Positions 1-64,000 of a stretch of DNA of 64,000 bases are shown here, one piece after another. This stretch comes from Acidimicrobiales bacterium. Lineage in GTDB: Bacteria > Actinomycetota > Acidimicrobiia > Acidimicrobiales > Aldehydirespiratoraceae. The notes under the pieces are model-generated. The model did no database searches. It was not told the origin of the DNA and saw nothing but the letters and a program-made list of their open reading frames with translations. A program made the position numbers and the translations under genes. Positions within the stretch are counted from its first letter, which is position 1. Each line of letters starts with the position of its first letter. Location: contig JAWPML010000001.1 in the NCBI GenBank assembly GCA_033344915.1, positions 844,369 through 908,368 on the forward strand, in the 5' to 3' direction.

Positions 1-1
1 C

Positions 2-391
2 ATCGATCTCTGGGAGCGGTGCGATCTCACGCGACCGTGGAACGACCCGGATCTCGACATCGATCGCAAGGTCGCCCACGATCCGGGTGGCTTCCTCGTG
101 CTCGAGGACGATGACGGCGGGATCGTCGCGTGCGCGATGTTCGGCTACGACGGCCACCGGGGGAGCGTCAACTATCTCGGCGTTGACCCGGATCAGCGCG
201 GCGGCGGCCACGGCCGGCTCCTCATGGCCGAGATCGAGCAGCGGTTGGAATCACTCGGTTGCCCGAAGATCAACCTCATGGTGCGCGCCGGCAACCGCGA
301 CGTCGCGGCGTTCTACGAGCGGCTCGGCTACGGCACCGAGGACGTGGTCACGATGGGCAACCGCCTCATCGAGGACGCGCCGCGACCGTGA
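2..391 (+). CDS. ypeA: GNAT acetyltransferase, YpeA-like (5' end cut by window edge)
   Basis: GCN5-related N-acetyltransferase that would move an acetyl group from acetyl-CoA to an amine; the substrate is unknown. The open frame runs in from the left edge, so the natural start lies outside the window. The 129 visible residues begin with LWERCDLTRPWNDPD, a signature of the E. coli YpeA subfamily, followed by YDGHRGSVNYLGVDPD and the acetyl-CoA loop QRGGGHG. The C-terminal FYERLGYG motif and the RLIED ending are also typical. YpeA is about 141 residues, so only about a dozen residues are missing. An internal GTG at 98 would remove conserved sequence and is not the start. The stop overlaps the next gene's start by 4 bp (GTGA). 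Confidence 0.9.
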   Translation: MDLWERCDLTRPWNDPDLDIDRKVAHDPGGFLVLEDDDGGIVACAMFGYDGHRGSVNYLGVDPDQRGGGHGRLLMAEIEQRLESLGCPKINLMVRAGNRDVAAFYERLGYGTEDVVTMGNRLIEDAPRP

Positions 392-1203
392 GTCGGGACT
401 GGTTCGATCCGTTCGGTCTGCGGGGGAGCAAGCTCGACCCGTTCACCTATCTGACCGATGCGCTCATGGGGAAGGGGCTCGCGGCGAACTCGGCGGCCCG
501 GATGTCCACCACGGTCGCGAAGCAGCTCGAGGGTCGACGTCTCGACATCGCGTCGCAGCCGCCGGTCAGCCTCACGGTCGCCCGCCTCGACGAGGTACGG
601 CCCCCGGCCGGCGTCGGCGCGGTGCCCACGAGTGTGCTGGAGGTCCCGATGTTCACTGCGGTGAGCGGGGAACTGGAGGACGTGCACATCGGCGACGTTC
701 GTCTCGAGCGGATCCACCTCGCGGCGCGGTCCATCCAGATGGCGACCAGCGGTGACCGCGTGCGGGTGGGCGGCGCCGACTACGAGGCCCGTGTCACCGG
801 GGACGAAGTGTTGGCCCAGATCGCCGCGCACGCCGCCGACGCGCCGATGATCCGATTCGACCACGGGCGTATCGAAGCGAGCGAGGGCGTGTTCGCCCGG
901 TGGTTCTGGATGGAACTGTCGATCCGGGCCGCGGACGAGCGGGTCGTCGTCGAGCCGGTGGCCCTGCGGTTCCGGGGCCGCCCGGTGCCGGTGCCCCGCC
1001 GGCTGCTCCAACGGATCGAGCGCGACCTGCCCGGCCTTCCGGCGCCGTTGACCGTCGACTCGGTCACGCTCGACGGTGACGACGTCATCGTGCAGGGGAC
1101 CGTCCGCGAGGTCGTCATCCCGGTGGACATGACCCGTCTGATCACCGACCTCGGCACGAAGCGCACGCGCGAGGTGCTGCGGGTGATGGTCGGGGAGTGG
1201 TGA
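388..1203 (+). CDS. DUF2993/LmeA-like lipid-binding protein
   Basis: Protein of 271 residues with alternating short beta-strands and a fold resembling the DUF2993 (LmeA) family, whose members bind phospholipids in actinobacterial envelopes. The assignment rests on overall pattern: an N-terminal segment followed by VEVPMFTAVSGELEDVHIGDVRLERIHL-type strands (shown here only as a pattern), a central putative Ala-rich helix and a C-terminal strand-rich part ending in VIPVDMTRLI. No signal peptide or membrane anchor is visible, which is unusual for the family. The start chosen is GTG 388, which overlaps the previous stop (GTGA); an in-frame upstream start at 259 would lie wholly inside the acetyltransferase gene. 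Family membership is moderate; function is not known. Confidence 0.6.
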   Translation: MSRDWFDPFGLRGSKLDPFTYLTDALMGKGLAANSAARMSTTVAKQLEGRRLDIASQPPVSLTVARLDEVRPPAGVGAVPTSVLEVPMFTAVSGELEDVHIGDVRLERIHLAARSIQMATSGDRVRVGGADYEARVTGDEVLAQIAAHAADAPMIRFDHGRIEASEGVFARWFWMELSIRAADERVVVEPVALRFRGRPVPVPRRLLQRIERDLPGLPAPLTVDSVTLDGDDVIVQGTVREVVIPVDMTRLITDLGTKRTREVLRVMVGEW

Positions 1204-1209
1204 CCGGGC

Positions 1210-1572
1210 TCAGCCGTCCGACTCGCTGCCTTCGGCCAGGAACGACTCGTAGACGCGGATCAGGACCTGCTTCTGGTCGGGCGTGAGGTCGGTCTGCGCC
1301 CGGATGGTCTCGATCAGGTTGCTCTCGCGGTCCTCGTCGAGGATGCCGGCCCGCACGTAGAGCGACTCCGCGGAGACCTCGAGGGCGCGGGCGAGCTGTT
1401 GGAGGATCTCGGCAGACGGGCGCTTGAGGCCCCGCTCGATCTGTGACAGGTACGGATTCGAGACGTTGGCGAGATCGGCGAGCTTGCGGACCGACAGCTC
1501 CATCTGACGCCGTTGCTCGCGGATGTACTCGCCCAGATCACCCCAGGCTTCTCGTGGATCCTTGTCGACCAT
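1210..1572 (-). CDS. XRE-family transcriptional regulator, Rv0474-like
   Basis: DNA-binding regulator of 120 residues. A helix-turn-helix of the XRE/Cro type covers about residues 13-67, with IREQRRQMELSVRKLADL, then NPYLSQIERGLKRPS and the tail LYVRAGILD. This is very close to what I recall of M. tuberculosis Rv0474, whose gene neighbours hbhA; here too an HbhA-like gene lies beside it, on the same strand and upstream. ATG 1572 is preferred because GGGAG sits 8 nt upstream; an in-frame GTG at 1581 has no room for a ribosome site. It is likely to act on the promoter region near 2130-2180. The target is an inference. Confidence 0.88.
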   Translation of the reverse strand: MVDKDPREAWGDLGEYIREQRRQMELSVRKLADLANVSNPYLSQIERGLKRPSAEILQQLARALEVSAESLYVRAGILDEDRESNLIETIRAQTDLTPDQKQVLIRVYESFLAEGSESDG

Positions 1573-1626
1573 ACGACGCACTCCCGTTCAGGGGGTCAAC
1601 TCTGGCACCCTCGGCGCCCGGACGCA

Positions 1627-1660
1627 GCGACCGGGCCGCCCCGGAGGGCAGCCCGGTCGC
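1627..1660 (-). terminator. Strong hairpin downstream of the HbhA-like gene
   Basis: A perfect 10-bp stem (GCGACCGGGC / GCCCGGTCGC) with a 14-nt GC-rich loop lies in the 129-bp gap between the HbhA-like gene and the downstream XRE gene. It has no U-run, so it could be a factor-dependent terminator or an attenuator or stabiliser that sets the ratio of the two products. Confidence 0.5.
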
Positions 1661-1701
1661 CGGGGGGATTTCATTTGGGGGAAGTGGTGAACCTCAGGGG
1701 T

Positions 1702-2067
1702 TCAGGACTTGGTGGCCTTGGCCTTGGGGGCCGTCTTCTTGGCGGTGCTCTTCTTGGCAGCCGGCTTCTTGGCGGCCGGGGTCTTGGGGGCCTCGATGCC
1801 GATGAAGTCCCACGCCTTCTCACGGTTGGTCGAGACGACGGTGGCGACCTGCTCCGGCAGACGGCCGATCAGCTCGGCGGCGCGGGGCTCGGTGCGGGCA
1901 CGGAACTCGGTGAGCGCCTCGGTCGCCTGCTTGCGAGCGGTGGCGGCGTGCTCCTCGGCGAACTCGGGGGCGGGAACCTCACGGCCGACGATGGCGTCGG
2001 TGACGAGAAGGTTGATGCCCACGGAGGCGTAGGCGGCGGTCTTGACCTGATCGAGAACTGCGGTCAT
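1702..2067 (-). CDS. HbhA-like / phasin-like protein with lysine-rich tail
   Basis: Small protein of 121 residues. The first 90 residues are a predicted long amphipathic helix (AVLDQVKTAAYASVGINLL, then EFAEEHAATARKQATEAL), and the tail is a Lys/Ala/Pro repeat (AAKKPAAKKSTAKK). This architecture is that of mycobacterial heparin-binding haemagglutinin HbhA, a surface and lipid-droplet-associated protein, and more loosely of phasins. The Rv0474-like regulator gene next door supports the HbhA relation. ATG 2067 is chosen because AGGAG lies about 9 nt upstream; an upstream in-frame start at 2109 would translate the ribosome site. A near-consensus promoter lies 65-92 bp upstream. With WS/DGAT genes in the genome, a lipid-inclusion role is possible but inferred. 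Confidence 0.75.
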   Translation of the reverse strand: MTAVLDQVKTAAYASVGINLLVTDAIVGREVPAPEFAEEHAATARKQATEALTEFRARTEPRAAELIGRLPEQVATVVSTNREKAWDFIGIEAPKTPAAKKPAAKKSTAKKTAPKAKATKS

Positions 2068-2131
2068 TGTTCGGACTCCTGAGAGGGTTGGGGGTGGATC
2101 CGACTGCACACTTCGGCGACCGGATGTGCTT

Positions 2132-2159
2132 ACTATAGCTAGCAGTCAGCCCATGTCAA
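2132..2159 (-). promoter_or_regulatory. Near-consensus sigma-70 promoter for the HbhA-like gene
   Basis: On the minus strand a perfect -35 box TTGACA (2154-2159) is followed after 16 nt by the -10 box TATAGT (2132-2137). It is one of the few AT-rich stretches in the window and points at the HbhA-like gene, leaving a leader of about 58 nt that contains a good ribosome site. Such a strong promoter suggests an abundant product. Confidence 0.85.
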
Positions 2160-2161
2160 CC

Positions 2162-2179
2162 ACTTTTGCTAACAAAAGT
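2162..2179. promoter_or_regulatory. Palindrome ACTTTTG-CTAA-CAAAAGT, candidate operator
   Basis: Perfect 7-bp inverted repeat with a 4-nt centre, 2 bp upstream of the -35 box of the HbhA-like gene promoter and just before the GTG of the divergent ComF-like gene. It is the obvious candidate site for the XRE regulator encoded at 1210-1572; the pairing of protein and site is inferred from proximity only. Confidence 0.6.
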
Positions 2180-2187
2180 ACGCAGCC

Positions 2188-2706
2188 GTGTTGAGCGCCC
2201 TTCATGTGCTCGGCGAGTACTGGGAACCCGATGCCGACGAACCGACGGCGCTGGGCGTCCTCGTGGCCGCGGCCAAGGACCAGGCGAGCGTCGCCGCGCT
2301 GCGGGAGCTCGAGGGCCTGCTCTCGGTCTTCGTGCTCGGTCTCGACCTCCCGACCGGGCCGCTCGTCGCCGCGGTGCCGCCCGGACCGGGCCGGAGCGCC
2401 CACCCGGTGCCGTCGCTGGCCGCGTGTGTCGCCGAGGCCCTCGATGTCGACGCAGTGGGGTCGGTCCTCACCCGATCGGCGGCCACGCCACGATTGCGGG
2501 ACACGCCGGTCGCCCGCCGTCGCGACGTGGTGGAAGCGGCCGGCTACGCGGTGAACGCGTCGGTCCGGGGCCGGTCGGTCGTGCTCGTGGACGACGTCGT
2601 GCTCACCGGCACCACACTCACCTATCTCGCCGAGCTCCTGCGCGAGGCCGGCGCGACCGATGTGGTGGGCGTGGTCGCTGCTCGCACGCGTCGAACCGGC
2701 GCCTAG
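2188..2706 (+). CDS. ComF-like phosphoribosyltransferase-fold protein
   Basis: Protein of 172 residues ending in a type I phosphoribosyltransferase domain. The PRPP-binding loop is clear at residues 131-143 (VVLVDDVVLTGTT), the form found in ComF and purine phosphoribosyltransferases. Ahead of it, VAAVPPGPGRSAHPVPSLA resembles the phosphate-binding region of ComF proteins (VPxxxxR), and TPRLRDTPVARRRDVV corresponds to the KTPxQxxLxxxxR segment. No zinc-ribbon N-terminus of classical ComF is present. ComF is linked to DNA uptake, but many actinobacterial relatives have unknown roles. The GTG start at 2188 follows the palindrome directly; the gene reads divergently from the HbhA-like gene. Confidence 0.75.
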   Translation: MLSALHVLGEYWEPDADEPTALGVLVAAAKDQASVAALRELEGLLSVFVLGLDLPTGPLVAAVPPGPGRSAHPVPSLAACVAEALDVDAVGSVLTRSAATPRLRDTPVARRRDVVEAAGYAVNASVRGRSVVLVDDVVLTGTTLTYLAELLREAGATDVVGVVAARTRRTGA

Positions 2707-2721
2707 CGAACGGGCCGGCGG

Positions 2722-3354
2722 TCAGGCGCCGCCGAGTCGACGATCGATGAGGCGCTCGATCCAGCGGCTGATCGTGTCGACCTCCTGGGCGCCCTGGACC
2801 GGCAGGACCTCGTCGATCACGAGGGTCGGTACCGCGGTGACGCCGGACTGGATGGCGGCGTTGTGCTCGTCGAGCACCTCTTCGACGAGGGTGCGTTCGC
2901 GCTCGGCGGTGAGCGTCATGAACTCGTCGCGGTCGACACCGACGTCACCGGCGAGCTCGGACAGCACTCCCCAGTCGGAGATTGTGCGGTTGTCGGTGAA
3001 GTACGCCTCGAGGAGCCGGTGGTGGAAGTCGTCGGCCGCGTCCGGTTCGATCAGGGCCAGGCTCTTCGCGGCCACGTGGGCGGGCACACTCGACACCGGC
3101 TGCGGGTTGTCGGTGGCCCACACGTTGAACGTCGCCGCGGGCTCGACCTCGGCCGGCCGGAGCCAGGACTTCGTGTAGGCGACGAACTTCTCCTGATCGG
3201 TCGCCTTGTTCTCTGTGCGGAGCAGGAACGCCCGCCACGAGACATCGATCTGATCGCCGAACCGGCGCTTCAACTCATCGAGACGGACCGTCCCGACGTA
3301 GCACCAGGGTCAAAGGAAGTCGCTCCAGGCGACGATCTGGACCGGATCGCTCAT
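2722..3354 (-). CDS. DsbA/FrnE-type oxidoreductase, selenoprotein (UPWC active site)
   Basis: Thiol-disulfide oxidoreductase of the DsbA/FrnE family (thioredoxin fold with helical insert), 210 residues, no signal peptide, so cytoplasmic. Translation from ATG 3354 reads MSDPVQIVAWSDFL, then an in-frame TGA at 3310-3312, then PWCYVGTVRLDEL. The family motif here is CPWC, so the TGA replaces the nucleophilic first Cys at residue 15 and is best read as selenocysteine. The rest is intact, including the cis-proline loop GVTAVPTLVI. A SECIS-type hairpin follows the TGA. Starting at the internal ATG 3273 removes the active site. A TACTGT box 6 nt before ATG suggests a leaderless mRNA. A nonsense mutation is possible but unlikely given the exact position and the undecayed downstream frame. 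Confidence 0.92.
3278..3296 (-). promoter_or_regulatory. bSECIS-like hairpin after the UGA of the DsbA-type gene
   Basis: In the mRNA, a 7-bp stem with one G-U pair (UCGGGAC / GUCUCGA) closes a 5-nt loop GGUCC. The stem begins 14 nt and the loop 21 nt after the UGA. Bacterial SECIS elements recognised by SelB have a loop about 16-37 nt downstream with a G at the first or second loop position; both conditions hold. Confidence 0.85.
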
Positions 3355-3360
3355 GCCCCG

Positions 3361-3366
3361 ACAGTA
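3361..3366 (-). promoter_or_regulatory. -10 box TACTGT, leaderless start of the DsbA-type selenoprotein gene
   Basis: TACTGT lies 6 nt upstream of ATG 3354 on the minus strand, spacing that places the transcript start at or very near the start codon. No Shine-Dalgarno sequence is visible, which fits. Confidence 0.5.
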
Positions 3367-3372
3367 CCCCGT

Positions 3373-3405
3373 CATACTTTCTGGGGTCTGACCCCAGAAA
3401 GTATG
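3373..3405. repeat. Perfect 15-bp inverted repeat with GGGGTCTGACCCC core
   Basis: Arms of 15 bp (CATACTTTCTGGGGT and its complement) around a CTG centre fill most of the 62-bp gap between the divergent selenoprotein and dehydrogenase genes, covering the likely -35 regions of both. The 13-bp core recurs exactly at 35757-35769. It may be a small dispersed palindromic repeat, an operator, or both. Confidence 0.8.
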
Positions 3406-3416
3406 GTCTCGGCCCT

Positions 3417-4283
3417 ATGGCGAAGGCAGCGTTCATCGGATTGGGGGTCATGGGACACCCCATGGCCGGGCATCTCGTGGCGGCCGGTCACGAGGTGACC
3501 GTCTACAACCGCACGGCGGCGAAGGCCGAGCAGTGGGTCGCCGACCACGGGGGCACTGCGGCGCCGACCCCCGCGGGCGCCGCGGCCGATGCCGAGTTCG
3601 TGTTCCTGTGCGTGGGCGACGACCCGGACGTGCGCGAGGTCGCGACCGGCGAGGCCGGCGTCCTCGAGAGCATGGCGGCGGGCACCGTGCTCGTCGATCA
3701 CACGACCGCGTCGGCCGACGTCGCCCGCGAGATCCACGCAGCCGCGGGGGAGCAGGGCGTCGGGTTCGTCGACGCGCCGATCTCCGGCGGTCAGGCGGGC
3801 GCGGAGAACGGCACCCTCACGGTCATGTGTGGCGGCGACCAGCCGGACTTCGATCGGGCGGCCCCGATCATCGACGCCTATGCCCGCGCCGTGACCCTGC
3901 TCGGTGGGCCGGGTTCGGGTCAGCTGTGCAAGATGGTCAACCAGATCTGCATCGCCGGGCTGCTCCAGGGGCTGGCCGAGGGCGTCGACTTCGCGACCCG
4001 GGCCGGGCTGGACATCGACACGGTCGTGGAGACGATCTCGAAGGGGGCGGCGGGCTCGTGGCAGATGGAGAACCGGGCGACGACGATGGCGGCCGACGAG
4101 TTCGACTTCGGCTTCGCGCTCGACTGGATGCGCAAGGACCTCGGCATCTGTCTCACCGAGGGCGACCGGGTCGGTGCCTCGCTTCCCGTGACCGCGTTGG
4201 TCGACCAGTTCTACGCCCGGCTCCAGCGCCAGGGGCACGGACGCTGGGACACCAGTTCGCTGATCTCGCTCCTGCGGGACTGA
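3417..4283 (+). CDS. 3-hydroxyisobutyrate dehydrogenase / beta-hydroxyacid dehydrogenase family
   Basis: NAD(P)-dependent beta-hydroxyacid dehydrogenase, 288 residues. The N-terminal Rossmann motif is GLGVMGHPMAGHL (residues 8-20). The substrate-binding signature FVDAPISGGQAGAENGTLTVMCGGD-type segment (pattern) and the catalytic lysine region GQLCKMVNQ are present, and the C-terminal all-helical 6PGDH-like domain contains LDWMRKDLGICL. Family members oxidise 3-hydroxyisobutyrate, tartronate semialdehyde or glyoxylate derivatives; the substrate here cannot be decided, although valine catabolism would fit a genome rich in acyl-CoA enzymes. A TATGGT box at 3402-3407 lies 9 nt before the ATG, suggesting a leaderless transcript starting at the edge of the palindrome. 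Confidence 0.88.
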   Translation: MAKAAFIGLGVMGHPMAGHLVAAGHEVTVYNRTAAKAEQWVADHGGTAAPTPAGAAADAEFVFLCVGDDPDVREVATGEAGVLESMAAGTVLVDHTTASADVAREIHAAAGEQGVGFVDAPISGGQAGAENGTLTVMCGGDQPDFDRAAPIIDAYARAVTLLGGPGSGQLCKMVNQICIAGLLQGLAEGVDFATRAGLDIDTVVETISKGAAGSWQMENRATTMAADEFDFGFALDWMRKDLGICLTEGDRVGASLPVTALVDQFYARLQRQGHGRWDTSSLISLLRD

Positions 4284-4310
4284 CCTCGGGGTCGATCCGC
4301 AGCGGTCGCG

Positions 4311-5666
4311 CTAGTCGAGCAGCACCCAGGCGCCGGTCGCCGCGTCGAACTCCGCGAGCCGCAGACCGCGGGCGGCGCCGAGGTCGCCCTCGTGGAGCTC
4401 GGCGTCCCAGTAGCCGGCGAGGTCGATCTCGCCGATGGACTCGAGTCCGGCCTGGAACGACTCGTTCGTGAGGTCCGGTCCGGCGGCGAGGAGCCCGGCT
4501 TCGACGATGTCGGCGATGGCGCACGCATAGAGCGCGACGGCGAGATCGCTGATCTCGAGTCCGAGCTCGTAGGAGAGTTCCCGGCCGGCCCGGGTCTCGA
4601 GGTCGTCGATGCAGGCCGCAACGGCGGGGTCGTCGCCCATCAGCGGCTGCTGGTCGGTGGCCACCGGGCTGTTCACGATGGCGAGCGCGCCGTCGAGGTA
4701 CTGGTGGTCGACGCCGGCGTCGTCGAGGCTGGAGCCGTTCATGACCACGGTCAGCAGCCACTGGCCGGCGTCGTAGCCCGCCTCCTGGGCGTTGAAGATC
4801 TCGAGCGCGACACCCGTCGTGGACACGGTGAAGTCCACGCCGGCATCGCGGAAGCGTTCGTAGGCGAGGGCCATGTCGCGGGCCGTCTCGTTGAGGTCGT
4901 CGTCGTTCGCGGCGGTGAGCCCCTCGACGACCTCGTATCCGGCGGCCCGGAACGCGGCGACGATGGTGTCGTACTCGACGACGCCGACATCGGCGGATCC
5001 ACTGACGCCGATGGTCGCCCCTTCGAGCACGCCGGCCTGCTCGACGAGGGCGACGAGGTTCTCGGCCTGGCGCTCGAACGAGGCCCAGAGGGTCGCGTAC
5101 GGTGCCCGGGCCCGATCGACGATCGGGTCGCCCATGCCGGCCACGGTGACCGCGGCGGTCTCGTTGAGGTCGATGGCGCAGAGGACGTGGTCCTCGAGGG
5201 CCTGACCGACGATGAGGAACACCTCTTCGTCCTGGGTCAGCTTGCTGCAGGCCTCGTCGTAGTCGGCGCTGCCGATGGGGAGGTACTCCTCGACGACGAT
5301 CTCGAGCATGCGCCCGTGGATGCCACCGCGATCGTTGATCGCCTCGAGGGCGGCGGCCCAGAGATCACCGGAGCTGCTGCGGCCGAAGTGGACGCCGAAG
5401 TCCGCGAGGGTGTCCCAGTCGATCGCGGTGACGCCGACCTTGATCGTGTCGGCCGTGACGCCGCGGAAGCTCGCGGTCAACTCGACCGGTTCGGGGGCGT
5501 CCGGTTCGGGCGAGTCGGGTTCGGGAGTGTCCGGGGCGACAGCGTCGTCCGGGTCCACGACCCGCTCGGCCTGTTGGTCGGGTTCGGCGCCGCTGCACGC
5601 GGAGGCGAGCAGGCCGAGGGCGAGGAGGAGGGCGGTCAGCTGCAGAATGGCGCGACGGATCGTCAT
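4311..5666 (-). CDS. Substrate-binding lipoprotein, branched-chain amino acid type (copy 1)
   Basis: Periplasmic-binding-protein fold type I (LivK/peripla_BP_6 class), 451 residues, exported and lipid-anchored: signal peptide followed by lipobox LASAC with Cys24, then an acidic Pro/Asp/Glu linker. The ligand domain starts with SFRGVTADTIKVGVTAIDW and contains INDRGGIHGRMLEI, typical of the family. The next gene upstream (5715-7058) is a clear tandem paralogue with matching motifs throughout. No permease or ATPase genes are adjacent, so it either serves a transporter encoded elsewhere or acts as a sensor. The ligand is unknown. Confidence 0.85.
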   Translation of the reverse strand: MTIRRAILQLTALLLALGLLASACSGAEPDQQAERVVDPDDAVAPDTPEPDSPEPDAPEPVELTASFRGVTADTIKVGVTAIDWDTLADFGVHFGRSSSGDLWAAALEAINDRGGIHGRMLEIVVEEYLPIGSADYDEACSKLTQDEEVFLIVGQALEDHVLCAIDLNETAAVTVAGMGDPIVDRARAPYATLWASFERQAENLVALVEQAGVLEGATIGVSGSADVGVVEYDTIVAAFRAAGYEVVEGLTAANDDDLNETARDMALAYERFRDAGVDFTVSTTGVALEIFNAQEAGYDAGQWLLTVVMNGSSLDDAGVDHQYLDGALAIVNSPVATDQQPLMGDDPAVAACIDDLETRAGRELSYELGLEISDLAVALYACAIADIVEAGLLAAGPDLTNESFQAGLESIGEIDLAGYWDAELHEGDLGAARGLRLAEFDAATGAWVLLD

Positions 5667-5714
5667 GCCCTACCCGTCGGCCGTACCCGGAGATTGCTGA
5701 GGGTGACCTTCGGC

Positions 5715-7058
5715 TCAGCCCGCGACGGGCTCCCAGATGCCGGTGGCGGCGTCGAACTGGATGAGGGTGAGCCCCTTGACCGCGCCATAGTCGCCAGGCC
5801 CGAGCGAAGCGTTGGTGTAGCCCGCGAGCTCGATCTCGCCGATCGCCTCGATGCCGGCGAGCAGCGACTCGTTGGTGAGGTCCTGGCCGGCGTTGGTCAG
5901 GGCCGCCTCGAGAATCCGGCTCGTCGCGCACACGATCAGCGCGGTGTTGATGTTGTTGACCTCGGCGTCGAGGTCGTAGGGGAGGGGATGGTCGGTCCGG
6001 GCCCGCAGGTCGTCGAGACACGCAGCCGCGTCGGGGTCGTCGGCGAGCAGGGGCTGGGCCGAGGTGCCCGTGGGTGAGTTGTTGGTCGAGTACGCCCCGT
6101 CGAGGTACTCGAGCGGCACACCGGCGTCGGTGAGGCCCCGGCCCGTCATCGTCGTGTAGAGGAGCCACTGCTCGGTCTCGTAGCCGGCGTCGAGGGCGTT
6201 CGCGATCTCGAGCGGCACGCCGGTCGTCGAGATGGTGCGATCGACGCCCGCCTCCTTCATGCGTTCGTAGACCAGCGCCTGCTCCCGTGCCGTCGCTGCG
6301 AGGTCGTCCGAGTTGCCGCCGATGAGACCCTGGACCGGGTCGTAGCCGGCATCGCGCAGGGCGCCGACCACCGCCAGGTATGCGGACTCGCTGACGTCCA
6401 CGAACCCCATGACCCCGAGGGTGCCCTCGAGCAGGCCGGCGGCTTCCATCTGGGCGACCCACTCGGCCGCCCGAACCTCCTGGGCGGCGATCACCGCCGC
6501 ATACGGCGCCTTCGCCCGGGCGAGACGCTCGTCGTTGAGCCCGCCGGCGACGATGGCGGCGGTCTCGTGGATCTCGGTGAAGCACAGGATCTGTTCGTTC
6601 AGGGTGGCACCGACGACGAGGAAGACCTCGTGATCCTCCGTCAACTCGATGCATGCTGCATCCGCCTCGTCCGAACCGACGGGCAGGAACTCGCTGATGT
6701 AGGGCTCCAGCGTCCGCCCGTGGATACCGCCCCGTTCGTTGATCTCGTCGAGGGCGGCGACCATCAGATCGCTGTTGTTGGACACGCCGAAGGTCACGCC
6801 GAGCGCGGCGAGACGGTCCCAGTCGAACGCGGCGATGCCGATGCGGATGGTGTCCTCGGTGACGCCGCGGTACGAGGCGGTGTTCGGTCCGAGGGTCGTG
6901 GTCGTCGTCGACTCCGCGCCGGCGTCGCCTTCGTCGGCGGTCGTCGTGGTCGTTGTACCGTCGTCCGGGTCCGCCACCGGATCGTCCGACGACGAGCCGC
7001 AGGCCGCGGCGATCAGGGCGAGAAGGACGACGACCGGTACGACGAGGTGGCGTTTCAC
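5715..7058 (-). CDS. Substrate-binding lipoprotein, branched-chain amino acid type (copy 2)
   Basis: Tandem paralogue of the downstream gene, 447 residues from GTG 7058. The signal peptide ends in lipobox IAAAC with Cys20, followed by a Ser/Asp/Thr-rich linker (GTTTTTTADEGD). The ligand-binding domain opens with SYRGVTEDTIRIGIAAFDW and contains INERGGIHGRTLEP; both match copy 1 position by position. An in-frame GTG at 7076 is an alternative start adding six residues before the signal sequence; the shorter form gives the more typical signal peptide. The gene order (two binding proteins then a TetR gene further upstream, all on the minus strand) suggests local duplication followed by divergence in ligand. 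Confidence 0.85.
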   Translation of the reverse strand: MKRHLVVPVVVLLALIAAACGSSSDDPVADPDDGTTTTTTADEGDAGAESTTTTTLGPNTASYRGVTEDTIRIGIAAFDWDRLAALGVTFGVSNNSDLMVAALDEINERGGIHGRTLEPYISEFLPVGSDEADAACIELTEDHEVFLVVGATLNEQILCFTEIHETAAIVAGGLNDERLARAKAPYAAVIAAQEVRAAEWVAQMEAAGLLEGTLGVMGFVDVSESAYLAVVGALRDAGYDPVQGLIGGNSDDLAATAREQALVYERMKEAGVDRTISTTGVPLEIANALDAGYETEQWLLYTTMTGRGLTDAGVPLEYLDGAYSTNNSPTGTSAQPLLADDPDAAACLDDLRARTDHPLPYDLDAEVNNINTALIVCATSRILEAALTNAGQDLTNESLLAGIEAIGEIELAGYTNASLGPGDYGAVKGLTLIQFDAATGIWEPVAG

Positions 7059-7099
7059 CCCCCGATTCGTACCCACCCGGCCCGTTCGCTGTCGAATCG

Positions 7100-7684
7100 C
7101 TAGCTGGCGGCTTCGACCTCGGCGAGCTCCGTCCCGGCCCGGATGCCCTCGACGAAGAGGGCGACCAGATAGTCGAAGCTCGCATCGTGGCGGCCGCGAC
7201 CGAGCGAGTCAGCGGCCTCCAGCGTGCTGAAGCCGTGGAGGGCGGCGCGCAGCGACCGGCCCGCGGCGGTGGCGTCCGCACCGGACAGCCCGTAGACGGC
7301 CAGCACCCGGTCCATGGTCTCGATGGCACCGAGGCCGGCGGTGCGCTTCTCGTCGCCCTCGACCTTGCGCAACGAGAGCTCGTAGCGGCCGGGCCGCTCG
7401 GTGGCCCAGCGGCGGTAGGCGCGGGCGAACGCGATGACTGCGTCGTCGCCGGCGACCCCGACCACGGAGTCGCGCAGGGTCTCGCCGAACTCGGCGGTGA
7501 CGGCGATGGCGAGGGCATCGAGAAGGCCCCCGAGGCCGTCGACATGGCTGTAGAGGGAGGGGGACTGCACGGCCAGGGCATCGGCCACGGCCTTGAGGCT
7601 GAGCGCGTCGAGACCGTCGCGGTCCACGATCGCGAGCGCGGCGTCGAGCACGTCGTCTCGATCGAGTCCTCGTCGTCGGGCCAT
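7100..7684 (-). CDS. TetR-family transcriptional regulator
   Basis: Ligand-responsive repressor of 194 residues. The N-terminal helix-turn-helix spans about residues 8-50 (DDVLDAALAIVDRDGLDALSLK, then SLYSHVDGLGGLLDAL), and the C-terminal ligand domain resembles the WHG-type (FARAYRRWATERPGRYELS). It is divergent from the amidohydrolase gene, and a short palindrome sits in the shared 73-bp gap, so autoregulation and control of the amidohydrolase are the simplest model. The ligand is unknown. It is also upstream of the two binding-protein genes and could share a transcript with them, since only 41 bp separate the coding regions. Confidence 0.88.
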   Translation of the reverse strand: MARRRGLDRDDVLDAALAIVDRDGLDALSLKAVADALAVQSPSLYSHVDGLGGLLDALAIAVTAEFGETLRDSVVGVAGDDAVIAFARAYRRWATERPGRYELSLRKVEGDEKRTAGLGAIETMDRVLAVYGLSGADATAAGRSLRAALHGFSTLEAADSLGRGRHDASFDYLVALFVEGIRAGTELAEVEAAS

Positions 7685-7700
7685 TTCCCCACACTAGCTG

Positions 7701-7741
7701 TTGAAGTGGGATAGGTCTATGTCTAAGATGGTTAGGTAACC
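7701..7741 (+). promoter_or_regulatory. Promoter and candidate TetR operator for the amidohydrolase gene
   Basis: TTGAAG (7701-7706) and TAAGAT (7724-7729) are spaced by 17 nt and face the amidohydrolase gene. Immediately after the -10 box lies GGTTA-GG-TAACC (7730-7741), a 5-bp inverted repeat over the expected transcription start, where a repressor would block initiation. The site assignment to the divergent TetR gene is inferred. Confidence 0.6.
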
Positions 7742-7757
7742 GACCGAGGGACCCAGC

Positions 7758-8948
7758 ATGAGCGAGCGCTACACGATCATCTCCGCCGACAGCCACGCCG
7801 GCGGCAACATGGCGATGTACGAGGAGTACCTCGCCGAGGAGTGGAAGGACGCCTTCGCCGAATGGCGAGGTGCCTACTCGAACCCGTATCGGGACCTCCA
7901 GGACGACGGCCGCACCCGCAACTGGGACAACGAACGCCGCGTGCAGGAGCAGTACGACGACGGCATCGTGGCCGAGATCACGTTCCCGAACACGGTGCCG
8001 CCCTTCTATCCGACCGGCATGCTCATCGCGTACCCGCCGAAGGACCAGGCGGACTACGAGCGGCGCAAGGCCGGCATCGATGCCCACAACCGTTGGTTGA
8101 AGGACTGGGCCGACGAATACCCGGCCCAGCGCTGCGGTCTGCCCCAGATCTTCCTCGAGGACATCGACGACGCGATCACCACGCTCGAGTGGGCCGCGGC
8201 CGAGGGCTTCCGCTCGTTCATGCTTCCCCACGTCGCCCCCGACGTCGACCTGCCCGGCCTCTGGTCCCCGCACTGGGACCGGCTGTGGGCGGCCGTCCAG
8301 GACCTCGATCTCGTGGCCACCCAACACGGCGGCAACGGCACGCCGAACTACGGCAGCGACCCGGCGTCCGGCCTCATCTTCTTGATGGAGGTGCCGTTCT
8401 TCGCCCACCGCAACCTGTCGCACCTGATCATGAGCGGTGTCTTCCACCGGTTCCCGAAGCTCAAGTACGTCATGACGGAGCAGGGCACGGCGTGGGCGAT
8501 CGACGAGCTGCGGCGGATGGACATGTACCACATGCAGATCTCCTCGGGTCGCGTCGGCGAGCTCGGGTTCTCCGCCGACGTCGTGCTCCCGATGAAGCCC
8601 AGCGAGTACTTCGACCAGAACGTGTGGATCGGCGCGTCCTTCCCGTCGCCGGGTGAGGCCGAGGCGATCAAGACCCTCGGCGTGCACAAGGTGATGTGGG
8701 GTTCGGACTATCCGCACCACGAGGGCACCTACCCGTATTCGGTCGAGTCGCTGCAGCGCGCGTTCCACGAGTGGGACGAGGCGGACATGCGTCGGGTGCT
8801 CAGCGAGAACGCGGCCGAGCTGTACCGGTTTGACCTCGACGCGCTGGCGCCACTCGCCGCCGAACACGGCCCGACCGTCGAGCAGGTCGCGACCCCGCTG
8901 GCCGAGATCCCGAAGAAGGCGACCAGCCCGGCGTTCTTCAAGAAGTGA
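7758..8948 (+). CDS. Amidohydrolase family protein (metal-dependent TIM-barrel hydrolase)
   Basis: Metal-dependent hydrolase or decarboxylase of the amidohydrolase_2 (ACMSD-like) family, 396 residues. Expected metal and catalytic motifs are present: the first strand DSH (ISADSHAGG), the central ATQHGGNG, the H-containing VFHRFPKLKYVMTE segment and the GSDYPHHEGTYP aspartate loop near residue 315. Relatives in actinobacteria occur in aromatic and steroid catabolism, but the substrate cannot be read here. No signal peptide, so cytoplasmic. It has its own promoter and is followed by a structured spacer that probably ends its transcript before the sulfatase gene. Confidence 0.85.
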   Translation: MSERYTIISADSHAGGNMAMYEEYLAEEWKDAFAEWRGAYSNPYRDLQDDGRTRNWDNERRVQEQYDDGIVAEITFPNTVPPFYPTGMLIAYPPKDQADYERRKAGIDAHNRWLKDWADEYPAQRCGLPQIFLEDIDDAITTLEWAAAEGFRSFMLPHVAPDVDLPGLWSPHWDRLWAAVQDLDLVATQHGGNGTPNYGSDPASGLIFLMEVPFFAHRNLSHLIMSGVFHRFPKLKYVMTEQGTAWAIDELRRMDMYHMQISSGRVGELGFSADVVLPMKPSEYFDQNVWIGASFPSPGEAEAIKTLGVHKVMWGSDYPHHEGTYPYSVESLQRAFHEWDEADMRRVLSENAAELYRFDLDALAPLAAEHGPTVEQVATPLAEIPKKATSPAFFKK

Positions 8949-8982
8949 CTTGACCGCGCAGTGCGGTAAGCTCACCACCGGT

Positions 8983-9002
8983 GTCCGATTGGGGGATCGG
9001 AC
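8983..9002 (+). terminator. Stem-loop 1 of the structured spacer
   Basis: Perfect 7-bp stem GTCCGAT / ATCGGAC with the loop TGGGGG, 34 bp after the amidohydrolase stop. First of three consecutive hairpins before the sulfatase gene; no U-run follows. Confidence 0.5.
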
Positions 9003-9004
9003 GT

Positions 9005-9034
9005 CGATGGCGCTTCCCATGGGAGGCGCCATCG
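9005..9034 (+). terminator. Stem-loop 2 of the structured spacer
   Basis: Inverted repeat with 14-nt arms (CGATGGCGCTTCCC and partner GGGAGGCGCCATCG), one G-U pair, around a CATG turn. It starts 2 bp after stem-loop 1. A stem this stable probably blocks exonucleases or ends transcription. Confidence 0.6.
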
Positions 9035-9079
9035 TCGTATCCGGGCCCGGGCCCCGAACCGAGCCCTCGCCGCGGTTGT

Positions 9080-9137
9080 GTCTCACGTAATGCGACATGC
9101 GACAAGACCGGTTGTCGCATGTCGCACTACGTGAGAC
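9080..9137. repeat. Stem-loop 3: 26-bp inverted repeat with 6-nt loop
   Basis: Arms of 26 nt (9080-9105 and 9112-9137) match at 25 positions around the loop GACCGG. Each arm contains the heptamer TGCGACA twice in tandem (in one orientation). This is much longer than a normal terminator and looks like a small mobile palindromic unit or a long RNA hairpin. The sulfatase promoter box lies 56 bp downstream. Confidence 0.8.
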
Positions 9138-9192
9138 GACTTTGGTCCGGGCGGGCCCGGCCTCGCGGTTCGTGCGACCGGTGGCGACCGGC

Positions 9193-9198
9193 TAGAAC
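9193..9198 (+). promoter_or_regulatory. -10-like TAGAAC before the sulfatase gene
   Basis: TAGAAC lies 6 nt before GTG 9205, a spacing that implies a leaderless transcript; the same hexamer lies 7 nt before the ATG of the acyl-CoA dehydrogenase gene at 27221. No ribosome site is visible at either gene. The hexamer departs from TAnnnT at its last base. Confidence 0.4.
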
Positions 9199-9204
9199 GG
9201 CGCG

Positions 9205-11535
9205 GTGACGAGCACGCAGGGCCCCGCCGATCCGACCGCGGCGTATGCCGGCTTCGAGGGGGAAGTGGGCCGCATCTTCTCCACGTCGAAGCCCTGGTGG
9301 CCGCAGCCGCCGACGGCTCCGGAGAAGGCACCGAACATCATCGTGATGCTGGCCGACGACCTCGGGTTCGCCGACCTCGGGTGCTACGGCAGCGAGATCG
9401 ACACGCCCGAGCTCGACGGCCTCGCGGCGCACGGCGTGCGCTACACGAACTTCCACGTGAACCCGATGTGTTCGCCGACGAGGGCGTCGATGCTGACCGG
9501 CCTCAACCACCATCTCGCCGGCATGGGCCACGTCGCCCACAGCGACCCGGGCTTCCCCGGCTATGCCCACGAGATCCGCGACAACGCCATCACCATGGCC
9601 GAGCTCTACCGCGACAACGGGTGGGCGAGCCTGATGGTCGGCAAGTGGCATCTCTGCAAGGACGCCAACCTGAGCGAGGCGGGCCCCAAGCACAGCTGGC
9701 CGCTCCAGAAGGGCTTCGACCGCTACTACGGCATCCTCGACGGCTTCACGAACTTCCACCAGCCGCACCGGCTGTACGAGGACAACCACGCGATCACCGT
9801 GGACCAGTACCCGGACGACTACTACTTCACCGACGACCTGACCGATCAGGCGATCACGATGATCGACGAGGTCCGGTCGTCGCACCCGACGAAGCCCTTC
9901 TTCCTCTACTACGCCCACGGCGCGGTGCACGCCCCGCTCCAGGCGAAGCAGCAGGACATGGACAAGTACCGCGGCATGTACGACGCCGGGTGGGACGCGA
10001 TCCGCCGTCAGCGCTACGAGCGTCAACTCGAGTTGGGGGTCATCCCCGACGGCACCGTCCTCCCGCCCCGCAACACGGAGGAGAACCACGAGGTCACCGC
10101 CTGGGACGATCTCACCGACGTGCAGCGCGAGACCTTCGCCCGCTACATGGAGATCTTCGCCGGCATGGTCGACTCGGTCGATCAGAGCGTCGGCCGGCTC
10201 CGTGAGCACCTCGAGGCCATGGGGGAGTGGGACAACACGATCATCGTGTTCACCTCCGACAACGGCGGCTCCCGCGAGGGCCAGTACGACGGCACCTCGC
10301 AGTACTTCCGGACGTTGCTGCTCCAGGCGCGTCGCGGCGGGTTCGAGGACATCGAGCTCGACCACTCCCGGCTCGACCTCATGGGCGGCCCCCAGACCCT
10401 GCCGCACTACCCGATGGGGTGGGCGATGGTGTCGAACACGCCGCTGCGGATGTACAAGATCAACACCCACCAGGGTGGCCACCAGGTGCCGTTCATCGTG
10501 CACTGGCCGGAGGGGCTCGAGGCCAAGGGCGAGATCCGCACCCAGTACCAGCACATCACCGACCTGCTCCCGACCCTGGCCGAGCTGACCGGCGTCACGA
10601 TCCCGACGATGAAGGACGGCCAGCCGCTTCCCGAGCCGGCGGGCGCGAGCTTCGCCGACAGCCTCGGCGACGGCGCCGCGGTGTCGACCCACCCCGAGCA
10701 GTACTACGAGATGATCGGCAATCGCGGCTTCTATCGCGAGGGGTGGTCGGCGGTGACGCTGCGCCAGCCCCGCACCGCCTTCTCGGAGGAGGCGTGGGAG
10801 CTGCACAACCTCGCCGAGGATCCGTCCGAGTCGCGTGACCTCGCGGCCGAACACCCGGGGAAGCTCAACGAGCTGGTCGACGCGTGGGAGGACGCGGCGT
10901 GGGCGAACCAGGTGTTCCCGCTCGACGAGGGCAACGCCGTGAAGATGATCGAGAAGCCGCCGTGGGACGCCCAGCTCGCCGAGGACACCCGGATCCATCC
11001 CGGCACGCCGACGCTCGAACGATGGCGCGCGTTGCAGCTCATCTTCTCCCGGGACTGGGCCGTGGAGGTCGACCTCGACTACGCCGAGGGCGACGAGGGC
11101 ATGCTGTTCGCCCACGGCGACCAGGGCGGCGGCTACGCCATGTACATCGAGCACGGTCGCCTCGTCTTCGCCTTCAACGGCTACGGGTCGATGACGGTGG
11201 TCGACGCCGGCGACGTCCCCGCGGGGACGCGTTCGGTCGGCCTGCGGATGGCGAACGTCGGCGACGGCCTCTGGCGCGCCGAGGTCGTGATCGGCGACGC
11301 GGTCGTCGCCACCGCGGACGAGCTGCCGGTGCTCATGGCGATGGCGCCGTTCGAGGGCATCGACGTCGGACTGGATCGTCGGTCGCCGGTCAGCTGGGAG
11401 ATCTACGAACGGCACGGGCCGTTCCCCTACTCCGGCACGCTGCACGGGGTCACCTATCGCCCCGGCGAGCTCGCGGACGACGCCGGCGTGCGCTGGCTCG
11501 ACTACCTCAAGGAAGCCGGAACCCGGTTCGAATAA
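9205..11535 (+). CDS. Sulfatase (arylsulfatase family)
   Basis: Type I sulfatase, 776 residues, hydrolysing sulfate esters. The signature [11 protein letters not shown] begins at Cys89, the residue that a formylglycine-generating enzyme would convert to the catalytic formylglycine. Metal ligands are visible in [14 protein letters not shown] (residues 44-57) and in the [12 protein letters not shown] loop. The second sulfatase signature [10 protein letters not shown] is present. After the catalytic domain (to about residue 560) there is a roughly 200-residue beta-rich C-terminal domain. No signal peptide is seen although many sulfatases are exported. Marine bacteria use such enzymes on algal polysaccharides and sulfated lipids; the substrate here is unknown. 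The GTG start is preceded by a -10-like box. Confidence 0.9.
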
Positions 11536-11865
11536 GCGGGAGTTTGAACGGCGTTCATCAAAAAGAATTCGAACGGTAATGTTCGTTCACGCGACGTTTC
11601 CGCTGCTCCGGCGGAGGCGGGTTCGAGGCGCCGTTTCCGCTGGTGATGGGCTGATTTTCCGGTCGATGAACCCGCCCGCCTGTGGTCGCTCGTGATGACT
11701 TCTCCACCGTCCCCGGGGGTCGATCGTTCGCTGACCGTTCCAACTGGGACATTCCGGCGCTAACTTGCCGCCTCACCCAAGTGATTGAGACTTCGTCGTG
11801 CCGTGCCGAGTCAACCTCGTGGAGGTTGTCTGGAGGGGCTCAGCGCAGGAGTCGGAAGGAACAAC
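11536..11865 (+). other. 330-bp spacer before the peptide transporter operon
   Basis: No convincing coding sequence. It contains an AT-richer start (TTCATCAAAAAGAATTCG around 11551-11568) with two small inverted repeats, TGAACG-G-CGTTCA and GAAC-GGTAAT-GTTC, which could be operators. Near the end a 7-bp hairpin CAACCTC-GTG-GAGGTTG (11812-11828) lies about 37 nt before the start codon, within the probable leader, followed by the ribosome site GGAAGGA. No clear -35/-10 pair could be fixed. Confidence 0.5.
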
Positions 11866-13551
11866 ATGACCAAGAAACTCGCCAGCCTGCTGGCGATCCT
11901 GTTGGCGTTCTCGCTCATTGCCGCTGCGTGCGGCGACGACGACACCGACGACGCTGATGTCACCGGTCAGGACGACGGTGGCGACGACAGTGGCGATGAC
12001 GGTGGAGACGACGGTGACGACGGTGGCGATGACAGCACCGTGACCGACGACCCCACCTGCAACGGCACCGTCAGCTACGGCATCGTCGAGCCCAGCTGGA
12101 TCGACTCGTTCAACACCCAGGACTCCGAGGGCTTCGAAGTCGCTCGTCTCCTGTTCGACGGTCTGACCGACTACGGCGAGGACCTCTCGCCGGTTCCCGC
12201 CGTGGCCACCGACTGGTCGTCCAACGACGACAAGACCGAGTGGACCTTCAACCTGCGTGACGACGTCACCTTCCACGACGGCACGCCCGTCACGGCACAG
12301 TCCTTCATCGACGGCTTCAACCGCGTGGCCAACCCGGACAACCTGTCCGACGTGAGCTACCACGGTTCCTACGTCGCCAAGGTCACCGGCTGGGACACCG
12401 TCGAGGCCGGCGAAGCGACCGAGATTGCCGGTCTGGCTGCTCCGGACGAGACGACGCTGGTCATCTCGCTCGACGCACCGAACCCGATCATCCCGAAGAT
12501 CATGGCCCACCCGGTGTTCTCGCCGGTGAACATGGCCGCGGTCGAGGCGGGCGGCGACGGCTACACCGACGCTCCGGTGGGCAACGGCCCCTACCAGATG
12601 GACGGTTCGTGGCAGCACGACGTGTCGATCAAGCTCGTTCAGAACGAGGCCTATCACGGCACGCCGGGCAAGCCCTGTGGCGTGGACTTCAACATCTACG
12701 ACTCGTCGGAGACGATGTACCTGGAGGCCCAGGCGGGCAACCTCGACATCTCCGAGGTGCCGCCGGAGAACATCACGACGGCGTCCGACGACTTCGGTGG
12801 CAACTACATCGACGTCGAGACCGGATCGTTCACCTACCTCGGTTTCCCGAACGACACCCCGCCGTTCGACAACGTCGACATCCGTCGCGCGCTGTCGCTG
12901 GCGATCGATCGTGAAACGATCATGGAAGAGATCTTCGCAGGGACCCGCGCCCCGGCGACCGGCTTCGTGCCGCCGCTGGCTCCGGGTGCGATCGGTGAGT
13001 GCGCCAACGCGACGTACGATCCCGAGCTTGCGAAGGAGCTCTTCGACGGTGCCGGTGGCATCGAGGGCAACAGCGTCACCATCTACTTCAACACCGGTGG
13101 TGGCCACGAGGAGTGGACCCAGGCCGTGGCGAACGGCTGGCTCCAGACGCTCGGCATCGAGGCCGAGTTCGTCGGCCAGGAGTTCTCGCCGTACCTCGAC
13201 GTTCTGCAGAGCGACGAGGGCGTCGACGGTCCGTTCCGTCTCGGCTGGGGCTGGGACGCCCCGTCGGCCTCCAACTTCCTCGGCCCGCTCTACGGCAGCG
13301 AGTCGACGGACAACTACACCGGCTACGCCAACGACGCGTTCGACGCCGCGATGGTGGAGTTCAACTCCGCCCCCACGGAAGAGGACGGGTTCCCGGCACT
13401 GGCCACCGCGCAGGAGATCCTGTGCGAGGACGTTCCGGTCGCGCCGATCTACTTCGGTCGGGGCCAGAAGGTCTACACCGACAACGTGTCCAACGTGATC
13501 TACTCGGTGTTCGGCTTCACCCTGCTCGAGCAGGTGGAAGTCGCGAGCTGA
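11866..13551 (+). CDS. Peptide ABC transporter substrate-binding lipoprotein (SBP_bac_5)
   Basis: Extracytoplasmic oligopeptide/dipeptide-binding protein (OppA/DppA class), 561 residues. Signal peptide with lipobox IAAAC (Cys22) anchors it to the membrane, followed by an unusual Asp/Gly-rich linker (DDGGDDSGDDGGDDGDD) of about 35 residues. The SBP_bac_5 domain carries WTFNLRDDVTFHDGTPVTAQ and NGPYQMDGSW, standard family motifs. ATG 11866 is preceded by GGAAGGA; a longer upstream frame would lose the signal peptide. It is the first gene of a five-gene transporter operon, and the hairpin after it probably allows higher expression than the membrane parts. The acidic linker may be an adaptation to a saline setting, but that is speculative. 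Confidence 0.93.
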   Translation: MTKKLASLLAILLAFSLIAAACGDDDTDDADVTGQDDGGDDSGDDGGDDGDDGGDDSTVTDDPTCNGTVSYGIVEPSWIDSFNTQDSEGFEVARLLFDGLTDYGEDLSPVPAVATDWSSNDDKTEWTFNLRDDVTFHDGTPVTAQSFIDGFNRVANPDNLSDVSYHGSYVAKVTGWDTVEAGEATEIAGLAAPDETTLVISLDAPNPIIPKIMAHPVFSPVNMAAVEAGGDGYTDAPVGNGPYQMDGSWQHDVSIKLVQNEAYHGTPGKPCGVDFNIYDSSETMYLEAQAGNLDISEVPPENITTASDDFGGNYIDVETGSFTYLGFPNDTPPFDNVDIRRALSLAIDRETIMEEIFAGTRAPATGFVPPLAPGAIGECANATYDPELAKELFDGAGGIEGNSVTIYFNTGGGHEEWTQAVANGWLQTLGIEAEFVGQEFSPYLDVLQSDEGVDGPFRLGWGWDAPSASNFLGPLYGSESTDNYTGYANDAFDAAMVEFNSAPTEEDGFPALATAQEILCEDVPVAPIYFGRGQKVYTDNVSNVIYSVFGFTLLEQVEVAS

Positions 13552-13571
13552 CGCTCGATGTGATGTGATTG

Positions 13572-13602
13572 GCAGCCGGGGCGGCGCGACCGCCCCGGCT
13601 GC
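13572..13602 (+). terminator. Hairpin between binding-protein and permease genes
   Basis: Perfect 13-bp stem (GCAGCCGGGGCGG / CCGCCCCGGCTGC), 5-nt loop CGCGA, followed by a pyrimidine-rich tail TCTCACTTTTCCC. It sits in the 66-bp gap after the binding-protein gene. Such partial terminators raise the amount of binding protein relative to the permease and ATPase subunits. Confidence 0.75.
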
Positions 13603-13617
13603 TCTCACTTTTCCCAC

Positions 13618-14544
13618 ATGTTCCGATACTTCGTTCGCCGGGTGCTCCAGCTCATCCCGGTCTTCTTCATCACCACTGCGCTGATCTTCATCGTCGTCCG
13701 TCTTATTCCGGGCGACCCGATCCAGGCGCAGTTCGGTGAACGGCGCATCCCCGACACGCTGCGCGCCGCATACGAGGAGCGCTACCACTTCAACGAGCCC
13801 CTGTGGAAGCAGTACTTCCTCTACATGGGCGACGTCCTCACCTTCGATCTCGGCGACTCGATCGCCACCCAGCGCCCCATCAACGACATCTTCCGCGAGT
13901 CGCTGCCCCGCACCATGCGCCTCGCCGGGTTGGCCGTCGCCTTCCAGGCGATCATCGCGATCCCGCTCGGCATCTGGATGGCCCGCAAGAAGGACAGCTT
14001 CTTCGACAACGCATCGCTGGTCGTCACGCTGGTGATGCTGAGCATTCCCCCGTTCGTCCTCGGGTTGCTCGCCCAGATCTACCTCGGCGTGAAATGGAAC
14101 CTGTTCCCCGTGTCCGGCGTGAACGACGGCTGGTACTCCTACGTGCTGCCCGCGCTGGTGATCGCGACGTCGATCACCGCGGTGACGGCCCGGCTCATGC
14201 GCACGACCCTGCTCGACGTGCACCGCGAGGACTACCTCCGCACCGCGCGGGCCAAGGGGCTCAGTGAACGGCGCGTGTTCACGGTCCACGGCCTGCGCAA
14301 CGCGATGATCCCGGTCGTCACCGTGCTCGCCATCGACCTCGGCGCCCTGCTCGGCGGCACGATCGTCACCGAGTCGGTGTTCAACATTCCCGGGATCGGC
14401 TTCCGTATCACCCGCGCTGTGGTCCAGCGGGACAACACGATCATCACGGGCATCTCGATCTTCCTCGTGATGGCGTATCTCGTGATCAACCTGATCGTGG
14501 ACATGATCTACGCCTGGCTCGATCCGAGGATCCGGTATGACTAG
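13618..14544 (+). CDS. Peptide ABC transporter permease, OppB/DppB type
   Basis: Inner-membrane permease, 308 residues, six predicted membrane helices. The N-terminus MFRYFVRRVLQLIPVFFITT is typical of the family and the cytoplasmic ATPase-contact loop (EAA motif) is seen as DYLRTARAKGLSERRVFTVHGLRNA-type sequence (pattern) near residues 204-225. It pairs with the OppC-type permease that follows with an 8-bp overlap. The ATG lies 15 nt after the hairpin; no strong ribosome site is present, consistent with low expression relative to the binding protein. Confidence 0.92.
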   Translation: MFRYFVRRVLQLIPVFFITTALIFIVVRLIPGDPIQAQFGERRIPDTLRAAYEERYHFNEPLWKQYFLYMGDVLTFDLGDSIATQRPINDIFRESLPRTMRLAGLAVAFQAIIAIPLGIWMARKKDSFFDNASLVVTLVMLSIPPFVLGLLAQIYLGVKWNLFPVSGVNDGWYSYVLPALVIATSITAVTARLMRTTLLDVHREDYLRTARAKGLSERRVFTVHGLRNAMIPVVTVLAIDLGALLGGTIVTESVFNIPGIGFRITRAVVQRDNTIITGISIFLVMAYLVINLIVDMIYAWLDPRIRYD

Positions 14545-15496
14545 CCCGCTCGACGACCGCAACCTCACGGCCGCCGCGGCATCCATCGCCACCCCGGGTT
14601 TCGACGCGGAGGCGGTGGGCGATCCCCGCACGTTCTGGGGCGACGCGTGGCGGATCCTGCGCCGCAAGTGGCTCTTCTGGATCAGCCTGTTCTTCATCGT
14701 GGTCTTCGTGACGATGGCCATGTTCCCGGGTGCCTACGTGTGGCCCTCACCGGGACCCGACGACCCGAGCGGCCTCTACTGCTTCCTCAGCGACAACCGC
14801 ATGCCGCCGTCCGGTGAGCACTGGTACGGCACCGACGTGCAGGGGTGCGACTACTACGCCCAGGTCACCCACGGCGCCCGCATCTCGCTGACCGTCGCCC
14901 TGTTCGCCACGATGATCACGGTCGGCGTCGGCATCCTGCTCGGCGGGCTCGCCGGCTACTACGGCGGATTCCTGGACAACCTCATCTCCCGGATGGCGGA
15001 CGGGTTCTTCGCCCTTCCCTATCTGGTCGGCGCGATCATCGTCCTCAGCGCGCTCACGACCCAGACGGGCCGGCAGACGTGGCACGTCGCCGTGGCGATC
15101 GGGTTCCTCGGGTGGCCGGCGGTGGTCCGGCTGTACCGATCCACCGTGCTGCAGGTCAAGAACCTGGAGTACGTGCAGGCGGCACGCGCCCTGGGCGCGT
15201 CCGACTTCCGGATCCTGACCCGCCACATCCTCCCGAACGCCGTCGCGCCGACCCTCGTCTACGCCACCATCGGGATGGGCTCGGTCATCTCGGTCGAAGC
15301 GACCCTGTCCTTTCTCGGCGCCGGCCTGCCGATCGACTCGATCTCGTGGGGCATCATGATCAGCGAGGCTGGCACCCGCGTCCAGCAGTCGCCCCACCTG
15401 TTGCTGTTCCCCGGTGGTTATCTCGTCGTGGCGAGCCTCTCCTTCGTGCTGATGGGTGAGCAACTGCGGGAAGCCTTCGATCCGAGGTTCCGTTGA
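14537..15496 (+). CDS. Peptide ABC transporter permease, OppC/DppC type
   Basis: Inner-membrane permease, 319 residues. The first membrane helix (LFWISLFFIVVFVTMAMF, about residues 48-65) is followed by a long external loop containing HWYGTDVQGCDYYAQVTHGA, the OppC hallmark, then five more helices. The EAA loop reads EYVQAARALGASDFRILTRH. It overlaps the upstream permease by 8 bp and touches the ATPase gene downstream (TGATG), so the subunits are translationally coupled. Confidence 0.92.
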   Translation: MTSPLDDRNLTAAAASIATPGFDAEAVGDPRTFWGDAWRILRRKWLFWISLFFIVVFVTMAMFPGAYVWPSPGPDDPSGLYCFLSDNRMPPSGEHWYGTDVQGCDYYAQVTHGARISLTVALFATMITVGVGILLGGLAGYYGGFLDNLISRMADGFFALPYLVGAIIVLSALTTQTGRQTWHVAVAIGFLGWPAVVRLYRSTVLQVKNLEYVQAARALGASDFRILTRHILPNAVAPTLVYATIGMGSVISVEATLSFLGAGLPIDSISWGIMISEAGTRVQQSPHLLLFPGGYLVVASLSFVLMGEQLREAFDPRFR

Positions 15497-16512
15497 TGAC
15501 CGAGACCAACGTCGTGTTCGAGCCAGCGGTGCGCACCGGCGAGACCCTGCTCGAGGTCGACGATCTCACGGTCGTCTTCGACACCGAGGACGGCGTCGTC
15601 CAGGCCGTGTCGGACATGACGTGGTCGCTCGCGGCCGGCGAGACGTTGGCCATCCTCGGCGAGTCCGGGTCGGGGAAATCCGTGTCCGTCCAGACGCTGA
15701 TGGGGCTCATCCCGCAACCGCCCGGCCGGGTGGTCAAGGGGAGTATCCGGTATCGGGGCGAGGAGATCATCGATGCGTCGCCGGCCGAGTATCGGCGGAT
15801 CCGCGGCCCGGAGATCGCCATGATCTTCCAGGACCCGCTCAGCGCGCTGAATCCCGTCTACCGGGTCGGTTGGCAGATCGCCGAGATGTTCCGGGTCCAT
15901 CGCGGCGCGAGTCGGGCCGACGCGAAACAGCAGGCGATCGCTCTGATGGAGCGCGTCGGCATCCCGAACGCGGCCCGGCGAGCTCGCCAGTACCCGCACG
16001 AGTTCTCCGGAGGTATGCGGCAACGGGCGATGATCGCGATGGCCCTCGCGCTCGACCCGAAGGTGCTGATCGCGGACGAACCCACGACCGCCCTCGATGT
16101 CACGGTGCAGGCCCAGATCATGGAGCTGCTCCAGGAGATCCAGCGCGACACGGGGATGGGCCTCGTGCTCATCACCCACGATCTGGGCGTGGTCGCGAGC
16201 GTGGCCGATCGGGTCGTCGTCATGTACGCCGGGCGGGCGGTCGAGAGCGGTCCCGCCGATCCGTTCTATGCCGCCCCCGCCCACCCCTACTCGCAGGGTC
16301 TGATGAACTCGGTGCCCCGATTGCTGGGTGAGCGCGCTCGCCTCGAGTCCATTCCGGGATCGCCGCCGAGTGCCATCGGCATTCCGACGGGCTGCGCCTT
16401 CCATCCACGGTGCCCACACGCCCAGGACCAATGCCACGAGACCCGCCCCGAGTTGGTGGAACTCGCTGATCGCCCGGGTTCGGCGGCATGTCTGCGGATC
16501 GGAGAGTTCTGA
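15496..16512 (+). CDS. Peptide ABC transporter ATPase, OppD/DppD type
   Basis: ATP-hydrolysing subunit, 338 residues. Walker A GESGSGKS, Q-loop IFQDPLSALNP, signature SGGMRQR, Walker B VLIADEPT and the H-loop ITHDLG are all intact. The C-terminal oligopeptide-type extension with the iron-sulfur-like Cys cluster (GCAFHPRCPHAQDQC) is present. ATG 15496 overlaps the preceding stop by one base; an in-frame TTG one codon earlier is less likely. The stop overlaps the next start (TGATGA). Confidence 0.93.
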   Translation: MTETNVVFEPAVRTGETLLEVDDLTVVFDTEDGVVQAVSDMTWSLAAGETLAILGESGSGKSVSVQTLMGLIPQPPGRVVKGSIRYRGEEIIDASPAEYRRIRGPEIAMIFQDPLSALNPVYRVGWQIAEMFRVHRGASRADAKQQAIALMERVGIPNAARRARQYPHEFSGGMRQRAMIAMALALDPKVLIADEPTTALDVTVQAQIMELLQEIQRDTGMGLVLITHDLGVVASVADRVVVMYAGRAVESGPADPFYAAPAHPYSQGLMNSVPRLLGERARLESIPGSPPSAIGIPTGCAFHPRCPHAQDQCHETRPELVELADRPGSAACLRIGEF

Positions 16513-17531
16513 TGACCGCGACCGCGCCGACCCCGCCTCCGGCCCCGGCCGCCCACGACCTTTCGGCCCTGTTGTCCGTGCGCGGCCTCGTCAAGGAGTT
16601 CCCCCAGCGCGGCGGGCTCCCTGGTCGCCCGTTGCCACCCGTTCAGGCGGTGTCGGGCGTCGACTTCGACGTGCGCCCCGGCGAGACCCACGGCCTGGTG
16701 GGTGAGTCGGGATGCGGCAAGTCGACGGTGGCGCGCACGGTGATCCAGCTCGAGAAGCCGACTGCGGGCGTCGCCATGTTCGACGGCACGAATCTGTTCG
16801 AGATGAAGGGTCAGGAGCTTCGCCGCGCCCGCCGCAACATCCAGATCGTGTTCCAGGACCCGTTCGCCTCGCTCAACCCCCGCATGACCGTGCAGACGAT
16901 CATCGAGGAGCCGCTGGTCATCCACGGAATGGACTCCAAGTCGGATCGGGCGGAGCTCGTGGGTGACCTCCTCCAGCGCGTCGGCCTCAGCCCCGAGCAC
17001 GCGAACCGCTACCCGCACCAGTTCTCGGGCGGTCAACGTCAGCGGGTCGGCATCGCCCGTGCCCTGGCCCTCGAGCCGAGGCTGATCATCGCCGACGAGC
17101 CCGTGTCGGCCCTCGACGTGAGCATCCAGGCCCAGGTGGTCAACCTCCTGCGCGACATCCAGGAGGAGAGCGGCGTCGGCTATCTCTTCATCGCCCACGA
17201 TCTCGCGATCGTGCGCAACATCTCCGATCTCGTGTCGGTCATGTACCTCGGCAAGATCGTCGAGACCGGCACGCGCGACGAGATCTTCGATTCGGCGTCG
17301 CACCCCTACACGAAGGCCCTGCTCTCCGCGGTTCCCGAACCCAACCCGGTCACCGAGCGGGTCCGGCGGCGGATCGTGCTCGAAGGCGACGTGCCGTCTC
17401 CGGCCGATCCACCGTCGGGTTGCCGCTTCCGCACCCGCTGCTGGAAGGCGCAGGAGCAGTGCATCCACGAGGAGCCGGCGCTGATCGACCGGGGTGCCGG
17501 TCATCCGGTCGCCTGCCACTTCCCCGAGTGA
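16512..17531 (+). CDS. Peptide ABC transporter ATPase, OppF/DppF type
   Basis: Second ATPase subunit, 339 residues, forming a heterodimer with the OppD-type protein. Walker [11 protein letters not shown]-loop [12 protein letters not shown], signature [15 protein letters not shown], Walker [13 protein letters not shown] and H-loop IAHDLA are intact. The C-terminal Cys-containing tail ([15 protein letters not shown]) is conserved. ATG 16512 is coupled to the upstream stop; an in-frame upstream start at 16488 would overlap the OppD gene more deeply. The operon ends here, 15 bp before a convergent gene. Confidence 0.93.
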
Positions 17532-17546
17532 CGGCGGGCGGGCACG

Positions 17547-18230
17547 TCACCCGACGTTCTTGAGCGCCTCGCGTTTCGACAACCCGGAGAGTTCCTCGGC
17601 CCACCGGTCGACATAGCCCACGACCCACACGGGGTCGGTCTTGGCGTACTGGCGCAGCGCCCAGCCGATCGCCTTGCGCAGGAAGAACTCCGTCGAGTCC
17701 ATCGACGCTTCGATCGCGTGGGTCAGTAGGTCGAGATCCGTGTCTTGCGCGAACTTCAGCTGGCAGAGGATCGAGGTCCGGCGCCGCCACATGTCTTCGT
17801 CCGTCGCCCACTCCCACATCACGGGGCCGACGACCGCGGAATCCCGCCGGAGCATGAGGCCCATGTGGTTCGCGGCGAGCTCGTCGACATGGTCCCACCA
17901 GGCGCCGGTGACGATCATCTCCTCGATGACGGGCAGCGCGTCGGCGTCGAGCCATCGCTTGTTCGGCGGGCGGATCGCGATCTCGGTCGCGGCATAGCGC
18001 TGCTCCCGATGGGTGGCGCCCCGCCAGATCTCCAGCACCCCCGCGGCCCAATCCTCCCGGTCGCCGAACGGGAACTCCCGGGCAACGGATCTCGCGATCG
18101 AGCGGACCTCCGGTGCCCGGACGCCGTGGAACGGCAGGTCCGACTTCATGTACGCCTGCTGTCCGGGAGCCCGCTCCGGGTCGCCGGCGGCGGTCAGTCG
18201 CGAGAGGAGCTCGTCGCGACGCCGGCTCAC
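17547..18230 (-). CDS. DNA alkylation repair protein (AlkD-like HEAT repeat)
   Basis: Protein of 227 residues built of helical HEAT-like repeats, of the AlkC/AlkD family, which excise alkylated bases or act on alkylated DNA. Conserved segments are YMKSDLPFHGVRAPEVRSIAR near residue 27, WDHVDELAANHMG with the W-D-D pattern near residue 112, and FFLRKAIGWALRQYAKTDP near residue 182. It is the last gene of a long minus-strand series and overlaps the WS/DGAT stop by 4 bp (ATGA), yet its function seems unrelated to lipids. No substrate can be inferred beyond family knowledge. Confidence 0.88.
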   Translation of the reverse strand: MSRRRDELLSRLTAAGDPERAPGQQAYMKSDLPFHGVRAPEVRSIARSVAREFPFGDREDWAAGVLEIWRGATHREQRYAATEIAIRPPNKRWLDADALPVIEEMIVTGAWWDHVDELAANHMGLMLRRDSAVVGPVMWEWATDEDMWRRRTSILCQLKFAQDTDLDLLTHAIEASMDSTEFFLRKAIGWALRQYAKTDPVWVVGYVDRWAEELSGLSKREALKNVG

Positions 18231-19648
18231 GCCTCGGTGCCGACCACCGTGAGACCGGCGAGCGAGCGCAGGAGGTCGACTTCCTCGAGATGGAGCTCGA
18301 TGAGGTGCTCGAGGTCCGGCACGAGTTCGCGGCAGGCGACCAGGCCGAGGTCGAGCGTGTCGCAGTAGCTCTGCACCGTGATGTTGAGTCCCTGACCGTC
18401 GACGACGGTCGAGACGGGGACGTAGTGACGGACCACGGCGCCGCCCATGGTGAGCGGTTCACGCGGACCCGGCACGTTGGAGATCACGACGTTGGCCGGC
18501 TGGGGCGCGTTGTCGGCAACCCGGGGGTTGGTGGCGAGCCGGGCGGCCTGCATCGCGAGACGGCCCGGCGCGAGCGACGCGATGTCGACGAGCAGGTCGG
18601 CCGGCAGGAGGTCGTGGACCTTCTTTCCGTCGGCCATCGTGGTGCCGACGGCGGCGATGCGGGCGGCTGGGTCGTCCTCGTTCGTGGGGATCACGGCGAA
18701 GATGCTCGACACGCGGTTCGTCCACGGATCCTCTTCCTCACCGGTGCGGATCGAGACCGGCACCATGGCCACGAGAGGATCGTCGGGCAGGGCGTCGTGC
18801 TCGAGGAGGTAGCGACGCAGCGCACCGGCGCACATCGCCATCACGACGTCGTTCACGGTGCAGCCGAGCGCGGTCTTGATCGCCTTGATGTCCTCGAGGG
18901 GGATCGACCGCCAGGTGAACCGCCGATTGGCGGTGATCGTGTGGTTGAACGGGGTGCGGGGCACGCCGTGCAGTGCGGAGGCGAGCTTGCCCCGGTCCTC
19001 CGAACGGCCGGCCTGGATCGCGCTCTTGATGAAGGCGCGCTGCCAGCGCAACATGCGGGCAGGGCGGCGGGCCAGATCGACCATCGCCCGGGCCAGTACC
19101 TCGTTCGGCGGCGGGATCCGGTCACCCTTGGGGATCGGCGGCGCCTCCTCACGGAGATCCAGCAGCTCGCCTTCGGTGAACATCTGGTGGGTGAGCATCG
19201 CCCCCGCCGCGCCGTCGATGGTGGCGTGGTGCATCTTGGTGAACACGGCGAAGCGGTCGTGCTCGAGGCCCTCGATCACGTAGGCCTCCCACAAGGGCTT
19301 TCCCCGGTCGAGGGGGCGGCCGATCAGGCGCGAGACCAGGGCGTCGACCTCGGCCGGGCCGCCGGGGGCGGGGACGGCGACGTGGCGGATGTGGAAATCG
19401 AGGTCGAAATCGGGATCCTCGGCCCAGTACGGGTGGTCGATGCCGAACGGCACCTCCACCAGACGGCGGCGCAGCGGCACGAAGTCCACGACAGCCCGCT
19501 CCATCCGGGCCCGGTACTCCTCGTAGGCGTTGTACGTCGGATCGTCGGGCCGGTCGAAGATCAGGATGCTGCTGACGTGGCCGAAACTGCGACCCGTCTC
19601 CAGGTACAGGAAACTCGCATCGATCCCGGAGAGCTGTGTGAGTCCCAT
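18227..19648 (-). CDS. Wax ester synthase / diacylglycerol acyltransferase (WS/DGAT)
   Basis: Bifunctional acyltransferase making triacylglycerol from diacylglycerol and acyl-CoA, or wax esters from fatty alcohols, at membranes and lipid droplets. It has 473 residues, the normal length. The catalytic motif HHxxxDG is HHATIDG at residues 140-146, and the family start MxxLSGxDASFLYLE is clear. The C-terminal domain has NVVISNVPGPREPL and the conserved ND region TVNDVVMAMCAGALR. ATG 19648 has AAGGAG upstream. It lies in a run of acyl-CoA synthetase, PlsC and hydrolase genes, which together would activate fatty acids, acylate glycerol-phosphate and store the product. Confidence 0.93.
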   Translation of the reverse strand: MGLTQLSGIDASFLYLETGRSFGHVSSILIFDRPDDPTYNAYEEYRARMERAVVDFVPLRRRLVEVPFGIDHPYWAEDPDFDLDFHIRHVAVPAPGGPAEVDALVSRLIGRPLDRGKPLWEAYVIEGLEHDRFAVFTKMHHATIDGAAGAMLTHQMFTEGELLDLREEAPPIPKGDRIPPPNEVLARAMVDLARRPARMLRWQRAFIKSAIQAGRSEDRGKLASALHGVPRTPFNHTITANRRFTWRSIPLEDIKAIKTALGCTVNDVVMAMCAGALRRYLLEHDALPDDPLVAMVPVSIRTGEEEDPWTNRVSSIFAVIPTNEDDPAARIAAVGTTMADGKKVHDLLPADLLVDIASLAPGRLAMQAARLATNPRVADNAPQPANVVISNVPGPREPLTMGGAVVRHYVPVSTVVDGQGLNITVQSYCDTLDLGLVACRELVPDLEHLIELHLEEVDLLRSLAGLTVVGTEA

Positions 19649-19693
19649 GTCGGCTCCTTGCCGTCGGTCGTCTCGGTTGTCTGATGCGGCGGG

Positions 19694-20527
19694 TCAGCCG
19701 GTGAACGCTGTTATCAGGTCGGTCCACCGTGCCACGTCGTCGTCGGTCTCCGCCACCACGAGCTCGGCGTTCGGTAGGGCATCGGCCACCCGCCGGGCCG
19801 TGTGGACCGGTCGGAGCGGATCACCCTTGGACGCCAGGATCAGTGTGGGGATGTCGAGCCGCGCCAGGTCCTCCGGATGGGGCAGATTGCTGCGAGCGGA
19901 GCCGACGAGGGCGGCGACATAGCGCTGGCGCGGTGTGTTGACGAGGCGGCGGAAATGGGCCGCGTGGTACGCGGCGAGCGTGCCGGAGCGGTACTGGGGC
20001 AGCGGGACGAATCGTCCGGCGGCGCGGATTGGCTCGGTGAGGCCGGTCACGGCGCTGACGCCGAGCAGACCGAGGAGGCCGGCGGCCGGCGCCCGCCACA
20101 CCCAGCCGTTGGGGAGCCCGGCGAGCACCAGACGATCCACCCGCTCGGGGGCGAGGTGAGCGGCCCACAGCGCCGTCGCCGCGCCGGTCGAGAATCCGCC
20201 GAGGGTGGCCGACGCCAGTCCGACCCGCTCGCAGAGTTGGATCAGATCGTCGCCCCGTGACTCCCACGTGTGGTCGCCGGGATCGGCCACCCCGGCGGAG
20301 CGGCCATGGCCGACCGCGTCGTAGCGGATCAGGCGGTTGGTGTGGGAGATCTGCTTGAAGTCGACGACGGGGGTCGCGTCGTCGTCGTCGATGCTCGAGA
20401 ACACGTCGTGGGCCCACACGATCGGATCGCCCCAGCCCTTGGAGACGATGCGGAGCCCGAAGCCGTGGACGAGCTCGACGCGGTCCTCGGCCAGTGCGTC
20501 GCCCGGCAGGGCGTGGAGCTCAGGCAT
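19694..20527 (-). CDS. Alpha/beta hydrolase, catalytic His apparently absent
   Basis: Alpha/beta-hydrolase-fold protein, 277 residues. The nucleophile elbow is GFSTG (Ser in GxSxG), and an Asp after strand 7 is present (ASKGDPLRP). The segment after the last strand, where the catalytic His normally sits, reads VVAETDDDVARWTDL with no His. It may use a different residue, be a non-catalytic binder, or be an enzyme with altered chemistry. It overlaps the next upstream gene by 8 bp and so belongs to the lipid operon. The substrate is unknown. Confidence 0.8.
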   Translation of the reverse strand: MPELHALPGDALAEDRVELVHGFGLRIVSKGWGDPIVWAHDVFSSIDDDDATPVVDFKQISHTNRLIRYDAVGHGRSAGVADPGDHTWESRGDDLIQLCERVGLASATLGGFSTGAATALWAAHLAPERVDRLVLAGLPNGWVWRAPAAGLLGLLGVSAVTGLTEPIRAAGRFVPLPQYRSGTLAAYHAAHFRRLVNTPRQRYVAALVGSARSNLPHPEDLARLDIPTLILASKGDPLRPVHTARRVADALPNAELVVAETDDDVARWTDLITAFTG

Positions 20528-21707
20528 CGACGGGGCCCCGGGCCACGACCGAACTCGCCCATCGCTCGACGGCGCGGATCACGTGGGTGGCGCGCACACC
20601 GCCGATCACGTCGAACGCGTGGTGGGCATGGGGCAGTTCGACGAAGTGGCTGTCCGGACTGATCTCGACGAGCGCCCGTCCGAAGTCCCGGCTCTCGGCG
20701 ATCGGCACGAGCGTGTCGTAGGCGCAGCTCACGGCGAACATCGGCGGGCTGTCGGGGTGGAGGCGGGTGATGGGGGACAGGGCGTTCCACCCGACGGGGT
20801 CGTCCGCGTGGCGGGTGCTCATCACCATGCGGTCGAGGAAGGGCGTCATCCGGGAGCGGCCCCGATGACCGGCCGCGTCGGTCATGTCGAAGACCCCGTA
20901 CATGGGCGCGGCCGCAGCCACGGAGCAGTCTGCGTCCTCGAACCCCGGCTGCAACGACCGATCACCGATCGTGAGGGCGGCGAGGGCGGTGAGGTGCCCG
21001 CCGGCACTGCCCCCGGTGACGAGGATCTGACCGGCGTCGCCGCCCCACGACGGTGCCTGCTCGCGGATCCAGGCGATCGCCCGTTTGACGTCGTGGACGG
21101 CGGCCGGGAGCCGGTGCTTGGGTCCCATGCGGTAGTTGATCGCCACGCCGATCCAGCCCTGCGCGGTGAAGTGCGAGAGAAGAGGCTGTCCCTGCTGCTC
21201 CTTCTTGCCGGCGACCCAGCCGCCGCCGTGGATCTGGAGCACGATGGGCGCACCGACGCGTTCGGCCGGCAGGTACACGTCGGCGTGGTTGCGGGCTTCG
21301 GGTCCGTAGGTCTCGTTGCGGCGGATCTCCACGCCCTCGAACGACGGACGCAGGGTCGCACGCAAGCGCACCGGCGAGCGATCGACATCGAGCGTGCGCA
21401 ACACGGGGACCTGAGCGTCGAGCACGTCCGGCACCCGGCGGGATCGGCGGTCGGCGAGAACCAGCAGGAGCCATCCGGCCACGGTGAGACCGAGGCCGAC
21501 GAACCCGATGGGCTCGTCGAGCGCCCCGACGGCGACCCACACCGCGGTCACGACCATCTGGACGGGAATGAGGGCGCGCCCCAACTCGGCCATGAAGAAG
21601 CCCGTGATGGTGCTCGGCAGGCCGATGATCACCGGTGGGCGGCCGTTGGCGACGAGTGCGCCGACGAGTCCGAAGCCCGCGAGGATCGTGAAGATCTCCG
21701 GAATCAT
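20520..21707 (-). CDS. Membrane-anchored esterase/lipase of the HSL (alpha/beta hydrolase-3) family
   Basis: Carboxylesterase, 395 residues. The first 90 residues contain three to four hydrophobic segments (IFTILAGFGLVGALVA, then VQMVVTAVWVAVGAL, then FVGLGLTVAGWLLLVLA), so the enzyme sits at the membrane. The hydrolase domain has the oxyanion motif HGGGW, nucleophile GGSAGG, Asp in YDTLVP and His in HAHHAFD. ATG 21707 overlaps the upstream stop as ATGA; a longer frame upstream would run into the neighbouring gene. Likely to release fatty acids from esters or glycerides; the exact substrate is inferred from the family and operon. Confidence 0.85.
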   Translation of the reverse strand: MIPEIFTILAGFGLVGALVANGRPPVIIGLPSTITGFFMAELGRALIPVQMVVTAVWVAVGALDEPIGFVGLGLTVAGWLLLVLADRRSRRVPDVLDAQVPVLRTLDVDRSPVRLRATLRPSFEGVEIRRNETYGPEARNHADVYLPAERVGAPIVLQIHGGGWVAGKKEQQGQPLLSHFTAQGWIGVAINYRMGPKHRLPAAVHDVKRAIAWIREQAPSWGGDAGQILVTGGSAGGHLTALAALTIGDRSLQPGFEDADCSVAAAAPMYGVFDMTDAAGHRGRSRMTPFLDRMVMSTRHADDPVGWNALSPITRLHPDSPPMFAVSCAYDTLVPIAESRDFGRALVEISPDSHFVELPHAHHAFDVIGGVRATHVIRAVERWASSVVARGPVDA

Positions 21708-22636
21708 CGGGCGGCGACCCTCGCCCGGACGTGATCGCGGAGATCGACGACCGCGGTGTCGGGCACGAGTTGTTCGGCCCGCTCGGCGACATCGGTGATG
21801 GCTTCGGCCACCAGAGCGCCGAAGCCGTCCTCGACACAGGCGATGTGGCCGCCGTCGTAGCGGTAGATCTTCGTGCCGGGGATCGCGGCGGCGAGCCCGT
21901 ACTGCGCCTCTGGCGGCACGGCCCGATCCCGCTGGGTGATGACGACGGCGGTCGGCACGTCGATCGATCCGATCCACCCGGACGACGAGTAGGTGCCGAT
22001 CGCGAATCCGGCCTCGCTCACCATGCGCCACGAGTGACGCTGCATCTCCGCGCGGGCCCACTTCGTGAGCGTCTGCGGTCGGTTGGCTCCGCGCACGTCA
22101 CGCGTGACTTGGCGGGCGAGGGCGGAGGGGAAGGTCGTCGGCGCGGCACCGGCCCGCAGGCCGGCCGCGAGCATGGCCGCCGCCCCGCCCATGGCGAAGC
22201 GGGCGCCGCCGTGTTGCACGAGGTCGAAGCCGGTCGCGGCGAACACCAGGCCGGCGACGCGGTCGGGATGGCGATGCCACAGCTCCTGGCCGATCGGTCC
22301 GCCGAGCGAGTAGCCGACGACGATCGCCTCGTCGATGGCGAGGACGTCGAGCAGGGCGGCGAGATCGTCCGCGGCGTCGGCGATCGTGAAGCGCGAGCGG
22401 GTGCGTATGCCCCGCCCGTGACCCCGGTTGTCGGCGGCGAGGACGTGGAAGTCGTCCTCGAGTGGCGCGAAGGTCGTGAGCCAGTTCAGGCCGGCCGATG
22501 CCATCCAGCCGTGGACGAGCAGCACGGTGGGACCGTGGTCGCGCTGGTTGAGTTCGCGCACGAAGGTGGTGCCCCGCTCGGGCAGCAGCACCCGATGGCC
22601 CGCCGGAATCGGCAGTTGTCCGTCGCTCTCGAGCAT
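21704..22636 (-). CDS. Alpha/beta hydrolase
   Basis: Alpha/beta hydrolase of 310 residues with a full triad: oxyanion and early motif VLLVHGWMAS, nucleophile GYSLGG, Asp in TQRDRAVPP and His in DGGHIACVEDG. The N-terminus (LPERGTTFVREL) is typical of the lipase or haloalkane-dehalogenase-like branch. ATG 22636 was chosen as the first start that precedes the conserved core; upstream codons continue the frame but would overlap the promoter side of the gene. It forms an ATGA overlap with the membrane esterase. Third hydrolase in the series. Confidence 0.82.
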   Translation of the reverse strand: MLESDGQLPIPAGHRVLLPERGTTFVRELNQRDHGPTVLLVHGWMASAGLNWLTTFAPLEDDFHVLAADNRGHGRGIRTRSRFTIADAADDLAALLDVLAIDEAIVVGYSLGGPIGQELWHRHPDRVAGLVFAATGFDLVQHGGARFAMGGAAAMLAAGLRAGAAPTTFPSALARQVTRDVRGANRPQTLTKWARAEMQRHSWRMVSEAGFAIGTYSSSGWIGSIDVPTAVVITQRDRAVPPEAQYGLAAAIPGTKIYRYDGGHIACVEDGFGALVAEAITDVAERAEQLVPDTAVVDLRDHVRARVAAR

Positions 22637-22697
22637 CGATCTCACCTCGGCGCGCAGCGTACCGGCGCCCGCGGGGCCGGTCGATGGACCATTCGGG

Positions 22698-24284
22698 CTA
22701 CTGCGCATCGAGCAGGTCCTGGACACGGTTGCGGCGGATCTTGCCCGTCGCGTTGCGGGGAATGTCGGAGACGACGAGGACCCGCTTGGGGGCCTTGAAC
22801 GTGGCGAGCGAGGCTTTGACCGCCGTCCGGAGGGCGACGGGGTCGAGCGTGGTGCCCGGGCGGGGGACGACGACGGCGCCGACGACCTGACCGAACTCGT
22901 CGTCCGGGATGCCGACGGCGGCGGCATCGATCACGCCGGGGAGCCCGAGGAGGAAGTCCTCGATCTCGCCGGGGAACAGGTTCTCACCGCCGCTGACGAT
23001 CATGTCGTCGGCCCGACCCGTGACATGGAGCAGCCCGTGTTCGTCGAGGTGGCCGATGTCGCCGGTCTCCATGTAGCCGTCCACGACGCGCTTGGTGCCG
23101 CCGCCGGTGTAGCCCTCGAAGTGGGCCCCGTTGCGGGCGACGATGCGGCCGGTCTCGCCATCGGCCACCTCGCGGCCCGCGTCGTCCAGCAGACGGATGT
23201 GGGCGCCGATGGGCGGGCGGCCGGCGCATCCCGGTGATCGGCGGAGATCGGCGGGGCCGGCGACGGCGACGTGGCCGACTTCGGTCGACCCGTAGAAGTT
23301 GTGCAGGGTGTCGCCGTAGGCGTCCATCCATCGCTGGGCGAGGGGGCCCGACAGGGCGGAACCACTCGTCGCGGTCAGCCGGAGGTTGCCGGCGATGAAG
23401 GCGTCGCCTTCGGGGAGCACGTCGAGGATGCGCTGGAGCATGACCGGGACGGCGAACAGCTCCTCGGTGCGTTGGTGGCCCATGTCGGCGATGGTGCGCT
23501 CGGCGTCGAAGACCCGGCGCATGCGGATCGCCTGGGCGAACGTCGCCCCCAGGGCCAACTGGCTCAGGCCCCACGCATGGAACAACGGGGCGGCGACATA
23601 GCTGCGGGCCCCGCGGTGACGAGGGAGGGCGAACAGGGCGCCGACCGCCGCCGCATCGACGGAGGTGCCCCGGCGGGCGCCCTTCGGCGTGCCGGTGGTG
23701 CCGGAGGTGAGCAGGACGCCCGTCGGTGGCGCAGACCGCAGGCGCGGGTTGAAGGCGATGCGGGGCGGCGAGAGGTCCGGCACGCTCCAGGCGGCGTCGC
23801 CTTCCGGCGCGACCACGTAGGAGCTGCAACCGACATCGTTCACGATGGACGTGAACTCGTCGTCGTGGAACACCACCACGGCCTTCTCGCGGGCGACGAC
23901 CGCCTTGAGCTGGTCGACGCCGAAGCCGGTGTTGAGGTAGACGGGGACGGCGCCGATGCGGGCGAGGGCGGCGTTGAGCTCGACGAATCCCCGGTGGTTG
24001 CGACACAGAAGACCGACCCGATCGTCCGCCTCGATGCCGGCCGTGCGCAGGGCGACGGCCAGCTTCTCGATGCGCATCACCAGCTGGAGGTAGGTGAGCG
24101 AGCCGATGTCGTCGGTGATCGCGACCCGTCTCGGGAAGCGGAGCGCCGCCATCGTGTAGGGCATCGCCAGCGACGGCCCGGTCGCCAGGAAGGCGCCGGT
24201 GGCGGCGGCGGGCATGGTCGGGTCGAGTAGGCCGAGATGCCAGCTGCGGCGGGCGAGTTCCACCGGGGAGAGGTCGGTTGCCAT
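22698..24284 (-). CDS. AMP-binding acyl-CoA synthetase
   Basis: ATP-dependent fatty acid-CoA ligase (ANL superfamily), 528 residues. The P-loop LLTSGTTGTPKGARR, the YGSTEVG adenine motif, the GYMETGDIGHLDEHGLL hinge region, RADDMIVSGGENLFPGEIE and the C-terminal catalytic lysine in GKIRRN are all present. It would activate fatty acids for the acyltransferases in the same series. ATG 24284 gives the usual N-terminus; the open frame continues upstream to 24470 inside the next gene. It ends 61 bp before the hydrolase gene and starts 16 bp after the HAD-PlsC stop. Confidence 0.9.
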   Translation of the reverse strand: MATDLSPVELARRSWHLGLLDPTMPAAATGAFLATGPSLAMPYTMAALRFPRRVAITDDIGSLTYLQLVMRIEKLAVALRTAGIEADDRVGLLCRNHRGFVELNAALARIGAVPVYLNTGFGVDQLKAVVAREKAVVVFHDDEFTSIVNDVGCSSYVVAPEGDAAWSVPDLSPPRIAFNPRLRSAPPTGVLLTSGTTGTPKGARRGTSVDAAAVGALFALPRHRGARSYVAAPLFHAWGLSQLALGATFAQAIRMRRVFDAERTIADMGHQRTEELFAVPVMLQRILDVLPEGDAFIAGNLRLTATSGSALSGPLAQRWMDAYGDTLHNFYGSTEVGHVAVAGPADLRRSPGCAGRPPIGAHIRLLDDAGREVADGETGRIVARNGAHFEGYTGGGTKRVVDGYMETGDIGHLDEHGLLHVTGRADDMIVSGGENLFPGEIEDFLLGLPGVIDAAAVGIPDDEFGQVVGAVVVPRPGTTLDPVALRTAVKASLATFKAPKRVLVVSDIPRNATGKIRRNRVQDLLDAQ

Positions 24285-24300
24285 CAGGACGAAGTCGCAG

Positions 24301-25728
24301 TCAGGAGTCGTGCCCGGGACGGCGGTCGTCCTCGGCATCGGGGTCGCCGGTGTAGCCCGGGGGATACGTGCGGGCAAGTTCGGCCGGCGTCGGGGTGTGG
24401 GCGAGTCGGGACGCGTCCGGGAGCAGATCGCTGATGGCCTGCATGATCCGCTTGGTGTCGGCGTCCTCACTGCGGTACTTCAGGTCGACGGGTGCGCCGA
24501 CGGTCGCGGTCACGAGCGGTGGATCGGCGAGGTTGAGCTGGGGGAGCCGGGCACTGCGGGGCCAGACCTGCTCGGTGCCCCAGAGCCCGACCGGGATCAC
24601 CGGCACGCGGGCTTCCCTGGCCATGCGGGCCGCGCCCCAGCGCCCCTTCAATTCGGGATCGAAGAAGGCGGGACCGCGGGGGATCGTGCCCTGGGGCATG
24701 ACCATCACGATGTCGCCCGCCCGCAGGGCGCTGATCGCCGCGTCGAGCGGCTCGTCGGATCCGGTGCCCCGGTCGACGCGGATGCCGCCGGCGGCGACGG
24801 CGAGGTCGCCGAGCACCGGGACATCGAACACTTCCTTCTTGCCGAGGTAGCGGGCGTTGCGCCCGGCCCGCGCGATCACGAGCGACATCACGGTCGGGTC
24901 GAAGTAGCTGCGATGGTTGCCGACGATGATCGCACCGCCCTCGGTCGGGACGTGCTCGAGCCCCGAGAGTTCGATCCGGGCGTTCGGCACGAGTTCGGGT
25001 CGGACGAACGGCCGGGTGAGGTCCTGCAGCTCGCGCCCGGCGATCTTGACGACGCCGGGGGGCTTGTCGAAGTGGCGGATCTCCCAGCGTCGGACGGTGG
25101 CGAGGGCGGCGAGGCGGAGGTCGGGATTCACGGCGACCGGGTGGCCGACCGCCTGGAGCATCGAGGCGTCGAAGTAGGAGTCCGAGTAGGCGTAGGACTC
25201 GTCCAGGTCGAGGTTCTCGGCCTCGGCGAGCGCCCGGACGGCGCGTCCCTTGGCTCGTCCCCAGACCATGGGCCCGTCGGTCTCGCCGGTGAACACCTTG
25301 CCGGACACGCCCCACCCGGTGGCGAGGAGATGGTCGAACCCGAGGCGGGCCGCGAGCGGCTCCGCGAGGGGGCGCGGTGTCGCGGTGGCCATCACGATGG
25401 TGCGGCCCGCGGCACGATGGCCGGCGATGATCTCGTGGGCGTACGGGAGGATGGCCTCCTCGAGCTCCGCCGCGGCCTTGGCGGCGGCACGGGCGACGGC
25501 CTCGACGTTCCAGCCGCGGGCGGTGCGGGCGCCGAGCCGGCCGAACTGCACGAGGACGCCGCTCTCGCCGAGGAGGTCGTAGGACTTGTAGAAGAGGTCC
25601 GAGAGTGGCGACGGACGCCGGTCGCTGAGTCCCGCCTCGACGAGGTGGCGCTGGAACACCTGGATCGACGCGAACGGGACGAGCGTGCGATCCAGGTCGA
25701 AGATCGCGGCGGGGGTGGACGGGGCCAT
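24301..25728 (-). CDS. HAD-IB phosphatase fused to 1-acylglycerol-3-phosphate acyltransferase (PlsC)
   Basis: Two-domain protein, 475 residues. Residues about 1-215 are an HAD-IB hydrolase with FDLDRTL (Asp nucleophile), motif II TATPRP, and motif IV YAYSDSYFD. Residues about 230-475 are a PlsC acyltransferase with NHRSYFD and the PQGTIPRGP and VPVIPVGL substrate motifs. The fusion, also known from mycobacteria (Rv2483c-like), could make diacylglycerol by acylation and dephosphorylation of phosphatidate-type lipids in one polypeptide, feeding WS/DGAT. The ribosome site GAGGAGG precedes ATG 25728. Confidence 0.92.
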   Translation of the reverse strand: MAPSTPAAIFDLDRTLVPFASIQVFQRHLVEAGLSDRRPSPLSDLFYKSYDLLGESGVLVQFGRLGARTARGWNVEAVARAAAKAAAELEEAILPYAHEIIAGHRAAGRTIVMATATPRPLAEPLAARLGFDHLLATGWGVSGKVFTGETDGPMVWGRAKGRAVRALAEAENLDLDESYAYSDSYFDASMLQAVGHPVAVNPDLRLAALATVRRWEIRHFDKPPGVVKIAGRELQDLTRPFVRPELVPNARIELSGLEHVPTEGGAIIVGNHRSYFDPTVMSLVIARAGRNARYLGKKEVFDVPVLGDLAVAAGGIRVDRGTGSDEPLDAAISALRAGDIVMVMPQGTIPRGPAFFDPELKGRWGAARMAREARVPVIPVGLWGTEQVWPRSARLPQLNLADPPLVTATVGAPVDLKYRSEDADTKRIMQAISDLLPDASRLAHTPTPAELARTYPPGYTGDPDAEDDRRPGHDS

Positions 25729-25738
25729 CGGAGCCTCC

Positions 25739-26458
25739 TCAGCCCGTCGCGGTGACGGCGTGGTCGGGCGAGTCGCTTCGGGTGGTCCCCGGGTAGGAGT
25801 CCACGTAGGCCTGCCCGCTGAGGAGCTGGATGCGGCGCATCAGGTCATCGGTGAGGTGCCGGTGCACGGTGTCCTGACCGAGCATGTCGATGTAGTCGTC
25901 GGGGTCGATGGGCTCGCCGAACCGGACGGTCGCCCGGCGGCGGGGCGTGGGCTTCGCCTGGTCGCAGGGCTGGATCCGGTCGGTGCCGATGATCCCCACC
26001 GGCACGATCGGGGCACCGGTACGCAGGGCGAGGCGGGCGGCGCCGGTCTTGCCGCGGTGCAGGAAGCCGTCGCGCGACCGCGTCCCCTCGGGATAGATGC
26101 CGAGCAGCTCGCCCCGGTCGAGGCGGATGGTGGCGGCGTCGAGCGCGTCCTGGGAGGCCCGACCGCCTCGGCGGTCGATCGGGATCATGCCGATCGCGGG
26201 CACGATCCAGCGGGTCGTGAGGTCGTCGAGGTATTCCGCCTTGCCGAGGAACGTGATCTGGCGCGGGAGGACGCCCATCAACAGTGGTGAGTCGAACTCC
26301 GAGAGATGGTTCGGCGCGATGATCGCGGGGCCGAGCTCGGGGAGGTGTTCGAGGCCCTCGATCCGGGTCGGCCACACGGAGCGCAACGACGGCGCCATCA
26401 GCGAGCGGACCAGCGGGCTCAGACGCCCGATGAGGCGCGGATTCACGGAGCGGGCCAT
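25739..26458 (-). CDS. 1-acyl-sn-glycerol-3-phosphate acyltransferase (PlsC)
   Basis: Acyltransferase of 239 residues that transfers an acyl chain to lysophosphatidate. The catalytic motif NHLSEFD and the EGTRSRDG glycerol-phosphate motif are present, with VPVGIIGTD next to it. A C-terminal tail of about 40 residues without the motifs follows. It is the first gene of the minus-strand lipid series; a CRP-type palindrome lies about 90 bp upstream in the divergent gap to the MarR gene. Confidence 0.9.
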   Translation of the reverse strand: MARSVNPRLIGRLSPLVRSLMAPSLRSVWPTRIEGLEHLPELGPAIIAPNHLSEFDSPLLMGVLPRQITFLGKAEYLDDLTTRWIVPAIGMIPIDRRGGRASQDALDAATIRLDRGELLGIYPEGTRSRDGFLHRGKTGAARLALRTGAPIVPVGIIGTDRIQPCDQAKPTPRRRATVRFGEPIDPDDYIDMLGQDTVHRHLTDDLMRRIQLLSGQAYVDSYPGTTRSDSPDHAVTATG

Positions 26459-26544
26459 GACGGTTCTCGTTCTGCGGGGGAGAGGGGGAACTCGGTTCGA
26501 AATCTAGCGAGCGGATAGATGCGTGCAGCAACCAACGATCCTTT

Positions 26545-26560
26545 TGTGAACGATTTCACA
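26545..26560. promoter_or_regulatory. Perfect CRP-type site TGTGA-N6-TCACA
   Basis: TGTGAACGATTTCACA matches the consensus of the Crp/Fnr family (TGTGAnnnnnnTCACA) exactly. It lies in the 185-bp divergent gap between the neutral-lipid genes (minus) and the MarR-ACAD genes (plus), 84-99 bp before the MarR ATG at 26644 and about 87 bp from the PlsC ATG at 26458. GlxR- or Rv3676-like regulators would be candidates; none is encoded in the window. Confidence 0.75.
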
Positions 26561-26631
26561 TGGATGAGTATCGCGCCCCGGACGTGACAGGCGACTCGTT
26601 CCCATCCCGAGGCGTCGCTCCCCGGAATGCG

Positions 26632-26637
26632 TACAGT
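26632..26637 (+). promoter_or_regulatory. -10 box TACAGT before the MarR gene
   Basis: TACAGT lies 6 nt before ATG 26644, which supports this downstream start and a leaderless transcript, and argues against ATG 26560 inside the CRP-type site. Confidence 0.5.
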
Positions 26638-26643
26638 GCCCTG

Positions 26644-27189
26644 ATGGACGCCCCCAGAGACGGCAAGGCCGGTCTCGACCCCCTCGAGGCCGAACTCGAC
26701 GCCGATCTCTCGGTGAGCGAGATCCACATCCAGATCGGCCAGCTCTGGCGGGAGATCCGCCGCGGCGCCGCGGCCACCCGCCTGAGCGACTACATCTACC
26801 GGGAGGGGCCCGACGGCATGGACATCGGGCTGATCCGCGTGATCGAAGCCTGCGTCGCCCTCGGGCCGTGTCGCGTCGTCGACCTCGCCGGGTTCATGGA
26901 CGTCACCCCGTCGACCGCCTCGCGTGCGATCGCCCGGCTCGAGGGGATGGGCTTCATCGAGCGCCGCGCCGTCGACGGCGACAAGCGCGCCGTCGAGGTC
27001 GAGGTCACCGCGGCCGGCCGGGCCCGCCACGAGATCTTCAACCGCCGGACCCAGTTCGCCCTCCAGGGCATCCTGGCCGACTTCGACGACGAGGACCTGC
27101 ACGCGATGGCCGGTCACTTCCAGGCGCTCGTCGAACGGATCGAGACCTTCCTCGAGGAGCACGAGGGTCAGCGGCTTCCTGATTCCTGA
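26644..27189 (+). CDS. MarR-family transcriptional regulator
   Basis: Winged-helix regulator of 181 residues. After an acidic N-terminal stretch (residues 1-30), the MarR domain has VVDLAGFMDVTPSTASRAIARLEGMGFIERR-type helix-turn-helix (pattern) and the wing DGDKRAVEVEVTAAGR with the conserved Asp/Arg pair. ATG 26644 is chosen because a TACAGT box sits just upstream and because the alternative ATG 26560 overlaps a regulatory palindrome. It is co-directional with two acyl-CoA dehydrogenase genes and divergent from the neutral-lipid series. Likely a lipid-responsive repressor; ligand unknown. Confidence 0.88.
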   Translation: MDAPRDGKAGLDPLEAELDADLSVSEIHIQIGQLWREIRRGAAATRLSDYIYREGPDGMDIGLIRVIEACVALGPCRVVDLAGFMDVTPSTASRAIARLEGMGFIERRAVDGDKRAVEVEVTAAGRARHEIFNRRTQFALQGILADFDDEDLHAMAGHFQALVERIETFLEEHEGQRLPDS

Positions 27190-27220
27190 CCCTGCGTCCG
27201 GTTGCGATAGAACGACCCGC

Positions 27221-28423
27221 ATGTACATCGGGTACGACGAGAAGCAAGAGGCCCTGCGCGCCGAGCTGCGGGCCTACTACACGGATCTGCTCACCGACGA
27301 CGTGCGTGACGCGCTCGCCGAGGAGCAGGGCTGCGGGCCGGTCCACCGCGAGATCGTGGGCCGGATGGGCCGCGACGGCTGGCTGACCGTCGGCTGGCCC
27401 GAGGAGTACGGCGGGCGGGGCTACAGCGCGGTCGAGCAGTTCGTGATGTTCGACGAGTCCGTGGCGATCGGCGCGCCGATCCCGATGCTGACCATCAACA
27501 CCGTCGGGCCGACGCTGATGCAGTACGGCACGGACGAACAGAAGCAGTTCTTCCTGCCAAAGATCTCGAAGGGCGAGATCACGTTCTGCATCGGCTACTC
27601 GGAGCCGGACGCGGGGACCGATCTGGCCGCGCTGACCACGAAGGCCGTCAAGGACGGCGACGAGTACATCATCAACGGCCAGAAGACCTGGACGTCCCTC
27701 GCCAAGGACGCCGACTACATCTGGCTCGCCGCCCGCACCAACACCGAGGTGAAGAAGCACAAGGGCATCTCGCTGTTCTGCATCCCGATGGACACGCCGG
27801 GCCTGTCCATCGAACCGCTGGACCTGCTGAGCAGCCACGACATCAACCACACGTTCTTCGACGACGTGCGGGTGCCCGCCTCGACGATGATCGGTGAGGA
27901 GAACGGTGGCTGGGGGCTGATCACGAGCCAGCTCAACCGCGAGCGGGTCACGATCTGCTCCTCGGGCATGGTGTCCAAGGCGCTCGAGGAGACCATCGAC
28001 CACGCTCGGAACACGAAGCTGGCCGACGGCTCGCGGCTGATCGACAAGCCGTGGGTGCAGCGCAACCTCGCCGAGGTCACGGCCGGGCTCGAATACCTCC
28101 GGCTCGCGAACTGGAAGGTCGCCTGGACCGTCGCCACGAAGATCGACGGCCAGGAAGCGGACATGGACACGATGACCGGGTTCATCGCCGACTCGTCGGG
28201 CGTGAAGGTCTACGGCACCGAGTTCTACACCCGGGCCTACCGGCGGCTGATGGAGGTCTACGGACCGCAGGCCGCGATCAGCAAGGGCCAGATCGGCCAT
28301 CTCACCCGCCTGGAGATGCAGTACCGGTCGACGGTGATCCTCACCTTCGGCGGGGGAACGAACGAGATGCAGCGGGACCTCGTCTCGCAATTCGGTCTCG
28401 GCTATCCGAAGGCCGACCGGTAG
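27221..28423 (+). CDS. Acyl-CoA dehydrogenase (first of an adjacent pair)
   Basis: FAD-dependent acyl-CoA dehydrogenase, 400 residues. Recognisable regions are GWPEEYGGRGYSAVEQFV near residue 63, the FAD motif FCIGYSEPDAGTDLAALTTKAV near residue 123, INGQKTWTSLAKDADYIW near residue 150 and the C-terminal GGGTNEMQRDL. The sequence type resembles the FadE26/FadE28 class of mycobacteria. Start: ATG 27221 with a TAGAAC box 7 nt upstream. The next gene, 8 bp downstream, is a shorter dehydrogenase; such neighbours commonly make alpha2beta2 complexes that oxidise bulky side chains (for example sterol-derived). That is a family-based inference. Confidence 0.9.
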   Translation: MYIGYDEKQEALRAELRAYYTDLLTDDVRDALAEEQGCGPVHREIVGRMGRDGWLTVGWPEEYGGRGYSAVEQFVMFDESVAIGAPIPMLTINTVGPTLMQYGTDEQKQFFLPKISKGEITFCIGYSEPDAGTDLAALTTKAVKDGDEYIINGQKTWTSLAKDADYIWLAARTNTEVKKHKGISLFCIPMDTPGLSIEPLDLLSSHDINHTFFDDVRVPASTMIGEENGGWGLITSQLNRERVTICSSGMVSKALEETIDHARNTKLADGSRLIDKPWVQRNLAEVTAGLEYLRLANWKVAWTVATKIDGQEADMDTMTGFIADSSGVKVYGTEFYTRAYRRLMEVYGPQAAISKGQIGHLTRLEMQYRSTVILTFGGGTNEMQRDLVSQFGLGYPKADR

Positions 28424-28431
28424 GAGGCGAC

Positions 28432-29550
28432 ATGGACTTTACCCTGAACGACGAAGAGCAGGCGATCCACGATCTCGCCGAGCAGATCCTCGGCGACAAG
28501 TCGACCCACGAACGGCTGCGGGCGCTGACCGCCGCGGACGACCGCGTCGACGCCGAAGCCTGGGCTGCGCTGGCCGAGGCCGGCGTGCTCGGCGCCGCCG
28601 TCCCGGAGGCGTTCGGCGGGATCGGCCTCGGCTATCTCGCGACGGCGATGGCGCTGCAGCAGGTGGGAGCCACGGCGTCGCCGGTGCCCCTGCTCTCCAC
28701 CGCCGTGATGGGCGCGATGCCGATCGCCGAGTTCGGCACGGACGCGCAGAAGGCCGACGTCCTTCCCCGGATCGCCGACGGTTCGCTGATCGTGGGGGCC
28801 GGCCTCTACGAGGAGGGTACGGTGCCGAGCGAGCCCGAGACCGTCGCGGTCACCGAAGGCGACGGGTGGCGGCTCGACGGCGTGAAGCCGATGGTCGACG
28901 CCGGCCTCGACGCCGGACTGTTCCTCATGCCGGCGAAGCTGCCCGACGGCTCGTGTGGCGTCTTTCTCGTCCCGGCCGACGCACCCGGCGTCTCGCTCGA
29001 GCGGGTGGAGGTCACGACCCGCCGCCCGGTGGCCCGCGTCACCTTGAACGGCGTGGTGCTCGGCGCCGACGACCTGTTGGGCGACGGCGCCACTTCCGGC
29101 ACCGACATCGTCCAATGGATCGAGCTGCGTACTCAGGCCGCCATGTGCATGATGATGGCCGGCGCGGCCCGCTCGTCGATCGAGCTCGCCGCCGCCTACA
29201 CCAAGGAGCGTCAGCAGTTCGACCGACCGATCGCCACGTTCCAGGCGGTCAGCAATCGGGCCGGCGACAGCTACATCGATACCGACGCGATCACGCTGAC
29301 GGCGTGGCAGGCCGCCTGGCGGATCGACCAGGAGTTGCCCGCCGAGGATGCGGTCAACATCGCCAAGTGGTGGGCCGCGGACGCGGGCTTCCGGGTCGTC
29401 CATGCCGCCGTGCACGTCCACGGCGGCGTCGGTGTCGACCGCGATTACCCGCTGCACCGCTACTTCCTCATGGCCCGCCAGATGGAGCTCACGCTCGGCA
29501 ACGGCGAGGAACATCTCGAGGCGTTGGGCCGTTCCATCGCCGCCGGCTGA
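28432..29550 (+). CDS. Acyl-CoA dehydrogenase (second of an adjacent pair)
   Basis: Acyl-CoA dehydrogenase-fold protein, 372 residues, shorter than its partner. It has the standard N-terminus MDFTLNDEEQAIHDLAEQIL, the AAVPEAFGGIGLGYLATAMALQQ helix, and the C-terminal HVHGGVGVDRDYPLHRYFL and EEHLEALGRSIA. It starts 8 bp after the first gene with GGAGGCG as a ribosome site. The pairing suggests a heterotetramer. The substrate is not identified, but the MarR gene upstream and the CRP-type site suggest catabolite-sensitive lipid oxidation. Confidence 0.88.
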   Translation: MDFTLNDEEQAIHDLAEQILGDKSTHERLRALTAADDRVDAEAWAALAEAGVLGAAVPEAFGGIGLGYLATAMALQQVGATASPVPLLSTAVMGAMPIAEFGTDAQKADVLPRIADGSLIVGAGLYEEGTVPSEPETVAVTEGDGWRLDGVKPMVDAGLDAGLFLMPAKLPDGSCGVFLVPADAPGVSLERVEVTTRRPVARVTLNGVVLGADDLLGDGATSGTDIVQWIELRTQAAMCMMMAGAARSSIELAAAYTKERQQFDRPIATFQAVSNRAGDSYIDTDAITLTAWQAAWRIDQELPAEDAVNIAKWWAADAGFRVVHAAVHVHGGVGVDRDYPLHRYFLMARQMELTLGNGEEHLEALGRSIAAG

Positions 29551-29632
29551 CGCGAGTTCGGCGGTCGGGGAACCAGATCGGCCGCGGCAACGTCCTAGTC
29601 TCATCGCCGCTGGTGGGAAGGGCTGCTCGACC

Positions 29633-32600
29633 GTGCACAGGAAGATCACGTGGACACTGCTGATCCTGGCCTTGCTGGCCGGATCGTGCGCGGGCGATGA
29701 CGGGGGAGCGTCCGACCCCGACGACCCCGACGAGCCGGACCCGGTGGACGACCCCGTGCCCACCCCGCCCGGCCGTGCCGATCGGTCGCCCGGTCCGTTG
29801 TCCGTGAAGCTCAGCGAGGGCGAGTCCGCAGGTCCCGCGCCGGCCGGGGAGATCACTGCCGTCGCGGGCGATCCGCTCGACCAGCAGGCGATCGCCGACG
29901 TCCTGGCTCGGCTTCCCGAATGGGTCGACGATCCTGCCGACCGTGTGGCGTTCAACCGACCGGCCGAGTCCATCCCCCCTCCGATCGTCGGCGACCAGCT
30001 CGACCGCCCCTTCCCGGCGGACGGCGGCGATCCGCCGCCACCAGTCGACTCGGGACCCCTGTCGGTGCTCCGGGTCCAGCCCTCGGAGAGCGTCGGACTC
30101 GCCCCGTTCGTGAGCCTGACCTTCGACCAGCCGATGATCGCGCTCGGCACCGTGGATCAAACCGACGCAGCCGACGTGCCCGTGCGCATCGAGCCCGCCA
30201 TTCCCGGGAGCTGGCAGTGGATCGGCACGCGGACCGTGCGCTTCGAACACGACCGCGACATCTTCGACCGTCTCCCGATGGCGACGAACTACACCATCAC
30301 GGTGCCGGCCGGCACGGAATCCGCGACCGGAGGCGTGCTGGCCGAGGACCATGTCGTCACCTTCGACACGCCGCCGCCCTCCGTACAGCGCCTCTGGCCG
30401 AGCCACGACTCGCTCGACCTCGACACGGTGTTTCTCGCCACGTTCGACCAGCGGGTCGATCCCGACGAGGTCCTGTCGGTGACCACCATGGAAGCGGACC
30501 AGCAGGCGGTCGAGCTGCGACTGGCGACCGACAACGAGATCGACGGTGACGAGGCGCTCACCCGACGCATCGACCAGGCGACCGAGGGCACGTGGGTCGC
30601 GTTCCGTGCCGTGGAGTCACTGCCCACCGACGCCCAGATCCAGATAGCGATCGGGCCGGACGTACCCTCCGCCGAGGGGCCCCGGACTGCCGACGAGGTG
30701 TTCCGGGAGTCGGCCCGCACGTACGCCCCGCTGCGGATCCGTGAACACTCCTGCACCGCGAGCGAGCCGTGTCGGCCCGAGCGTTCGGCGTCGATCGTCT
30801 TCAACAACTCCCTGGACGCCGGGTCGATCAGCGCCGCCGATGTGGTGATCGAGCCCACGCTCCCCGGGGCGTTCATCACGCTCTCCTCCTCCCGGATGCG
30901 CATCGAGGGGCCGTTCGTCGGCGACTCGACCTACGACGTGACGATTCCCGGTGCGCTCACCGACGTCTTCGGTCAGACCCTCGGCGAGGACGAGACGGTC
31001 ACGCTGCACATCGACGAAGCGCCGCCCTACCTCCGCTCGGAGGGCGACTTCGTGGCGACGCTCGACCCGCTCGCCGACGGCCAGACGCTCCCCGTCCAAC
31101 TCCGGGGCCACGACGAGGTCCGCGTGCGTGCCTACGCCGTCGATCCGGACGACTGGGATGCCGCTCGGGCGTTCTGGGCGCTCCGCTGGGAGACGGCGAC
31201 GCTCGGCGACCCGGGGTTCCCCGAGCTCTACGACGAGGTCGTCTCGACCGGTGCCCCCGAAGGAGAGCGGTTCGAGGCCCGCATCGACCTGGAGCCGGTC
31301 TTCGGCGGCGAGCCGGGCATGGCGCTCGTCGTCGTCGAGTCCACGACCGTCTTCAGCCGCGACGAGAACTTCTGGGAGAACCGGCCGGTCGTGAACTGGG
31401 TGCAGTCCACGACGCTCGGCCCCGATCTGATCGCCGACAACGAGCGGGGCTTCGCCTGGGTCACGGACCTCGCGACCGGTCTGCCCCTCGGCGGCGTCGA
31501 GGTCGAGCTGGTCGGCGGGCAGGGCCCGATCCTGACGGGCGACGACGGGCTCGCCGAACTGGTCCTGCCCGGTCCGTCGCTCGAAGGCGGTCCGCTCGTC
31601 GCGCGGCACGACGGCGAGGTCGCCATCGCCGACGCCCGCGCGACCGCCTGGACGCGCGACGACCAGGCCGTCTGGTACGTCGTCGACGACCGCGGCATGT
31701 ATCGCCCGGGTGAGACCGTCAGCGTGAAGGGCTGGGCCCGCACGCTCGACCTGTCCGACGACGCGACGCTCGCGTCGTGGCCCGACGGCGAGCGCATCAC
31801 CTGGATCGCCCGCGACGCCTTCAACAACGAGATCGCCAGCGGCGAACAGGTGCTCAGCGAACTCGGCGGGTTCGACTTCACCTTCGAGATCCCGCTCGGC
31901 GCCAATCTCGGCCAGTCGTGGATCGAGCTGCGCCGACCGGCGACGCCGGGGCGCGACGGCACCCAGCACGCGTACCAGATCGAGGAGTTCCGTCGTCCGG
32001 AGTTCGAGGTGACAGCTCGCGCCGAGACGCCGGGACCGTACTTCGTCGACGAGCCCGCCACGGTGGCCGTCGACGCCGCCTACTTCTCGGGTGGGCCGTT
32101 GCCGGATGCCCCGGTCGAGTGGTGGGTCACCACCCGGCCGACCTCCTATTCGCCGCCCGGTTGGGACGACTTCACGTTCGGCCCGTGGATCCCGTGGTGG
32201 GGTGGACCCTACCGGGGCGGTCTCGACTCGTCCGTCTCGTTCGGGCGGGGGATATCGGCGCCGGTCCCGGGGTTCGGTGTCGAGACCAGCAGCGAGCAGT
32301 TCGCGGGGTCGACGAACGGCACCGGCACCCACTTCCTCCAGATGGACTTCGACGGTGACGGCGAGGGTCTGCCGACGACGGTCAGCGCCACGGCGTCGGT
32401 CACCGACGTGAACCGCCAGACCTGGTCGTCGACCACCGATGTGCTCGTCCACCCGAGCTCGCTCACGATCGGTCTGCGGGCGACGCGGCCCTTCGTCCGC
32501 CAGGGCGACGGTCTCGACGTGGAGTTCATCGTCACCGACATCGACGGCGATGCCGTGGCGGGTCGCGCCGCGACGATCGTCGCCGAGCGGCTGAAGACCC

Positions 32601-35600
32601 AGTGGGTCGACGGCGAGTGGACCGAGGTCGTGGTCGACGAGGAGACCTGTTCCCCGACATCCGCGGCGGATCCGGGCGTGTGTTCGTTCGTGCTCGAGCA
32701 CGGCGGCCAGTGGCGGCTCACCGGCACCGTCGTCGACGATCGCGCTCGGGAGAGCCGCAGCGAACTCAGCGTGTGGGTGCAGGGGGGCGACGCGCTGCCC
32801 AGCCGGCGCCTCGAGCTCCAGGACGCGACGATCATCCCCGACAAGCAGGAGTACGCCCCGGGCGACACGGCGGAGATCTTCGTGGCCTCGCCGTTCGGTC
32901 CCGCCAACGGCCTGTTGACGATCTCCCGCAACGGCATCGAGGAGGTCCGGGCCTTCGAGATGACCGAGGCCGACACGATCCTCGAGGTCGCGATCCTCGA
33001 CGAACACGTCCCGAATCTCGGGATCAGCGTGGATCTGGTCGGCGTTGCCGATCGCGCCGCGATCGACGGCACGGTGCTGCCCGACCTCCCCGCGCAACCC
33101 GCCTACGCATCGGGCTGGGTGCAGGTCCTGGTGCCGCCCGTGACGCGGACCCTGGATGTCGAGATCGCCCCCACGTTCGATGCGATCGAGCCGGGGGGAT
33201 CGACCGATCTCACGGTGACGGTCACGGACGGGGACGGTGCGCCCGTCGTCGGCGCGGAGGTGCTCGTGGTCGCGGTCGACGAGGCGGTGCTGGCCCTCTC
33301 CGGCTACGAGCTGCTCGACCCGCTGGAGATCTTCTACCGACCGGTCGACGACCGCAACGGCCTCCAACGCTCGCGTGACTCGGTGCTGCTCGCCGACCCC
33401 GAGGATCTGGTCGAGCTCGCCGCCCGGCTCAACGAGGAGATCGCGACACGGCTCGAGGGAACGACCGATCGCTTCCCGGCGGTCGACACGGCCACCAAAG
33501 GTGGTGATGGCCTGCTGGAGGCCGCCGACGAGTCGGGCCGGTCCAGCCGCACATCGGCGAACGCCTACCGCGCCGAGCGGGAGAGCCTCGGCGCCCCTCC
33601 GATCGAGGTGCGGGAGAACTTCGATGCGCTCGCCCTCTGGGACCCGGACGTGGCCACGGGCGCCGACGGCACGGCCACGCTCGAGCTCGAACTGCCCGAC
33701 AGCCTCACCCGCTACCGGCTCATGGCCGTCGCCGCCGACGGCGTCGACCGCTTCGGCTCCGGCGAGGCGAACATCACCGCCCGTTTGCCCCTGCAGGTCC
33801 GGCCCTCCGCGCCGCGGTTCCTGAACTTCGGGGACGACTTCGAGTTGCCGATCGTGGTGCAGAACCTGACCGACGCGGCGCTCGACGTCGACGTCGTGCT
33901 CCAGACCGCGAATCTGGCGATCGACGGTAGCGCCGGGCGGGCCGTCACGGTGCCGGCGAACGACCGGATCGAGGTGCGGTTCCCGGTCACCACCGAGTCC
34001 GCGGGCACGGCTCGGTTCCGGGCGGCGGTGGTCAGTGCGACGCATGCCGACGCGGCGACCGTCTCGCTCCCCATCTACACACCGGCGACCGCCGAGGCGT
34101 TCGCCACCTACGGCACGGTCGACGACGGCGCCGTGATCCAGCCGATCCTCGCGCCCGACGGCGTGATCGAGGAGTTCGGCGGGCTCGAGGTCAACACGTC
34201 GTCCACGGCCGTGCAGGCGCTGACCGACGCGGTGCTCTACCTGGCCGACTACGAGTACCGCAGCGCCGACGCCCACGCGTCGCGGGTGCTCGCCATCGCG
34301 GCCCTCCGCGACGTGCTCGAGGCCTTCGAGGCCGACGGGTTGCCGACGCCGGCGGAGTTCGACAACACGGTGGCGAACGACATCGCCGCCCTCGATGCGC
34401 TCCAGAACCGCCAGGGCGCGTGGGGGACGTGGCGGCTCGACGACGAGACGTCGCCGTACCGCACCGTCCACGTGATGCACGCGCTCTTCGAGGCGGCGGA
34501 CAACGGCTACGACGTCCCGGCGCAGATGCTCACGGACGGGCGCTGGGCGCTGCGCAACATCGAGCAGTTCATCCCCGTGGAGTGGAGCCAGCAGAGTCGC
34601 GACACGCTGGTCGCCTACTCGCTCTTCGTGCGCGGACTCGACGGGGACGTGGACGCCGACAAGGCCGTCGCGATCTGGGATCGCCATGGCATCGACTTCG
34701 GCCTGGACGCCCTCGGTTGGCTCTGGCCGATCGTCGAGGACGACTCCATCCAGACGGAGATCGCCCGCCACGTCGAGAACCGAGCCGTCGAGACCCCGGG
34801 AGCGGCGACCTTCGCGACCGGCTACAGCGAGGACGCCCACCTGCTCCTTCACAGCGATCGGCGAACCGACGGCATCCTCCTCGACGCCCTGATCACGATG
34901 GACCCGACCAGCGATCTGATCCCGAAGGTCGTGCAGGGGCTCATCGGCAACCAGCGCAAGGGTCGGTGGAACAACGCCCAGGAGAACGCCTTCATCCTGG
35001 TTGCGCTCAATCGCTACTTCGACACGTTCGAGGCCGTCACACCCGACTTCGTGGCGCGGGTCTGGCTCGGCGACCTCTACGCCGCCGAACACGACTTCGC
35101 CGGTCGCAGCGTCGACACGCAGGAGACGATGGTGCCGATGGCCGACGTGGTCGGCGCGGGTGACACGGATCTCGTCGTCAGCAAGGAAGGCGACGGTCGC
35201 CTCTACTACCGCCTCGGCCTCCGCTACTCCCCGGCCGACTTCGACCTCGAGCCGCTCGACCGCGGGTTCGTCGTCGAGCGGACCTACGAGGCAATCGACG
35301 ACGCGGGCGACGTGTGGCAGGACGCCGACGGCGCCTGGCACATCGCCGCCGGCGCGCAGGTGCGGGTCCGGCTCACGATGGTGAACGACGCCCGCCGCAC
35401 GAACATGGCGCTCGTCGATCCGCTGCCCGCGGGACTCGAGGCGGAGAACCCGGCGCTCGCCACCACGTTCGAGGAGCCCGACGTGCACGAGGATCTCGAG
35501 CGTGACTCGTTCGGCGACGACTGGCTCTGGTGGCGGCGCCCGTGGTTCGACCACCAGAACCTGCGCGACGACCGGGTCGAGGCCTTCTCCGCCTGGCTGC

Positions 35601-35743
35601 GGGCCGGGACCCACGACTACTCCTACGTGACCCGGGCGACGACCCCCGGCACGTTCGTCGTGCCCCCCACCCGCGCGGAGGAGATCTACGCCCCCGAGGT
35701 CTTCGGCCGCTCGTCCTCCGACATCGTCATCATCGAGGACTGA
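29633..35743 (+). CDS. Alpha-2-macroglobulin family lipoprotein without thioester motif
   Basis: Very large surface lipoprotein, 2036 residues, of the bacterial alpha-2-macroglobulin family, thought to trap proteases in the envelope. Start GTG 29633; signal peptide HRKITWTLLILALLAGSC with the lipobox Cys at about residue 17, then a Pro/Asp/Glu linker. It carries repeated MG-type beta domains, an ELELPDSLTRYRLMAVAADG segment typical of the A2M domain, and a C-terminal alpha-helical barrel. At the position of the CxEQ thioester the sequence reads DYEYRSADAHASR, so the Cys-Gln crosslink is lost. It would trap proteases without covalent binding, or do something else. Bacterial A2M genes often lie beside pbpC; there is none here. 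The neighbours are unrelated lipid genes. Confidence 0.9.
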   Translation: MHRKITWTLLILALLAGSCAGDDGGASDPDDPDEPDPVDDPVPTPPGRADRSPGPLSVKLSEGESAGPAPAGEITAVAGDPLDQQAIADVLARLPEWVDDPADRVAFNRPAESIPPPIVGDQLDRPFPADGGDPPPPVDSGPLSVLRVQPSESVGLAPFVSLTFDQPMIALGTVDQTDAADVPVRIEPAIPGSWQWIGTRTVRFEHDRDIFDRLPMATNYTITVPAGTESATGGVLAEDHVVTFDTPPPSVQRLWPSHDSLDLDTVFLATFDQRVDPDEVLSVTTMEADQQAVELRLATDNEIDGDEALTRRIDQATEGTWVAFRAVESLPTDAQIQIAIGPDVPSAEGPRTADEVFRESARTYAPLRIREHSCTASEPCRPERSASIVFNNSLDAGSISAADVVIEPTLPGAFITLSSSRMRIEGPFVGDSTYDVTIPGALTDVFGQTLGEDETVTLHIDEAPPYLRSEGDFVATLDPLADGQTLPVQLRGHDEVRVRAYAVDPDDWDAARAFWALRWETATLGDPGFPELYDEVVSTGAPEGERFEARIDLEPVFGGEPGMALVVVESTTVFSRDENFWENRPVVNWVQSTTLGPDLIADNERGFAWVTDLATGLPLGGVEVELVGGQGPILTGDDGLAELVLPGPSLEGGPLVARHDGEVAIADARATAWTRDDQAVWYVVDDRGMYRPGETVSVKGWARTLDLSDDATLASWPDGERITWIARDAFNNEIASGEQVLSELGGFDFTFEIPLGANLGQSWIELRRPATPGRDGTQHAYQIEEFRRPEFEVTARAETPGPYFVDEPATVAVDAAYFSGGPLPDAPVEWWVTTRPTSYSPPGWDDFTFGPWIPWWGGPYRGGLDSSVSFGRGISAPVPGFGVETSSEQFAGSTNGTGTHFLQMDFDGDGEGLPTTVSATASVTDVNRQTWSSTTDVLVHPSSLTIGLRATRPFVRQGDGLDVEFIVTDIDGDAVAGRAATIVAERLKTQWVDGEWTEVVVDEETCSPTSAADPGVCSFVLEHGGQWRLTGTVVDDRARESRSELSVWVQGGDALPSRRLELQDATIIPDKQEYAPGDTAEIFVASPFGPANGLLTISRNGIEEVRAFEMTEADTILEVAILDEHVPNLGISVDLVGVADRAAIDGTVLPDLPAQPAYASGWVQVLVPPVTRTLDVEIAPTFDAIEPGGSTDLTVTVTDGDGAPVVGAEVLVVAVDEAVLALSGYELLDPLEIFYRPVDDRNGLQRSRDSVLLADPEDLVELAARLNEEIATRLEGTTDRFPAVDTATKGGDGLLEAADESGRSSRTSANAYRAERESLGAPPIEVRENFDALALWDPDVATGADGTATLELELPDSLTRYRLMAVAADGVDRFGSGEANITARLPLQVRPSAPRFLNFGDDFELPIVVQNLTDAALDVDVVLQTANLAIDGSAGRAVTVPANDRIEVRFPVTTESAGTARFRAAVVSATHADAATVSLPIYTPATAEAFATYGTVDDGAVIQPILAPDGVIEEFGGLEVNTSSTAVQALTDAVLYLADYEYRSADAHASRVLAIAALRDVLEAFEADGLPTPAEFDNTVANDIAALDALQNRQGAWGTWRLDDETSPYRTVHVMHALFEAADNGYDVPAQMLTDGRWALRNIEQFIPVEWSQQSRDTLVAYSLFVRGLDGDVDADKAVAIWDRHGIDFGLDALGWLWPIVEDDSIQTEIARHVENRAVETPGAATFATGYSEDAHLLLHSDRRTDGILLDALITMDPTSDLIPKVVQGLIGNQRKGRWNNAQENAFILVALNRYFDTFEAVTPDFVARVWLGDLYAAEHDFAGRSVDTQETMVPMADVVGAGDTDLVVSKEGDGRLYYRLGLRYSPADFDLEPLDRGFVVERTYEAIDDAGDVWQDADGAWHIAAGAQVRVRLTMVNDARRTNMALVDPLPAGLEAENPALATTFEEPDVHEDLERDSFGDDWLWWRRPWFDHQNLRDDRVEAFSAWLRAGTHDYSYVTRATTPGTFVVPPTRAEEIYAPEVFGRSSSDIVIIED

Positions 35744-35780
35744 CCCCGCTTCACCTGGGGTCTGACCCCCGCTTCACCTG
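35744..35780. repeat. Repeated CCCCGCTTCACCTG with embedded GGGGTCTGACCCC palindrome
   Basis: Two direct copies of the 14-mer CCCCGCTTCACCTG (35744-35757 and 35767-35780) flank the palindrome GGGGTCTGACCCC (35757-35769), the exact core of the repeat at 3373-3405. The unit lies between convergent genes and overlaps the 3' end of the GST gene. It can form alternative hairpins and may act as a bidirectional terminator as well as a dispersed repeat. Confidence 0.7.
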
Positions 35781-36442
35781 CCGTTGCGGCGGCGGAACGC
35801 GCGGTGGCGGCCGAGGTACTCGGCGGCCTGGTCGGGCGACCAGGCGACATGGCGGCCGCCCGGTCGATCGAGCGTGCGGGTCCGGTGCTCGGCGACCCGA
35901 TCGGGGATGGGTCGGTCGTAGCCGAGGGCCACCAGGCCGGGCAGGCGGAGGTAGACCGGGACGGCGATCGCCTCGGCGAGGGTCGGCCGGTCGCCGGCGA
36001 GCCAGCTGTCATCGCCGAGCCACGCGTCGATCTCGGCGAACGCGTCAGCCAGCCGGGCGACGCCGCGGTCGATCGTGGCCCCGTCGGTGCCGTAGGCGAT
36101 GGCGCCCATGGCCCGCATCAGGGTCGCGTCGAGGCGATCGACCCGCTCGCGGACCAGACCGTCGTCATCGGGGAGGAGGGCTGGGGCATCGACTCGCTCC
36201 TCGAGCCAGTAGAGCAGCGGGATCGAGTCGACCCGGAACTCGCCGCCGATCCGGATCATCGGCACCTCGAGAAGCGGCGAGTGGGCGACGAACTCCTCCG
36301 GCAGGACGAAGTCCGCGGGCCGCACCGCAGACGGCGGGACGGACACGAGGTCGTGGGCGATGCCCCGTTCGGCGAGCGCGAAGTCGACCCGGTTGACGAA
36401 GGGGCACGTCCAGTGGCCCCACAGCGTCACCGCGTCGGTCAT
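35774..36442 (-). CDS. Glutathione S-transferase family protein
   Basis: GST-fold protein of 222 residues: a thioredoxin-like N-terminus (VTLWGHWTCPFVNRVDFALAERGI, with Cys13 rather than a typical Tyr/Ser pair) and a helical C-terminal domain (RERVDRLDATLMRAMGAIAYG, then SWLAGDRPTLAEAIAVPVYL). Actinobacteria generally lack glutathione, so the natural cofactor is unclear; relatives may use other thiols or act as dehydrochlorinase-type enzymes. It forms an ATGA overlap with the larger GST-like gene upstream, which suggests the two work together. The C-terminus is next to the CCCCGCTTCACCTG repeat, whose second copy lies over its final codons. Confidence 0.75.
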   Translation of the reverse strand: MTDAVTLWGHWTCPFVNRVDFALAERGIAHDLVSVPPSAVRPADFVLPEEFVAHSPLLEVPMIRIGGEFRVDSIPLLYWLEERVDAPALLPDDDGLVRERVDRLDATLMRAMGAIAYGTDGATIDRGVARLADAFAEIDAWLGDDSWLAGDRPTLAEAIAVPVYLRLPGLVALGYDRPIPDRVAEHRTRTLDRPGGRHVAWSPDQAAEYLGRHRAFRRRNGR

Positions 36443-37467
36443 GCGAAGAGGATCTCGCACCCGGTGCCGGCGAGCAGGTCGTCGACGGTGGCCCGGTCCC
36501 CGTCGTCGAGTGCGGCGTATTCGTCGCGCAGCCAGTGCAGGCACTTGTGCTGGTACTTGAACGGCGCCTGCGAGTAGGGGTTGCCGTCGATGGTGCACGA
36601 CATCATCTCGTCGCCGTTCTCGAACGCCGCCGCGTTCGCGACCATGAACGGCGCGTAGGTGCGGCCGGCCTCGTCGAGGAGCGCCCGCGTGGTCGCGGGG
36701 ATGGCGTCGCGGTCGAGCCAGCCGTCGTCGCCGTCGACCGGCCACCAGGACAGGTCGTCGTTGCGGTCCACCCAGACACAGGTCCGGGCGCTCGACTCGA
36801 CGGCCACGGCCACGGCCTCCGGATCCCACCAGGTCAGCTGGGTCAGCTGACCGTGGAGCCCCATGTCGGCGCGGCTCGGGCGGGTGCCGAACAGGAAGTG
36901 GTGCTCGCGGAGATGGGCGTCCAGGAGCCCGAGGAGCCGCCGGTAGCTGTCCTCGATCGCCGGTCGGTTCTCCTCGGTCGAGCCGACGAGCGCCCGCCGT
37001 TCGATCTGGCGATTCGTGATGTAGGCGTTGCCGGCGTCCCACGCGTCGTCGGCGAGGGTGACGTCCGCCTGGAGCGGCAACATCTTGCCGGCCTTGTCGA
37101 TCGCACCGTCGTAGTACCAGCGGTAGTGGTACATCATCTTCGTGACCCACTCGTCGGCGAAGTCCTCGATCAGGTAGTCGACGAACGCCACGACCGGGTC
37201 GGTCGGCACCAGCGAGCGGCCCGCGTACATTCCCTCGAGCCGCATGATCTGGGGACTCGAGTCCGTCATCACCTCCGTGTACGCACCGTCGTCGTCGGGG
37301 AACGCGAGGACCGGGATCACCGGGACCGTGGGCCGGGGCAGTTCGGCCGCCGCCGGGGAGTTCTGCGGGACCCACTCGAACGGGATGTGCCGGTAGCGCA
37401 GGACGGCGCGCATCTTGCGGGAGTAGGGCGAGGCGTAGGCGCCGATGATCTTGAGCGGGTGCGTCAC
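36439..37467 (-). CDS. GST-like protein with thioredoxin-fold N-terminus and helical C-terminus
   Basis: Protein of 342 residues. Residues 5-80 are thioredoxin-like with KIIGAYASPYSRKMRAVLRYR (Ser/Cys-free active site) and residues about 110-340 form a GST C-terminal-like helical domain with FLFGTRPSRADMGLHGQL. Its length exceeds a typical GST (about 220), and the final 100 residues (SSARTCVWVDRNDDLSWWP and onward) are an extension of unknown role. It is translated first in the two-gene pair with 35774-36442. Function is not assigned beyond the fold. Confidence 0.7.
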   Translation of the reverse strand: MTHPLKIIGAYASPYSRKMRAVLRYRHIPFEWVPQNSPAAAELPRPTVPVIPVLAFPDDDGAYTEVMTDSSPQIMRLEGMYAGRSLVPTDPVVAFVDYLIEDFADEWVTKMMYHYRWYYDGAIDKAGKMLPLQADVTLADDAWDAGNAYITNRQIERRALVGSTEENRPAIEDSYRRLLGLLDAHLREHHFLFGTRPSRADMGLHGQLTQLTWWDPEAVAVAVESSARTCVWVDRNDDLSWWPVDGDDGWLDRDAIPATTRALLDEAGRTYAPFMVANAAAFENGDEMMSCTIDGNPYSQAPFKYQHKCLHWLRDEYAALDDGDRATVDDLLAGTGCEILFA

Positions 37468-37558
37468 GGGAACCTCCGGGGCGAAACTTCTGTCACCGTA
37501 ACCGACACTTGTTCGGCCGTCAGCCTGCGCCCTTTCGGTCCCGGCGAACGCCGGTCGG

Positions 37559-37564
37559 TAGGTT
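37559..37564 (+). promoter_or_regulatory. -10 box TAGGTT before xylA
   Basis: TAGGTT lies 7 nt before ATG 37572, the arrangement of a leaderless promoter; no Shine-Dalgarno sequence is visible. Confidence 0.45.
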
Positions 37565-37571
37565 CTGCGTC

Positions 37572-38903
37572 ATGAGCGACTTCTTCACCGCCGTCCCCGA
37601 GCGGATCCCGTTCGAGGGGCCCGACAGCGACAACCCGCTCGCCTTCCGCTGGTACGACCGAGACCGCGTCGTCGGGGACAAGACGCTCGCGGAGCACCTC
37701 CGGCTCGCCGTCTGCTACTGGCACTCGTTCAACTGGCCGGGCAACGACGTGTTCGGTGAGGGCACGTTCGATCGGCCGTGGCTCGATCCGTCCCTCGATC
37801 CGATGGCGGCGGCGCGGACGAAGATGGCCGCAGCGTTCGAGTTCGTCGAGAAGCTCGGGGTGCCGTTCTTCTCGTTCCACGATCACGACATGGCGCCCTA
37901 CGGCGGCTCGTTCGCCGAAGAACGGGCAGCCCTCGACACCATCACCGACGAGGCGCTCGGCCACATGGAGCGCACCGGCATCAAGCTGCTGTGGGGCACC
38001 GCCCGACTGTTCCATCACCCCCGCTACATGGCCGGCGCGGCGACGAACCCGGACCCCGACGTCTTCGCCCGCGCCGCAGCGCAGGTGGCGAACTGCCTCG
38101 ACGTCACCCACAAGCTCGGCGGGGCGAACTATGTGATGTGGGGCGGTCGGGAAGGCTACGAGACGCTCCTCAACACCGACATGCCCCGCGAGCTCGACCA
38201 GCTCGGTCGCTTCATCCACATGGTCGTGGAGCACAAGCACAAGATCGGGTTCGAGGGCACGCTGCTCATCGAGCCCAAGCCGCAGGAGCCGACCAAGCAC
38301 CAGTACGACTACGACTCGGCCACCATCTACGGCTTCCTCGAGCGTCACGACCTGGTCGACGAGGTGAAGGTCAACATCGAGGTCAACCACGCCACCCTCT
38401 CCGGGCACGACTTCGCCCACGAGATCGCCACCGCGGTGGGTCTGGGGATCTTCGGCTCGGTCGACGCGAATCGGGGCGACGACCGGCTCGGGTGGGACAC
38501 CGACCAGTTCCCGAACTCCGTCGACGCGATGGCTCCGGCGGTCTACGAGATCATCCGCGGGGGTGGGTTCGACACCGGCGGGTTCATGTTCGACACCAAA
38601 CTGCGGCGCATGTCGATCGACCGGACGGACCTGTTCCACGGCCACATCGGCGGTATCGACACCCTCGCCCGAGCGTTCCTCGTCGCCCACGCGATGTGGG
38701 AGGACCGGGCGCTCGAGTCGCTGCGGGACGACCGCTACGCCGGATGGTCGGGGGCGGAGGGTCAGGCGATCATGCGCGGGGAGCGCTCCCTCGACGACCT
38801 GCGCGACCGGGTGACGGCGGAGGACCTCGACCCGGCCCCGGTGTCCGGCGCCCAGGAGGCCCTGGAGACCCTGGTGAACCGCTACATCGAACGGGTGCGG
38901 TGA
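37572..38903 (+). CDS. xylA: Xylose isomerase
   Basis: Converts D-xylose to D-xylulose (and glucose to fructose), using two divalent metals. The protein has 443 residues, the class II length. Family motifs are clear: FFSFHDHDMAPYGGSF near residue 97 (active-site His), YVMWGGREGYE near residue 190, LLIEPKPQEPTKHQYDYD near residue 231 (Glu and Lys of the metal site), and NIEVNHATLSGHDFAHE near residue 270. It is followed directly by xylB (overlap TGATG), the usual xylose utilisation pair. No xylose transporter or XylR-type regulator is beside it, so uptake and control are located elsewhere. Confidence 0.97.
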   Translation: MSDFFTAVPERIPFEGPDSDNPLAFRWYDRDRVVGDKTLAEHLRLAVCYWHSFNWPGNDVFGEGTFDRPWLDPSLDPMAAARTKMAAAFEFVEKLGVPFFSFHDHDMAPYGGSFAEERAALDTITDEALGHMERTGIKLLWGTARLFHHPRYMAGAATNPDPDVFARAAAQVANCLDVTHKLGGANYVMWGGREGYETLLNTDMPRELDQLGRFIHMVVEHKHKIGFEGTLLIEPKPQEPTKHQYDYDSATIYGFLERHDLVDEVKVNIEVNHATLSGHDFAHEIATAVGLGIFGSVDANRGDDRLGWDTDQFPNSVDAMAPAVYEIIRGGGFDTGGFMFDTKLRRMSIDRTDLFHGHIGGIDTLARAFLVAHAMWEDRALESLRDDRYAGWSGAEGQAIMRGERSLDDLRDRVTAEDLDPAPVSGAQEALETLVNRYIERVR

Positions 38904-40276
38904 TGCCCCTTGTCGCCGGGGTCGACTCGTCCACCCAGTCGACGAAGGTCGAGCTGCGGGATCTGGACTCCGGCGCGCTCGTGGCGTCCGGGAAGGCCGC
39001 CCACCCGGCCGCCGAGCCGCCCCGCTCCGAGCAGGACCCGCGAGCTTGGTGGACGGCGATGGTCGAGGCGTTCGCCGCCTGTGGCAAGCAGCGGGCCGAT
39101 GTGGTGGCGATCGCCGTGGGCGGGCAGCAACACGGGCTGGTCGTGCTCGGCGCCGACGACGAGCCCCTGCGGCCCGCGAAGCTCTGGAACGACACCGAGT
39201 CGGCCCCGCAGGCGGCTGCCCTCGTCGACGCGCTCGGCGCCGATGCCTGGGCGAACGCCTGCGGGTCCGTCCCGGTCGCCTCCTTCACGATCACGAAGCT
39301 CGCCTGGCTGATCGCCAACGAGCCGGCGCTGGTCGACCGGATCGCGCGGGTGCTGTTGCCCCACGACTACCTGACCCTGCGGTTGACGGGTGAACACGTC
39401 ACCGATCGCGGCGACGCCTCCGGTGGCGGCTGGTTCGATCGCGCCACGGGCGGCTATCGCGAGGACCTGCTGGCCCTGCTCGGCGGCCGCGACGACTGGG
39501 CGGCGCTGCTGCCCCGGATCGCCGGACCGTGGGAGACCGTGGGGACCGTCACCGATTCGGCAGCCGTCGAACTCGGCGTCCCCGCGGGGACGCCGGTCGG
39601 CCCCGGCACGGGCGACAACATGGCTGCGGCGCTGGGGCTCGGGCTCGCCCCCGGTGACATCGCGATGTCGCTGGGCACGTCCGGCACCGTCTACGCCGTG
39701 TCGCCAACACCCACCGCGGATCCGACCGGCGCCGTCGCCGGATTCTGCGATGCGGCCGGCGGCTACCTCCCGCTCGTGTGCACGCTCAACGCCACGAAGG
39801 TCACCGACACGGTCGCCGGATGGCTGGGCCACGACCACGCCGCGTTCGCGGAACTGGCGCTCGCCGCGCCGCCCGGCGCCGACGGGGTGATCCTCACGCC
39901 GTATTTCGACGGCGAGCGCACGCCGAACCTGCCGGATGCGACGGGCACGTTCGCGGGGCTGCGCAACTCGACGACGGCGGCCGATCTCGCCCGGGCGGCC
40001 CACGAGGGTGTCGTGCGCGGCCTCCTCCACGGCGTCGACGCGCTCCGTGAAGCCGGCGCATCGGTGGACGGCACGCTGCACCTCATCGGCGGCGGGGCCC
40101 GCAGCGCGGCCTATCGGGCGATCGTCGCCGACCTGCACGGTTCGGCGATCCGGGTTCCGGACGCGGACGAGACCGTCGCGCTCGGTGCTGCCGTGCAGGC
40201 CGCCCGCGTCGTCGGTGGTCCCGATGCGACGACCGACTGGCCGCTCGGCGTCGGCGAGGACGTCATCCCCGGCTGA
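38903..40276 (+). CDS. xylB: Xylulokinase
   Basis: Phosphorylates D-xylulose to xylulose-5-phosphate for the pentose phosphate pathway. FGGY-family kinase of 457 residues: N-terminal GVDSSTQSTKVELRD (phosphate-binding), DRGDASGGGWFD (Asp of the active site), SLGTSGTVYAVS in the second domain and GGGARSAAYRAIVADL near the C-terminus. ATG 38903 overlaps the xylA stop by one base, so the two are translated in tandem. With xylA it forms the whole xylose entry route visible here. The 3' end faces a convergent gene 21 bp away. Confidence 0.95.
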   Translation: MPLVAGVDSSTQSTKVELRDLDSGALVASGKAAHPAAEPPRSEQDPRAWWTAMVEAFAACGKQRADVVAIAVGGQQHGLVVLGADDEPLRPAKLWNDTESAPQAAALVDALGADAWANACGSVPVASFTITKLAWLIANEPALVDRIARVLLPHDYLTLRLTGEHVTDRGDASGGGWFDRATGGYREDLLALLGGRDDWAALLPRIAGPWETVGTVTDSAAVELGVPAGTPVGPGTGDNMAAALGLGLAPGDIAMSLGTSGTVYAVSPTPTADPTGAVAGFCDAAGGYLPLVCTLNATKVTDTVAGWLGHDHAAFAELALAAPPGADGVILTPYFDGERTPNLPDATGTFAGLRNSTTAADLARAAHEGVVRGLLHGVDALREAGASVDGTLHLIGGGARSAAYRAIVADLHGSAIRVPDADETVALGAAVQAARVVGGPDATTDWPLGVGEDVIPG

Positions 40277-40297
40277 GATCGGGACCGCCAGGCCCGC

Positions 40298-41425
40298 TCA
40301 GGCGAGCACCTGGTCGGCGATGCGCTCCTCGCACGTGGCGCTGTCCCACCAGTTGAGCTGGAGCTGCTTGGCCCGCCGGAAGTACAGCTGGATGTCGTAG
40401 TCCAGCGTGAACCCGACGCCGCCGAAGACCTGCTGGGCCATCGCCGTGATGTCCCGGTACACCTTGCCGGTGAACAGCTTCGCCATCGGCGAGAGGCGAG
40501 CGAGGTCGTGGCCCCGGCTGTGGGCCCACGCCGCCTCGTAGACGAGCATCTTGCCGCCGTCGAGCTCGGTCCGGGCGTCGGCGAGATAGTGGGAGATGGC
40601 CTGGAACTCGGCGAGCGCCTTGTCGAACTGCTCGCGGTCCTTGCTGTACTCGGCGGTGATGTCGAGCGCGTAGTCCGCGCCGCCCATCGCCTGGGCGGAT
40701 GCGAGGATGACCGCCTCGAGCATGACCTCGTCCCAGGTGGCCCAGCCGGTCCCGGCCTCACCGAGCCGGTTGGCGACGGGGATTCGCACGCCGGCGAACT
40801 CGACGCGGAACTGGGTGTCCGACGCGATCGACATGCGCTGGTCGAGGGTGACCCCGGCGGTGTCGGTCGGCACGAGGAAGAGGTCGATGTCCGTGTCGGC
40901 CTCGCCGGTGCGGGCGAGCACGAGCAGCTGGTCGGCGGCCTGCGCGAAGGTGACGTGCATCTTGGTGCCGTCGAGGACGACGTCGTCGCCGTCGACGGTC
41001 GCCGTCAGCTGGACACCCTTCGGCGAGTAGCCGTTGCCGGGCTCGAGCCAGGCGGGCGTGATGATCGTGTCGCCGGACGCGATGCCGGGGAGCAGGTCAG
41101 CCTGCTGCTGGCCCGACCCCGCCCGGACCAGGGCGCCGGCTGCCAGCACGCAGCTCTCGAAGTGGGGAACCGGGGCCAGGGCCCGACCGAGCTCCTCGTA
41201 GATCACGACACCCTCGAGCATCGTCATGCCCGAGCCACCGTGTTCCTCGGGAACCATCAGCCCGTTGACACCGAGTTCGCCGAACTGCTGCCACAGCTCG
41301 CGGGCGACGCCGTCGGGATCGTCCTCCAGCTCCCGCACCTTCTCGAGGGGCGCAGCCTGCTGGCACACACCGCGCACCATGTCGCGGAGCATGTCCTGTT
41401 CTTCGGTGAAATCGAGGTTCAGCAT
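40298..41425 (-). CDS. Acyl-CoA dehydrogenase, last gene of the acyl-CoA operon
   Basis: Acyl-CoA dehydrogenase-fold enzyme, 375 residues, with LNLDFTEEQDMLRDMVRGV at the N-terminus, GLMVPEEHGGSGMTMLEGVVIYEELGRALAP-type helix (pattern) near residue 58, and QQVFGGVGFTLDYDIQLYFRRAK near the C-terminus. The C-terminal Glu-containing segment of the catalytic subunit is not obvious, so it may be the partner of the larger dehydrogenase (43596-44819) in the same operon. ATG 41425 overlaps the preceding stop by one base. It is the fifth and last gene of the ACAD-CaiB-MaoC-MaoC-ACAD operon. Confidence 0.88.
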   Translation of the reverse strand: MLNLDFTEEQDMLRDMVRGVCQQAAPLEKVRELEDDPDGVARELWQQFGELGVNGLMVPEEHGGSGMTMLEGVVIYEELGRALAPVPHFESCVLAAGALVRAGSGQQQADLLPGIASGDTIITPAWLEPGNGYSPKGVQLTATVDGDDVVLDGTKMHVTFAQAADQLLVLARTGEADTDIDLFLVPTDTAGVTLDQRMSIASDTQFRVEFAGVRIPVANRLGEAGTGWATWDEVMLEAVILASAQAMGGADYALDITAEYSKDREQFDKALAEFQAISHYLADARTELDGGKMLVYEAAWAHSRGHDLARLSPMAKLFTGKVYRDITAMAQQVFGGVGFTLDYDIQLYFRRAKQLQLNWWDSATCEERIADQVLA

Positions 41426-41910
41426 CAGGGTGTCCAGTTCTGGCCCTTGCGGGCCCACGGGTTGTCGTTCTCGTCGGTCGGCACGGCGACCGAGGCCGTG
41501 CAGGTACAGCAGACGCGGTCGCCGGCATCGTCGTCCGGGACCGAGACCGTGATGTCGACGTCGGCCCAGCCGCAACCGGCGTCGTCGGTGCGCACGTCGG
41601 TGACCGTGCCGGTGAAGACCATGTGGTCGTCGGGGTACACGGAGTCCCGCATGCGGAACGTCATCCGGCCGATCCGACCCCGAGGGCCGGTCCAGTCGGT
41701 GATGAACCGCTCGAACCAGGCGGCCAGGTTCGGCGTGTTCAGGAAGATGTCCTGGGTGCCGTTGCGGACGGTCGCGAACTTGTAGTCGTGGTGCATCGGC
41801 CGCCAGTCGCGGCTGGCGAGCGCGCCGAGGACGACCGTGGTGGCGGTCACGTCGTAGCCGAGCTCGGGGAGCGCCTGTCCCGCGTCGATCTGGTCGAGGG
41901 TGAGGGTCAT
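41425..41910 (-). CDS. MaoC-like hydratase, C-terminal half type
   Basis: Hot-dog-fold protein of 161 residues resembling the MaoC dehydratase family. The motif SRDWRPMHHDYKFA is the equivalent of the hydratase 2 catalytic loop (D-x-x-P-x-H-x-D) near residue 35, and FLNTPNLAAWFERFITDWTG follows. It is the second of two overlapping hot-dog genes (stop/start overlap 41907-41910, ATGA) and, like ChsH1/ChsH2 of mycobacteria, the two may form a heteromeric enoyl-CoA hydratase acting on bulky acyl-CoAs. The heteromer is inferred. Confidence 0.8.
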   Translation of the reverse strand: MTLTLDQIDAGQALPELGYDVTATTVVLGALASRDWRPMHHDYKFATVRNGTQDIFLNTPNLAAWFERFITDWTGPRGRIGRMTFRMRDSVYPDDHMVFTGTVTDVRTDDAGCGWADVDITVSVPDDDAGDRVCCTCTASVAVPTDENDNPWARKGQNWTP

Positions 41911-42431
41911 GACGCCTCCGTTCCGTCCGGCCGCCGGTAGCCGAAGCCGGTATAGCTCTCGATGCCGACGAGGTCGCCGCGCTGGTTGTGGTACTCGATG
42001 TCGATCACCCAGAAGCGGCCGGTGCCGAGCTTGGTGGTCTTCTCGTCGCTGATCGAGCGCAGCACCTGATGGTGTGAGATCACGTCGCCGGGCCGCACGG
42101 GCTCGTGCAGGATCAGCGTGTTGTCGCTCATGATCGCCTCGGGGAGGTCGAGCTTCTCCTTGAGGTCGAAGTGGACCTGGAGGGCGACCTGCTCCTCGGT
42201 GGCGCCCGGCTCCCAGCGGTGTGGTCGCATCCACAACGACAGGGTCGTCGGCGGGACGGTCATCCCGTCCGTCAACTCGTCGGCGACGGCCTGATCCCAG
42301 TACAGCGGATTGCCGTTCTCGGTGGCCGAGAGCGTGTTGTACGAGTAGCTGAGCTCCACGGGGAACGTCGCCGTCTTCGGATACTGGTTCTGTCCGATGA
42401 GGGCGGTGATGTCAGCGGGGAGATCGCTCAT
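41907..42431 (-). CDS. MaoC-like hydratase, N-terminal half type (FAS1-DH-like)
   Basis: Hot-dog-fold protein of 174 residues, similar to the N-terminal domain of the MaoC dehydratases (FAS1_DH region). Segments include TFPVELSYSYNTLSATENGNPLYWD and MRPHRWEPGATEEQVALQVHF (pattern only), with VRPGDVISHHQVLRSISDEKTTK near residue 110. The catalytic Asp-His pair is in the partner protein. ATG 42431 forms a 4-bp overlap with the CaiB stop upstream. Confidence 0.8.
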   Translation of the reverse strand: MSDLPADITALIGQNQYPKTATFPVELSYSYNTLSATENGNPLYWDQAVADELTDGMTVPPTTLSLWMRPHRWEPGATEEQVALQVHFDLKEKLDLPEAIMSDNTLILHEPVRPGDVISHHQVLRSISDEKTTKLGTGRFWVIDIEYHNQRGDLVGIESYTGFGYRRPDGTEAS

Positions 42432-43591
42432 GCGATCACTCCTTCCTCGGCGAGGGCCGCGATGCGGGCGTCGTCGTAGCCGGCCGCGGCCAGCAGCTCG
42501 ACGGTGTCGGTGACGCTTCCCTCCCGCACGGGGTAGGGCCCGTCGGGTCGCGTCGTGCCCGCCCAGACGGGCCCGGTCTGGCGGAAGCGACCCTCGGTTT
42601 CGTGGTCGGCTTCGACGACCATGCCGCGCGCCACGTACTGCTGGTCGTCGATCGCCTCGGCCACCGTGTTCACGGGGGCCACGCAGCAGTCGGCCGGGCC
42701 GAGCCGGGCCGCCCACTCGTCGCGGGTCCTCGTGGCGAGCACGGCCGCGATCGCGGCGCGGATCTCGTCCTGACGGTCGTCGTCCATCTGCGCGTCCACG
42801 AACTGCTCGAGGTCGAGCTCGCGGCACAGGTTGCGCCAGAAGGCCGGCTCGATCGCGCCGACCGACAGGTGCCGCCCGTCGGCGCAGGTGTAGATCTCGT
42901 AGCAGGCGTACCTGCCGGTGAGGATGTAGTGCCCCGGGCCGGGCTCGGTACCGGTGGCGAGGTACTCGTCGACGTACAACGACATCAGGCCGAACGTGCC
43001 GTCGGCGATCGACACGTCGAGATACTCGCCCTCACCGGTGCGCTCGCGGCGCAACAAACCGGCCATGATCGCCATCACCGCGTGCATCCCGCCGGCGGCG
43101 ATGTCGGCCACCGTTGCGCCGGGGAGCGGCGGAGATCCGTCCGCCCGGCGGCCCGTGCAGTCGAGGTAGCCGGACACGGCCAGATAGTTGACGTCGTGGG
43201 CGGCCCAGGCGGACTGGGGTCCGCTCTGGCCGAAGCCGCTGGTCGAGCAGTAGACGATGCGGGGGTTGACGGCGCGCACGGCCTCGTAGCCGATGCCGAG
43301 CCGGTCGACGACGCCCGGGCGGAAGCTCTCGAGGACGACGTCGGCGTCGCGGGCGAGGGCGAGGAACGCCTCGCGGCCGTCGTCCGCCTTCAGGTCCAGC
43401 AGGGCCCGCTTCATGAGCCGATGCCCCGAGTAGGCGTAGTACGGCGGCGTGATCTGCACGCCCCCGTGCTTCGGTGTGGCGCCGAGCTTCACGACCTCCG
43501 CCCCGTAGTCCGACAGCATGCGCGACGCGCGCGCCCCGGGGCCGACCGAGGCGAAGTCGAGGACGCGGATGCCGTCGAGTGCTGGCGTCAT
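42428..43591 (-). CDS. CaiB/BaiF family CoA transferase (or 2-methylacyl-CoA racemase)
   Basis: Type III CoA transferase of 387 residues. N-terminal LDGIRVLDFASVGPGARASRML, then VVKLGATPKHGGVQ and the catalytic-Asp-containing region EYLDVSIADGTFGLMS are present. Members either move CoA between acids or act as alpha-methylacyl-CoA racemases (Mcr) that fix the stereochemistry of branched side chains before beta-oxidation. The latter would fit this operon. It lies 4 bp downstream of the dehydrogenase gene and 4-bp overlaps the hydratase gene. Confidence 0.87.
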   Translation of the reverse strand: MTPALDGIRVLDFASVGPGARASRMLSDYGAEVVKLGATPKHGGVQITPPYYAYSGHRLMKRALLDLKADDGREAFLALARDADVVLESFRPGVVDRLGIGYEAVRAVNPRIVYCSTSGFGQSGPQSAWAAHDVNYLAVSGYLDCTGRRADGSPPLPGATVADIAAGGMHAVMAIMAGLLRRERTGEGEYLDVSIADGTFGLMSLYVDEYLATGTEPGPGHYILTGRYACYEIYTCADGRHLSVGAIEPAFWRNLCRELDLEQFVDAQMDDDRQDEIRAAIAAVLATRTRDEWAARLGPADCCVAPVNTVAEAIDDQQYVARGMVVEADHETEGRFRQTGPVWAGTTRPDGPYPVREGSVTDTVELLAAAGYDDARIAALAEEGVIA

Positions 43592-43595
43592 GGAC

Positions 43596-44819
43596 TCAGA
43601 AGTTCTTCGGAAGCCCCATCGCCCGGCGGGCGATGATGTTCTTCTGGATCTCCGACGAACCGCCGCCGATCGTGTCGATCACGGTGTAGCGGTAGGTCGA
43701 CTCGGACCGGCCCTTCATCGGGGCGTCCTCGGTGTGGACCCGCAGCTGCGAGCCGGGGCCACCGATGTCCATCGCCGCATCAGCGAGCCGCTTCGACAGC
43801 TCGGTGGCGAAGAGCTTGTACTCGGACGCCTCCACGGTCGGCGGCTGGAAGCCCTCCTTGCCGGCCTTCACCGCGTGCTCCACCTTCACCGCCTCGGCCA
43901 CGAACTTCAGTCCCATGACCCGGGCGACCTCGGCGTCGGTGTGGAGCTTGGCGAGACGGGCCCGGATCCGCGGGTCGTCCTTGAGCGGCACGCCGTCGCG
44001 GCTCTCGGTGTTCACATAGTCCGTGAGCACGTCGAGGCGCTGGAGGATCGGCGACATCGTGAACATCGTGAAGCGCTCGAGATCGAGGGCCTGGCTGATG
44101 TAGCGAAAGCCGTAGTTGACCTGTCCGACGACATAGTCGTCCGACACGAAGACGTCGTCGAACCACACCTCGTTGGTGCGCTCGTCGCCCATCGTCCAGA
44201 TGCCGTTGATCGTGATGCCTTCCTGATCGAGGGGCACGAGCATGAGCGTGATGCCCATGTGCTTGTTGTCCGGATCGGTGCGGGCGCCGACCCAGTACCA
44301 CTCGGCGAAGTGGGCGGAGGTGGTCCAGGTCTTCTGGCCGTTGAGGAGCCAGCCGTCCTCGCCGGCGTCGCTCGTGATGCGCTCGGCCTTGAGCCGCATG
44401 GACGCCGCGTCGGACCCGGCGTCGGGCTCCGAGTAGCCGACCGCGAACTCGACGTCGTTCTCGAGGATCTGGGGCAGGAACTCGGCCTTGAGCTTGTCGG
44501 AGCCGTGGGCGATCAGCGTCTTGCCGATGATGCCGACGCCCTTGCCGATCTGGGGACCGCCCCGGCCGGCGAGCTGCTCGTTGAGGATGTATTCGTAGAC
44601 ACCCTCGCCGTCGGATCCGCCGTACTCCTCGGGCCAGGTGATGCCGAGCCAGCCCTTGTGGCCCAGCGACTTCATGAACGCCCGTCGCTTCGGCGTGTCC
44701 ACGATCTGCGCCATGTTCTCGCGGGTGACGTCGAAGACGTCGGGGTCGTCGTTGGCGTCGAGGAACTCCTTCACATCCACCGCGAACTGTTGTTGCTCCG
44801 GCGTGAACTCGAAGTCCAT
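43596..44819 (-). CDS. Acyl-CoA dehydrogenase, first gene of the acyl-CoA operon
   Basis: FAD-dependent acyl-CoA dehydrogenase, 407 residues. DFEFTPEQQQFAVDVKEFL opens the protein; GWLGITWPEEYGGSDGEGVYEYI, the FAD region FAVGYSEPDAGSDAASMRLKAER and the C-terminal IDTIGGGSSEIQKNIIARR follow. The second dehydrogenase of the operon (40298-41425) may be its partner. ATG 44819 has GGAAGGG 9 nt upstream and, 19 nt further up, a 19-bp palindrome that is probably the operator of the whole five-gene operon. Confidence 0.92.
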   Translation of the reverse strand: MDFEFTPEQQQFAVDVKEFLDANDDPDVFDVTRENMAQIVDTPKRRAFMKSLGHKGWLGITWPEEYGGSDGEGVYEYILNEQLAGRGGPQIGKGVGIIGKTLIAHGSDKLKAEFLPQILENDVEFAVGYSEPDAGSDAASMRLKAERITSDAGEDGWLLNGQKTWTTSAHFAEWYWVGARTDPDNKHMGITLMLVPLDQEGITINGIWTMGDERTNEVWFDDVFVSDDYVVGQVNYGFRYISQALDLERFTMFTMSPILQRLDVLTDYVNTESRDGVPLKDDPRIRARLAKLHTDAEVARVMGLKFVAEAVKVEHAVKAGKEGFQPPTVEASEYKLFATELSKRLADAAMDIGGPGSQLRVHTEDAPMKGRSESTYRYTVIDTIGGGSSEIQKNIIARRAMGLPKNF

Positions 44820-44837
44820 ACGGCACCCTTCCCAAGA

Positions 44838-44856
44838 ATCTGACGGTCCGTCAGAT
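44838..44856 (-). promoter_or_regulatory. 19-bp palindrome ATCTGACGGTCCGTCAGAT, candidate TetR-type operator
   Basis: Perfect 9-bp arms around one central base, 19 bp upstream of the ATG of the five-gene acyl-CoA operon. The 15-bp core CTGACGGnCCGTCAG recurs at 55421-55435, 20 bp before the CaiB gene. Two sites at the same distance from two functionally related genes point to a shared repressor. Confidence 0.8.
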
Positions 44857-44886
44857 ACTCGCACACCCCGCCCCCGGCTTCTTAAC

Positions 44887-44917
44887 CGAGAAGTGGTTGT
44901 CTCACGACCATTTCTCG
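44887..44917 (-). terminator. Stem-loop after the CaiB gene at 44933-46177
   Basis: Arms of 11 nt (CGAGAAGTGGT and ACCATTTCTCG) with one mismatch that allows G-U pairing, loop TGTCTCACG. It lies 16 bp after the stop of the upstream CaiB gene on the minus strand and before the promoter of the acyl-CoA operon; no U-run follows. Confidence 0.45.
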
Positions 44918-44932
44918 ACGCGGAACGCGGGG

Positions 44933-46177
44933 CTAGGCGGTCACGCCGGCGGCGCGGAGGGCGGCGAGGCGGTCGGCGTCGAGACCGAGTTCGGCGGCGA
45001 GCACCTCGTCAGTGTGTTCGCCGAGCCAGGGGACGCGGGTCTCCGGGCCCTGGGGCGTGCGGCTCATCTTGACCGGGTTGCCGGGGACGAGGATCGGGTC
45101 ACCACCGTCGGGGCGGGGGAGCTCGACCAGCATGTCGCGCACCGCGACGTGCTCGTCCTCGACGATCTCGCGACTCGAGTTGGATTCGCCGGCGGCGATG
45201 CCCTCGCCGGAGAGGATCGCGACGGCTTCGCGATGGGTCTTGTCGGCGGCCCAGGCCTCGATGCCGGGACGGATGATCGTCTCGAAGTGCTCCTGCCAGC
45301 CGGCACGGGTGGCGAACCGATCGTCGTCGAGCCACGCCGCGTTGCCGGTGATCTCGGCGACCTTCTCGAAGTGGTGCTCGCGCACGATCTGGAGGACGAA
45401 GTTCCCCTCACCCGCCGCGAACGTCTCCACGATGCCGACTCCCGAGCTCGCTTCGTCCGGGATGCCCATCGAGTAGAAGTTCGACACGATGTCCGTCATC
45501 GCCATGGTGGCATCGAGCATGGCGATGTCGATGTACTGGCCGAAGCCGGTCGTGTCCCGGTGACGAAGCGCCGCGAGGATGCCGACGACGCCGAAGAGCG
45601 CCGAGCTGATGTCGCCGAGGGCGCCGACCGGGTTCGCCATCGGGCGCCGCCCCGGACGCCGCTTGTACTCGTAGATGCCCGACATGCCTTCCACCACGGC
45701 GGCGTAGGCGGCGCGGTGCATGTAGGGCGAGGCGGGGTCGTTGCCGAAGCCGGAGACGGACAGGTACACGACGCCGGGGTGGCGGGCCGCCACGGCGTCG
45801 TAGCCGATCCCGAGGCGATCGGCGGTCCCGGCCTTGAAGTTCTCGCAGACGACGTCGAACCGTTCGGCGAGATCGAGGAAGAGCTCCACTCCCTCCGGTG
45901 CCTTGAGGTCGAGGGCGACACTGCGCTTGTTGAAGTTGTTCCGGAGGAACGTCGCGCCCACGGGACGTCCCTGTGGGTCGGGCATCGCCGGCACGGATCC
46001 GCGCCCGCTGTCGCCCATCGTCGGGTGCTCGACCTTCACGACCTCGGCCCCGAGCCGGGCCAGCAACTGGGTCGCGAACGGGAGCGCCGCCATCTGTTCG
46101 GCCGCGAGAATCCGCACGCCGGCGAGGGGCATCGGCTGGTCGGCGGGCTGGGGGTTGGCGACATCTCCGAGACGCAT
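44933..46177 (-). CDS. CaiB/BaiF family CoA transferase
   Basis: Type III CoA transferase/racemase of 414 residues from ATG 46177. Landmarks: MPLAGVRILAAEQMAALPFATQL, LGAEVVKVEHP and the Asp region FGQYIDIAMLDATMAM. The first 27 residues before MPLAGVRIL are poorly conserved, so a start at that Met is a reasonable alternative. It is one of three CaiB genes in the window and is separated from the acyl-CoA operon by about 110 bp with a stem-loop. The substrate is not determined; carnitine/crotonobetaine-type, formyl/oxalate-type and racemase-type cannot be told apart by eye. Confidence 0.85.
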   Translation of the reverse strand: MRLGDVANPQPADQPMPLAGVRILAAEQMAALPFATQLLARLGAEVVKVEHPTMGDSGRGSVPAMPDPQGRPVGATFLRNNFNKRSVALDLKAPEGVELFLDLAERFDVVCENFKAGTADRLGIGYDAVAARHPGVVYLSVSGFGNDPASPYMHRAAYAAVVEGMSGIYEYKRRPGRRPMANPVGALGDISSALFGVVGILAALRHRDTTGFGQYIDIAMLDATMAMTDIVSNFYSMGIPDEASSGVGIVETFAAGEGNFVLQIVREHHFEKVAEITGNAAWLDDDRFATRAGWQEHFETIIRPGIEAWAADKTHREAVAILSGEGIAAGESNSSREIVEDEHVAVRDMLVELPRPDGGDPILVPGNPVKMSRTPQGPETRVPWLGEHTDEVLAAELGLDADRLAALRAAGVTA

Positions 46178-46277
46178 TCGCTCAGTGTGGTGCCCCGAGT
46201 CGACGTCGTGCACTTCGGGCATCGGGATCGTGCCGCGGGGGATGGCGATGATCCTCACCGGCCGTGGCCGATTCCAC

Positions 46278-46283
46278 TACCCT
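46278..46283 (+). promoter_or_regulatory. -10 box TACCCT before the phosphatase gene
   Basis: TACCCT lies 9 nt before ATG 46293, consistent with a leaderless or nearly leaderless transcript; a Shine-Dalgarno sequence is absent. Confidence 0.4.
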
Positions 46284-46292
46284 GCGAAGCAT

Positions 46293-46832
46293 ATGGACAT
46301 CGGGGGACCACAGTACGCGGCGGTCGGCGGTGTGCACGCGGTGCCGGTGGCGAACGTGGCCGGCACGCTCATTCTGTGTGGTCTCGACGCGATCGGGCCC
46401 GATCCCGCCGCGCTGGTCGCGGTCGTCGAGGCGACCGCCGTCGTGTGCCTCCAGACCGAGACCGAGATGGCGCGCCGCTATCCGACCTATCTCGACTGGC
46501 TGGCCACGCCGGGCTCGACGAGCGTCGTCCATCTCCCGACCGAGGATCACCTGGTCACCGACGACGATGCCGTGGCCGATCTCGTGCTGGACATCCACCG
46601 GCGGATGTCGGCGGGCGGTCGGGTGCTCGTGCACTGTGGTGCCGGTTGGGGCCGCGCCGGCGTGATCGCCGTCCTCGTGATGTGCGCAGCGGGCGCCGAC
46701 ATCGACACCGCCCTGCGCGACCTCCGGCTCGCTCGACCCGCGGCCGGGCCGCAGTCCGCGGCCCAGGATCTTCAGGTTGCCCGGATCGCGCCGCGAGTGC
46801 GCGAGTCGGTCACTCCTCGCCGTAACGCTTGA
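46293..46832 (+). CDS. Dual-specificity / tyrosine phosphatase
   Basis: Cysteine-dependent phosphatase of 179 residues. The P-loop is HCGAGWGRAG (HCx5R) near residue 115, preceded by the general-acid loop HLPTEDHLVTDDD. Such proteins dephosphorylate tyrosine or phosphoserine/threonine in proteins, or lipids. The frame upstream of ATG 46293 extends through the divergent gene and is not translated. Its 3' end overlaps the convergent selenoprotein gene by 23 bp. The substrate is unknown. Confidence 0.85.
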   Translation: MDIGGPQYAAVGGVHAVPVANVAGTLILCGLDAIGPDPAALVAVVEATAVVCLQTETEMARRYPTYLDWLATPGSTSVVHLPTEDHLVTDDDAVADLVLDIHRRMSAGGRVLVHCGAGWGRAGVIAVLVMCAAGADIDTALRDLRLARPAAGPQSAAQDLQVARIAPRVRESVTPRRNA

Positions 46833-47076
46833 TGTCGCCGACGATGGCGGTGAAGAGGTCGAGCACCTCGCCCGGCTCCGCGTGGCGACCGGTCTCGGCC
46901 TTCGAGTAGATCAGCTCGCCGTCGACCACCACGTCGTAGACGCCCGATCCACCGGTCCTCAGGGTGAGGGACTCGATGACGTGCTGATAGTTGGACAGCA
47001 GATCAGCGGTCGCGCTCACGGCGCGACTCGAATAATCTCAAGGGACGCAGTAGGTGATCTCGATCGTGTGGGCCAT
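46810..47076 (-). CDS. SelW/Rdx-family selenoprotein (CVPU motif)
   Basis: Small thioredoxin-like redox protein of the SelW/SelT/SelH (Rdx) family, 88 residues. Reading from ATG 47076 gives MAHTIEITYCVP, an in-frame TGA at 47038-47040, then DYSSRAVSATADLL and the typical GGSGVYDVVVDGELIYSKAETGRHAEPGEVLDLF-type body (pattern). In relatives the motif is CxxC or CxxU; here it is C10-V-P-U13, so the TGA encodes selenocysteine. Using the internal GTG 47019 loses the active site. It follows the YbaK gene by 18 bp on the same strand, is divergent from the thiol peroxidase region and overlaps the phosphatase 3' end. A TACGCT box lies 6 nt before the ATG. A role in thiol or peroxide metabolism is inferred from the family. 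Confidence 0.93.
47009..47027 (-). promoter_or_regulatory. bSECIS-like hairpin after the UGA of the SelW-like gene
   Basis: In the mRNA, a perfect 7-bp stem GUCGCGC / GCGCGAC closes the 5-nt loop CGUGA. The loop begins 18 nt after the UGA and has G at its second position, fulfilling the bacterial SECIS rules. Confidence 0.88.
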
Positions 47077-47082
47077 GGCGTC

Positions 47083-47088
47083 AGCGTA
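47083..47088 (-). promoter_or_regulatory. -10 box TACGCT before the SelW-like gene
   Basis: TACGCT lies 6 nt before ATG 47076 on the minus strand, so the selenoprotein may have its own leaderless transcript in addition to readthrough from YbaK. Confidence 0.4.
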
Positions 47089-47094
47089 TCCGGC

Positions 47095-47565
47095 TCACCA
47101 ACCGGCAATGGGCGCGAATGTCGCGTCGAGCACGTCCGCCATCGCATCCGGCGCGACCGCGACCTCGAGTCCTCGACGACCGGCGCTGCAGTAGAGAACG
47201 TCGAGGGTCGTGGCCCACTCGTCGACGAAGGTCGGCACGGTCCGTTTCTGCCCGAACGGGCTGATGCCTCCGACCACATAGCCGGAGCGGCGCTCGGCGA
47301 CGTCGGGCGCCGCCATGGTCGCCCGCTTGTGCCCGGCGGCCCTCGCGATCGCCTTCAGGTCGAGCATCGCCCCGACGGGAACGACGCCGATCGCGAAACT
47401 CGCGTCCTCGAACTCGACCATGAGCGTCTTGAAAACCGACTCGGGATCGACGCCCAGCGCCTCGACGGCCTCCTCGGCGTAGCTCGGGTGAGCGGGGTCG
47501 TGCTCGTAGTCGAACACCTCGTGGGCCACGCCGGCGGCCCGGAGCATCTCGATCGCCGGAGTCAC
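47095..47565 (-). CDS. YbaK/EbsC-family aminoacyl-tRNA deacylase
   Basis: Trans-editing protein of 156 residues that removes mischarged amino acids from tRNA (Cys-tRNA-Pro for YbaK, related specificities for others). Conserved segments are VFKTLMVEFEDASFAIGVVPVGAMLDLKAIARAAG (pattern) near residue 50 and YVVGGISPFGQKRTVPTFVDE near residue 100. GTG 47565 begins a typical N-terminus (VTPAIEMLRAAGVAHEVFDYEHDP). It lies upstream of the SelW-like gene. Proofreading of tRNA next to a selenoprotein gene is probably a coincidence of position, not function. Confidence 0.87.
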   Translation of the reverse strand: MTPAIEMLRAAGVAHEVFDYEHDPAHPSYAEEAVEALGVDPESVFKTLMVEFEDASFAIGVVPVGAMLDLKAIARAAGHKRATMAAPDVAERRSGYVVGGISPFGQKRTVPTFVDEWATTLDVLYCSAGRRGLEVAVAPDAMADVLDATFAPIAGW

Positions 47566-47580
47566 CGTGTCATCCTGCCA

Positions 47581-47600
47581 AGCCGGTGCGCATGCCGGCT
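47581..47600. promoter_or_regulatory. Inverted repeat in the YbaK-Tpx divergent gap
   Basis: AGCCGG and CCGGCT, 6-bp arms with an 8-nt spacer TGCGCATG, in the 85-bp gap between YbaK and the thiol peroxidase gene. It could be an operator for a redox-responsive regulator, but no family motif is recognised. Confidence 0.35.
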
Positions 47601-47650
47601 CGGGTTTCGTGTAGAAAGCTCCTCGTTCACCTTCCCGACGACAGGACCGC

Positions 47651-48148
47651 ATGGCTGAGATCACCCTCGGAGGCAACCCCATCCACACCAACGGCGAGCT
47701 GCCGACGGTCGGATCGGCGGCGCCGGCGTTCACCCTGACGAAGGCCGACTTCAGCTCGGTCTCCAGTGCCGAACTCGCCGGCCAGGCGATCGTGCTGAAC
47801 ATCTTCCCGTCGATCGACACGGGGATCTGTGCCACCAGTGTGCGGACGTTCAACGAGCGCGCCGCTGACCTCGACGCCACCATCCTGTGCGTCTCGGCCG
47901 ACCTGCCGACGGCGGCGGGTCGGTTCTGCGGGGCCGAGGGAATCGAGAACGTGGCGACGGCCTCCACCTTCAAGAACCCCGAGGTGCTCGACGACTACGG
48001 CGTGCGGATGACCGACGGCAAGCTGGAGGGCCTGGCCGCCCGGTCCGTCGTGGTCATCGGCGCGGACGGCTATGTCTCCCACGCCGAGCTCGTCCCCGAG
48101 ATCGCCCAGGAGCCCGACTACGACGCCGCGATCGCCGCGCTCGGCTGA
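47651..48148 (+). CDS. tpx: Thiol peroxidase (Tpx, atypical 2-Cys peroxiredoxin)
   Basis: Reduces hydroperoxides with thioredoxin as electron donor, in the cytoplasm. Protein of 165 residues with PSIDTGICATSVRTFN (peroxidatic Cys60) and RFCGAEGIENVATAS (resolving Cys93), the fixed pair of Tpx enzymes. N-terminal AEITLGGNPIHTNGELPTVGSAAPAFTLT matches Tpx as a family pattern. Unlike its neighbour the SelW-like protein it uses ordinary cysteine at the catalytic site. The gene is followed after 35 bp by the P450 gene. Confidence 0.95.
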   Translation: MAEITLGGNPIHTNGELPTVGSAAPAFTLTKADFSSVSSAELAGQAIVLNIFPSIDTGICATSVRTFNERAADLDATILCVSADLPTAAGRFCGAEGIENVATASTFKNPEVLDDYGVRMTDGKLEGLAARSVVVIGADGYVSHAELVPEIAQEPDYDAAIAALG

Positions 48149-48169
48149 TCCCCCGGGGCCATGACCGAC

Positions 48170-48175
48170 TAACGT
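48170..48175 (+). promoter_or_regulatory. -10 box TAACGT before the P450 gene
   Basis: TAACGT lies 8 nt before ATG 48184; no ribosome site is visible, so a leaderless start is likely. Confidence 0.45.
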
Positions 48176-48183
48176 CCGGCGCC

Positions 48184-49434
48184 ATGACGACGATTCCGCC
48201 GCTCGACGAGATCGACCTCTCCGGCATGGAGTTCTGGGAGCTCTCCCAGGCCGATCGCGCCGAGGTGTTCAAGCAGTTCCGGGCCCAGGACCCGTTCCCG
48301 TTCTTCGAGGAACCGGAGAACCCGCTGGGTCCGAACGGGCCCGGCTACTACGTGCTGACCCGCCACGCCGACGTGGTGACCGCCAGCAAGACGCCGGAGC
48401 TCTTCTGTTCGGGCCAGGGGGCGACGGGGCCGCTCGACCAGGGCGAGCAGGTGAACGAGTTCTTCGGCTCGATGATCAACATGGACGACCCGAAGCACAA
48501 GCGGCTGCGGGGCCTGGTGTCGGCGGGGTTCACGCCGCGTCAGCTGGAGCGGGCGATGGACGCGGTGGAGCAGGCCGGCATCGAGCTGGCATCCCGCCTG
48601 CGCGAGAAGGGCGAGTTCGATTTCGTGCAGGACTACGCGGCGCCGCTGCCGCTCAAGATCATCTGCGACATGATGGGCATTCCCGAGAGCCAGTACGGCT
48701 TCGTCCTGGAACAGTCGAACATCATCCTGGGGGCGAGCGATCCCGACTTCGCCCAGGAGGGCGACGACCTCCTCGGCATGGTCATGGGGGCCGGAATCGG
48801 CCTCGCCCAGCTGATGGGGGAGCTCGGCGCCCAGCGGCTCGAGAACCCAACCGACGACCTCACGACCGCACTCATGACCGCGGAGCTCGACGGCGAACGA
48901 CTCACCGAGCAGGAGCTCGCCTCGTTCTTCATCCTGCTGCTCGTGGCCGGCAACGAGACCACCCGCAACGCGATCAGCTGGGGTCTGCACTTCCTGACCG
49001 AGAACCCCGACCAGCGGGCTCTCTGGGAGGACGACTTCGACGGCCTCGCCCCGACGGCGGTCGAGGAGATCGTGCGGCTCGCGTCGCCGGTGATCTCGAT
49101 GCGCCGCACGGTGACGACCGATGGTGCCGAGCTCGGTGGCCGCACCTGGAACGCGGGCGACAAGTTGATCCTGAGCTACTGGGCGGCCAACCGTGACGAG
49201 GCCGTGTTCGCGGATCCGCTCCGGTTCGACCTCACCCGCAAGGACAACCCGCAGGTCGGCTTCGGCGCTCCCGGGCCTCACTTCTGCCTCGGCGCCCACC
49301 TCGCCCGTCGCGAGATCACCGTGGCGTTCCGTGAGCTGTTCAAGCAGGTGCCGACGATCCATGCCACGGGCGATCCCGCAGTGCTGCGCAGCAGCTTCAT
49401 CAACGGCGTGAAGCGGCTCCCCGCCGCGGTCTAG
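48184..49434 (+). CDS. Cytochrome P450
   Basis: Heme monooxygenase of 416 residues, soluble bacterial type. The heme loop is FGAPGPHFCLGAHLAR with the axial Cys near residue 368; the I-helix oxygen-activation motif is LLVAGNETTRN; the ExxR motif is EEIVR in LAPTAVEEIVRLASPV. The whole pattern (FGSMINMDDPKHKRLRGLVSAGFTPRQL) resembles the CYP124/CYP125/CYP142 group that hydroxylates sterol or branched-chain lipid side chains. A ferredoxin or reductase is not encoded next to it. It is convergent with, and overlaps by 4 bp, the APH-like kinase gene. Confidence 0.92.
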   Translation: MTTIPPLDEIDLSGMEFWELSQADRAEVFKQFRAQDPFPFFEEPENPLGPNGPGYYVLTRHADVVTASKTPELFCSGQGATGPLDQGEQVNEFFGSMINMDDPKHKRLRGLVSAGFTPRQLERAMDAVEQAGIELASRLREKGEFDFVQDYAAPLPLKIICDMMGIPESQYGFVLEQSNIILGASDPDFAQEGDDLLGMVMGAGIGLAQLMGELGAQRLENPTDDLTTALMTAELDGERLTEQELASFFILLLVAGNETTRNAISWGLHFLTENPDQRALWEDDFDGLAPTAVEEIVRLASPVISMRRTVTTDGAELGGRTWNAGDKLILSYWAANRDEAVFADPLRFDLTRKDNPQVGFGAPGPHFCLGAHLARREITVAFRELFKQVPTIHATGDPAVLRSSFINGVKRLPAAV

Positions 49435-50468
49435 AGCGAGCCGGCGGTCAGGATCTCGTCGGCCATCTGCACGAGGTTGTCGACGGACGCGCGGGCGTCG
49501 TTGTCGCCCGCGCCCTGCTGATCGCCCATCGCGCCGGCCGCGAACCGGACCCGCACGCCCTCGCTGATCGCGGCGAGGCGCCAGTGCTGGAACGCCACGT
49601 ACCAGGGGAGGTCGGAGATGTCGCGTTCGGAGCTTCGGCCGTAGCGCTCGAGCATCTCGACGCGGCTGCCGAAGCCGTCGGCCTTCGTCGGTACGTCGCC
49701 GAGGCGGCCCTGGGCGCGGGGGTCGTCGCCCCACCACATCGCCATGCCGGCGACGTCGGCCAGCACGTCGCCGAGCGTGCACAACTCCCAGTCGAGAACG
49801 GCGGCGACGGAACCGTCGTGGCCCATCATGCAGTTGTCCATCCGGTAGTCGCCGTGGACGATGCCGGCGCCCTGCTGGGGAGGGATCGCGGCCGCGAACC
49901 GGTCGTGCAGTTCCTGGAACAGCGGCATGTCGCGATCGCTGCCCTCGTCGACCTGACGTTTCCAGCGGCGCAGTTGACGGGCCGAATAGTCCTCCTTGCG
50001 CCCGAGGTCGCCGAGACCGACCTCGTCGGGGTCGAGCGCGTGGAGGGCCGAGAGGGTGTCGGTCAGCGAGTTCGTCATCACCGGCCGCAGGGCGGGCTCG
50101 ATCGCCTCGCCGTCGGCGAGGTCGAAGACGATCTTCCCTTCCACATAGCCCATGACGTAGAAGTCGGCGCCGTTGACGGCGTCGTCCTGACAGAGCCCGA
50201 CTGCGGGCGGGACCGGCACCGGGGTGTCCTGGAGGGCCGCGATGATCCGGTGCTCGCGCGCCATGTCGTGGGCCGACGCGAGCACATGGCCCGTGGGTGG
50301 CCGCCGCAGCACGAGTGCGGTGCCGGATGCGTCGGTGACCCGATACGTCAGGTTGGAGGCGCCGCCGGTGATCAGCTCGAAGGTGAACGGGGCGGCGAGG
50401 TCGGGGCGGCGCTCGAGCAGCCACGCGCTCACAGGCCCCGGGTCGATGCCGGTCGGCGCGTCGCTCAT
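49431..50468 (-). CDS. APH-like phosphotransferase family protein
   Basis: Kinase-fold protein of 345 residues (aminoglycoside phosphotransferase/choline kinase-like). The catalytic loop is HGDYRMDN and the metal site VLDWELCTLGDVLADVA. The N-terminal region FELITGGASNLTYRVTDASGTALVLRRPPTGHVLASAHDM (pattern) is the ATP-binding lobe of the group often found with acyl-CoA dehydrogenases (FadE-linked APH). Actinobacterial members are thought to phosphorylate or carry acyl-linked substrates, but no clear activity is known; antibiotic resistance is not implied. It overlaps the LLM oxidoreductase gene upstream by 4 bp (50465-50468), so the two are co-expressed. Confidence 0.85.
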   Translation of the reverse strand: MSDAPTGIDPGPVSAWLLERRPDLAAPFTFELITGGASNLTYRVTDASGTALVLRRPPTGHVLASAHDMAREHRIIAALQDTPVPVPPAVGLCQDDAVNGADFYVMGYVEGKIVFDLADGEAIEPALRPVMTNSLTDTLSALHALDPDEVGLGDLGRKEDYSARQLRRWKRQVDEGSDRDMPLFQELHDRFAAAIPPQQGAGIVHGDYRMDNCMMGHDGSVAAVLDWELCTLGDVLADVAGMAMWWGDDPRAQGRLGDVPTKADGFGSRVEMLERYGRSSERDISDLPWYVAFQHWRLAAISEGVRVRFAAGAMGDQQGAGDNDARASVDNLVQMADEILTAGSL

Positions 50469-51373
50469 GAGGCGTTCGGCGCGAGGGCCTCGAGGAGCGT
50501 CCAGTCGGGCTGGCTGCGGTCGGCCGGGTCGATCGGCTGGATGCAGACATGGCTGGCGCCGGCGTCGTAGTGCGCCTGGATCCGTTCGGCGATCGCCGCC
50601 TCGTCACCCCAGGCCATCACGGCGTCGAGGAAGCGGGGATCGCGCGACTCGATCTCCTCCTCGCTGAACCCGAGACGGATCCAGTTGTTGCGATAGTTCG
50701 GCAGGTCGGCGTACATGCTCAGCTGACTGCGCGTCGTCTCGTGGGCCACGTCGACGTCGGTCGTGAGGACGCACTTCTGTTCGACGCACAACAGCGCATC
50801 GGCGCCCATGATCTCGCGGGCCTGCGCCGTGTGCTCGGGCGTCGTCCAGTAGGGGTGGGCGCCCGCGGTCTTCTCGGCGGCCATGGCGAGCATCTTCGGC
50901 CCGAGGGCGGCGAGCACCGTCAAGGGCTCCTCGGCGGGGGGCACGCCCATGTACATCGAGGCGTTCATCGCGTCGACGTAGGTCCGCATGGTCGACAGGG
51001 GCTTGTCGTACGGGAGTTGGCGCAGCCCCTCCACCATCGGGGCGTGGGAGACGCCGAGCCCGAGCACGAAGCGGCCGCCCGACTGCTCGGCGAGGCTGAA
51101 CGCGCCCTGCTTCATCATCCCGGGGTGACGCATGTGGATGTTGGCGATGCCGGTCGCGACGATCAGATCGGTGGTCGCATCGAGCAGGGTGGCGGCGTTG
51201 ACGAACGGGTCGCGGCCCAACGTGTCGGGGATCCACAGCGCCGAGTAGCCCAGCGACTCGATGCGGGCGGCGGTCTCCCGACTCTGCTCGGTGGTGAGCA
51301 TGTCGGTGAAGAACCACACGCCGGTGGTGGCGAGCGCGTCGGTGACGGAGTTGCGTGATCCGGGGTCGGGCAT
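50465..51373 (-). CDS. Luciferase-like (F420-dependent type) oxidoreductase
   Basis: LLM-class flavin- or F420-dependent oxidoreductase of 302 residues. Features include GVWFFTDMLTTEQSRETAARIESLGYSALWIPDTLGRDPF (pattern) and IVATGIANIHMRHPGMMKQGAFSLAEQSGGRFVLGLGVSH-type sequence around residue 80, the standard TIM-barrel LLM landmarks. Actinobacteria usually use F420 in this family. ATG 51373 is 6-7 nt from a half-site of a 12-bp inverted repeat. It is divergent from the Baeyer-Villiger-type gene and upstream of the APH gene. Confidence 0.87.
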   Translation of the reverse strand: MPDPGSRNSVTDALATTGVWFFTDMLTTEQSRETAARIESLGYSALWIPDTLGRDPFVNAATLLDATTDLIVATGIANIHMRHPGMMKQGAFSLAEQSGGRFVLGLGVSHAPMVEGLRQLPYDKPLSTMRTYVDAMNASMYMGVPPAEEPLTVLAALGPKMLAMAAEKTAGAHPYWTTPEHTAQAREIMGADALLCVEQKCVLTTDVDVAHETTRSQLSMYADLPNYRNNWIRLGFSEEEIESRDPRFLDAVMAWGDEAAIAERIQAHYDAGASHVCIQPIDPADRSQPDWTLLEALAPNAS

Positions 51374-51379
51374 GGCGTG

Positions 51380-51433
51380 AGGATCGCAGGCATCCGTGTG
51401 AGGTGGCAACATCCCGCCGAAGCCTGCGATCCT
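51380..51433. promoter_or_regulatory. 12-bp inverted repeat in the LLM-BVMO divergent gap
   Basis: AGGATCGCAGGC (51380-51391) and its perfect complement GCCTGCGATCCT (51422-51433) are separated by 30 bp. Each arm lies 6-7 nt before one of the two start codons, so both genes share the same upstream sequence GCCTGCGATCCT. The arms could be a shared operator, a duplicated promoter, or both. Confidence 0.65.
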
Positions 51434-51440
51434 GACCGCC

Positions 51441-53063
51441 ATGAACTCCTCCTCCCCGGATCCCGACCCCGACGTCGACCTCGTGATCGTGGGGGCCGGG
51501 TTCGCCGGGCTCTACATGCTCCACGCGGCGCGCGGCATCGGCCTGTCCGCCCGGGTCATCGAAGCGGGGAGCGGGGTCGGCGGCACCTGGTACTGGAACC
51601 GCTACCCGGGCGCCCGCTGCGACGTCCCGTCCATGGAGTACAGCCTCGGGTTCGACGACGACCTGCAACGCGAGTGGGAGTGGACGGAGCGCTACCCGAC
51701 CCAGCCCGAGATCCTCCGCTACATCGAACACGTGGCGGACCGCTTCGACCTTCGTGACGGCATCACCTTCGACACGCGGGTGCAGGCGGCCCACTTCGAC
51801 GACGCGACGTCAACCTGGACGACCATCACCGACGGCGGCGAGTCGATCCGCAGCCGGTTCGTCGTCATGGCCACCGGATGTCTGTCGGCCGCCAACCTGC
51901 CGCAGATCCCCGGGCGCGACGACTTCGCCGGTCCGACGTATCACACCGGCCACTGGCCCCACGAGGGTGTTGACTTCACCGGGAAGCGGGTCGCGGTCGT
52001 CGGCACCGGATCGTCGGCGATCCAGTCGATCCCGCTGATCGCCGAGCAGGCCGCCCACGTGACGGTCTTCCAGCGGACCCCGGCCTATGCCGTGCCCGCG
52101 CACAATCGCCCGCTGGACCCCGACGAGGTCGCCCGGATCAAGGCGGACTATGTCGGGTGGCGGGCGGCGGCTCGCGACACCACGACCGGGTTCGGCGGCC
52201 ATCTCCGGGCCGACCCCGAGGAGCTGCCCAGCGCCCTCGAGGTCGACGAGGAGACCCGGCGCCGCACGTACGAGGAGCGCTGGGAGGTCGGCGGGCTCAC
52301 CTTCCTCGGCGCGTTCAACGACCTGCTCTTCTCGCCCGAGGCGAACGACACGGCGGCGGAGTTCGTGCGTTCGAAGATCCGCGACATCGTCGAGGACCCC
52401 GCGGTCGCCGACCGCCTGAGCCCCGACACCGTGATCGGCTGCAAGCGGATGTGCGTCGACACCGGCTACTACGCCACGTTCAACCGGGACAACGTCGACC
52501 TGGTCGACGTCGGCGCCACCCCGATCGAGCGGATCACGTCGACCGGCGTCGAGGTCGACGGCACCGTCCACGAGGTCGACGCCATCGTGTTCGCGACCGG
52601 GTTCGACGCGATGACCGGTGCCCTGGACCGCATCGACATCCGGGGCCGAGGTGGCGTCCCGTTGAAGGAGAAGTGGTCGGCCGGGCCGCTCACCTACCTC
52701 GGGTTGCAGGTCAACGGGTTCCCCAACCTGTTCACCATCACCGGCCCGGGCTCGCCGTCCGTGCTCACCAACATGGTCGTGTCGATCGAGCAGCACGTGG
52801 AGTGGATCCGCGATCTGCTCGCCCGCATGGACGCCGAGGGCACCACCACGGTGGAGGCCGACGCCGACGCCGAGGCCGAGTGGGTCGCCTACGTGAACGC
52901 CGTGGCCGAGCTGACCCTCTTCCACGGGTGCAGCTCGTGGTATCTCGGCGCCAACGTGCCCGGCAAGCCGCGGGTGTTCATGCCCCTGCCCGGCTTCCCC
53001 GACTACAAGGCGAAGTGCGACGAGGTGGCCGCCGCCGACTACGAGGGCTTCATCCTTGCTTGA
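51441..53063 (+). CDS. Flavin monooxygenase, Baeyer-Villiger type
   Basis: FAD- and NADPH-dependent monooxygenase, 540 residues. FAD motif VIVGAGFAGLYMLH at the N-terminus, NADPH motif VAVVGTGSSAIQ near residue 185, and the Baeyer-Villiger fingerprint FxGxxxHTxxW as FAGPTYHTGHW near residue 162. It would oxidise ketones to esters or lactones (cyclohexanone- or steroid-like). The final dozen bases overlap the convergent dodecin gene by 14 bp. Substrate unknown; the P450 and LLM genes nearby suggest a cyclic or terpenoid compound. Confidence 0.9.
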   Translation: MNSSSPDPDPDVDLVIVGAGFAGLYMLHAARGIGLSARVIEAGSGVGGTWYWNRYPGARCDVPSMEYSLGFDDDLQREWEWTERYPTQPEILRYIEHVADRFDLRDGITFDTRVQAAHFDDATSTWTTITDGGESIRSRFVVMATGCLSAANLPQIPGRDDFAGPTYHTGHWPHEGVDFTGKRVAVVGTGSSAIQSIPLIAEQAAHVTVFQRTPAYAVPAHNRPLDPDEVARIKADYVGWRAAARDTTTGFGGHLRADPEELPSALEVDEETRRRTYEERWEVGGLTFLGAFNDLLFSPEANDTAAEFVRSKIRDIVEDPAVADRLSPDTVIGCKRMCVDTGYYATFNRDNVDLVDVGATPIERITSTGVEVDGTVHEVDAIVFATGFDAMTGALDRIDIRGRGGVPLKEKWSAGPLTYLGLQVNGFPNLFTITGPGSPSVLTNMVVSIEQHVEWIRDLLARMDAEGTTTVEADADAEAEWVAYVNAVAELTLFHGCSSWYLGANVPGKPRVFMPLPGFPDYKAKCDEVAAADYEGFILA

Positions 53064-53256
53064 AGCTCAGGCGGAGCTTGGTGCGGAACGCGATGACGGC
53101 ACCGGCCTCGATGAGGACGTCCATCTCCACGACCTCGGCGACGCGGAGGTCGTCGTAGGTCTTGCTCGCCTCCCGCACCGCGTTCTCCGCGGCCTTCTCC
53201 CATGAATCACTGCTCGAGCCGATGAGCTCGATCACTTGGTAGACGCGATCGTCCAT
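53050..53256 (-). CDS. Dodecin, calcium-dodecin-like
   Basis: Small beta-sheet protein of 68 residues forming dodecamers. Sequence: VYQVIELIGSSSDSWEKAAENAV then YDDLRVAEVVEMDVLIEAG and FRTKLRLSFKQG, very close to the calcium dodecin of M. tuberculosis (Rv0379-like). The Trp that stacks on flavin in flavin-binding dodecins is Arg here (LRVAEV), so flavin binding is unlikely and ion or coenzyme binding more probable. A strong ribosome site GAGGAGG lies 8 nt before the ATG, inside the 3' end of the PlsC-dodecin gene just upstream, so the two are coupled. Confidence 0.92.
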   Translation of the reverse strand: MDDRVYQVIELIGSSSDSWEKAAENAVREASKTYDDLRVAEVVEMDVLIEAGAVIAFRTKLRLSFKQG

Positions 53257-54150
53257 TCAGGTACCTCCTCGGAAACGGGTGGAAACGGCGAGCTCGGTGA
53301 CGAACTCCACCGACTCGCCGCGAACGACGCAGCGCATCGCGCCGACCTGCCCCACGCGGGCGTCGTCGTAGCGGCTGCAGGCCTCGTCCACGGATCGACG
53401 GGCGGAGTCGGCGAACGATGCGCCGGCGCTGCGGTACCGGCGAACCATGTAGACGGACTCGGAGCCGCCGCGGATGAGGGGCGGCTCGCTGCTGGCGTAC
53501 TCGTCCGAGCGATCCTGGGGCGTCATCGTGGCGATCGACGCCATGACGTCGTCGGTCATCTGCTGACGCCGACGCCGCTTGCCGCCGCCGAGGTAGGCGC
53601 GAGGGTCGATCGGCTCGCCGAAGCGCACCGTGATCTTGCCGCGGCGCCGGGGGACGTTGCGGCCGATCGGCTGCACTTCGTCGGTGCCGACGAGCCCGAC
53701 CGGGATGATCGGCGCGCCGGTCTGCAACGCGAGGTGGGCGACGCCGGTGTGGCCCTTGTGGAGACAGCCGTCGCGGCTGCGGGTCCCCTCCGGGTAGATG
53801 CCGACGAGCTCACCGTCGTCGAGCAGGGCGGCCGCGGTGTCGAGCGCGGCCATCGACGCCCGGGCCTTCTCGCGCCGGATCGGCACCATGCCGACGGCGG
53901 GGAACAGGTACTTCGTCTTCCACGAGTCCATGTACTCGGCCTTGCCGAGGAAGAGCACCCGGCGGGGCGCGCTGAGCATCACCAAGGGCGTGTCGAAGAA
54001 GGAGAGGTGATTCGGCGAGATGATCGCCGGCCCGTCGGACGGGATGTGCTCGCTGCCGACGATCTCGGCCTCGTAGAGCCGGTCGATCAGCGGCCGGCCG
54101 ACGCGGCGCAGCGGCTTCGCCAGCCACCCCACACCGCGCTTGTCGCTCAC
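53257..54150 (-). CDS. PlsC acyltransferase fused to a dodecin-like domain
   Basis: Protein of 297 residues. Residues about 1-225 are 1-acylglycerol-3-phosphate acyltransferase: NHLSFFD catalytic motif, EGTRSRDG, VPVGLVGTD. Residues about 228-297 are a dodecin-like domain ([44 protein letters not shown] as a pattern) that aligns with the stand-alone dodecin next door: VYQV/VYMV, SW/SF, YDDLRVAEV/YDDARVGQV. Like it, the fusion has Arg at the flavin-Trp position. GTG 54150 is the start. Dodecamer formation could assemble twelve acyltransferase units; this is a hypothesis. It overlaps no other gene and abuts dodecin directly. Confidence 0.85.
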   Translation of the reverse strand: MSDKRGVGWLAKPLRRVGRPLIDRLYEAEIVGSEHIPSDGPAIISPNHLSFFDTPLVMLSAPRRVLFLGKAEYMDSWKTKYLFPAVGMVPIRREKARASMAALDTAAALLDDGELVGIYPEGTRSRDGCLHKGHTGVAHLALQTGAPIIPVGLVGTDEVQPIGRNVPRRRGKITVRFGEPIDPRAYLGGGKRRRRQQMTDDVMASIATMTPQDRSDEYASSEPPLIRGGSESVYMVRRYRSAGASFADSARRSVDEACSRYDDARVGQVGAMRCVVRGESVEFVTELAVSTRFRGGT

Positions 54151-54165
54151 GGCGACATCATGGCA

Positions 54166-55401
54166 TCAGCCGAACGCGCCGGCCTCCCGGAGTGCGGCGA
54201 TGTCCTCGGCGGACATGCCCAGCACCTCGGCCATGACGTCGTCGTTGTGTTCGCCGACGGTCGGCGCCATGGTCGGCGTCGGCGGGAGCGAACCGTTCAC
54301 GTAGACGGGCAACGGGAGCTGCTCGCAGCCGACGGCGTCGGTGGGGTAGAAGCCCATCCGGGCCTGGAACTGGGGGTCGTCGCCGATGTTGGCCGGTGTG
54401 TTGACCGGGGCGATGGTGGTGTTGAACTCGTTGGAGAAATCGAGCCACTCGCGGCAGGTCTTCGTCTTGAAGATCGCCTGGAGTTCGCGCTGGAGCTCGA
54501 GGTTGCCCTTGGCGTGGTCGGCGTACTTCGAGCCGGGCCATTTCTCGAACAGGTCCATCCGGCCCGCGCCCTCGCAGAAGTTCTTCCAGAACGCCTGCTC
54601 GCTCGCCATGAAGAGGACATGGCCGTCGCTGGCCTCGTACATCTGGTAGCGCACGCCCTCCCACATGCCGGCCAGGCCGGCGGGGCGACGTTCGTAGTCG
54701 TCGGACGGGTTGCCGGTGACTTCGTCCTCCGGGCGCAGGTAGGCCCGCTCCGACTCGATGCGGTACCAGTCCATGTAGGCGGCGGCGTCGGACTGCGCCA
54801 TCTCCATCTCGCAACCCTCGCCCGTCTCGCGGGCCTTGATGATGCCGGCGAGGATCGCCATCGCCCCGACCATCGGGCCGACGTTGATACCCACGTTCGG
54901 CATCGTCGGCGGGATGCGGGCGAAGCCGTCGTCGTCCACGACCGGCTGCACGATGCCCGCCCACGTGTCGTACGCGATGCCGTGGCTGGGCATGTCCTTG
55001 TAGGGCCCGGTCGCCCCGTAGCCCGAGAGCGTGGCGAACACGATCTTCGGGTTGACCGCCTTGAGGTCCTCATAGCCGAGGCCGAGCTTGGCCAGCGCGC
55101 CGGGGCGCATCGCCTCCACGACCACGTCGGCGGTGGCGACGAGATCCTTGTAGACCTGCTTGCCCTGCTCCGTCTTCAGGTCGAGGGTGATGCCGCGCTT
55201 GCCGCGGTGGGTGTGGAGGTGGAGCAGGGAGACGCCCTGCACGATCGGCCAGGTCATCTCGCGGATGTAGTCACCGGCGGGGGACTCCACCTTGATGACG
55301 TCGGCGCCGAGATCGGCGAAGAAGGTGGCGACGTGACCCGGGCCGAGCAGGCTCGACTCGATCACCCGGACACCGGACAGCAGCTGGGAGTTGTCGGACA
55401 C
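54166..55401 (-). CDS. CaiB/BaiF family CoA transferase
   Basis: Type III CoA transferase/racemase of 411 residues: LLSGVRVIESSLLGPGHVATFFADLGADVIKVESP at the N-terminus (pattern), LNLKTEQGK-like GITLDLKTEQGK near residue 68, and the Asp region GCEMEMAQSDAAAYMDW near residue 195. The ATG 55401 is preceded, 20 bp upstream, by the CTGACGG operator shared with the acyl-CoA operon. It heads an operon with the PlsC-dodecin fusion and dodecin. Substrate not determined. Confidence 0.88.
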   Translation of the reverse strand: MSDNSQLLSGVRVIESSLLGPGHVATFFADLGADVIKVESPAGDYIREMTWPIVQGVSLLHLHTHRGKRGITLDLKTEQGKQVYKDLVATADVVVEAMRPGALAKLGLGYEDLKAVNPKIVFATLSGYGATGPYKDMPSHGIAYDTWAGIVQPVVDDDGFARIPPTMPNVGINVGPMVGAMAILAGIIKARETGEGCEMEMAQSDAAAYMDWYRIESERAYLRPEDEVTGNPSDDYERRPAGLAGMWEGVRYQMYEASDGHVLFMASEQAFWKNFCEGAGRMDLFEKWPGSKYADHAKGNLELQRELQAIFKTKTCREWLDFSNEFNTTIAPVNTPANIGDDPQFQARMGFYPTDAVGCEQLPLPVYVNGSLPPTPTMAPTVGEHNDDVMAEVLGMSAEDIAALREAGAFG

Positions 55402-55420
55402 GTTGCACCTCGGACAGGAC

Positions 55421-55435
55421 CTGACGGACCGTCAG
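55421..55435 (-). promoter_or_regulatory. 15-bp palindrome CTGACGGACCGTCAG, shared operator
   Basis: Perfect 7-bp arms around a central A, same core as the site at 44838-44856, 20 bp before the CaiB gene start. Confidence 0.75.
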
Positions 55436-55573
55436 AAACTAGCGGGCGGGAATCCGCGGTGACACATCCCGGTTGCACTGGTCGACGAGCGACAAACTTG
55501 TGGTCGTCCGGCCGATTCCGCGGCCCGCTGTGCGAGAATTGGCCAACGGCTGAGTTCGCTGAAGGGGAACGCC

Positions 55574-56947
55574 ATGGAGATCTTCGATTCCGTCCTCGAC
55601 ATGGTCGGGGAGACGCCGCTGGTGCGGCTCCGCCAGGTCGCGGCGGACCTGCCCTGTCCGGTCGTGGTGAAGGCGGAGATGACCAATCCCGGTGGGAGTT
55701 CGAAGGACCGTCCCGCGATCGCCATGATCGACGCGGCCGAGCGTGACGGTCTCCTCCAGCCCGGCGGCACGATCGTGGAGCCCACGTCGGGCAACACGGG
55801 CGTCGGGCTCGCCATCGTCGCGGCCCAACGGGGGTACCGCTGCGTGTTCGTGATGACCGACAAGGTCGGCACCGAGAAGGTCGACCTGCTTCGGGCCTAC
55901 GGCGCGGAGGTCGTGGTCTGCCCGGTCGCGGTGGCGCCGGAGGACCCGCAGTCCTACTACTCGACCGCCGAACGTCTGGTGAAGGAGATCCCGGGCGCCT
56001 TCCGGCCGAACCAGTACCACAACCAGACCAACCCGCTGGCCCACTACGAGACCACCGGCCCGGAGATCTGGCGCCAGACCGACGGCACCGTCACCCACTT
56101 CGTCGCGGGCGCGGGCACCGGCGGCACCCTCAGCGGCGTCGGCCGCTACCTGAAGGAGCAGAACGCGGCGGTGCAGATCATCGCCGCGGACCCCGAGGGG
56201 TCCGTCTATTCCGGCGGCTCCGGCCGGCCGTATCTGGTCGAGGGGGTCGGCGAGGACTTCTTCCCGGACACCTACCACGCCGATCTCGTGGACCTCACCA
56301 TTCCGGTGACCGACCGGGAGTCGTTCCTGACCGCCCGGCGGGTCACCCGGGAGGAGGGCCTGCTCATCGGCGGCTCCGGCGGCACCGCGGTGAACGCGGC
56401 CCTGCAGGTCGCCGAGGGAGCGAGTGCCGACGACCTCGTCGTCGTGCTCGTCCCCGACAGCGGCCGGCTCTACCTCTCGACGCTGTTCGATGACGAGTGG
56501 ATGGCGGGCTTCGGCTTCCTGCGCACGGACGGACCCGTGGTGGCCGACGTGTTGGAGAGTCGCCGCGAGGGCGTTCCCGAGCTCCTCTACGTCCAGCCCC
56601 ACCAGTCGGTGCGGGAAGCCGCCCAGATGATGAGCGAACACGGGGTGTCCCAGCTGCCCGTCGCCAAGAACGAGATGCCGCTGGCCGCCGCCGAGGTCAT
56701 GGGTTCGGTCAGTGAGCTGCGACTGATGGACCTCGCCTTCGACACCGATGCCGTGCTCGACAAGACCGTCGAGGACATCATGAGCCCGAAGCTCCGCACG
56801 ATCGGCTCCGGCCAGCCGGTCGCCCTCGCCGTGGAGATGCTGGAGTCCTGCTCCGCGTTGCTGGTGCTGGACGGTGGCCGCCCGCGGGCCGTGATCTCGA
56901 GCAGCGACGTGCTGTCCTTCCTGTCCAAGGCGGCCAACCATGGCTGA
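55574..56947 (+). CDS. cbs: Cystathionine beta-synthase
   Basis: PLP enzyme that joins serine (or O-acetylserine-like donors) and homocysteine to cystathionine. Residues 1-325 are the fold-type II catalytic domain with the PLP lysine K44 in GGSSKDRPAI and the ETPLVRLR and EPTSGNTGVGLA signatures; residues about 330-457 are two CBS regulatory domains (VLESRREGVPELLYVQPHQSVREAAQMM and EDIMSPKLRTIGSG, pattern). The length of 457 matches mycobacterial Cbs. A GGGGAA sequence precedes ATG 55574. The stop overlaps the metB start by 8 bp, so the two make a reverse transsulfuration unit. Confidence 0.95.
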   Translation: MEIFDSVLDMVGETPLVRLRQVAADLPCPVVVKAEMTNPGGSSKDRPAIAMIDAAERDGLLQPGGTIVEPTSGNTGVGLAIVAAQRGYRCVFVMTDKVGTEKVDLLRAYGAEVVVCPVAVAPEDPQSYYSTAERLVKEIPGAFRPNQYHNQTNPLAHYETTGPEIWRQTDGTVTHFVAGAGTGGTLSGVGRYLKEQNAAVQIIAADPEGSVYSGGSGRPYLVEGVGEDFFPDTYHADLVDLTIPVTDRESFLTARRVTREEGLLIGGSGGTAVNAALQVAEGASADDLVVVLVPDSGRLYLSTLFDDEWMAGFGFLRTDGPVVADVLESRREGVPELLYVQPHQSVREAAQMMSEHGVSQLPVAKNEMPLAAAEVMGSVSELRLMDLAFDTDAVLDKTVEDIMSPKLRTIGSGQPVALAVEMLESCSALLVLDGGRPRAVISSSDVLSFLSKAANHG

Positions 56948-58106
56948 CGACGTGTTCGCCGACGCGGAGACGTGGGGCTTCGAGACCCGCGCCATCCGGG
57001 CCGGCCAACCCCACGACCCGTCGAGTGGTGCGGTCGTCACCCCGATCTCGCTCGCGACCACCTTCGTCCAGGAGGACGTCGGGGTGCACCGCGGCTACGA
57101 GTACGCCCGCACCGGCAACCCCACCCGTTCCGCACTCCAGGACTGCCTCGCGTCGTTGGAGGGCGCCGCCCACGGCCTCGCGTTCGGATCCGGCATGGCG
57201 GCCGAGGACACCCTGCTGCGCACCCTGTCGCCCGGTGACCACATCGTGCTCGGCAACGACGCCTACGGCGGCACGTTCCGGCTGATCTCCGCGGTCTTCG
57301 GTCCCATGGGCGTCGACTGGTCGGCTGCGGACCTCACCGATCCGGCGGCCCTCGCCGCGGCGATGCGGCCCGAGACGAAGGTCGTGTGGGCGGAGACGCC
57401 GACCAACCCGCTGCTCACGGTGATCGACCTCGAGGCGATCGCTGCGGTGGCGCACGCCGGCGACGCGCTGTTCGTCGTCGACAACACCTTCGCGACGCCC
57501 TACCTCCAGCAACCGTTGGCGCTCGGCGCGGACGTGGTCGTGCACTCGACCACCAAGTACTGCGGGGGACACTCCGACGTCGTCGGCGGTTTCCTCGCCC
57601 TCGACGACGACGACCTCGCGGCCCGTCTCGCCTACCTCCAGAACGCCATCGGCGCGGTCGGCTCACCCTTCGACAACTATCTCACCCTGCGGGGGCTCAA
57701 GACGTTGGCCGTGCGGATGGACCGGCACTGCGACAACGCCGAGGCGGTCGTGGAGTTCCTCCAGTCCCGCGACGAGGTGATCGAGGTCCGCTATCCCGGG
57801 CTCGCCGACCATCCCGGCCACGCCGCCGCCGTCAGGCAGATGAAGAAGTTCGGCGGCATGGTGTCCTTCCGGGTCGCCGGGGGGAAGGACGCGGCCACCC
57901 GGCTCGCCGCCAGCACCCAGGTGTTCTCCCTCGCCGAGTCGCTCGGTGCGGTGGAATCGCTCATCGAACATCCCGGCGCGATGACCCATGCGTCGGCTGC
58001 GGGGTCACCGCTGGAGGTGCCCGACGACCTGATTCGGCTCAGCGTCGGCATCGAGTCGATCGACGACCTGCTCGGCGACCTCGGCGCCGCATTCGACCGT
58101 CTCTGA
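56940..58106 (+). CDS. metB: Cystathionine gamma-synthase / gamma-lyase family (Cys/Met metabolism PLP enzyme)
   Basis: PLP-dependent enzyme of 388 residues. PLP lysine K206 in VVHSTTKYCGGHSDVVGG, the YEYARTGNPTR phosphate loop, and the FGSGMAAE and NTFATPYLQ motifs are those of the family. Partnered with cbs, cystathionine gamma-lyase activity (cystathionine to cysteine) is favoured by synteny, while the sequence alone also allows gamma-synthase. ATG 56940 overlaps the cbs stop. Confidence 0.93.
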   Translation: MADDVFADAETWGFETRAIRAGQPHDPSSGAVVTPISLATTFVQEDVGVHRGYEYARTGNPTRSALQDCLASLEGAAHGLAFGSGMAAEDTLLRTLSPGDHIVLGNDAYGGTFRLISAVFGPMGVDWSAADLTDPAALAAAMRPETKVVWAETPTNPLLTVIDLEAIAAVAHAGDALFVVDNTFATPYLQQPLALGADVVVHSTTKYCGGHSDVVGGFLALDDDDLAARLAYLQNAIGAVGSPFDNYLTLRGLKTLAVRMDRHCDNAEAVVEFLQSRDEVIEVRYPGLADHPGHAAAVRQMKKFGGMVSFRVAGGKDAATRLAASTQVFSLAESLGAVESLIEHPGAMTHASAAGSPLEVPDDLIRLSVGIESIDDLLGDLGAAFDRL

Positions 58107-58125
58107 CGAGTCGTTCATGATTTGC

Positions 58126-58155
58126 TCACATCTGCCGCCGATAGTGCAGATGTGA
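58126..58155. promoter_or_regulatory. Inverted repeat over the start of the DUF1800 gene
   Basis: Perfect 10-bp arms TCACATCTGC and GCAGATGTGA with a 10-nt spacer. The right arm includes the GTG start codon (58152), so the mRNA could fold the start into a stem if transcription begins upstream; alternatively it is an operator. TCACA and TGTGA half-sites occur, but not in CRP spacing. Confidence 0.6.
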
Positions 58156-59444
58156 CCACCGACGGCTCCACCCCCCGAGACGAGATCGCCTGGCTGGCCC
58201 GCCGTGCCGGCTGGGGCCTGCGACCCGGACAGTTGGACGAACTGGTCGCCCTCGGCACCGATGCGGTCGTCGACCTCCTCGTGGACCCGGGCGGCAGCGG
58301 CGTGGCGGAGGAAGCCGGCCCCTGGGCCGATCTCGATCTCGAGTACTACATCGAGGACCCGGGCGACCGCCGCGAGCAGGCACTCGCCGTGCTCAGCAAC
58401 TGGATGCAGCACCTCGTCGAGACCGAACGGCCCTACGAGAACACGATGGCGTGGTTCTGGCACGACCACTTCGCCGTGTCCTACGCCGTGGTCAACGCCC
58501 TGCCGGTCCTGACCGCGCACCTCGAACTGCTGCGGTCCCACGCCTTCGGCGACTTCCGGCAGCTGATCCGCGACGTCACGACGGACGCCGCCATGCTGAT
58601 CTTCCTCGACGGCACCACCTCCACCGGCGAGTCGCCGAACGAGAACTACGGCCGCGAGCTGCTCGAGCTCTACACGCTCGGCATCGGCAACTACACCGAG
58701 GACGACGTGCGAGCCGCCGCCGTCGCCCTCACCGGTTGGATCGCCGCCCGCCGCTTCGAGTTCCGCGTGCTCTTCCGGCCCGAACGTCACGATCCGACCC
58801 CGCAGACGTTCCTCGGCCAGACGGGCATCTCCGGCGTCGACGCGGTGGTGGACACCGCCGTCGCCCACGACGCCGTGCCCGGCTTCATCGCCGGGAAGAT
58901 GGCTCGCCACTTCCTCGGCGGGGTCGAGCAGTCGACGATCGACGGACTGGCGGACGAGTTCGCAACCAGCGGCCTCCAGAACGGCGTCCTCGCCCGTGCC
59001 GTTCTGGAGGCCGGACTCGACGGTGCCTCCACGCCGCAGGTGACGCCGCCGGTCCCGTGGGCGATCAGCGCCCTGAAGGCGACCGGAGCCGAGTTGCCCG
59101 CTCGTGTGGTGGTGGGCCTTCTCCGCCAGATGGGGCAGATGCCCGGCAACCCGCCGAACGTCGGTGGCTATCCGGGCGAAGCGACCTGGCTCGCCTCCTC
59201 GTCCACCGCCGGTCGCTTCACCATGGCCAACGCCATCGCCCGCCTGACCCCCGACGACGCCGAGGTGCTCGCCGCCGCGGCCGCCCGCGACTACGGACTC
59301 CTGGCGGACCTGCTCGTGCAGCCCGCGGGATTCTCCCAGCCCACGATCGACGCACTCGACGACCTCTCCCACGGCGCGGCGCCCCGTCCCGGCGAGGCCG
59401 TGCTCGCCGTCGCCCTCGCTTCCCCCGACCTGCTGATCCGCTGA
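58152..59444 (+). CDS. DUF1800 family protein
   Basis: Protein of 430 residues of the DUF1800 family (helical, function unknown), usually paired with a DUF1501 gene, as here. Family-typical regions are AWLARRAGWGLRPGQLDELVALG at the N-terminus, WFWHDHFAVSYAVVNA near residue 100, NENYGRELLELYTLG near residue 162, and MPGNPPNVGGYPGEATWLASSSTAGRF (pattern) near residue 337. No signal peptide is seen at GTG 58152, so export would have to be by another route. The DUF1501 partner carries a Tat-like signal, so the pair may act at or outside the membrane. The function is not known. Confidence 0.88.
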   Translation: MTTDGSTPRDEIAWLARRAGWGLRPGQLDELVALGTDAVVDLLVDPGGSGVAEEAGPWADLDLEYYIEDPGDRREQALAVLSNWMQHLVETERPYENTMAWFWHDHFAVSYAVVNALPVLTAHLELLRSHAFGDFRQLIRDVTTDAAMLIFLDGTTSTGESPNENYGRELLELYTLGIGNYTEDDVRAAAVALTGWIAARRFEFRVLFRPERHDPTPQTFLGQTGISGVDAVVDTAVAHDAVPGFIAGKMARHFLGGVEQSTIDGLADEFATSGLQNGVLARAVLEAGLDGASTPQVTPPVPWAISALKATGAELPARVVVGLLRQMGQMPGNPPNVGGYPGEATWLASSSTAGRFTMANAIARLTPDDAEVLAAAAARDYGLLADLLVQPAGFSQPTIDALDDLSHGAAPRPGEAVLAVALASPDLLIR

Positions 59445-59454
59445 GAGGCAGACC

Positions 59455-60939
59455 ATGACCGACCACGACGACCCCCGCCCCCGGCCCCAGAGCGATCCGC
59501 CCGCGACGCCCGGCCCCGACGGTCGCATCGACGGCCCGCCCCCGCCGTCGCGTCTCGAGATGCCGGCGGCCCCGCCCACGCCCGGCGCCGCGGAGGTGCC
59601 GCCTCCACCGCCGGCGCCGGCCGCGCCGGGCTCGGATGGGGCGCGGCGACGTCCTCTCAGCCGACGCACGTTTCTCGGTGTCGCCGGTGGTGTCGCCGGC
59701 ACCGCCGCCGTGGGTGGCGGCGTGTGGGCGGTCCTCATGCGCGACAGCGTGGAGAGCGCCGGCGTGGCGTCGACGACGACCACGGTGCCGACGACCACGA
59801 CCACGCTCGCGGCGGGTGGTGGCGCGGTGCCCTACGGGGACCGCATCCTCGTGGTCCTCGAGATGGCCGGTGGCAACGATGCCCTGAACACGCTGGTCAG
59901 CAACGACGGCGCCTACCGATCGGCCCGCCCCCAGCTGGCCCTTCCGGAGAACGAGCTGCTCGCGCTCGCCGGCGCCGACTTCGGCCTGCATCCGTCGCTC
60001 GCCGGTCTGGTGCCCTACTGGGACGCCGGCACCATGGCGGCGGTGGCGGGCGCCGGCATGCCCGAGCAGTCACGTTCGCACTTCAAGGCGATGGACACCT
60101 GGTGGAGCGGCATCCCCGGGGCCGGTTCGCAGACCGGATGGCTCGGGCGCTGGCTCGACGCAACGCTCGAGGGGGCCAACGATCCACTTCGCGCAATCGC
60201 TCTCGGGGGCGGGAGCCCGGCCCTCGTCGGCATGAACACGCTGGCGACGGTCGTCCGTTCACCGGAGACGTTCACGTTGCGCACGATGGAGGGCGCCGAC
60301 AACGACGCCCTGGTCGCCGCCTTCCTGGCGACCGCGGGACCGCTCTCGGCGAGCCCCGAGATGGCGGCCGCGCAGTATGCGATCCCGTCCACGCTCGATG
60401 CCGTCGAGATCCTCGCGTCGGTGTCCGGCGGCGGCGAGGAGTACGACATCAATCCGGCTCCGTCCACCGCGACGTCGCTGCTCCAGACCGCGGCGGGCAT
60501 CATCGATCTCGGCATCGGCACCCAGGTGATCACCGTGGGCATCAACGGGTTCGACACCCACGCCAACCAGCTCGGCACCCACGCCGGCCTGCTTGCCGAC
60601 GTCGGTGACGGGCTCGCCGCGTTCTTCGACCGGCTCGAGGCCGACGGACACGCCGACCGGGTGATGGTCGTGACGACGTCCGAGTTCGGCCGGCGCGTCG
60701 CCGAGAACGGGTCCGGAGGCACGGACCACGGCAGCGGCGGCTGCCAGTTCCTCATCGGCCCCGACGTCGCCGGTGCGCAGGTGATCGGTGGCTACGACTT
60801 CGGCGCCCTGACCCAGGGCGACATCCCTGCGGTCGTCGACACCCGCTCGATCTACTCAGCCGCGCTGGACTGGATGGGTGGCCCCACCGACGAGATCCTC
60901 GACGGTCCCCACGACCGTCTCGGGCTGCTCAGCGCCTAG
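59455..60939 (+). CDS. DUF1501 family protein with internal Tat signal
   Basis: Protein of 494 residues. The first 64 residues are Pro/Gly-rich and hydrophilic; then a twin-arginine motif LSRRTFLG (Arg70-Arg71) and a hydrophobic segment to about residue 95, followed by a Thr-rich linker (STTTTVPTTTTTLAAGG) and the DUF1501 domain starting at PYGDRILVVLEMAGGNDALNTLV. DUF1501 is a sulfatase-like fold without clear activity. An N-terminal tail this long ahead of a Tat signal is unusual. The gene follows DUF1800 by 10 bp; the two families are regularly neighbours. It overlaps by 4 bp the convergent membrane-protein gene. Confidence 0.88.
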   Translation: MTDHDDPRPRPQSDPPATPGPDGRIDGPPPPSRLEMPAAPPTPGAAEVPPPPPAPAAPGSDGARRRPLSRRTFLGVAGGVAGTAAVGGGVWAVLMRDSVESAGVASTTTTVPTTTTTLAAGGGAVPYGDRILVVLEMAGGNDALNTLVSNDGAYRSARPQLALPENELLALAGADFGLHPSLAGLVPYWDAGTMAAVAGAGMPEQSRSHFKAMDTWWSGIPGAGSQTGWLGRWLDATLEGANDPLRAIALGGGSPALVGMNTLATVVRSPETFTLRTMEGADNDALVAAFLATAGPLSASPEMAAAQYAIPSTLDAVEILASVSGGGEEYDINPAPSTATSLLQTAAGIIDLGIGTQVITVGINGFDTHANQLGTHAGLLADVGDGLAAFFDRLEADGHADRVMVVTTSEFGRRVAENGSGGTDHGSGGCQFLIGPDVAGAQVIGGYDFGALTQGDIPAVVDTRSIYSAALDWMGGPTDEILDGPHDRLGLLSA

Positions 60940-61481
60940 GCGGGATCGCCGCTCTCGTCGACGAATCCGTCGTACTCGTGCCACGAACCGTCGTCCGGCA
61001 GGTCCGGGTACGGATCGTGGTCCGCGCCACGACGCATCCGGCTGATCGTGACCCCGGCGAGCGTGACGATCGGGATGACGAGGAGCAGGAACGTCCACGC
61101 GGTGACCGGGAGCGTGCGGTTCAGGCCGGTCCACCAGCCCGTGTCGATCAGCGCACCGTCCTCGTGGCGGATGCCGAACTCGCATCCGCAGTCGGAGGCG
61201 ATCTGCGTCTCCCACTCGACGGCTTCACCGAAGGCGCGGTTCGCGGTCACCGCGTAGGTGGTGCCCTCATCGAGGAAGCGGGCCTTCTCCAGCACGAGGA
61301 TCTCGACCGACCCGTCCGGCCCGGCGAACGTGGCGATGGAGTCGTCGAGCTCGAGAAGCTCGCCGACGAACTCGAGGGGGACGGCGTCCGTGAAGCAGGT
61401 GGTCGCGCACGTGCTGCAGCCCGCCGTCAGCGCCAGCGTGCCGGCGGCGAGGGCCAGGACGAGGGCGAGCCGGCGACGCAT
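60936..61481 (-). CDS. Hypothetical envelope protein with lipobox and one membrane helix
   Basis: Protein of 181 residues, not recognised as a named family. Residues 1-22 form a signal peptide with lipobox ALTAGC (Cys22), followed by a Cys cluster (CSTCATTC). A beta-rich domain follows (VGELLELDDSIATFAGPDGSVEILVLEKARFL, pattern) with another Cys pair in SDCGCEFG, then one predicted membrane helix (AWTFLLLVIPIVTLAGVTIS, about residues 128-148) and an acidic cytoplasmic-side tail. Four or more Cys may make disulfides. It is convergent with DUF1501 and could be part of the same envelope function, but this is only proximity. Confidence 0.6.
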   Translation of the reverse strand: MRRRLALVLALAAGTLALTAGCSTCATTCFTDAVPLEFVGELLELDDSIATFAGPDGSVEILVLEKARFLDEGTTYAVTANRAFGEAVEWETQIASDCGCEFGIRHEDGALIDTGWWTGLNRTLPVTAWTFLLLVIPIVTLAGVTISRMRRGADHDPYPDLPDDGSWHEYDGFVDESGDPA

Positions 61482-61498
61482 GGGACGACGCTAGGCGG

Positions 61499-62410
61499 TC
61501 AGGTCTGCAAGGGCAGCGCGACCTGGGCGAGCGCCTCGAGCTCGGCGGTCCAGTCCTCCGGCTCCGCCGCCGGGAAGAGCACGAACTTCGAGGCCCCGAC
61601 GGACAGGTACTGGTCGACCAGATCCACGATGCGGGCCCGGCTCGTGGCGACGACGTCGCGGGGATCGGCGTCGGGCTTGCGCATTTTGACCACGGCCTTG
61701 ATCTGCTCGGGCACCTCGGCCTCGCCGTCGCCCGGCACGTAGGGGATCAGCACGCCATAGTGCTCCGGGTCCATCGTGCGCCCGGCCTCGGCAGCGGCTT
61801 CCTCGATGACGGCGATGCTCTCCTGCACGATCTGCGGCGTCGTGAACGACGCGAGCCAGCCGTCGGCGAGCCTGCCGGTGCGCCGCAACTCGGACGGAGC
61901 CTGACCGCCCAACCACACCTCGAAGGGGTTTTGGAGCGGCTTGGGCAGCACCCGGGCACCGGTGATCGAGAAGCGGGGGCCCTCGTGGTCCACCTCGTCC
62001 TCGGCCCAGAGACGGCGCATGAGCGGCATCGCCTCGTTCAGCCATGGCGCCCGTTCCTTGCGGTCGACCTGGAACGCCTGGTGTTCGGCGGTGTTGGCGA
62101 TGCCGAGCCCGAGAGCGGGGAGGCAGCGACCGCCGGAGACGACGTCGAGGCTCGCCAGCATCTTCGCCATGAGCACCGGGTTGCGGCCGGGCACGACGGA
62201 GACGGCGGGTCCGAACTTGAGGCGCGTGCTGCGGCCGGCCACGTAGGACATCGCGACGATCGGGTCGAGCTGCGGGCTGTTGATCCGCTCCGGGAACCAC
62301 AGCGAGTCGTAGCGCAGCCGGTCCAGGTCGTCGATGACCCGACCGAACCCGTCGGGGGTGCCCATGAGCTTGGGCACTGCGCCGATGCCGTATCCGATGC
62401 GAACCTTCAT
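61499..62410 (-). CDS. Luciferase-like F420-dependent oxidoreductase
   Basis: LLM-class oxidoreductase of 303 residues. VRIGYGIGAVPKLMGTPDGFGRVIDDLDRLRYDSLWFPERINSPQLDPI (pattern) at the N-terminus and FEVWLGGQAPSELRRTGRLADGW near residue 160 are standard landmarks. F420 dependence is inferred from the family. ATG 62410 was chosen over an upstream GTG 62428 because the alignment-like start is MKVRIGYGIG. It is divergent from the DUF222-HNH gene with 55 bp between starts. Substrate unknown. Confidence 0.87.
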   Translation of the reverse strand: MKVRIGYGIGAVPKLMGTPDGFGRVIDDLDRLRYDSLWFPERINSPQLDPIVAMSYVAGRSTRLKFGPAVSVVPGRNPVLMAKMLASLDVVSGGRCLPALGLGIANTAEHQAFQVDRKERAPWLNEAMPLMRRLWAEDEVDHEGPRFSITGARVLPKPLQNPFEVWLGGQAPSELRRTGRLADGWLASFTTPQIVQESIAVIEEAAAEAGRTMDPEHYGVLIPYVPGDGEAEVPEQIKAVVKMRKPDADPRDVVATSRARIVDLVDQYLSVGASKFVLFPAAEPEDWTAELEALAQVALPLQT

Positions 62411-62451
62411 CCGGTCAGCGTCGCACAACGGTGAGTGTCATACCCCTTCGC

Positions 62452-62457
62452 TACACT
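62452..62457 (+). promoter_or_regulatory. -10 box TACACT before the DUF222-HNH gene
   Basis: TACACT lies 8 nt before ATG 62466, a leaderless arrangement; no ribosome site. Confidence 0.5.
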
Positions 62458-62465
62458 ACGAACGT

Positions 62466-63734
62466 ATGTTCGATGGCGATGCGGGTTTGGCACAACTGAA
62501 CGAGACTCTCGACACTCTCGTCGATGGGGAGTGGGTGTTGGGTTCGGCGCGTGACGCGGCTGTGGTGTTGGCGGGGTTGGAGTCGGTGGCGCGGCGGGTG
62601 CGGGCGGTGCAGACGCGGGTGCTCGATGAGGTCGACCGGTCCGGTGTGTATGTGTCCGATGGGCATGGTTCGGCGAAGGTGATGGTGCGTCATTGCGGCC
62701 GGTTGTCGCCGGGGGCGGCGGCGGGTCGGGAGCGGGGGGTGCGGATGTCGCGGGCGTTGCCGGAGGTGTTCGACGCCTTGCGGTCGGGGTCGTTGGGGGT
62801 CGATCAGTTCGATTTGTTGGGTCGGGTGTGGGCGAACCCGCGGGTGCGTGAGGCGATGGTGGATGCCCAGCGGTGGTTCCTGCGTCTGGCGGGCCGGTTG
62901 TCGTATGCCGATTTCGAGGTCGAGGTGCGCACCTGGGAGCGCTACGCGGACGAGGACGGGCCCGAACCGGCCAACAGCCGATCGCACGAGTTGCGGGATT
63001 TCTCGTTGGTGCAGGACCCGATCGGGTTGGGGTGGACGTTCGCCGGCGGCTCCGGCGCGATGCAAGGCGCCCAGATCGACGAGATCTTCGAGCACTATGT
63101 CTCCGCGGAACGACTCACCGATTGGGAGAAGGCCCGCGCCGAGCATGGCGATGAGGCGAACCTGTCGCATCTGCCCCGCAACGAACGCCAACGCCGCGCC
63201 GATGCGTTCTGGCAGATGTGTCACGACGCCGCCGCGAACCCGCACTCGGTCGTGCCCGACATGGTCCACAACATCGTCTGGAACCAAGCCACGTTCGAAC
63301 ACGCCGCGGCCCGTCACGCCGGCACCAACCCGGCCCCGTTGGACCCCTCCGATGTCGAGTGCCGCACCCTCGACGGCGCACCGCTCGACCCGACCGAAGC
63401 GTTCGCGACCGTGTTCCTCGACCGGCTGCGCCGCGTCGTCATCGACGCCGCATCCGTCGTCATCGATCTCGGCCGGGCCCGCCGCTTCACCGGCGGCGCC
63501 CGCCTCGCCGCCCAACTCGGCGACACCCACTGCCCCTGGCCCGGCTGCACCGTCCCCACCACACAATGCGAAATCGACCACAGCATCGACCACGCCCACG
63601 GCGGCGACACCAACCCCACAAACGGCGGCCCCTACTGCGGCAAACACAACCGCTGGAAACAGAAAGGCTACGCCGTCTGGCGCGACCCCCAAGGGGTATG
63701 GCACACCTACCGACCCGACGGGACGGAAATCTGA
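62466..63734 (+). CDS. DUF222 / HNH endonuclease-domain protein (13E12-like)
   Basis: Protein of 422 residues of the DUF222 family common in actinobacteria (the mycobacterial 13E12 repeat family), with a C-terminal HNH nuclease domain at about residues 355-410: CPWPGC, HSIDHAHGGDTN and the last HN in YCGKHNRWK. The N-terminal DUF222 domain starts at LNETLDTLVDGEWVLGSARDAAVVL (pattern). Function is unknown; some family members associate with mobile elements. The coding strand changes abruptly from G-rich, TTG- and GTG-heavy codons in the first 400 bp to C-rich codons in the last 400 bp, unlike neighbouring genes, suggesting a mosaic origin. Confidence 0.92.
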   Translation: MFDGDAGLAQLNETLDTLVDGEWVLGSARDAAVVLAGLESVARRVRAVQTRVLDEVDRSGVYVSDGHGSAKVMVRHCGRLSPGAAAGRERGVRMSRALPEVFDALRSGSLGVDQFDLLGRVWANPRVREAMVDAQRWFLRLAGRLSYADFEVEVRTWERYADEDGPEPANSRSHELRDFSLVQDPIGLGWTFAGGSGAMQGAQIDEIFEHYVSAERLTDWEKARAEHGDEANLSHLPRNERQRRADAFWQMCHDAAANPHSVVPDMVHNIVWNQATFEHAAARHAGTNPAPLDPSDVECRTLDGAPLDPTEAFATVFLDRLRRVVIDAASVVIDLGRARRFTGGARLAAQLGDTHCPWPGCTVPTTQCEIDHSIDHAHGGDTNPTNGGPYCGKHNRWKQKGYAVWRDPQGVWHTYRPDGTEI

Positions 63735-63751
63735 AGGGCACACTGGTCGCC

Positions 63752-64000
63752 GTGCCTGGTGGGTTCGCGCTGCATGGAGTGACGGTGGACGGGGTCGACC
63801 GTCCGCGCCTGGACGATGTCGAGCTCGAGATCGCGGCGGACGGCATCACGGTGCTCGCCGGCGAGTCGGGGTCGGGGAAGTCGACACTGTTGCGGCTGCT
63901 GAATCGGCTCGATGTGCCGGACCGGGGCACGGTTACCTGGCAGGGCGAGAACCTCGACGACGTCGACGTGCTGCTGCATCGGCGTCAGGTCGGCATGGTG
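63752..64000 (+). CDS. ABC transporter ATPase (3' end cut by window edge)
   Basis: Start of an ATP-binding cassette protein; 83 residues are visible. VPGGFALHGVTVDG opens the protein, and the Walker A GESGSGKSTLLRLLNRLD is near residue 42-59, followed by VPDRGTVTWQGENLDD and the beginning of the Q-loop region RRQVGMV. The short core and RRQVGMV resemble FetA/YbbL-type and phosphate- or nitrate-type ATPases. GTG 63752 is the likely start, 17 bp after the DUF222 stop. The partner permease should lie to the right of the window. Confidence 0.8.
   Translation, partial: MPGGFALHGVTVDGVDRPRLDDVELEIAADGITVLAGESGSGKSTLLRLLNRLDVPDRGTVTWQGENLDDVDVLLHRRQVGMV

Follow-up and report, generated by a model that had tools for sequence, protein, structure and literature searches.

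A CVPU gene of the Rdx/SelW family, very probably encoding a selenoprotein, in an Acidimicrobiales genome and its UVPU relatives

The 64-kb stretch of DNA analyzed here (the window) carries what we consider, with high confidence, to be a functional gene for a Rdx/SelW-like selenoprotein, in which UGA 47040-47038 would be read as selenocysteine (Sec) by means of SelB, Sec-tRNA(UCA), and a hairpin in the mRNA. Genes, conservation, RNA signature, family, and predicted fold together indicate that Sec very probably lies at the active site of the protein. The gene comprises the following features.

46810-47076, minus strand: predicted Rdx/SelW-like selenoprotein gene, 88 amino acids with Sec13, stop included in the coordinates (Pfam and TIGR profiles, predicted fold)
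47038-47040, minus strand: in-frame UGA, predicted Sec codon, at the fourth position of C-V-P-U (frame reading, TGA conservation)
46810-46812, minus strand: natural UGA stop of the Rdx gene (frame reading)
47009-47027, minus strand: predicted SECIS hairpin, 7-bp stem GUCGCGC/GCGCGAC, loop CGUGA at 47016-47020, 17 nt after the UGA

The first-pass annotation of the window had claimed a SelW/Rdx-family frame in which the TGA gives C-V-P-U, and it had pointed out that default ORF calling starts at 47019 and loses the motif. Reading of the minus strand from 47076 to 46810 gave MAHTIEITYCVPUDYSSRAVSATADLLSNYQHVIESLTLRTGGSGVYDVVVDGELIYSKAETGRHAEPGEVLDLFTAIVGDIKRYGEE, with U at codon 13, and bore out both the frame and the motif, and the default ORF indeed starts with GTG at 47019 and gives a 69-aa product. 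The family assignment was upheld by profile, motif, and predicted fold. Against PF10262 (Rdx), the protein scored 60.9 bits (cut-off 22.6, E 1.4e-16) over residues 4 to 74 and profile positions 1 to 71 of 74, and TIGR02174 (CXXU_selWTH) was also passed (45.7 bits, cut-off 34.2). The score against the equivalog NF041051 (SelTWH_Campy), 68.6 bits, was below its cut-off of 88 bits, and the protein was not filed there. In a fold model with U read as C (pLDDT 96), the CxxC/CxxU motif that follows the first strand in this family was found as C10-V-P-U13, between a predicted strand at residues 3 to 10 and a predicted helix at residues 16 to 33. The best Foldseek matches in the PDB were the SelW-related structures 2fa8, 2oka, 2obk, 3dex, and 2p0g, and mouse SelW (2npb) was also matched (query TM, 0.64 to 0.85). 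C10, C13 (Sec read as C), and G45 were invariant in 51 aligned proteins. The genome holds a single Rdx match, and tblastn of the protein against plasmids gave none.

The distribution of the family was examined at three levels. Within the genus, all 7 genomes, including that of the window, carried Rdx with one TGA. Within the order, Rdx was found in 85 of 298 genomes, and each of the 86 matches contained TGA, once in 79 of them and twice in 7; residues were read in 51 of the 86, and TGA (U) stood at the fourth motif position in all 51. In the phylum sample, 56 of 396 genomes had Rdx (57 matches, 40 with TGA and 17 without). The motif was read in 14 of the 17 TGA-less matches, as CTQC or CTRC, CASC, CDPC, and CWEC, so that the Sec position is Cys in Rdx proteins without TGA.

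The first-pass annotation had made its reading depend on the presence of sel genes, and selC, selA, selB, and selD were all found in the genome, which is a single contig of 4,481,363 bases. ARAGORN detected no tRNA in the 64-kb window; tRNA-Sec lies elsewhere in the genome (64 bits, cut-off 47; anticodon TCA). SelB scored 275.7 bits (cut-off 242.25), with the profile covering residues 2 to 353 of 571; the C-terminal part, which is the part of SelB that binds the SECIS, is present in frame outside the matched stretch. The SelA gene (385.7 bits, cut-off 267.9) is directly before selB. SelD (359.8 bits, cut-off 125; locus L076, G000 C1:1225971-1226897) has one in-frame TGA, with the motif GUGCK, and is therefore probably a selenoprotein itself. 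Across the order, SelB at E<=1e-60, the threshold used for co-occurrence, was found in 178 of 298 genomes (163 over the curated cut-off), and it accompanied Rdx in 81 of 85 genomes versus 97 of 213 genomes without Rdx (Fisher p 1.6e-17). Three of the 4 Rdx genomes without SelB at this threshold have tRNA-Sec over the cut-off. G170, an Rdx genome that is 83% complete, had no SelB at E<=1e-60 and a tRNA-Sec score of 45.9 bits against the cut-off of 47. In the 97 genomes with SelB and no Rdx match, the trait may be maintained by selenoproteins of other kinds, or the assemblies may be incomplete.

The bacterial SECIS model given in the available part of PMC13188914 specifies a loop of 3 to 9 nt, a stem of 4 to 16 bp, G in the first two loop positions, a spacing of 16 to 37 nt, and an MFE of <= -7.5. 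The hairpin at 47009-47027 lies within all of these limits (loop 5 nt, stem 7 bp, G second, spacing 17, MFE -17.4). The window has 1269 TGAs, of which 261 pass this test, and the hairpin of a single sequence was therefore not accepted as strong evidence. Sequence 3' of the natural stop UGA gave no hairpin fitting the model, and Rfam at gathering thresholds had no match in the window. According to the available part of PMC8659212, the bases that are fixed in the element of E. coli are U17, G23, and U24, and the bulged U17 is essential. The loop G-U of the window agrees with G23 and U24, whereas its stem is without a bulged U; SECIS elements of other bacteria need not resemble those of E. coli, according to the available text of PMC13188914.

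The hairpin region was compared among relatives in its codons and in its stem. Codon statistics were drawn from 96 distinct complete sequences (loci up to L127), split into sets of 59, 7, 16, and 14, and comparisons left out pairs at >=80% identity (85% for the three small sets). Selection of the 59 Sec genes of the order required A-V at +6/+7 and one of S, G, or R at +8; this choice fixes the amino acids there but not the codons. Among them, Ser +8 was AGC in 49 of 49, Val +7 was GTG in 57 of 59, and Ala +6 was GCC in 56 of 59. In amino-acid-conserving pairs below 80% DNA identity, codons +6, +7, and +8 were identical in 89, 93, and 100%, compared to 46.6% over +12 to +54. The 14 Cys-form genes had no codon excess (0.487 over +1 to +11 versus 0.54). 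In the remaining Sec groups, of 7 and 16 genes, another set of codons is locked: whenever Ala +6 or Gly +8 is present, its codon is GCC or GGT, respectively. A GGUCU-type loop is suggested in these groups by visual inspection only. A second type of Rdx gene was observed in the same order (L025, L027, L028, L040, L045, L066, and L070); it has CVPU, a later W-A-P segment, and the locked codons GTC GGT CTG, which suggests another SECIS loop.

Covariation was scored on 52 of the 59 sequences, those with distinct hairpin stretches, and the loop G-U was invariant in all 52. The covariation score was 0.187 versus 0.109 in shuffles, 87.3% of stem cells were paired versus 82.1, and 18 cells were changed on both sides versus 7.1; in each case, 0 of 500 shuffles were as high, and slid controls reached at most a score of 0.085 and 69.6% paired. 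Two measures that relatedness inflates least, according to the tool, gave unexceptional values for the 52 sequences: pairs changed on both sides numbered 3 versus 2.0 (48 of 500 shuffles as high), and further pair types numbered 6 versus 5.5 (251 of 500). In the common 5-bp stem, the outer two pairs were unpaired in 17 and 16 of the 52 sequences, and the RNAalifold consensus had 3 bp only. Covariation of the stem is moderate. The locked codons and the invariant loop G-U provide a strong comparative signal for the predicted SECIS.

Three other readings of the UGA were weighed against these data. If it were a true stop, the real gene would be the 69-aa ORF from GTG 47019 that default ORF calling yields, and the upstream part would be chance or decay. 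However, the UGA falls inside the Pfam match, and both strand 1 and the Cys preceding the UGA belong to the predicted fold and are conserved among the relatives whose residues were read. The putative GTG start is a Val codon within the SECIS loop; a true stop at 47040-47038 is very unlikely. Errors from TGC or TGT to TGA do occur in single genomes, and the first-pass annotation had named such a sequencing or assembly error as a way in which its reading could fail. The Rdx TGA is not such an error, because it recurs in 7/7 genomes of the genus and 86/86 matches of the order; this recurrence rules the objection out, and we assign it a negligible probability. An open frame under another code is likewise no proof of Sec, and UGA might be reassigned in this lineage (for example, to Trp) and not recoded. 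Yet the Rdx gene itself ends in UGA, which rules out a reassigned code; tRNA-Sec, SelA, SelB, and SelD are present, and the position is that of Cys in the TGA-less proteins. The chance of reassignment is as slight as that of sequencing error.

In the favored reading, that of UGA recoded as Sec, SelB with Sec-tRNA(UCA) would bind the hairpin at 47009-47027, and the ribosome would then decode UGA 47040-47038 as Sec. The predicted fold of this small product is thioredoxin-like, and C10-V-P-U13 separates strand 1 from helix 1. Sec13 would attack a disulfide, a mixed disulfide, or a peroxide, Cys10 would resolve the adduct by forming a selenenylsulfide, and either thioredoxin or a low-molecular-weight thiol would restore the protein. 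We infer this small-redox-protein chemistry to be reasonably likely; SELENOW-like proteins are listed in the available part of PMC13188914 among those known only from bioinformatics.

Three genes adjoin the Rdx gene (rdx).

47095-47565, minus strand: YbaK-type aminoacyl-tRNA editing protein (PF04073), 18 bases upstream of rdx
47651-48148, plus strand: thiol peroxidase, Cys form (NF001808, 221.7 bits, cut-off 123), divergent from ybaK-rdx
46293-46829, plus strand: DSP/PTP-like phosphatase gene (PF22784, 54.3 bits), convergent with rdx and overlapping its 3' end

The profile matches agree with the YbaK and thiol peroxidase neighbors named in the first-pass annotation, and ybaK and rdx may share one transcript. 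The annotation had also proposed a redox neighborhood, and this part stood only within the family: of 12 same-family loci, one of which offers just 150 bases of upstream sequence, 8 have thiol peroxidase next to rdx and 6 have ybaK there, but the compared loci outside the family, with flanks mostly of 1.5 to 2 kb, had no thiol peroxidase or ybaK at E<=1e-8, and YbaK is not a redox enzyme. The same data bear on whether the protein is a dedicated reductant of the divergent thiol peroxidase and not a general redox protein. The divergent arrangement in 8 of the 12 family loci is consistent with such a role, and clustering of genes for Prx and SELENOW-like selenoproteins is reported in the available part of PMC13188914; however, no thiol peroxidase match was found beside rdx in the compared loci outside the family. 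A dedicated role is unlikely on balance, and a partnership of Rdx with the neighboring thiol peroxidase is put forward only tentatively.

A variant with two Sec codons was found in relatives of the window gene. Rdx is present in 20 of the 22 genomes of family f35, which belongs to the same order; 16 of these have two TGAs and 4 have one, and all 16 two-TGA genes read UVPU. A pattern scan of an 84,980-species collection, restricted to this hairpin sequence, returned 12 records, all UVPU and labelled Acidimicrobiia, Acidimicrobiales, Sva0996, or "bacterium"; they include OX638344.1 and OX638350.1. One UVPU record is a marine sponge metagenome bin. The UVPU loci are L056-L062, L082-L097, and L128-L139. 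In a tree of 96 distinct proteins (loci up to L127), UVPU formed one clade (15/15 distinct, support 0.867) nested with two same-family CVPU genes (0.929). tRNA-Sec exceeded the cut-off in the two UVPU genomes tested, and SelB was detected at E<=1e-60 in each of the 7 UVPU genomes of the order sample.

In the UVPU genes, the two UGAs are nine bases apart, and the loop is 17 and 26 nt from them. One hairpin is thus within 16 to 37 nt of both UGAs, and one element may therefore decode the two. The UVPU form of Rdx in f35 is probably a bacterial diselenide-type SelW, in which the other redox Cys has also been replaced by Sec and a single hairpin may serve both codons. The nine residues that follow [FY]SK include a Cys in 14 of 14 distinct UVPU sequences versus 2 of 52 CxxU sequences (loci L019-L097 only, repeats removed); the UVPU sequences are related and do not represent independent events, and the Cys is at different places in two sub-groups. 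This Cys lies in the loop that precedes the final helix and may act as a resolving residue.

The first-pass annotation had counted the Rdx gene as the second selenoprotein in 64 kb, and a good candidate for a further one was recovered elsewhere in the window.

2722-3354, minus strand: DsbA-like protein with UPWC (DSBA domain, 82.2 bits), UGA at 3312-3310

The UPWC motif stands where such proteins have CxxC, and the hairpin fits the same bacterial SECIS model, being one of the 261 of 1269 window TGAs that pass it; the claim of two selenoproteins is supported to that extent. A codon-preference read-through scan of the window picked out 17 TGAs, including the ybaK stop and the Sec codon of Rdx. 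The remaining TGAs were judged by eye to be gene ends, overlaps, or noise, and the DsbA-like one alone was kept.

Comparison with known systems places the window gene within an established group. SELENOW-like selenoproteins of prokaryotes are listed in tables of PMC9312934 and PMC13188914, they stand first, with 427 sequences, in the table of GOS selenoprotein families in PMC2398784, and a SelW-like protein of Symbiobacterium, then classed with the Actinobacteria, is given in the available part of PMC1794560. The window Rdx shares with prokaryotic SELENOW-like proteins (PF10262, CxxU) the family, the motif, the size, and Sec at the second redox position, and there is no difference of substance. 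The nearest solved sequence, SAV_2001 of Streptomyces avermitilis (3dex, E 2e-7), is a Cys form from the same phylum with CTQC in place of CVPU and no Sec. Cys-form genes differ from Sec genes in that the 14 analyzed, a set outside which SAV_2001's own gene falls, are without locked codons. Mouse SelW (2npb) and MIEN1 (2ljk) have the same fold as the window Rdx by Foldseek, at 24% and 19% identity. Eukaryotic SelW carries CxxU, and the eukaryotic SECIS sits in the 3' UTR.

The closest parallels to the UVPU genes are two-Sec proteins of other groups. Table 1 of PMC13188914, in its available part, assigns a single Sec and the CxxU motif to prokaryotic SELENOW-like proteins and restricts UxxU to Prx-like, NF041115, and FmdB proteins; these have two Sec residues like the UVPU relatives but belong to different protein families, and UVPU is missing from the PF10262 entry there. 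UxxU SELENOW is described for amphioxus and Ostreococcus lucimarinus in the available part of PMC7539508. These proteins have two Sec residues and belong to the same family, like the UVPU relatives, but they are eukaryotic, whereas the UVPU genes are bacterial with the hairpin inside the coding region and the window gene has one Sec. Among the papers listed in a literature search, mostly ones available without subscription, none showed a bacterial UxxU Rdx. Since two-Sec UxxU SELENOW is known in two eukaryotes, the novelty of UVPU would lie in its bacterial occurrence and its decoding and not in the motif itself.

Because CxxU SelW-like proteins have long been known, the CVPU gene adds a member to a known kind; it is a well-supported addition to a selenoprotein family that is among the commonest in bacteria. 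Because plain ORF calling truncates this gene, and would truncate its relatives likewise, selenoproteins of the order are easily overlooked. The occurrence of CxxC, CxxU, and UxxU in one protein family provides a natural series for testing what a protein gains from one selenium or from two, and the UVPU relatives allow a direct test of how a pair of close UGAs ahead of one hairpin is decoded.
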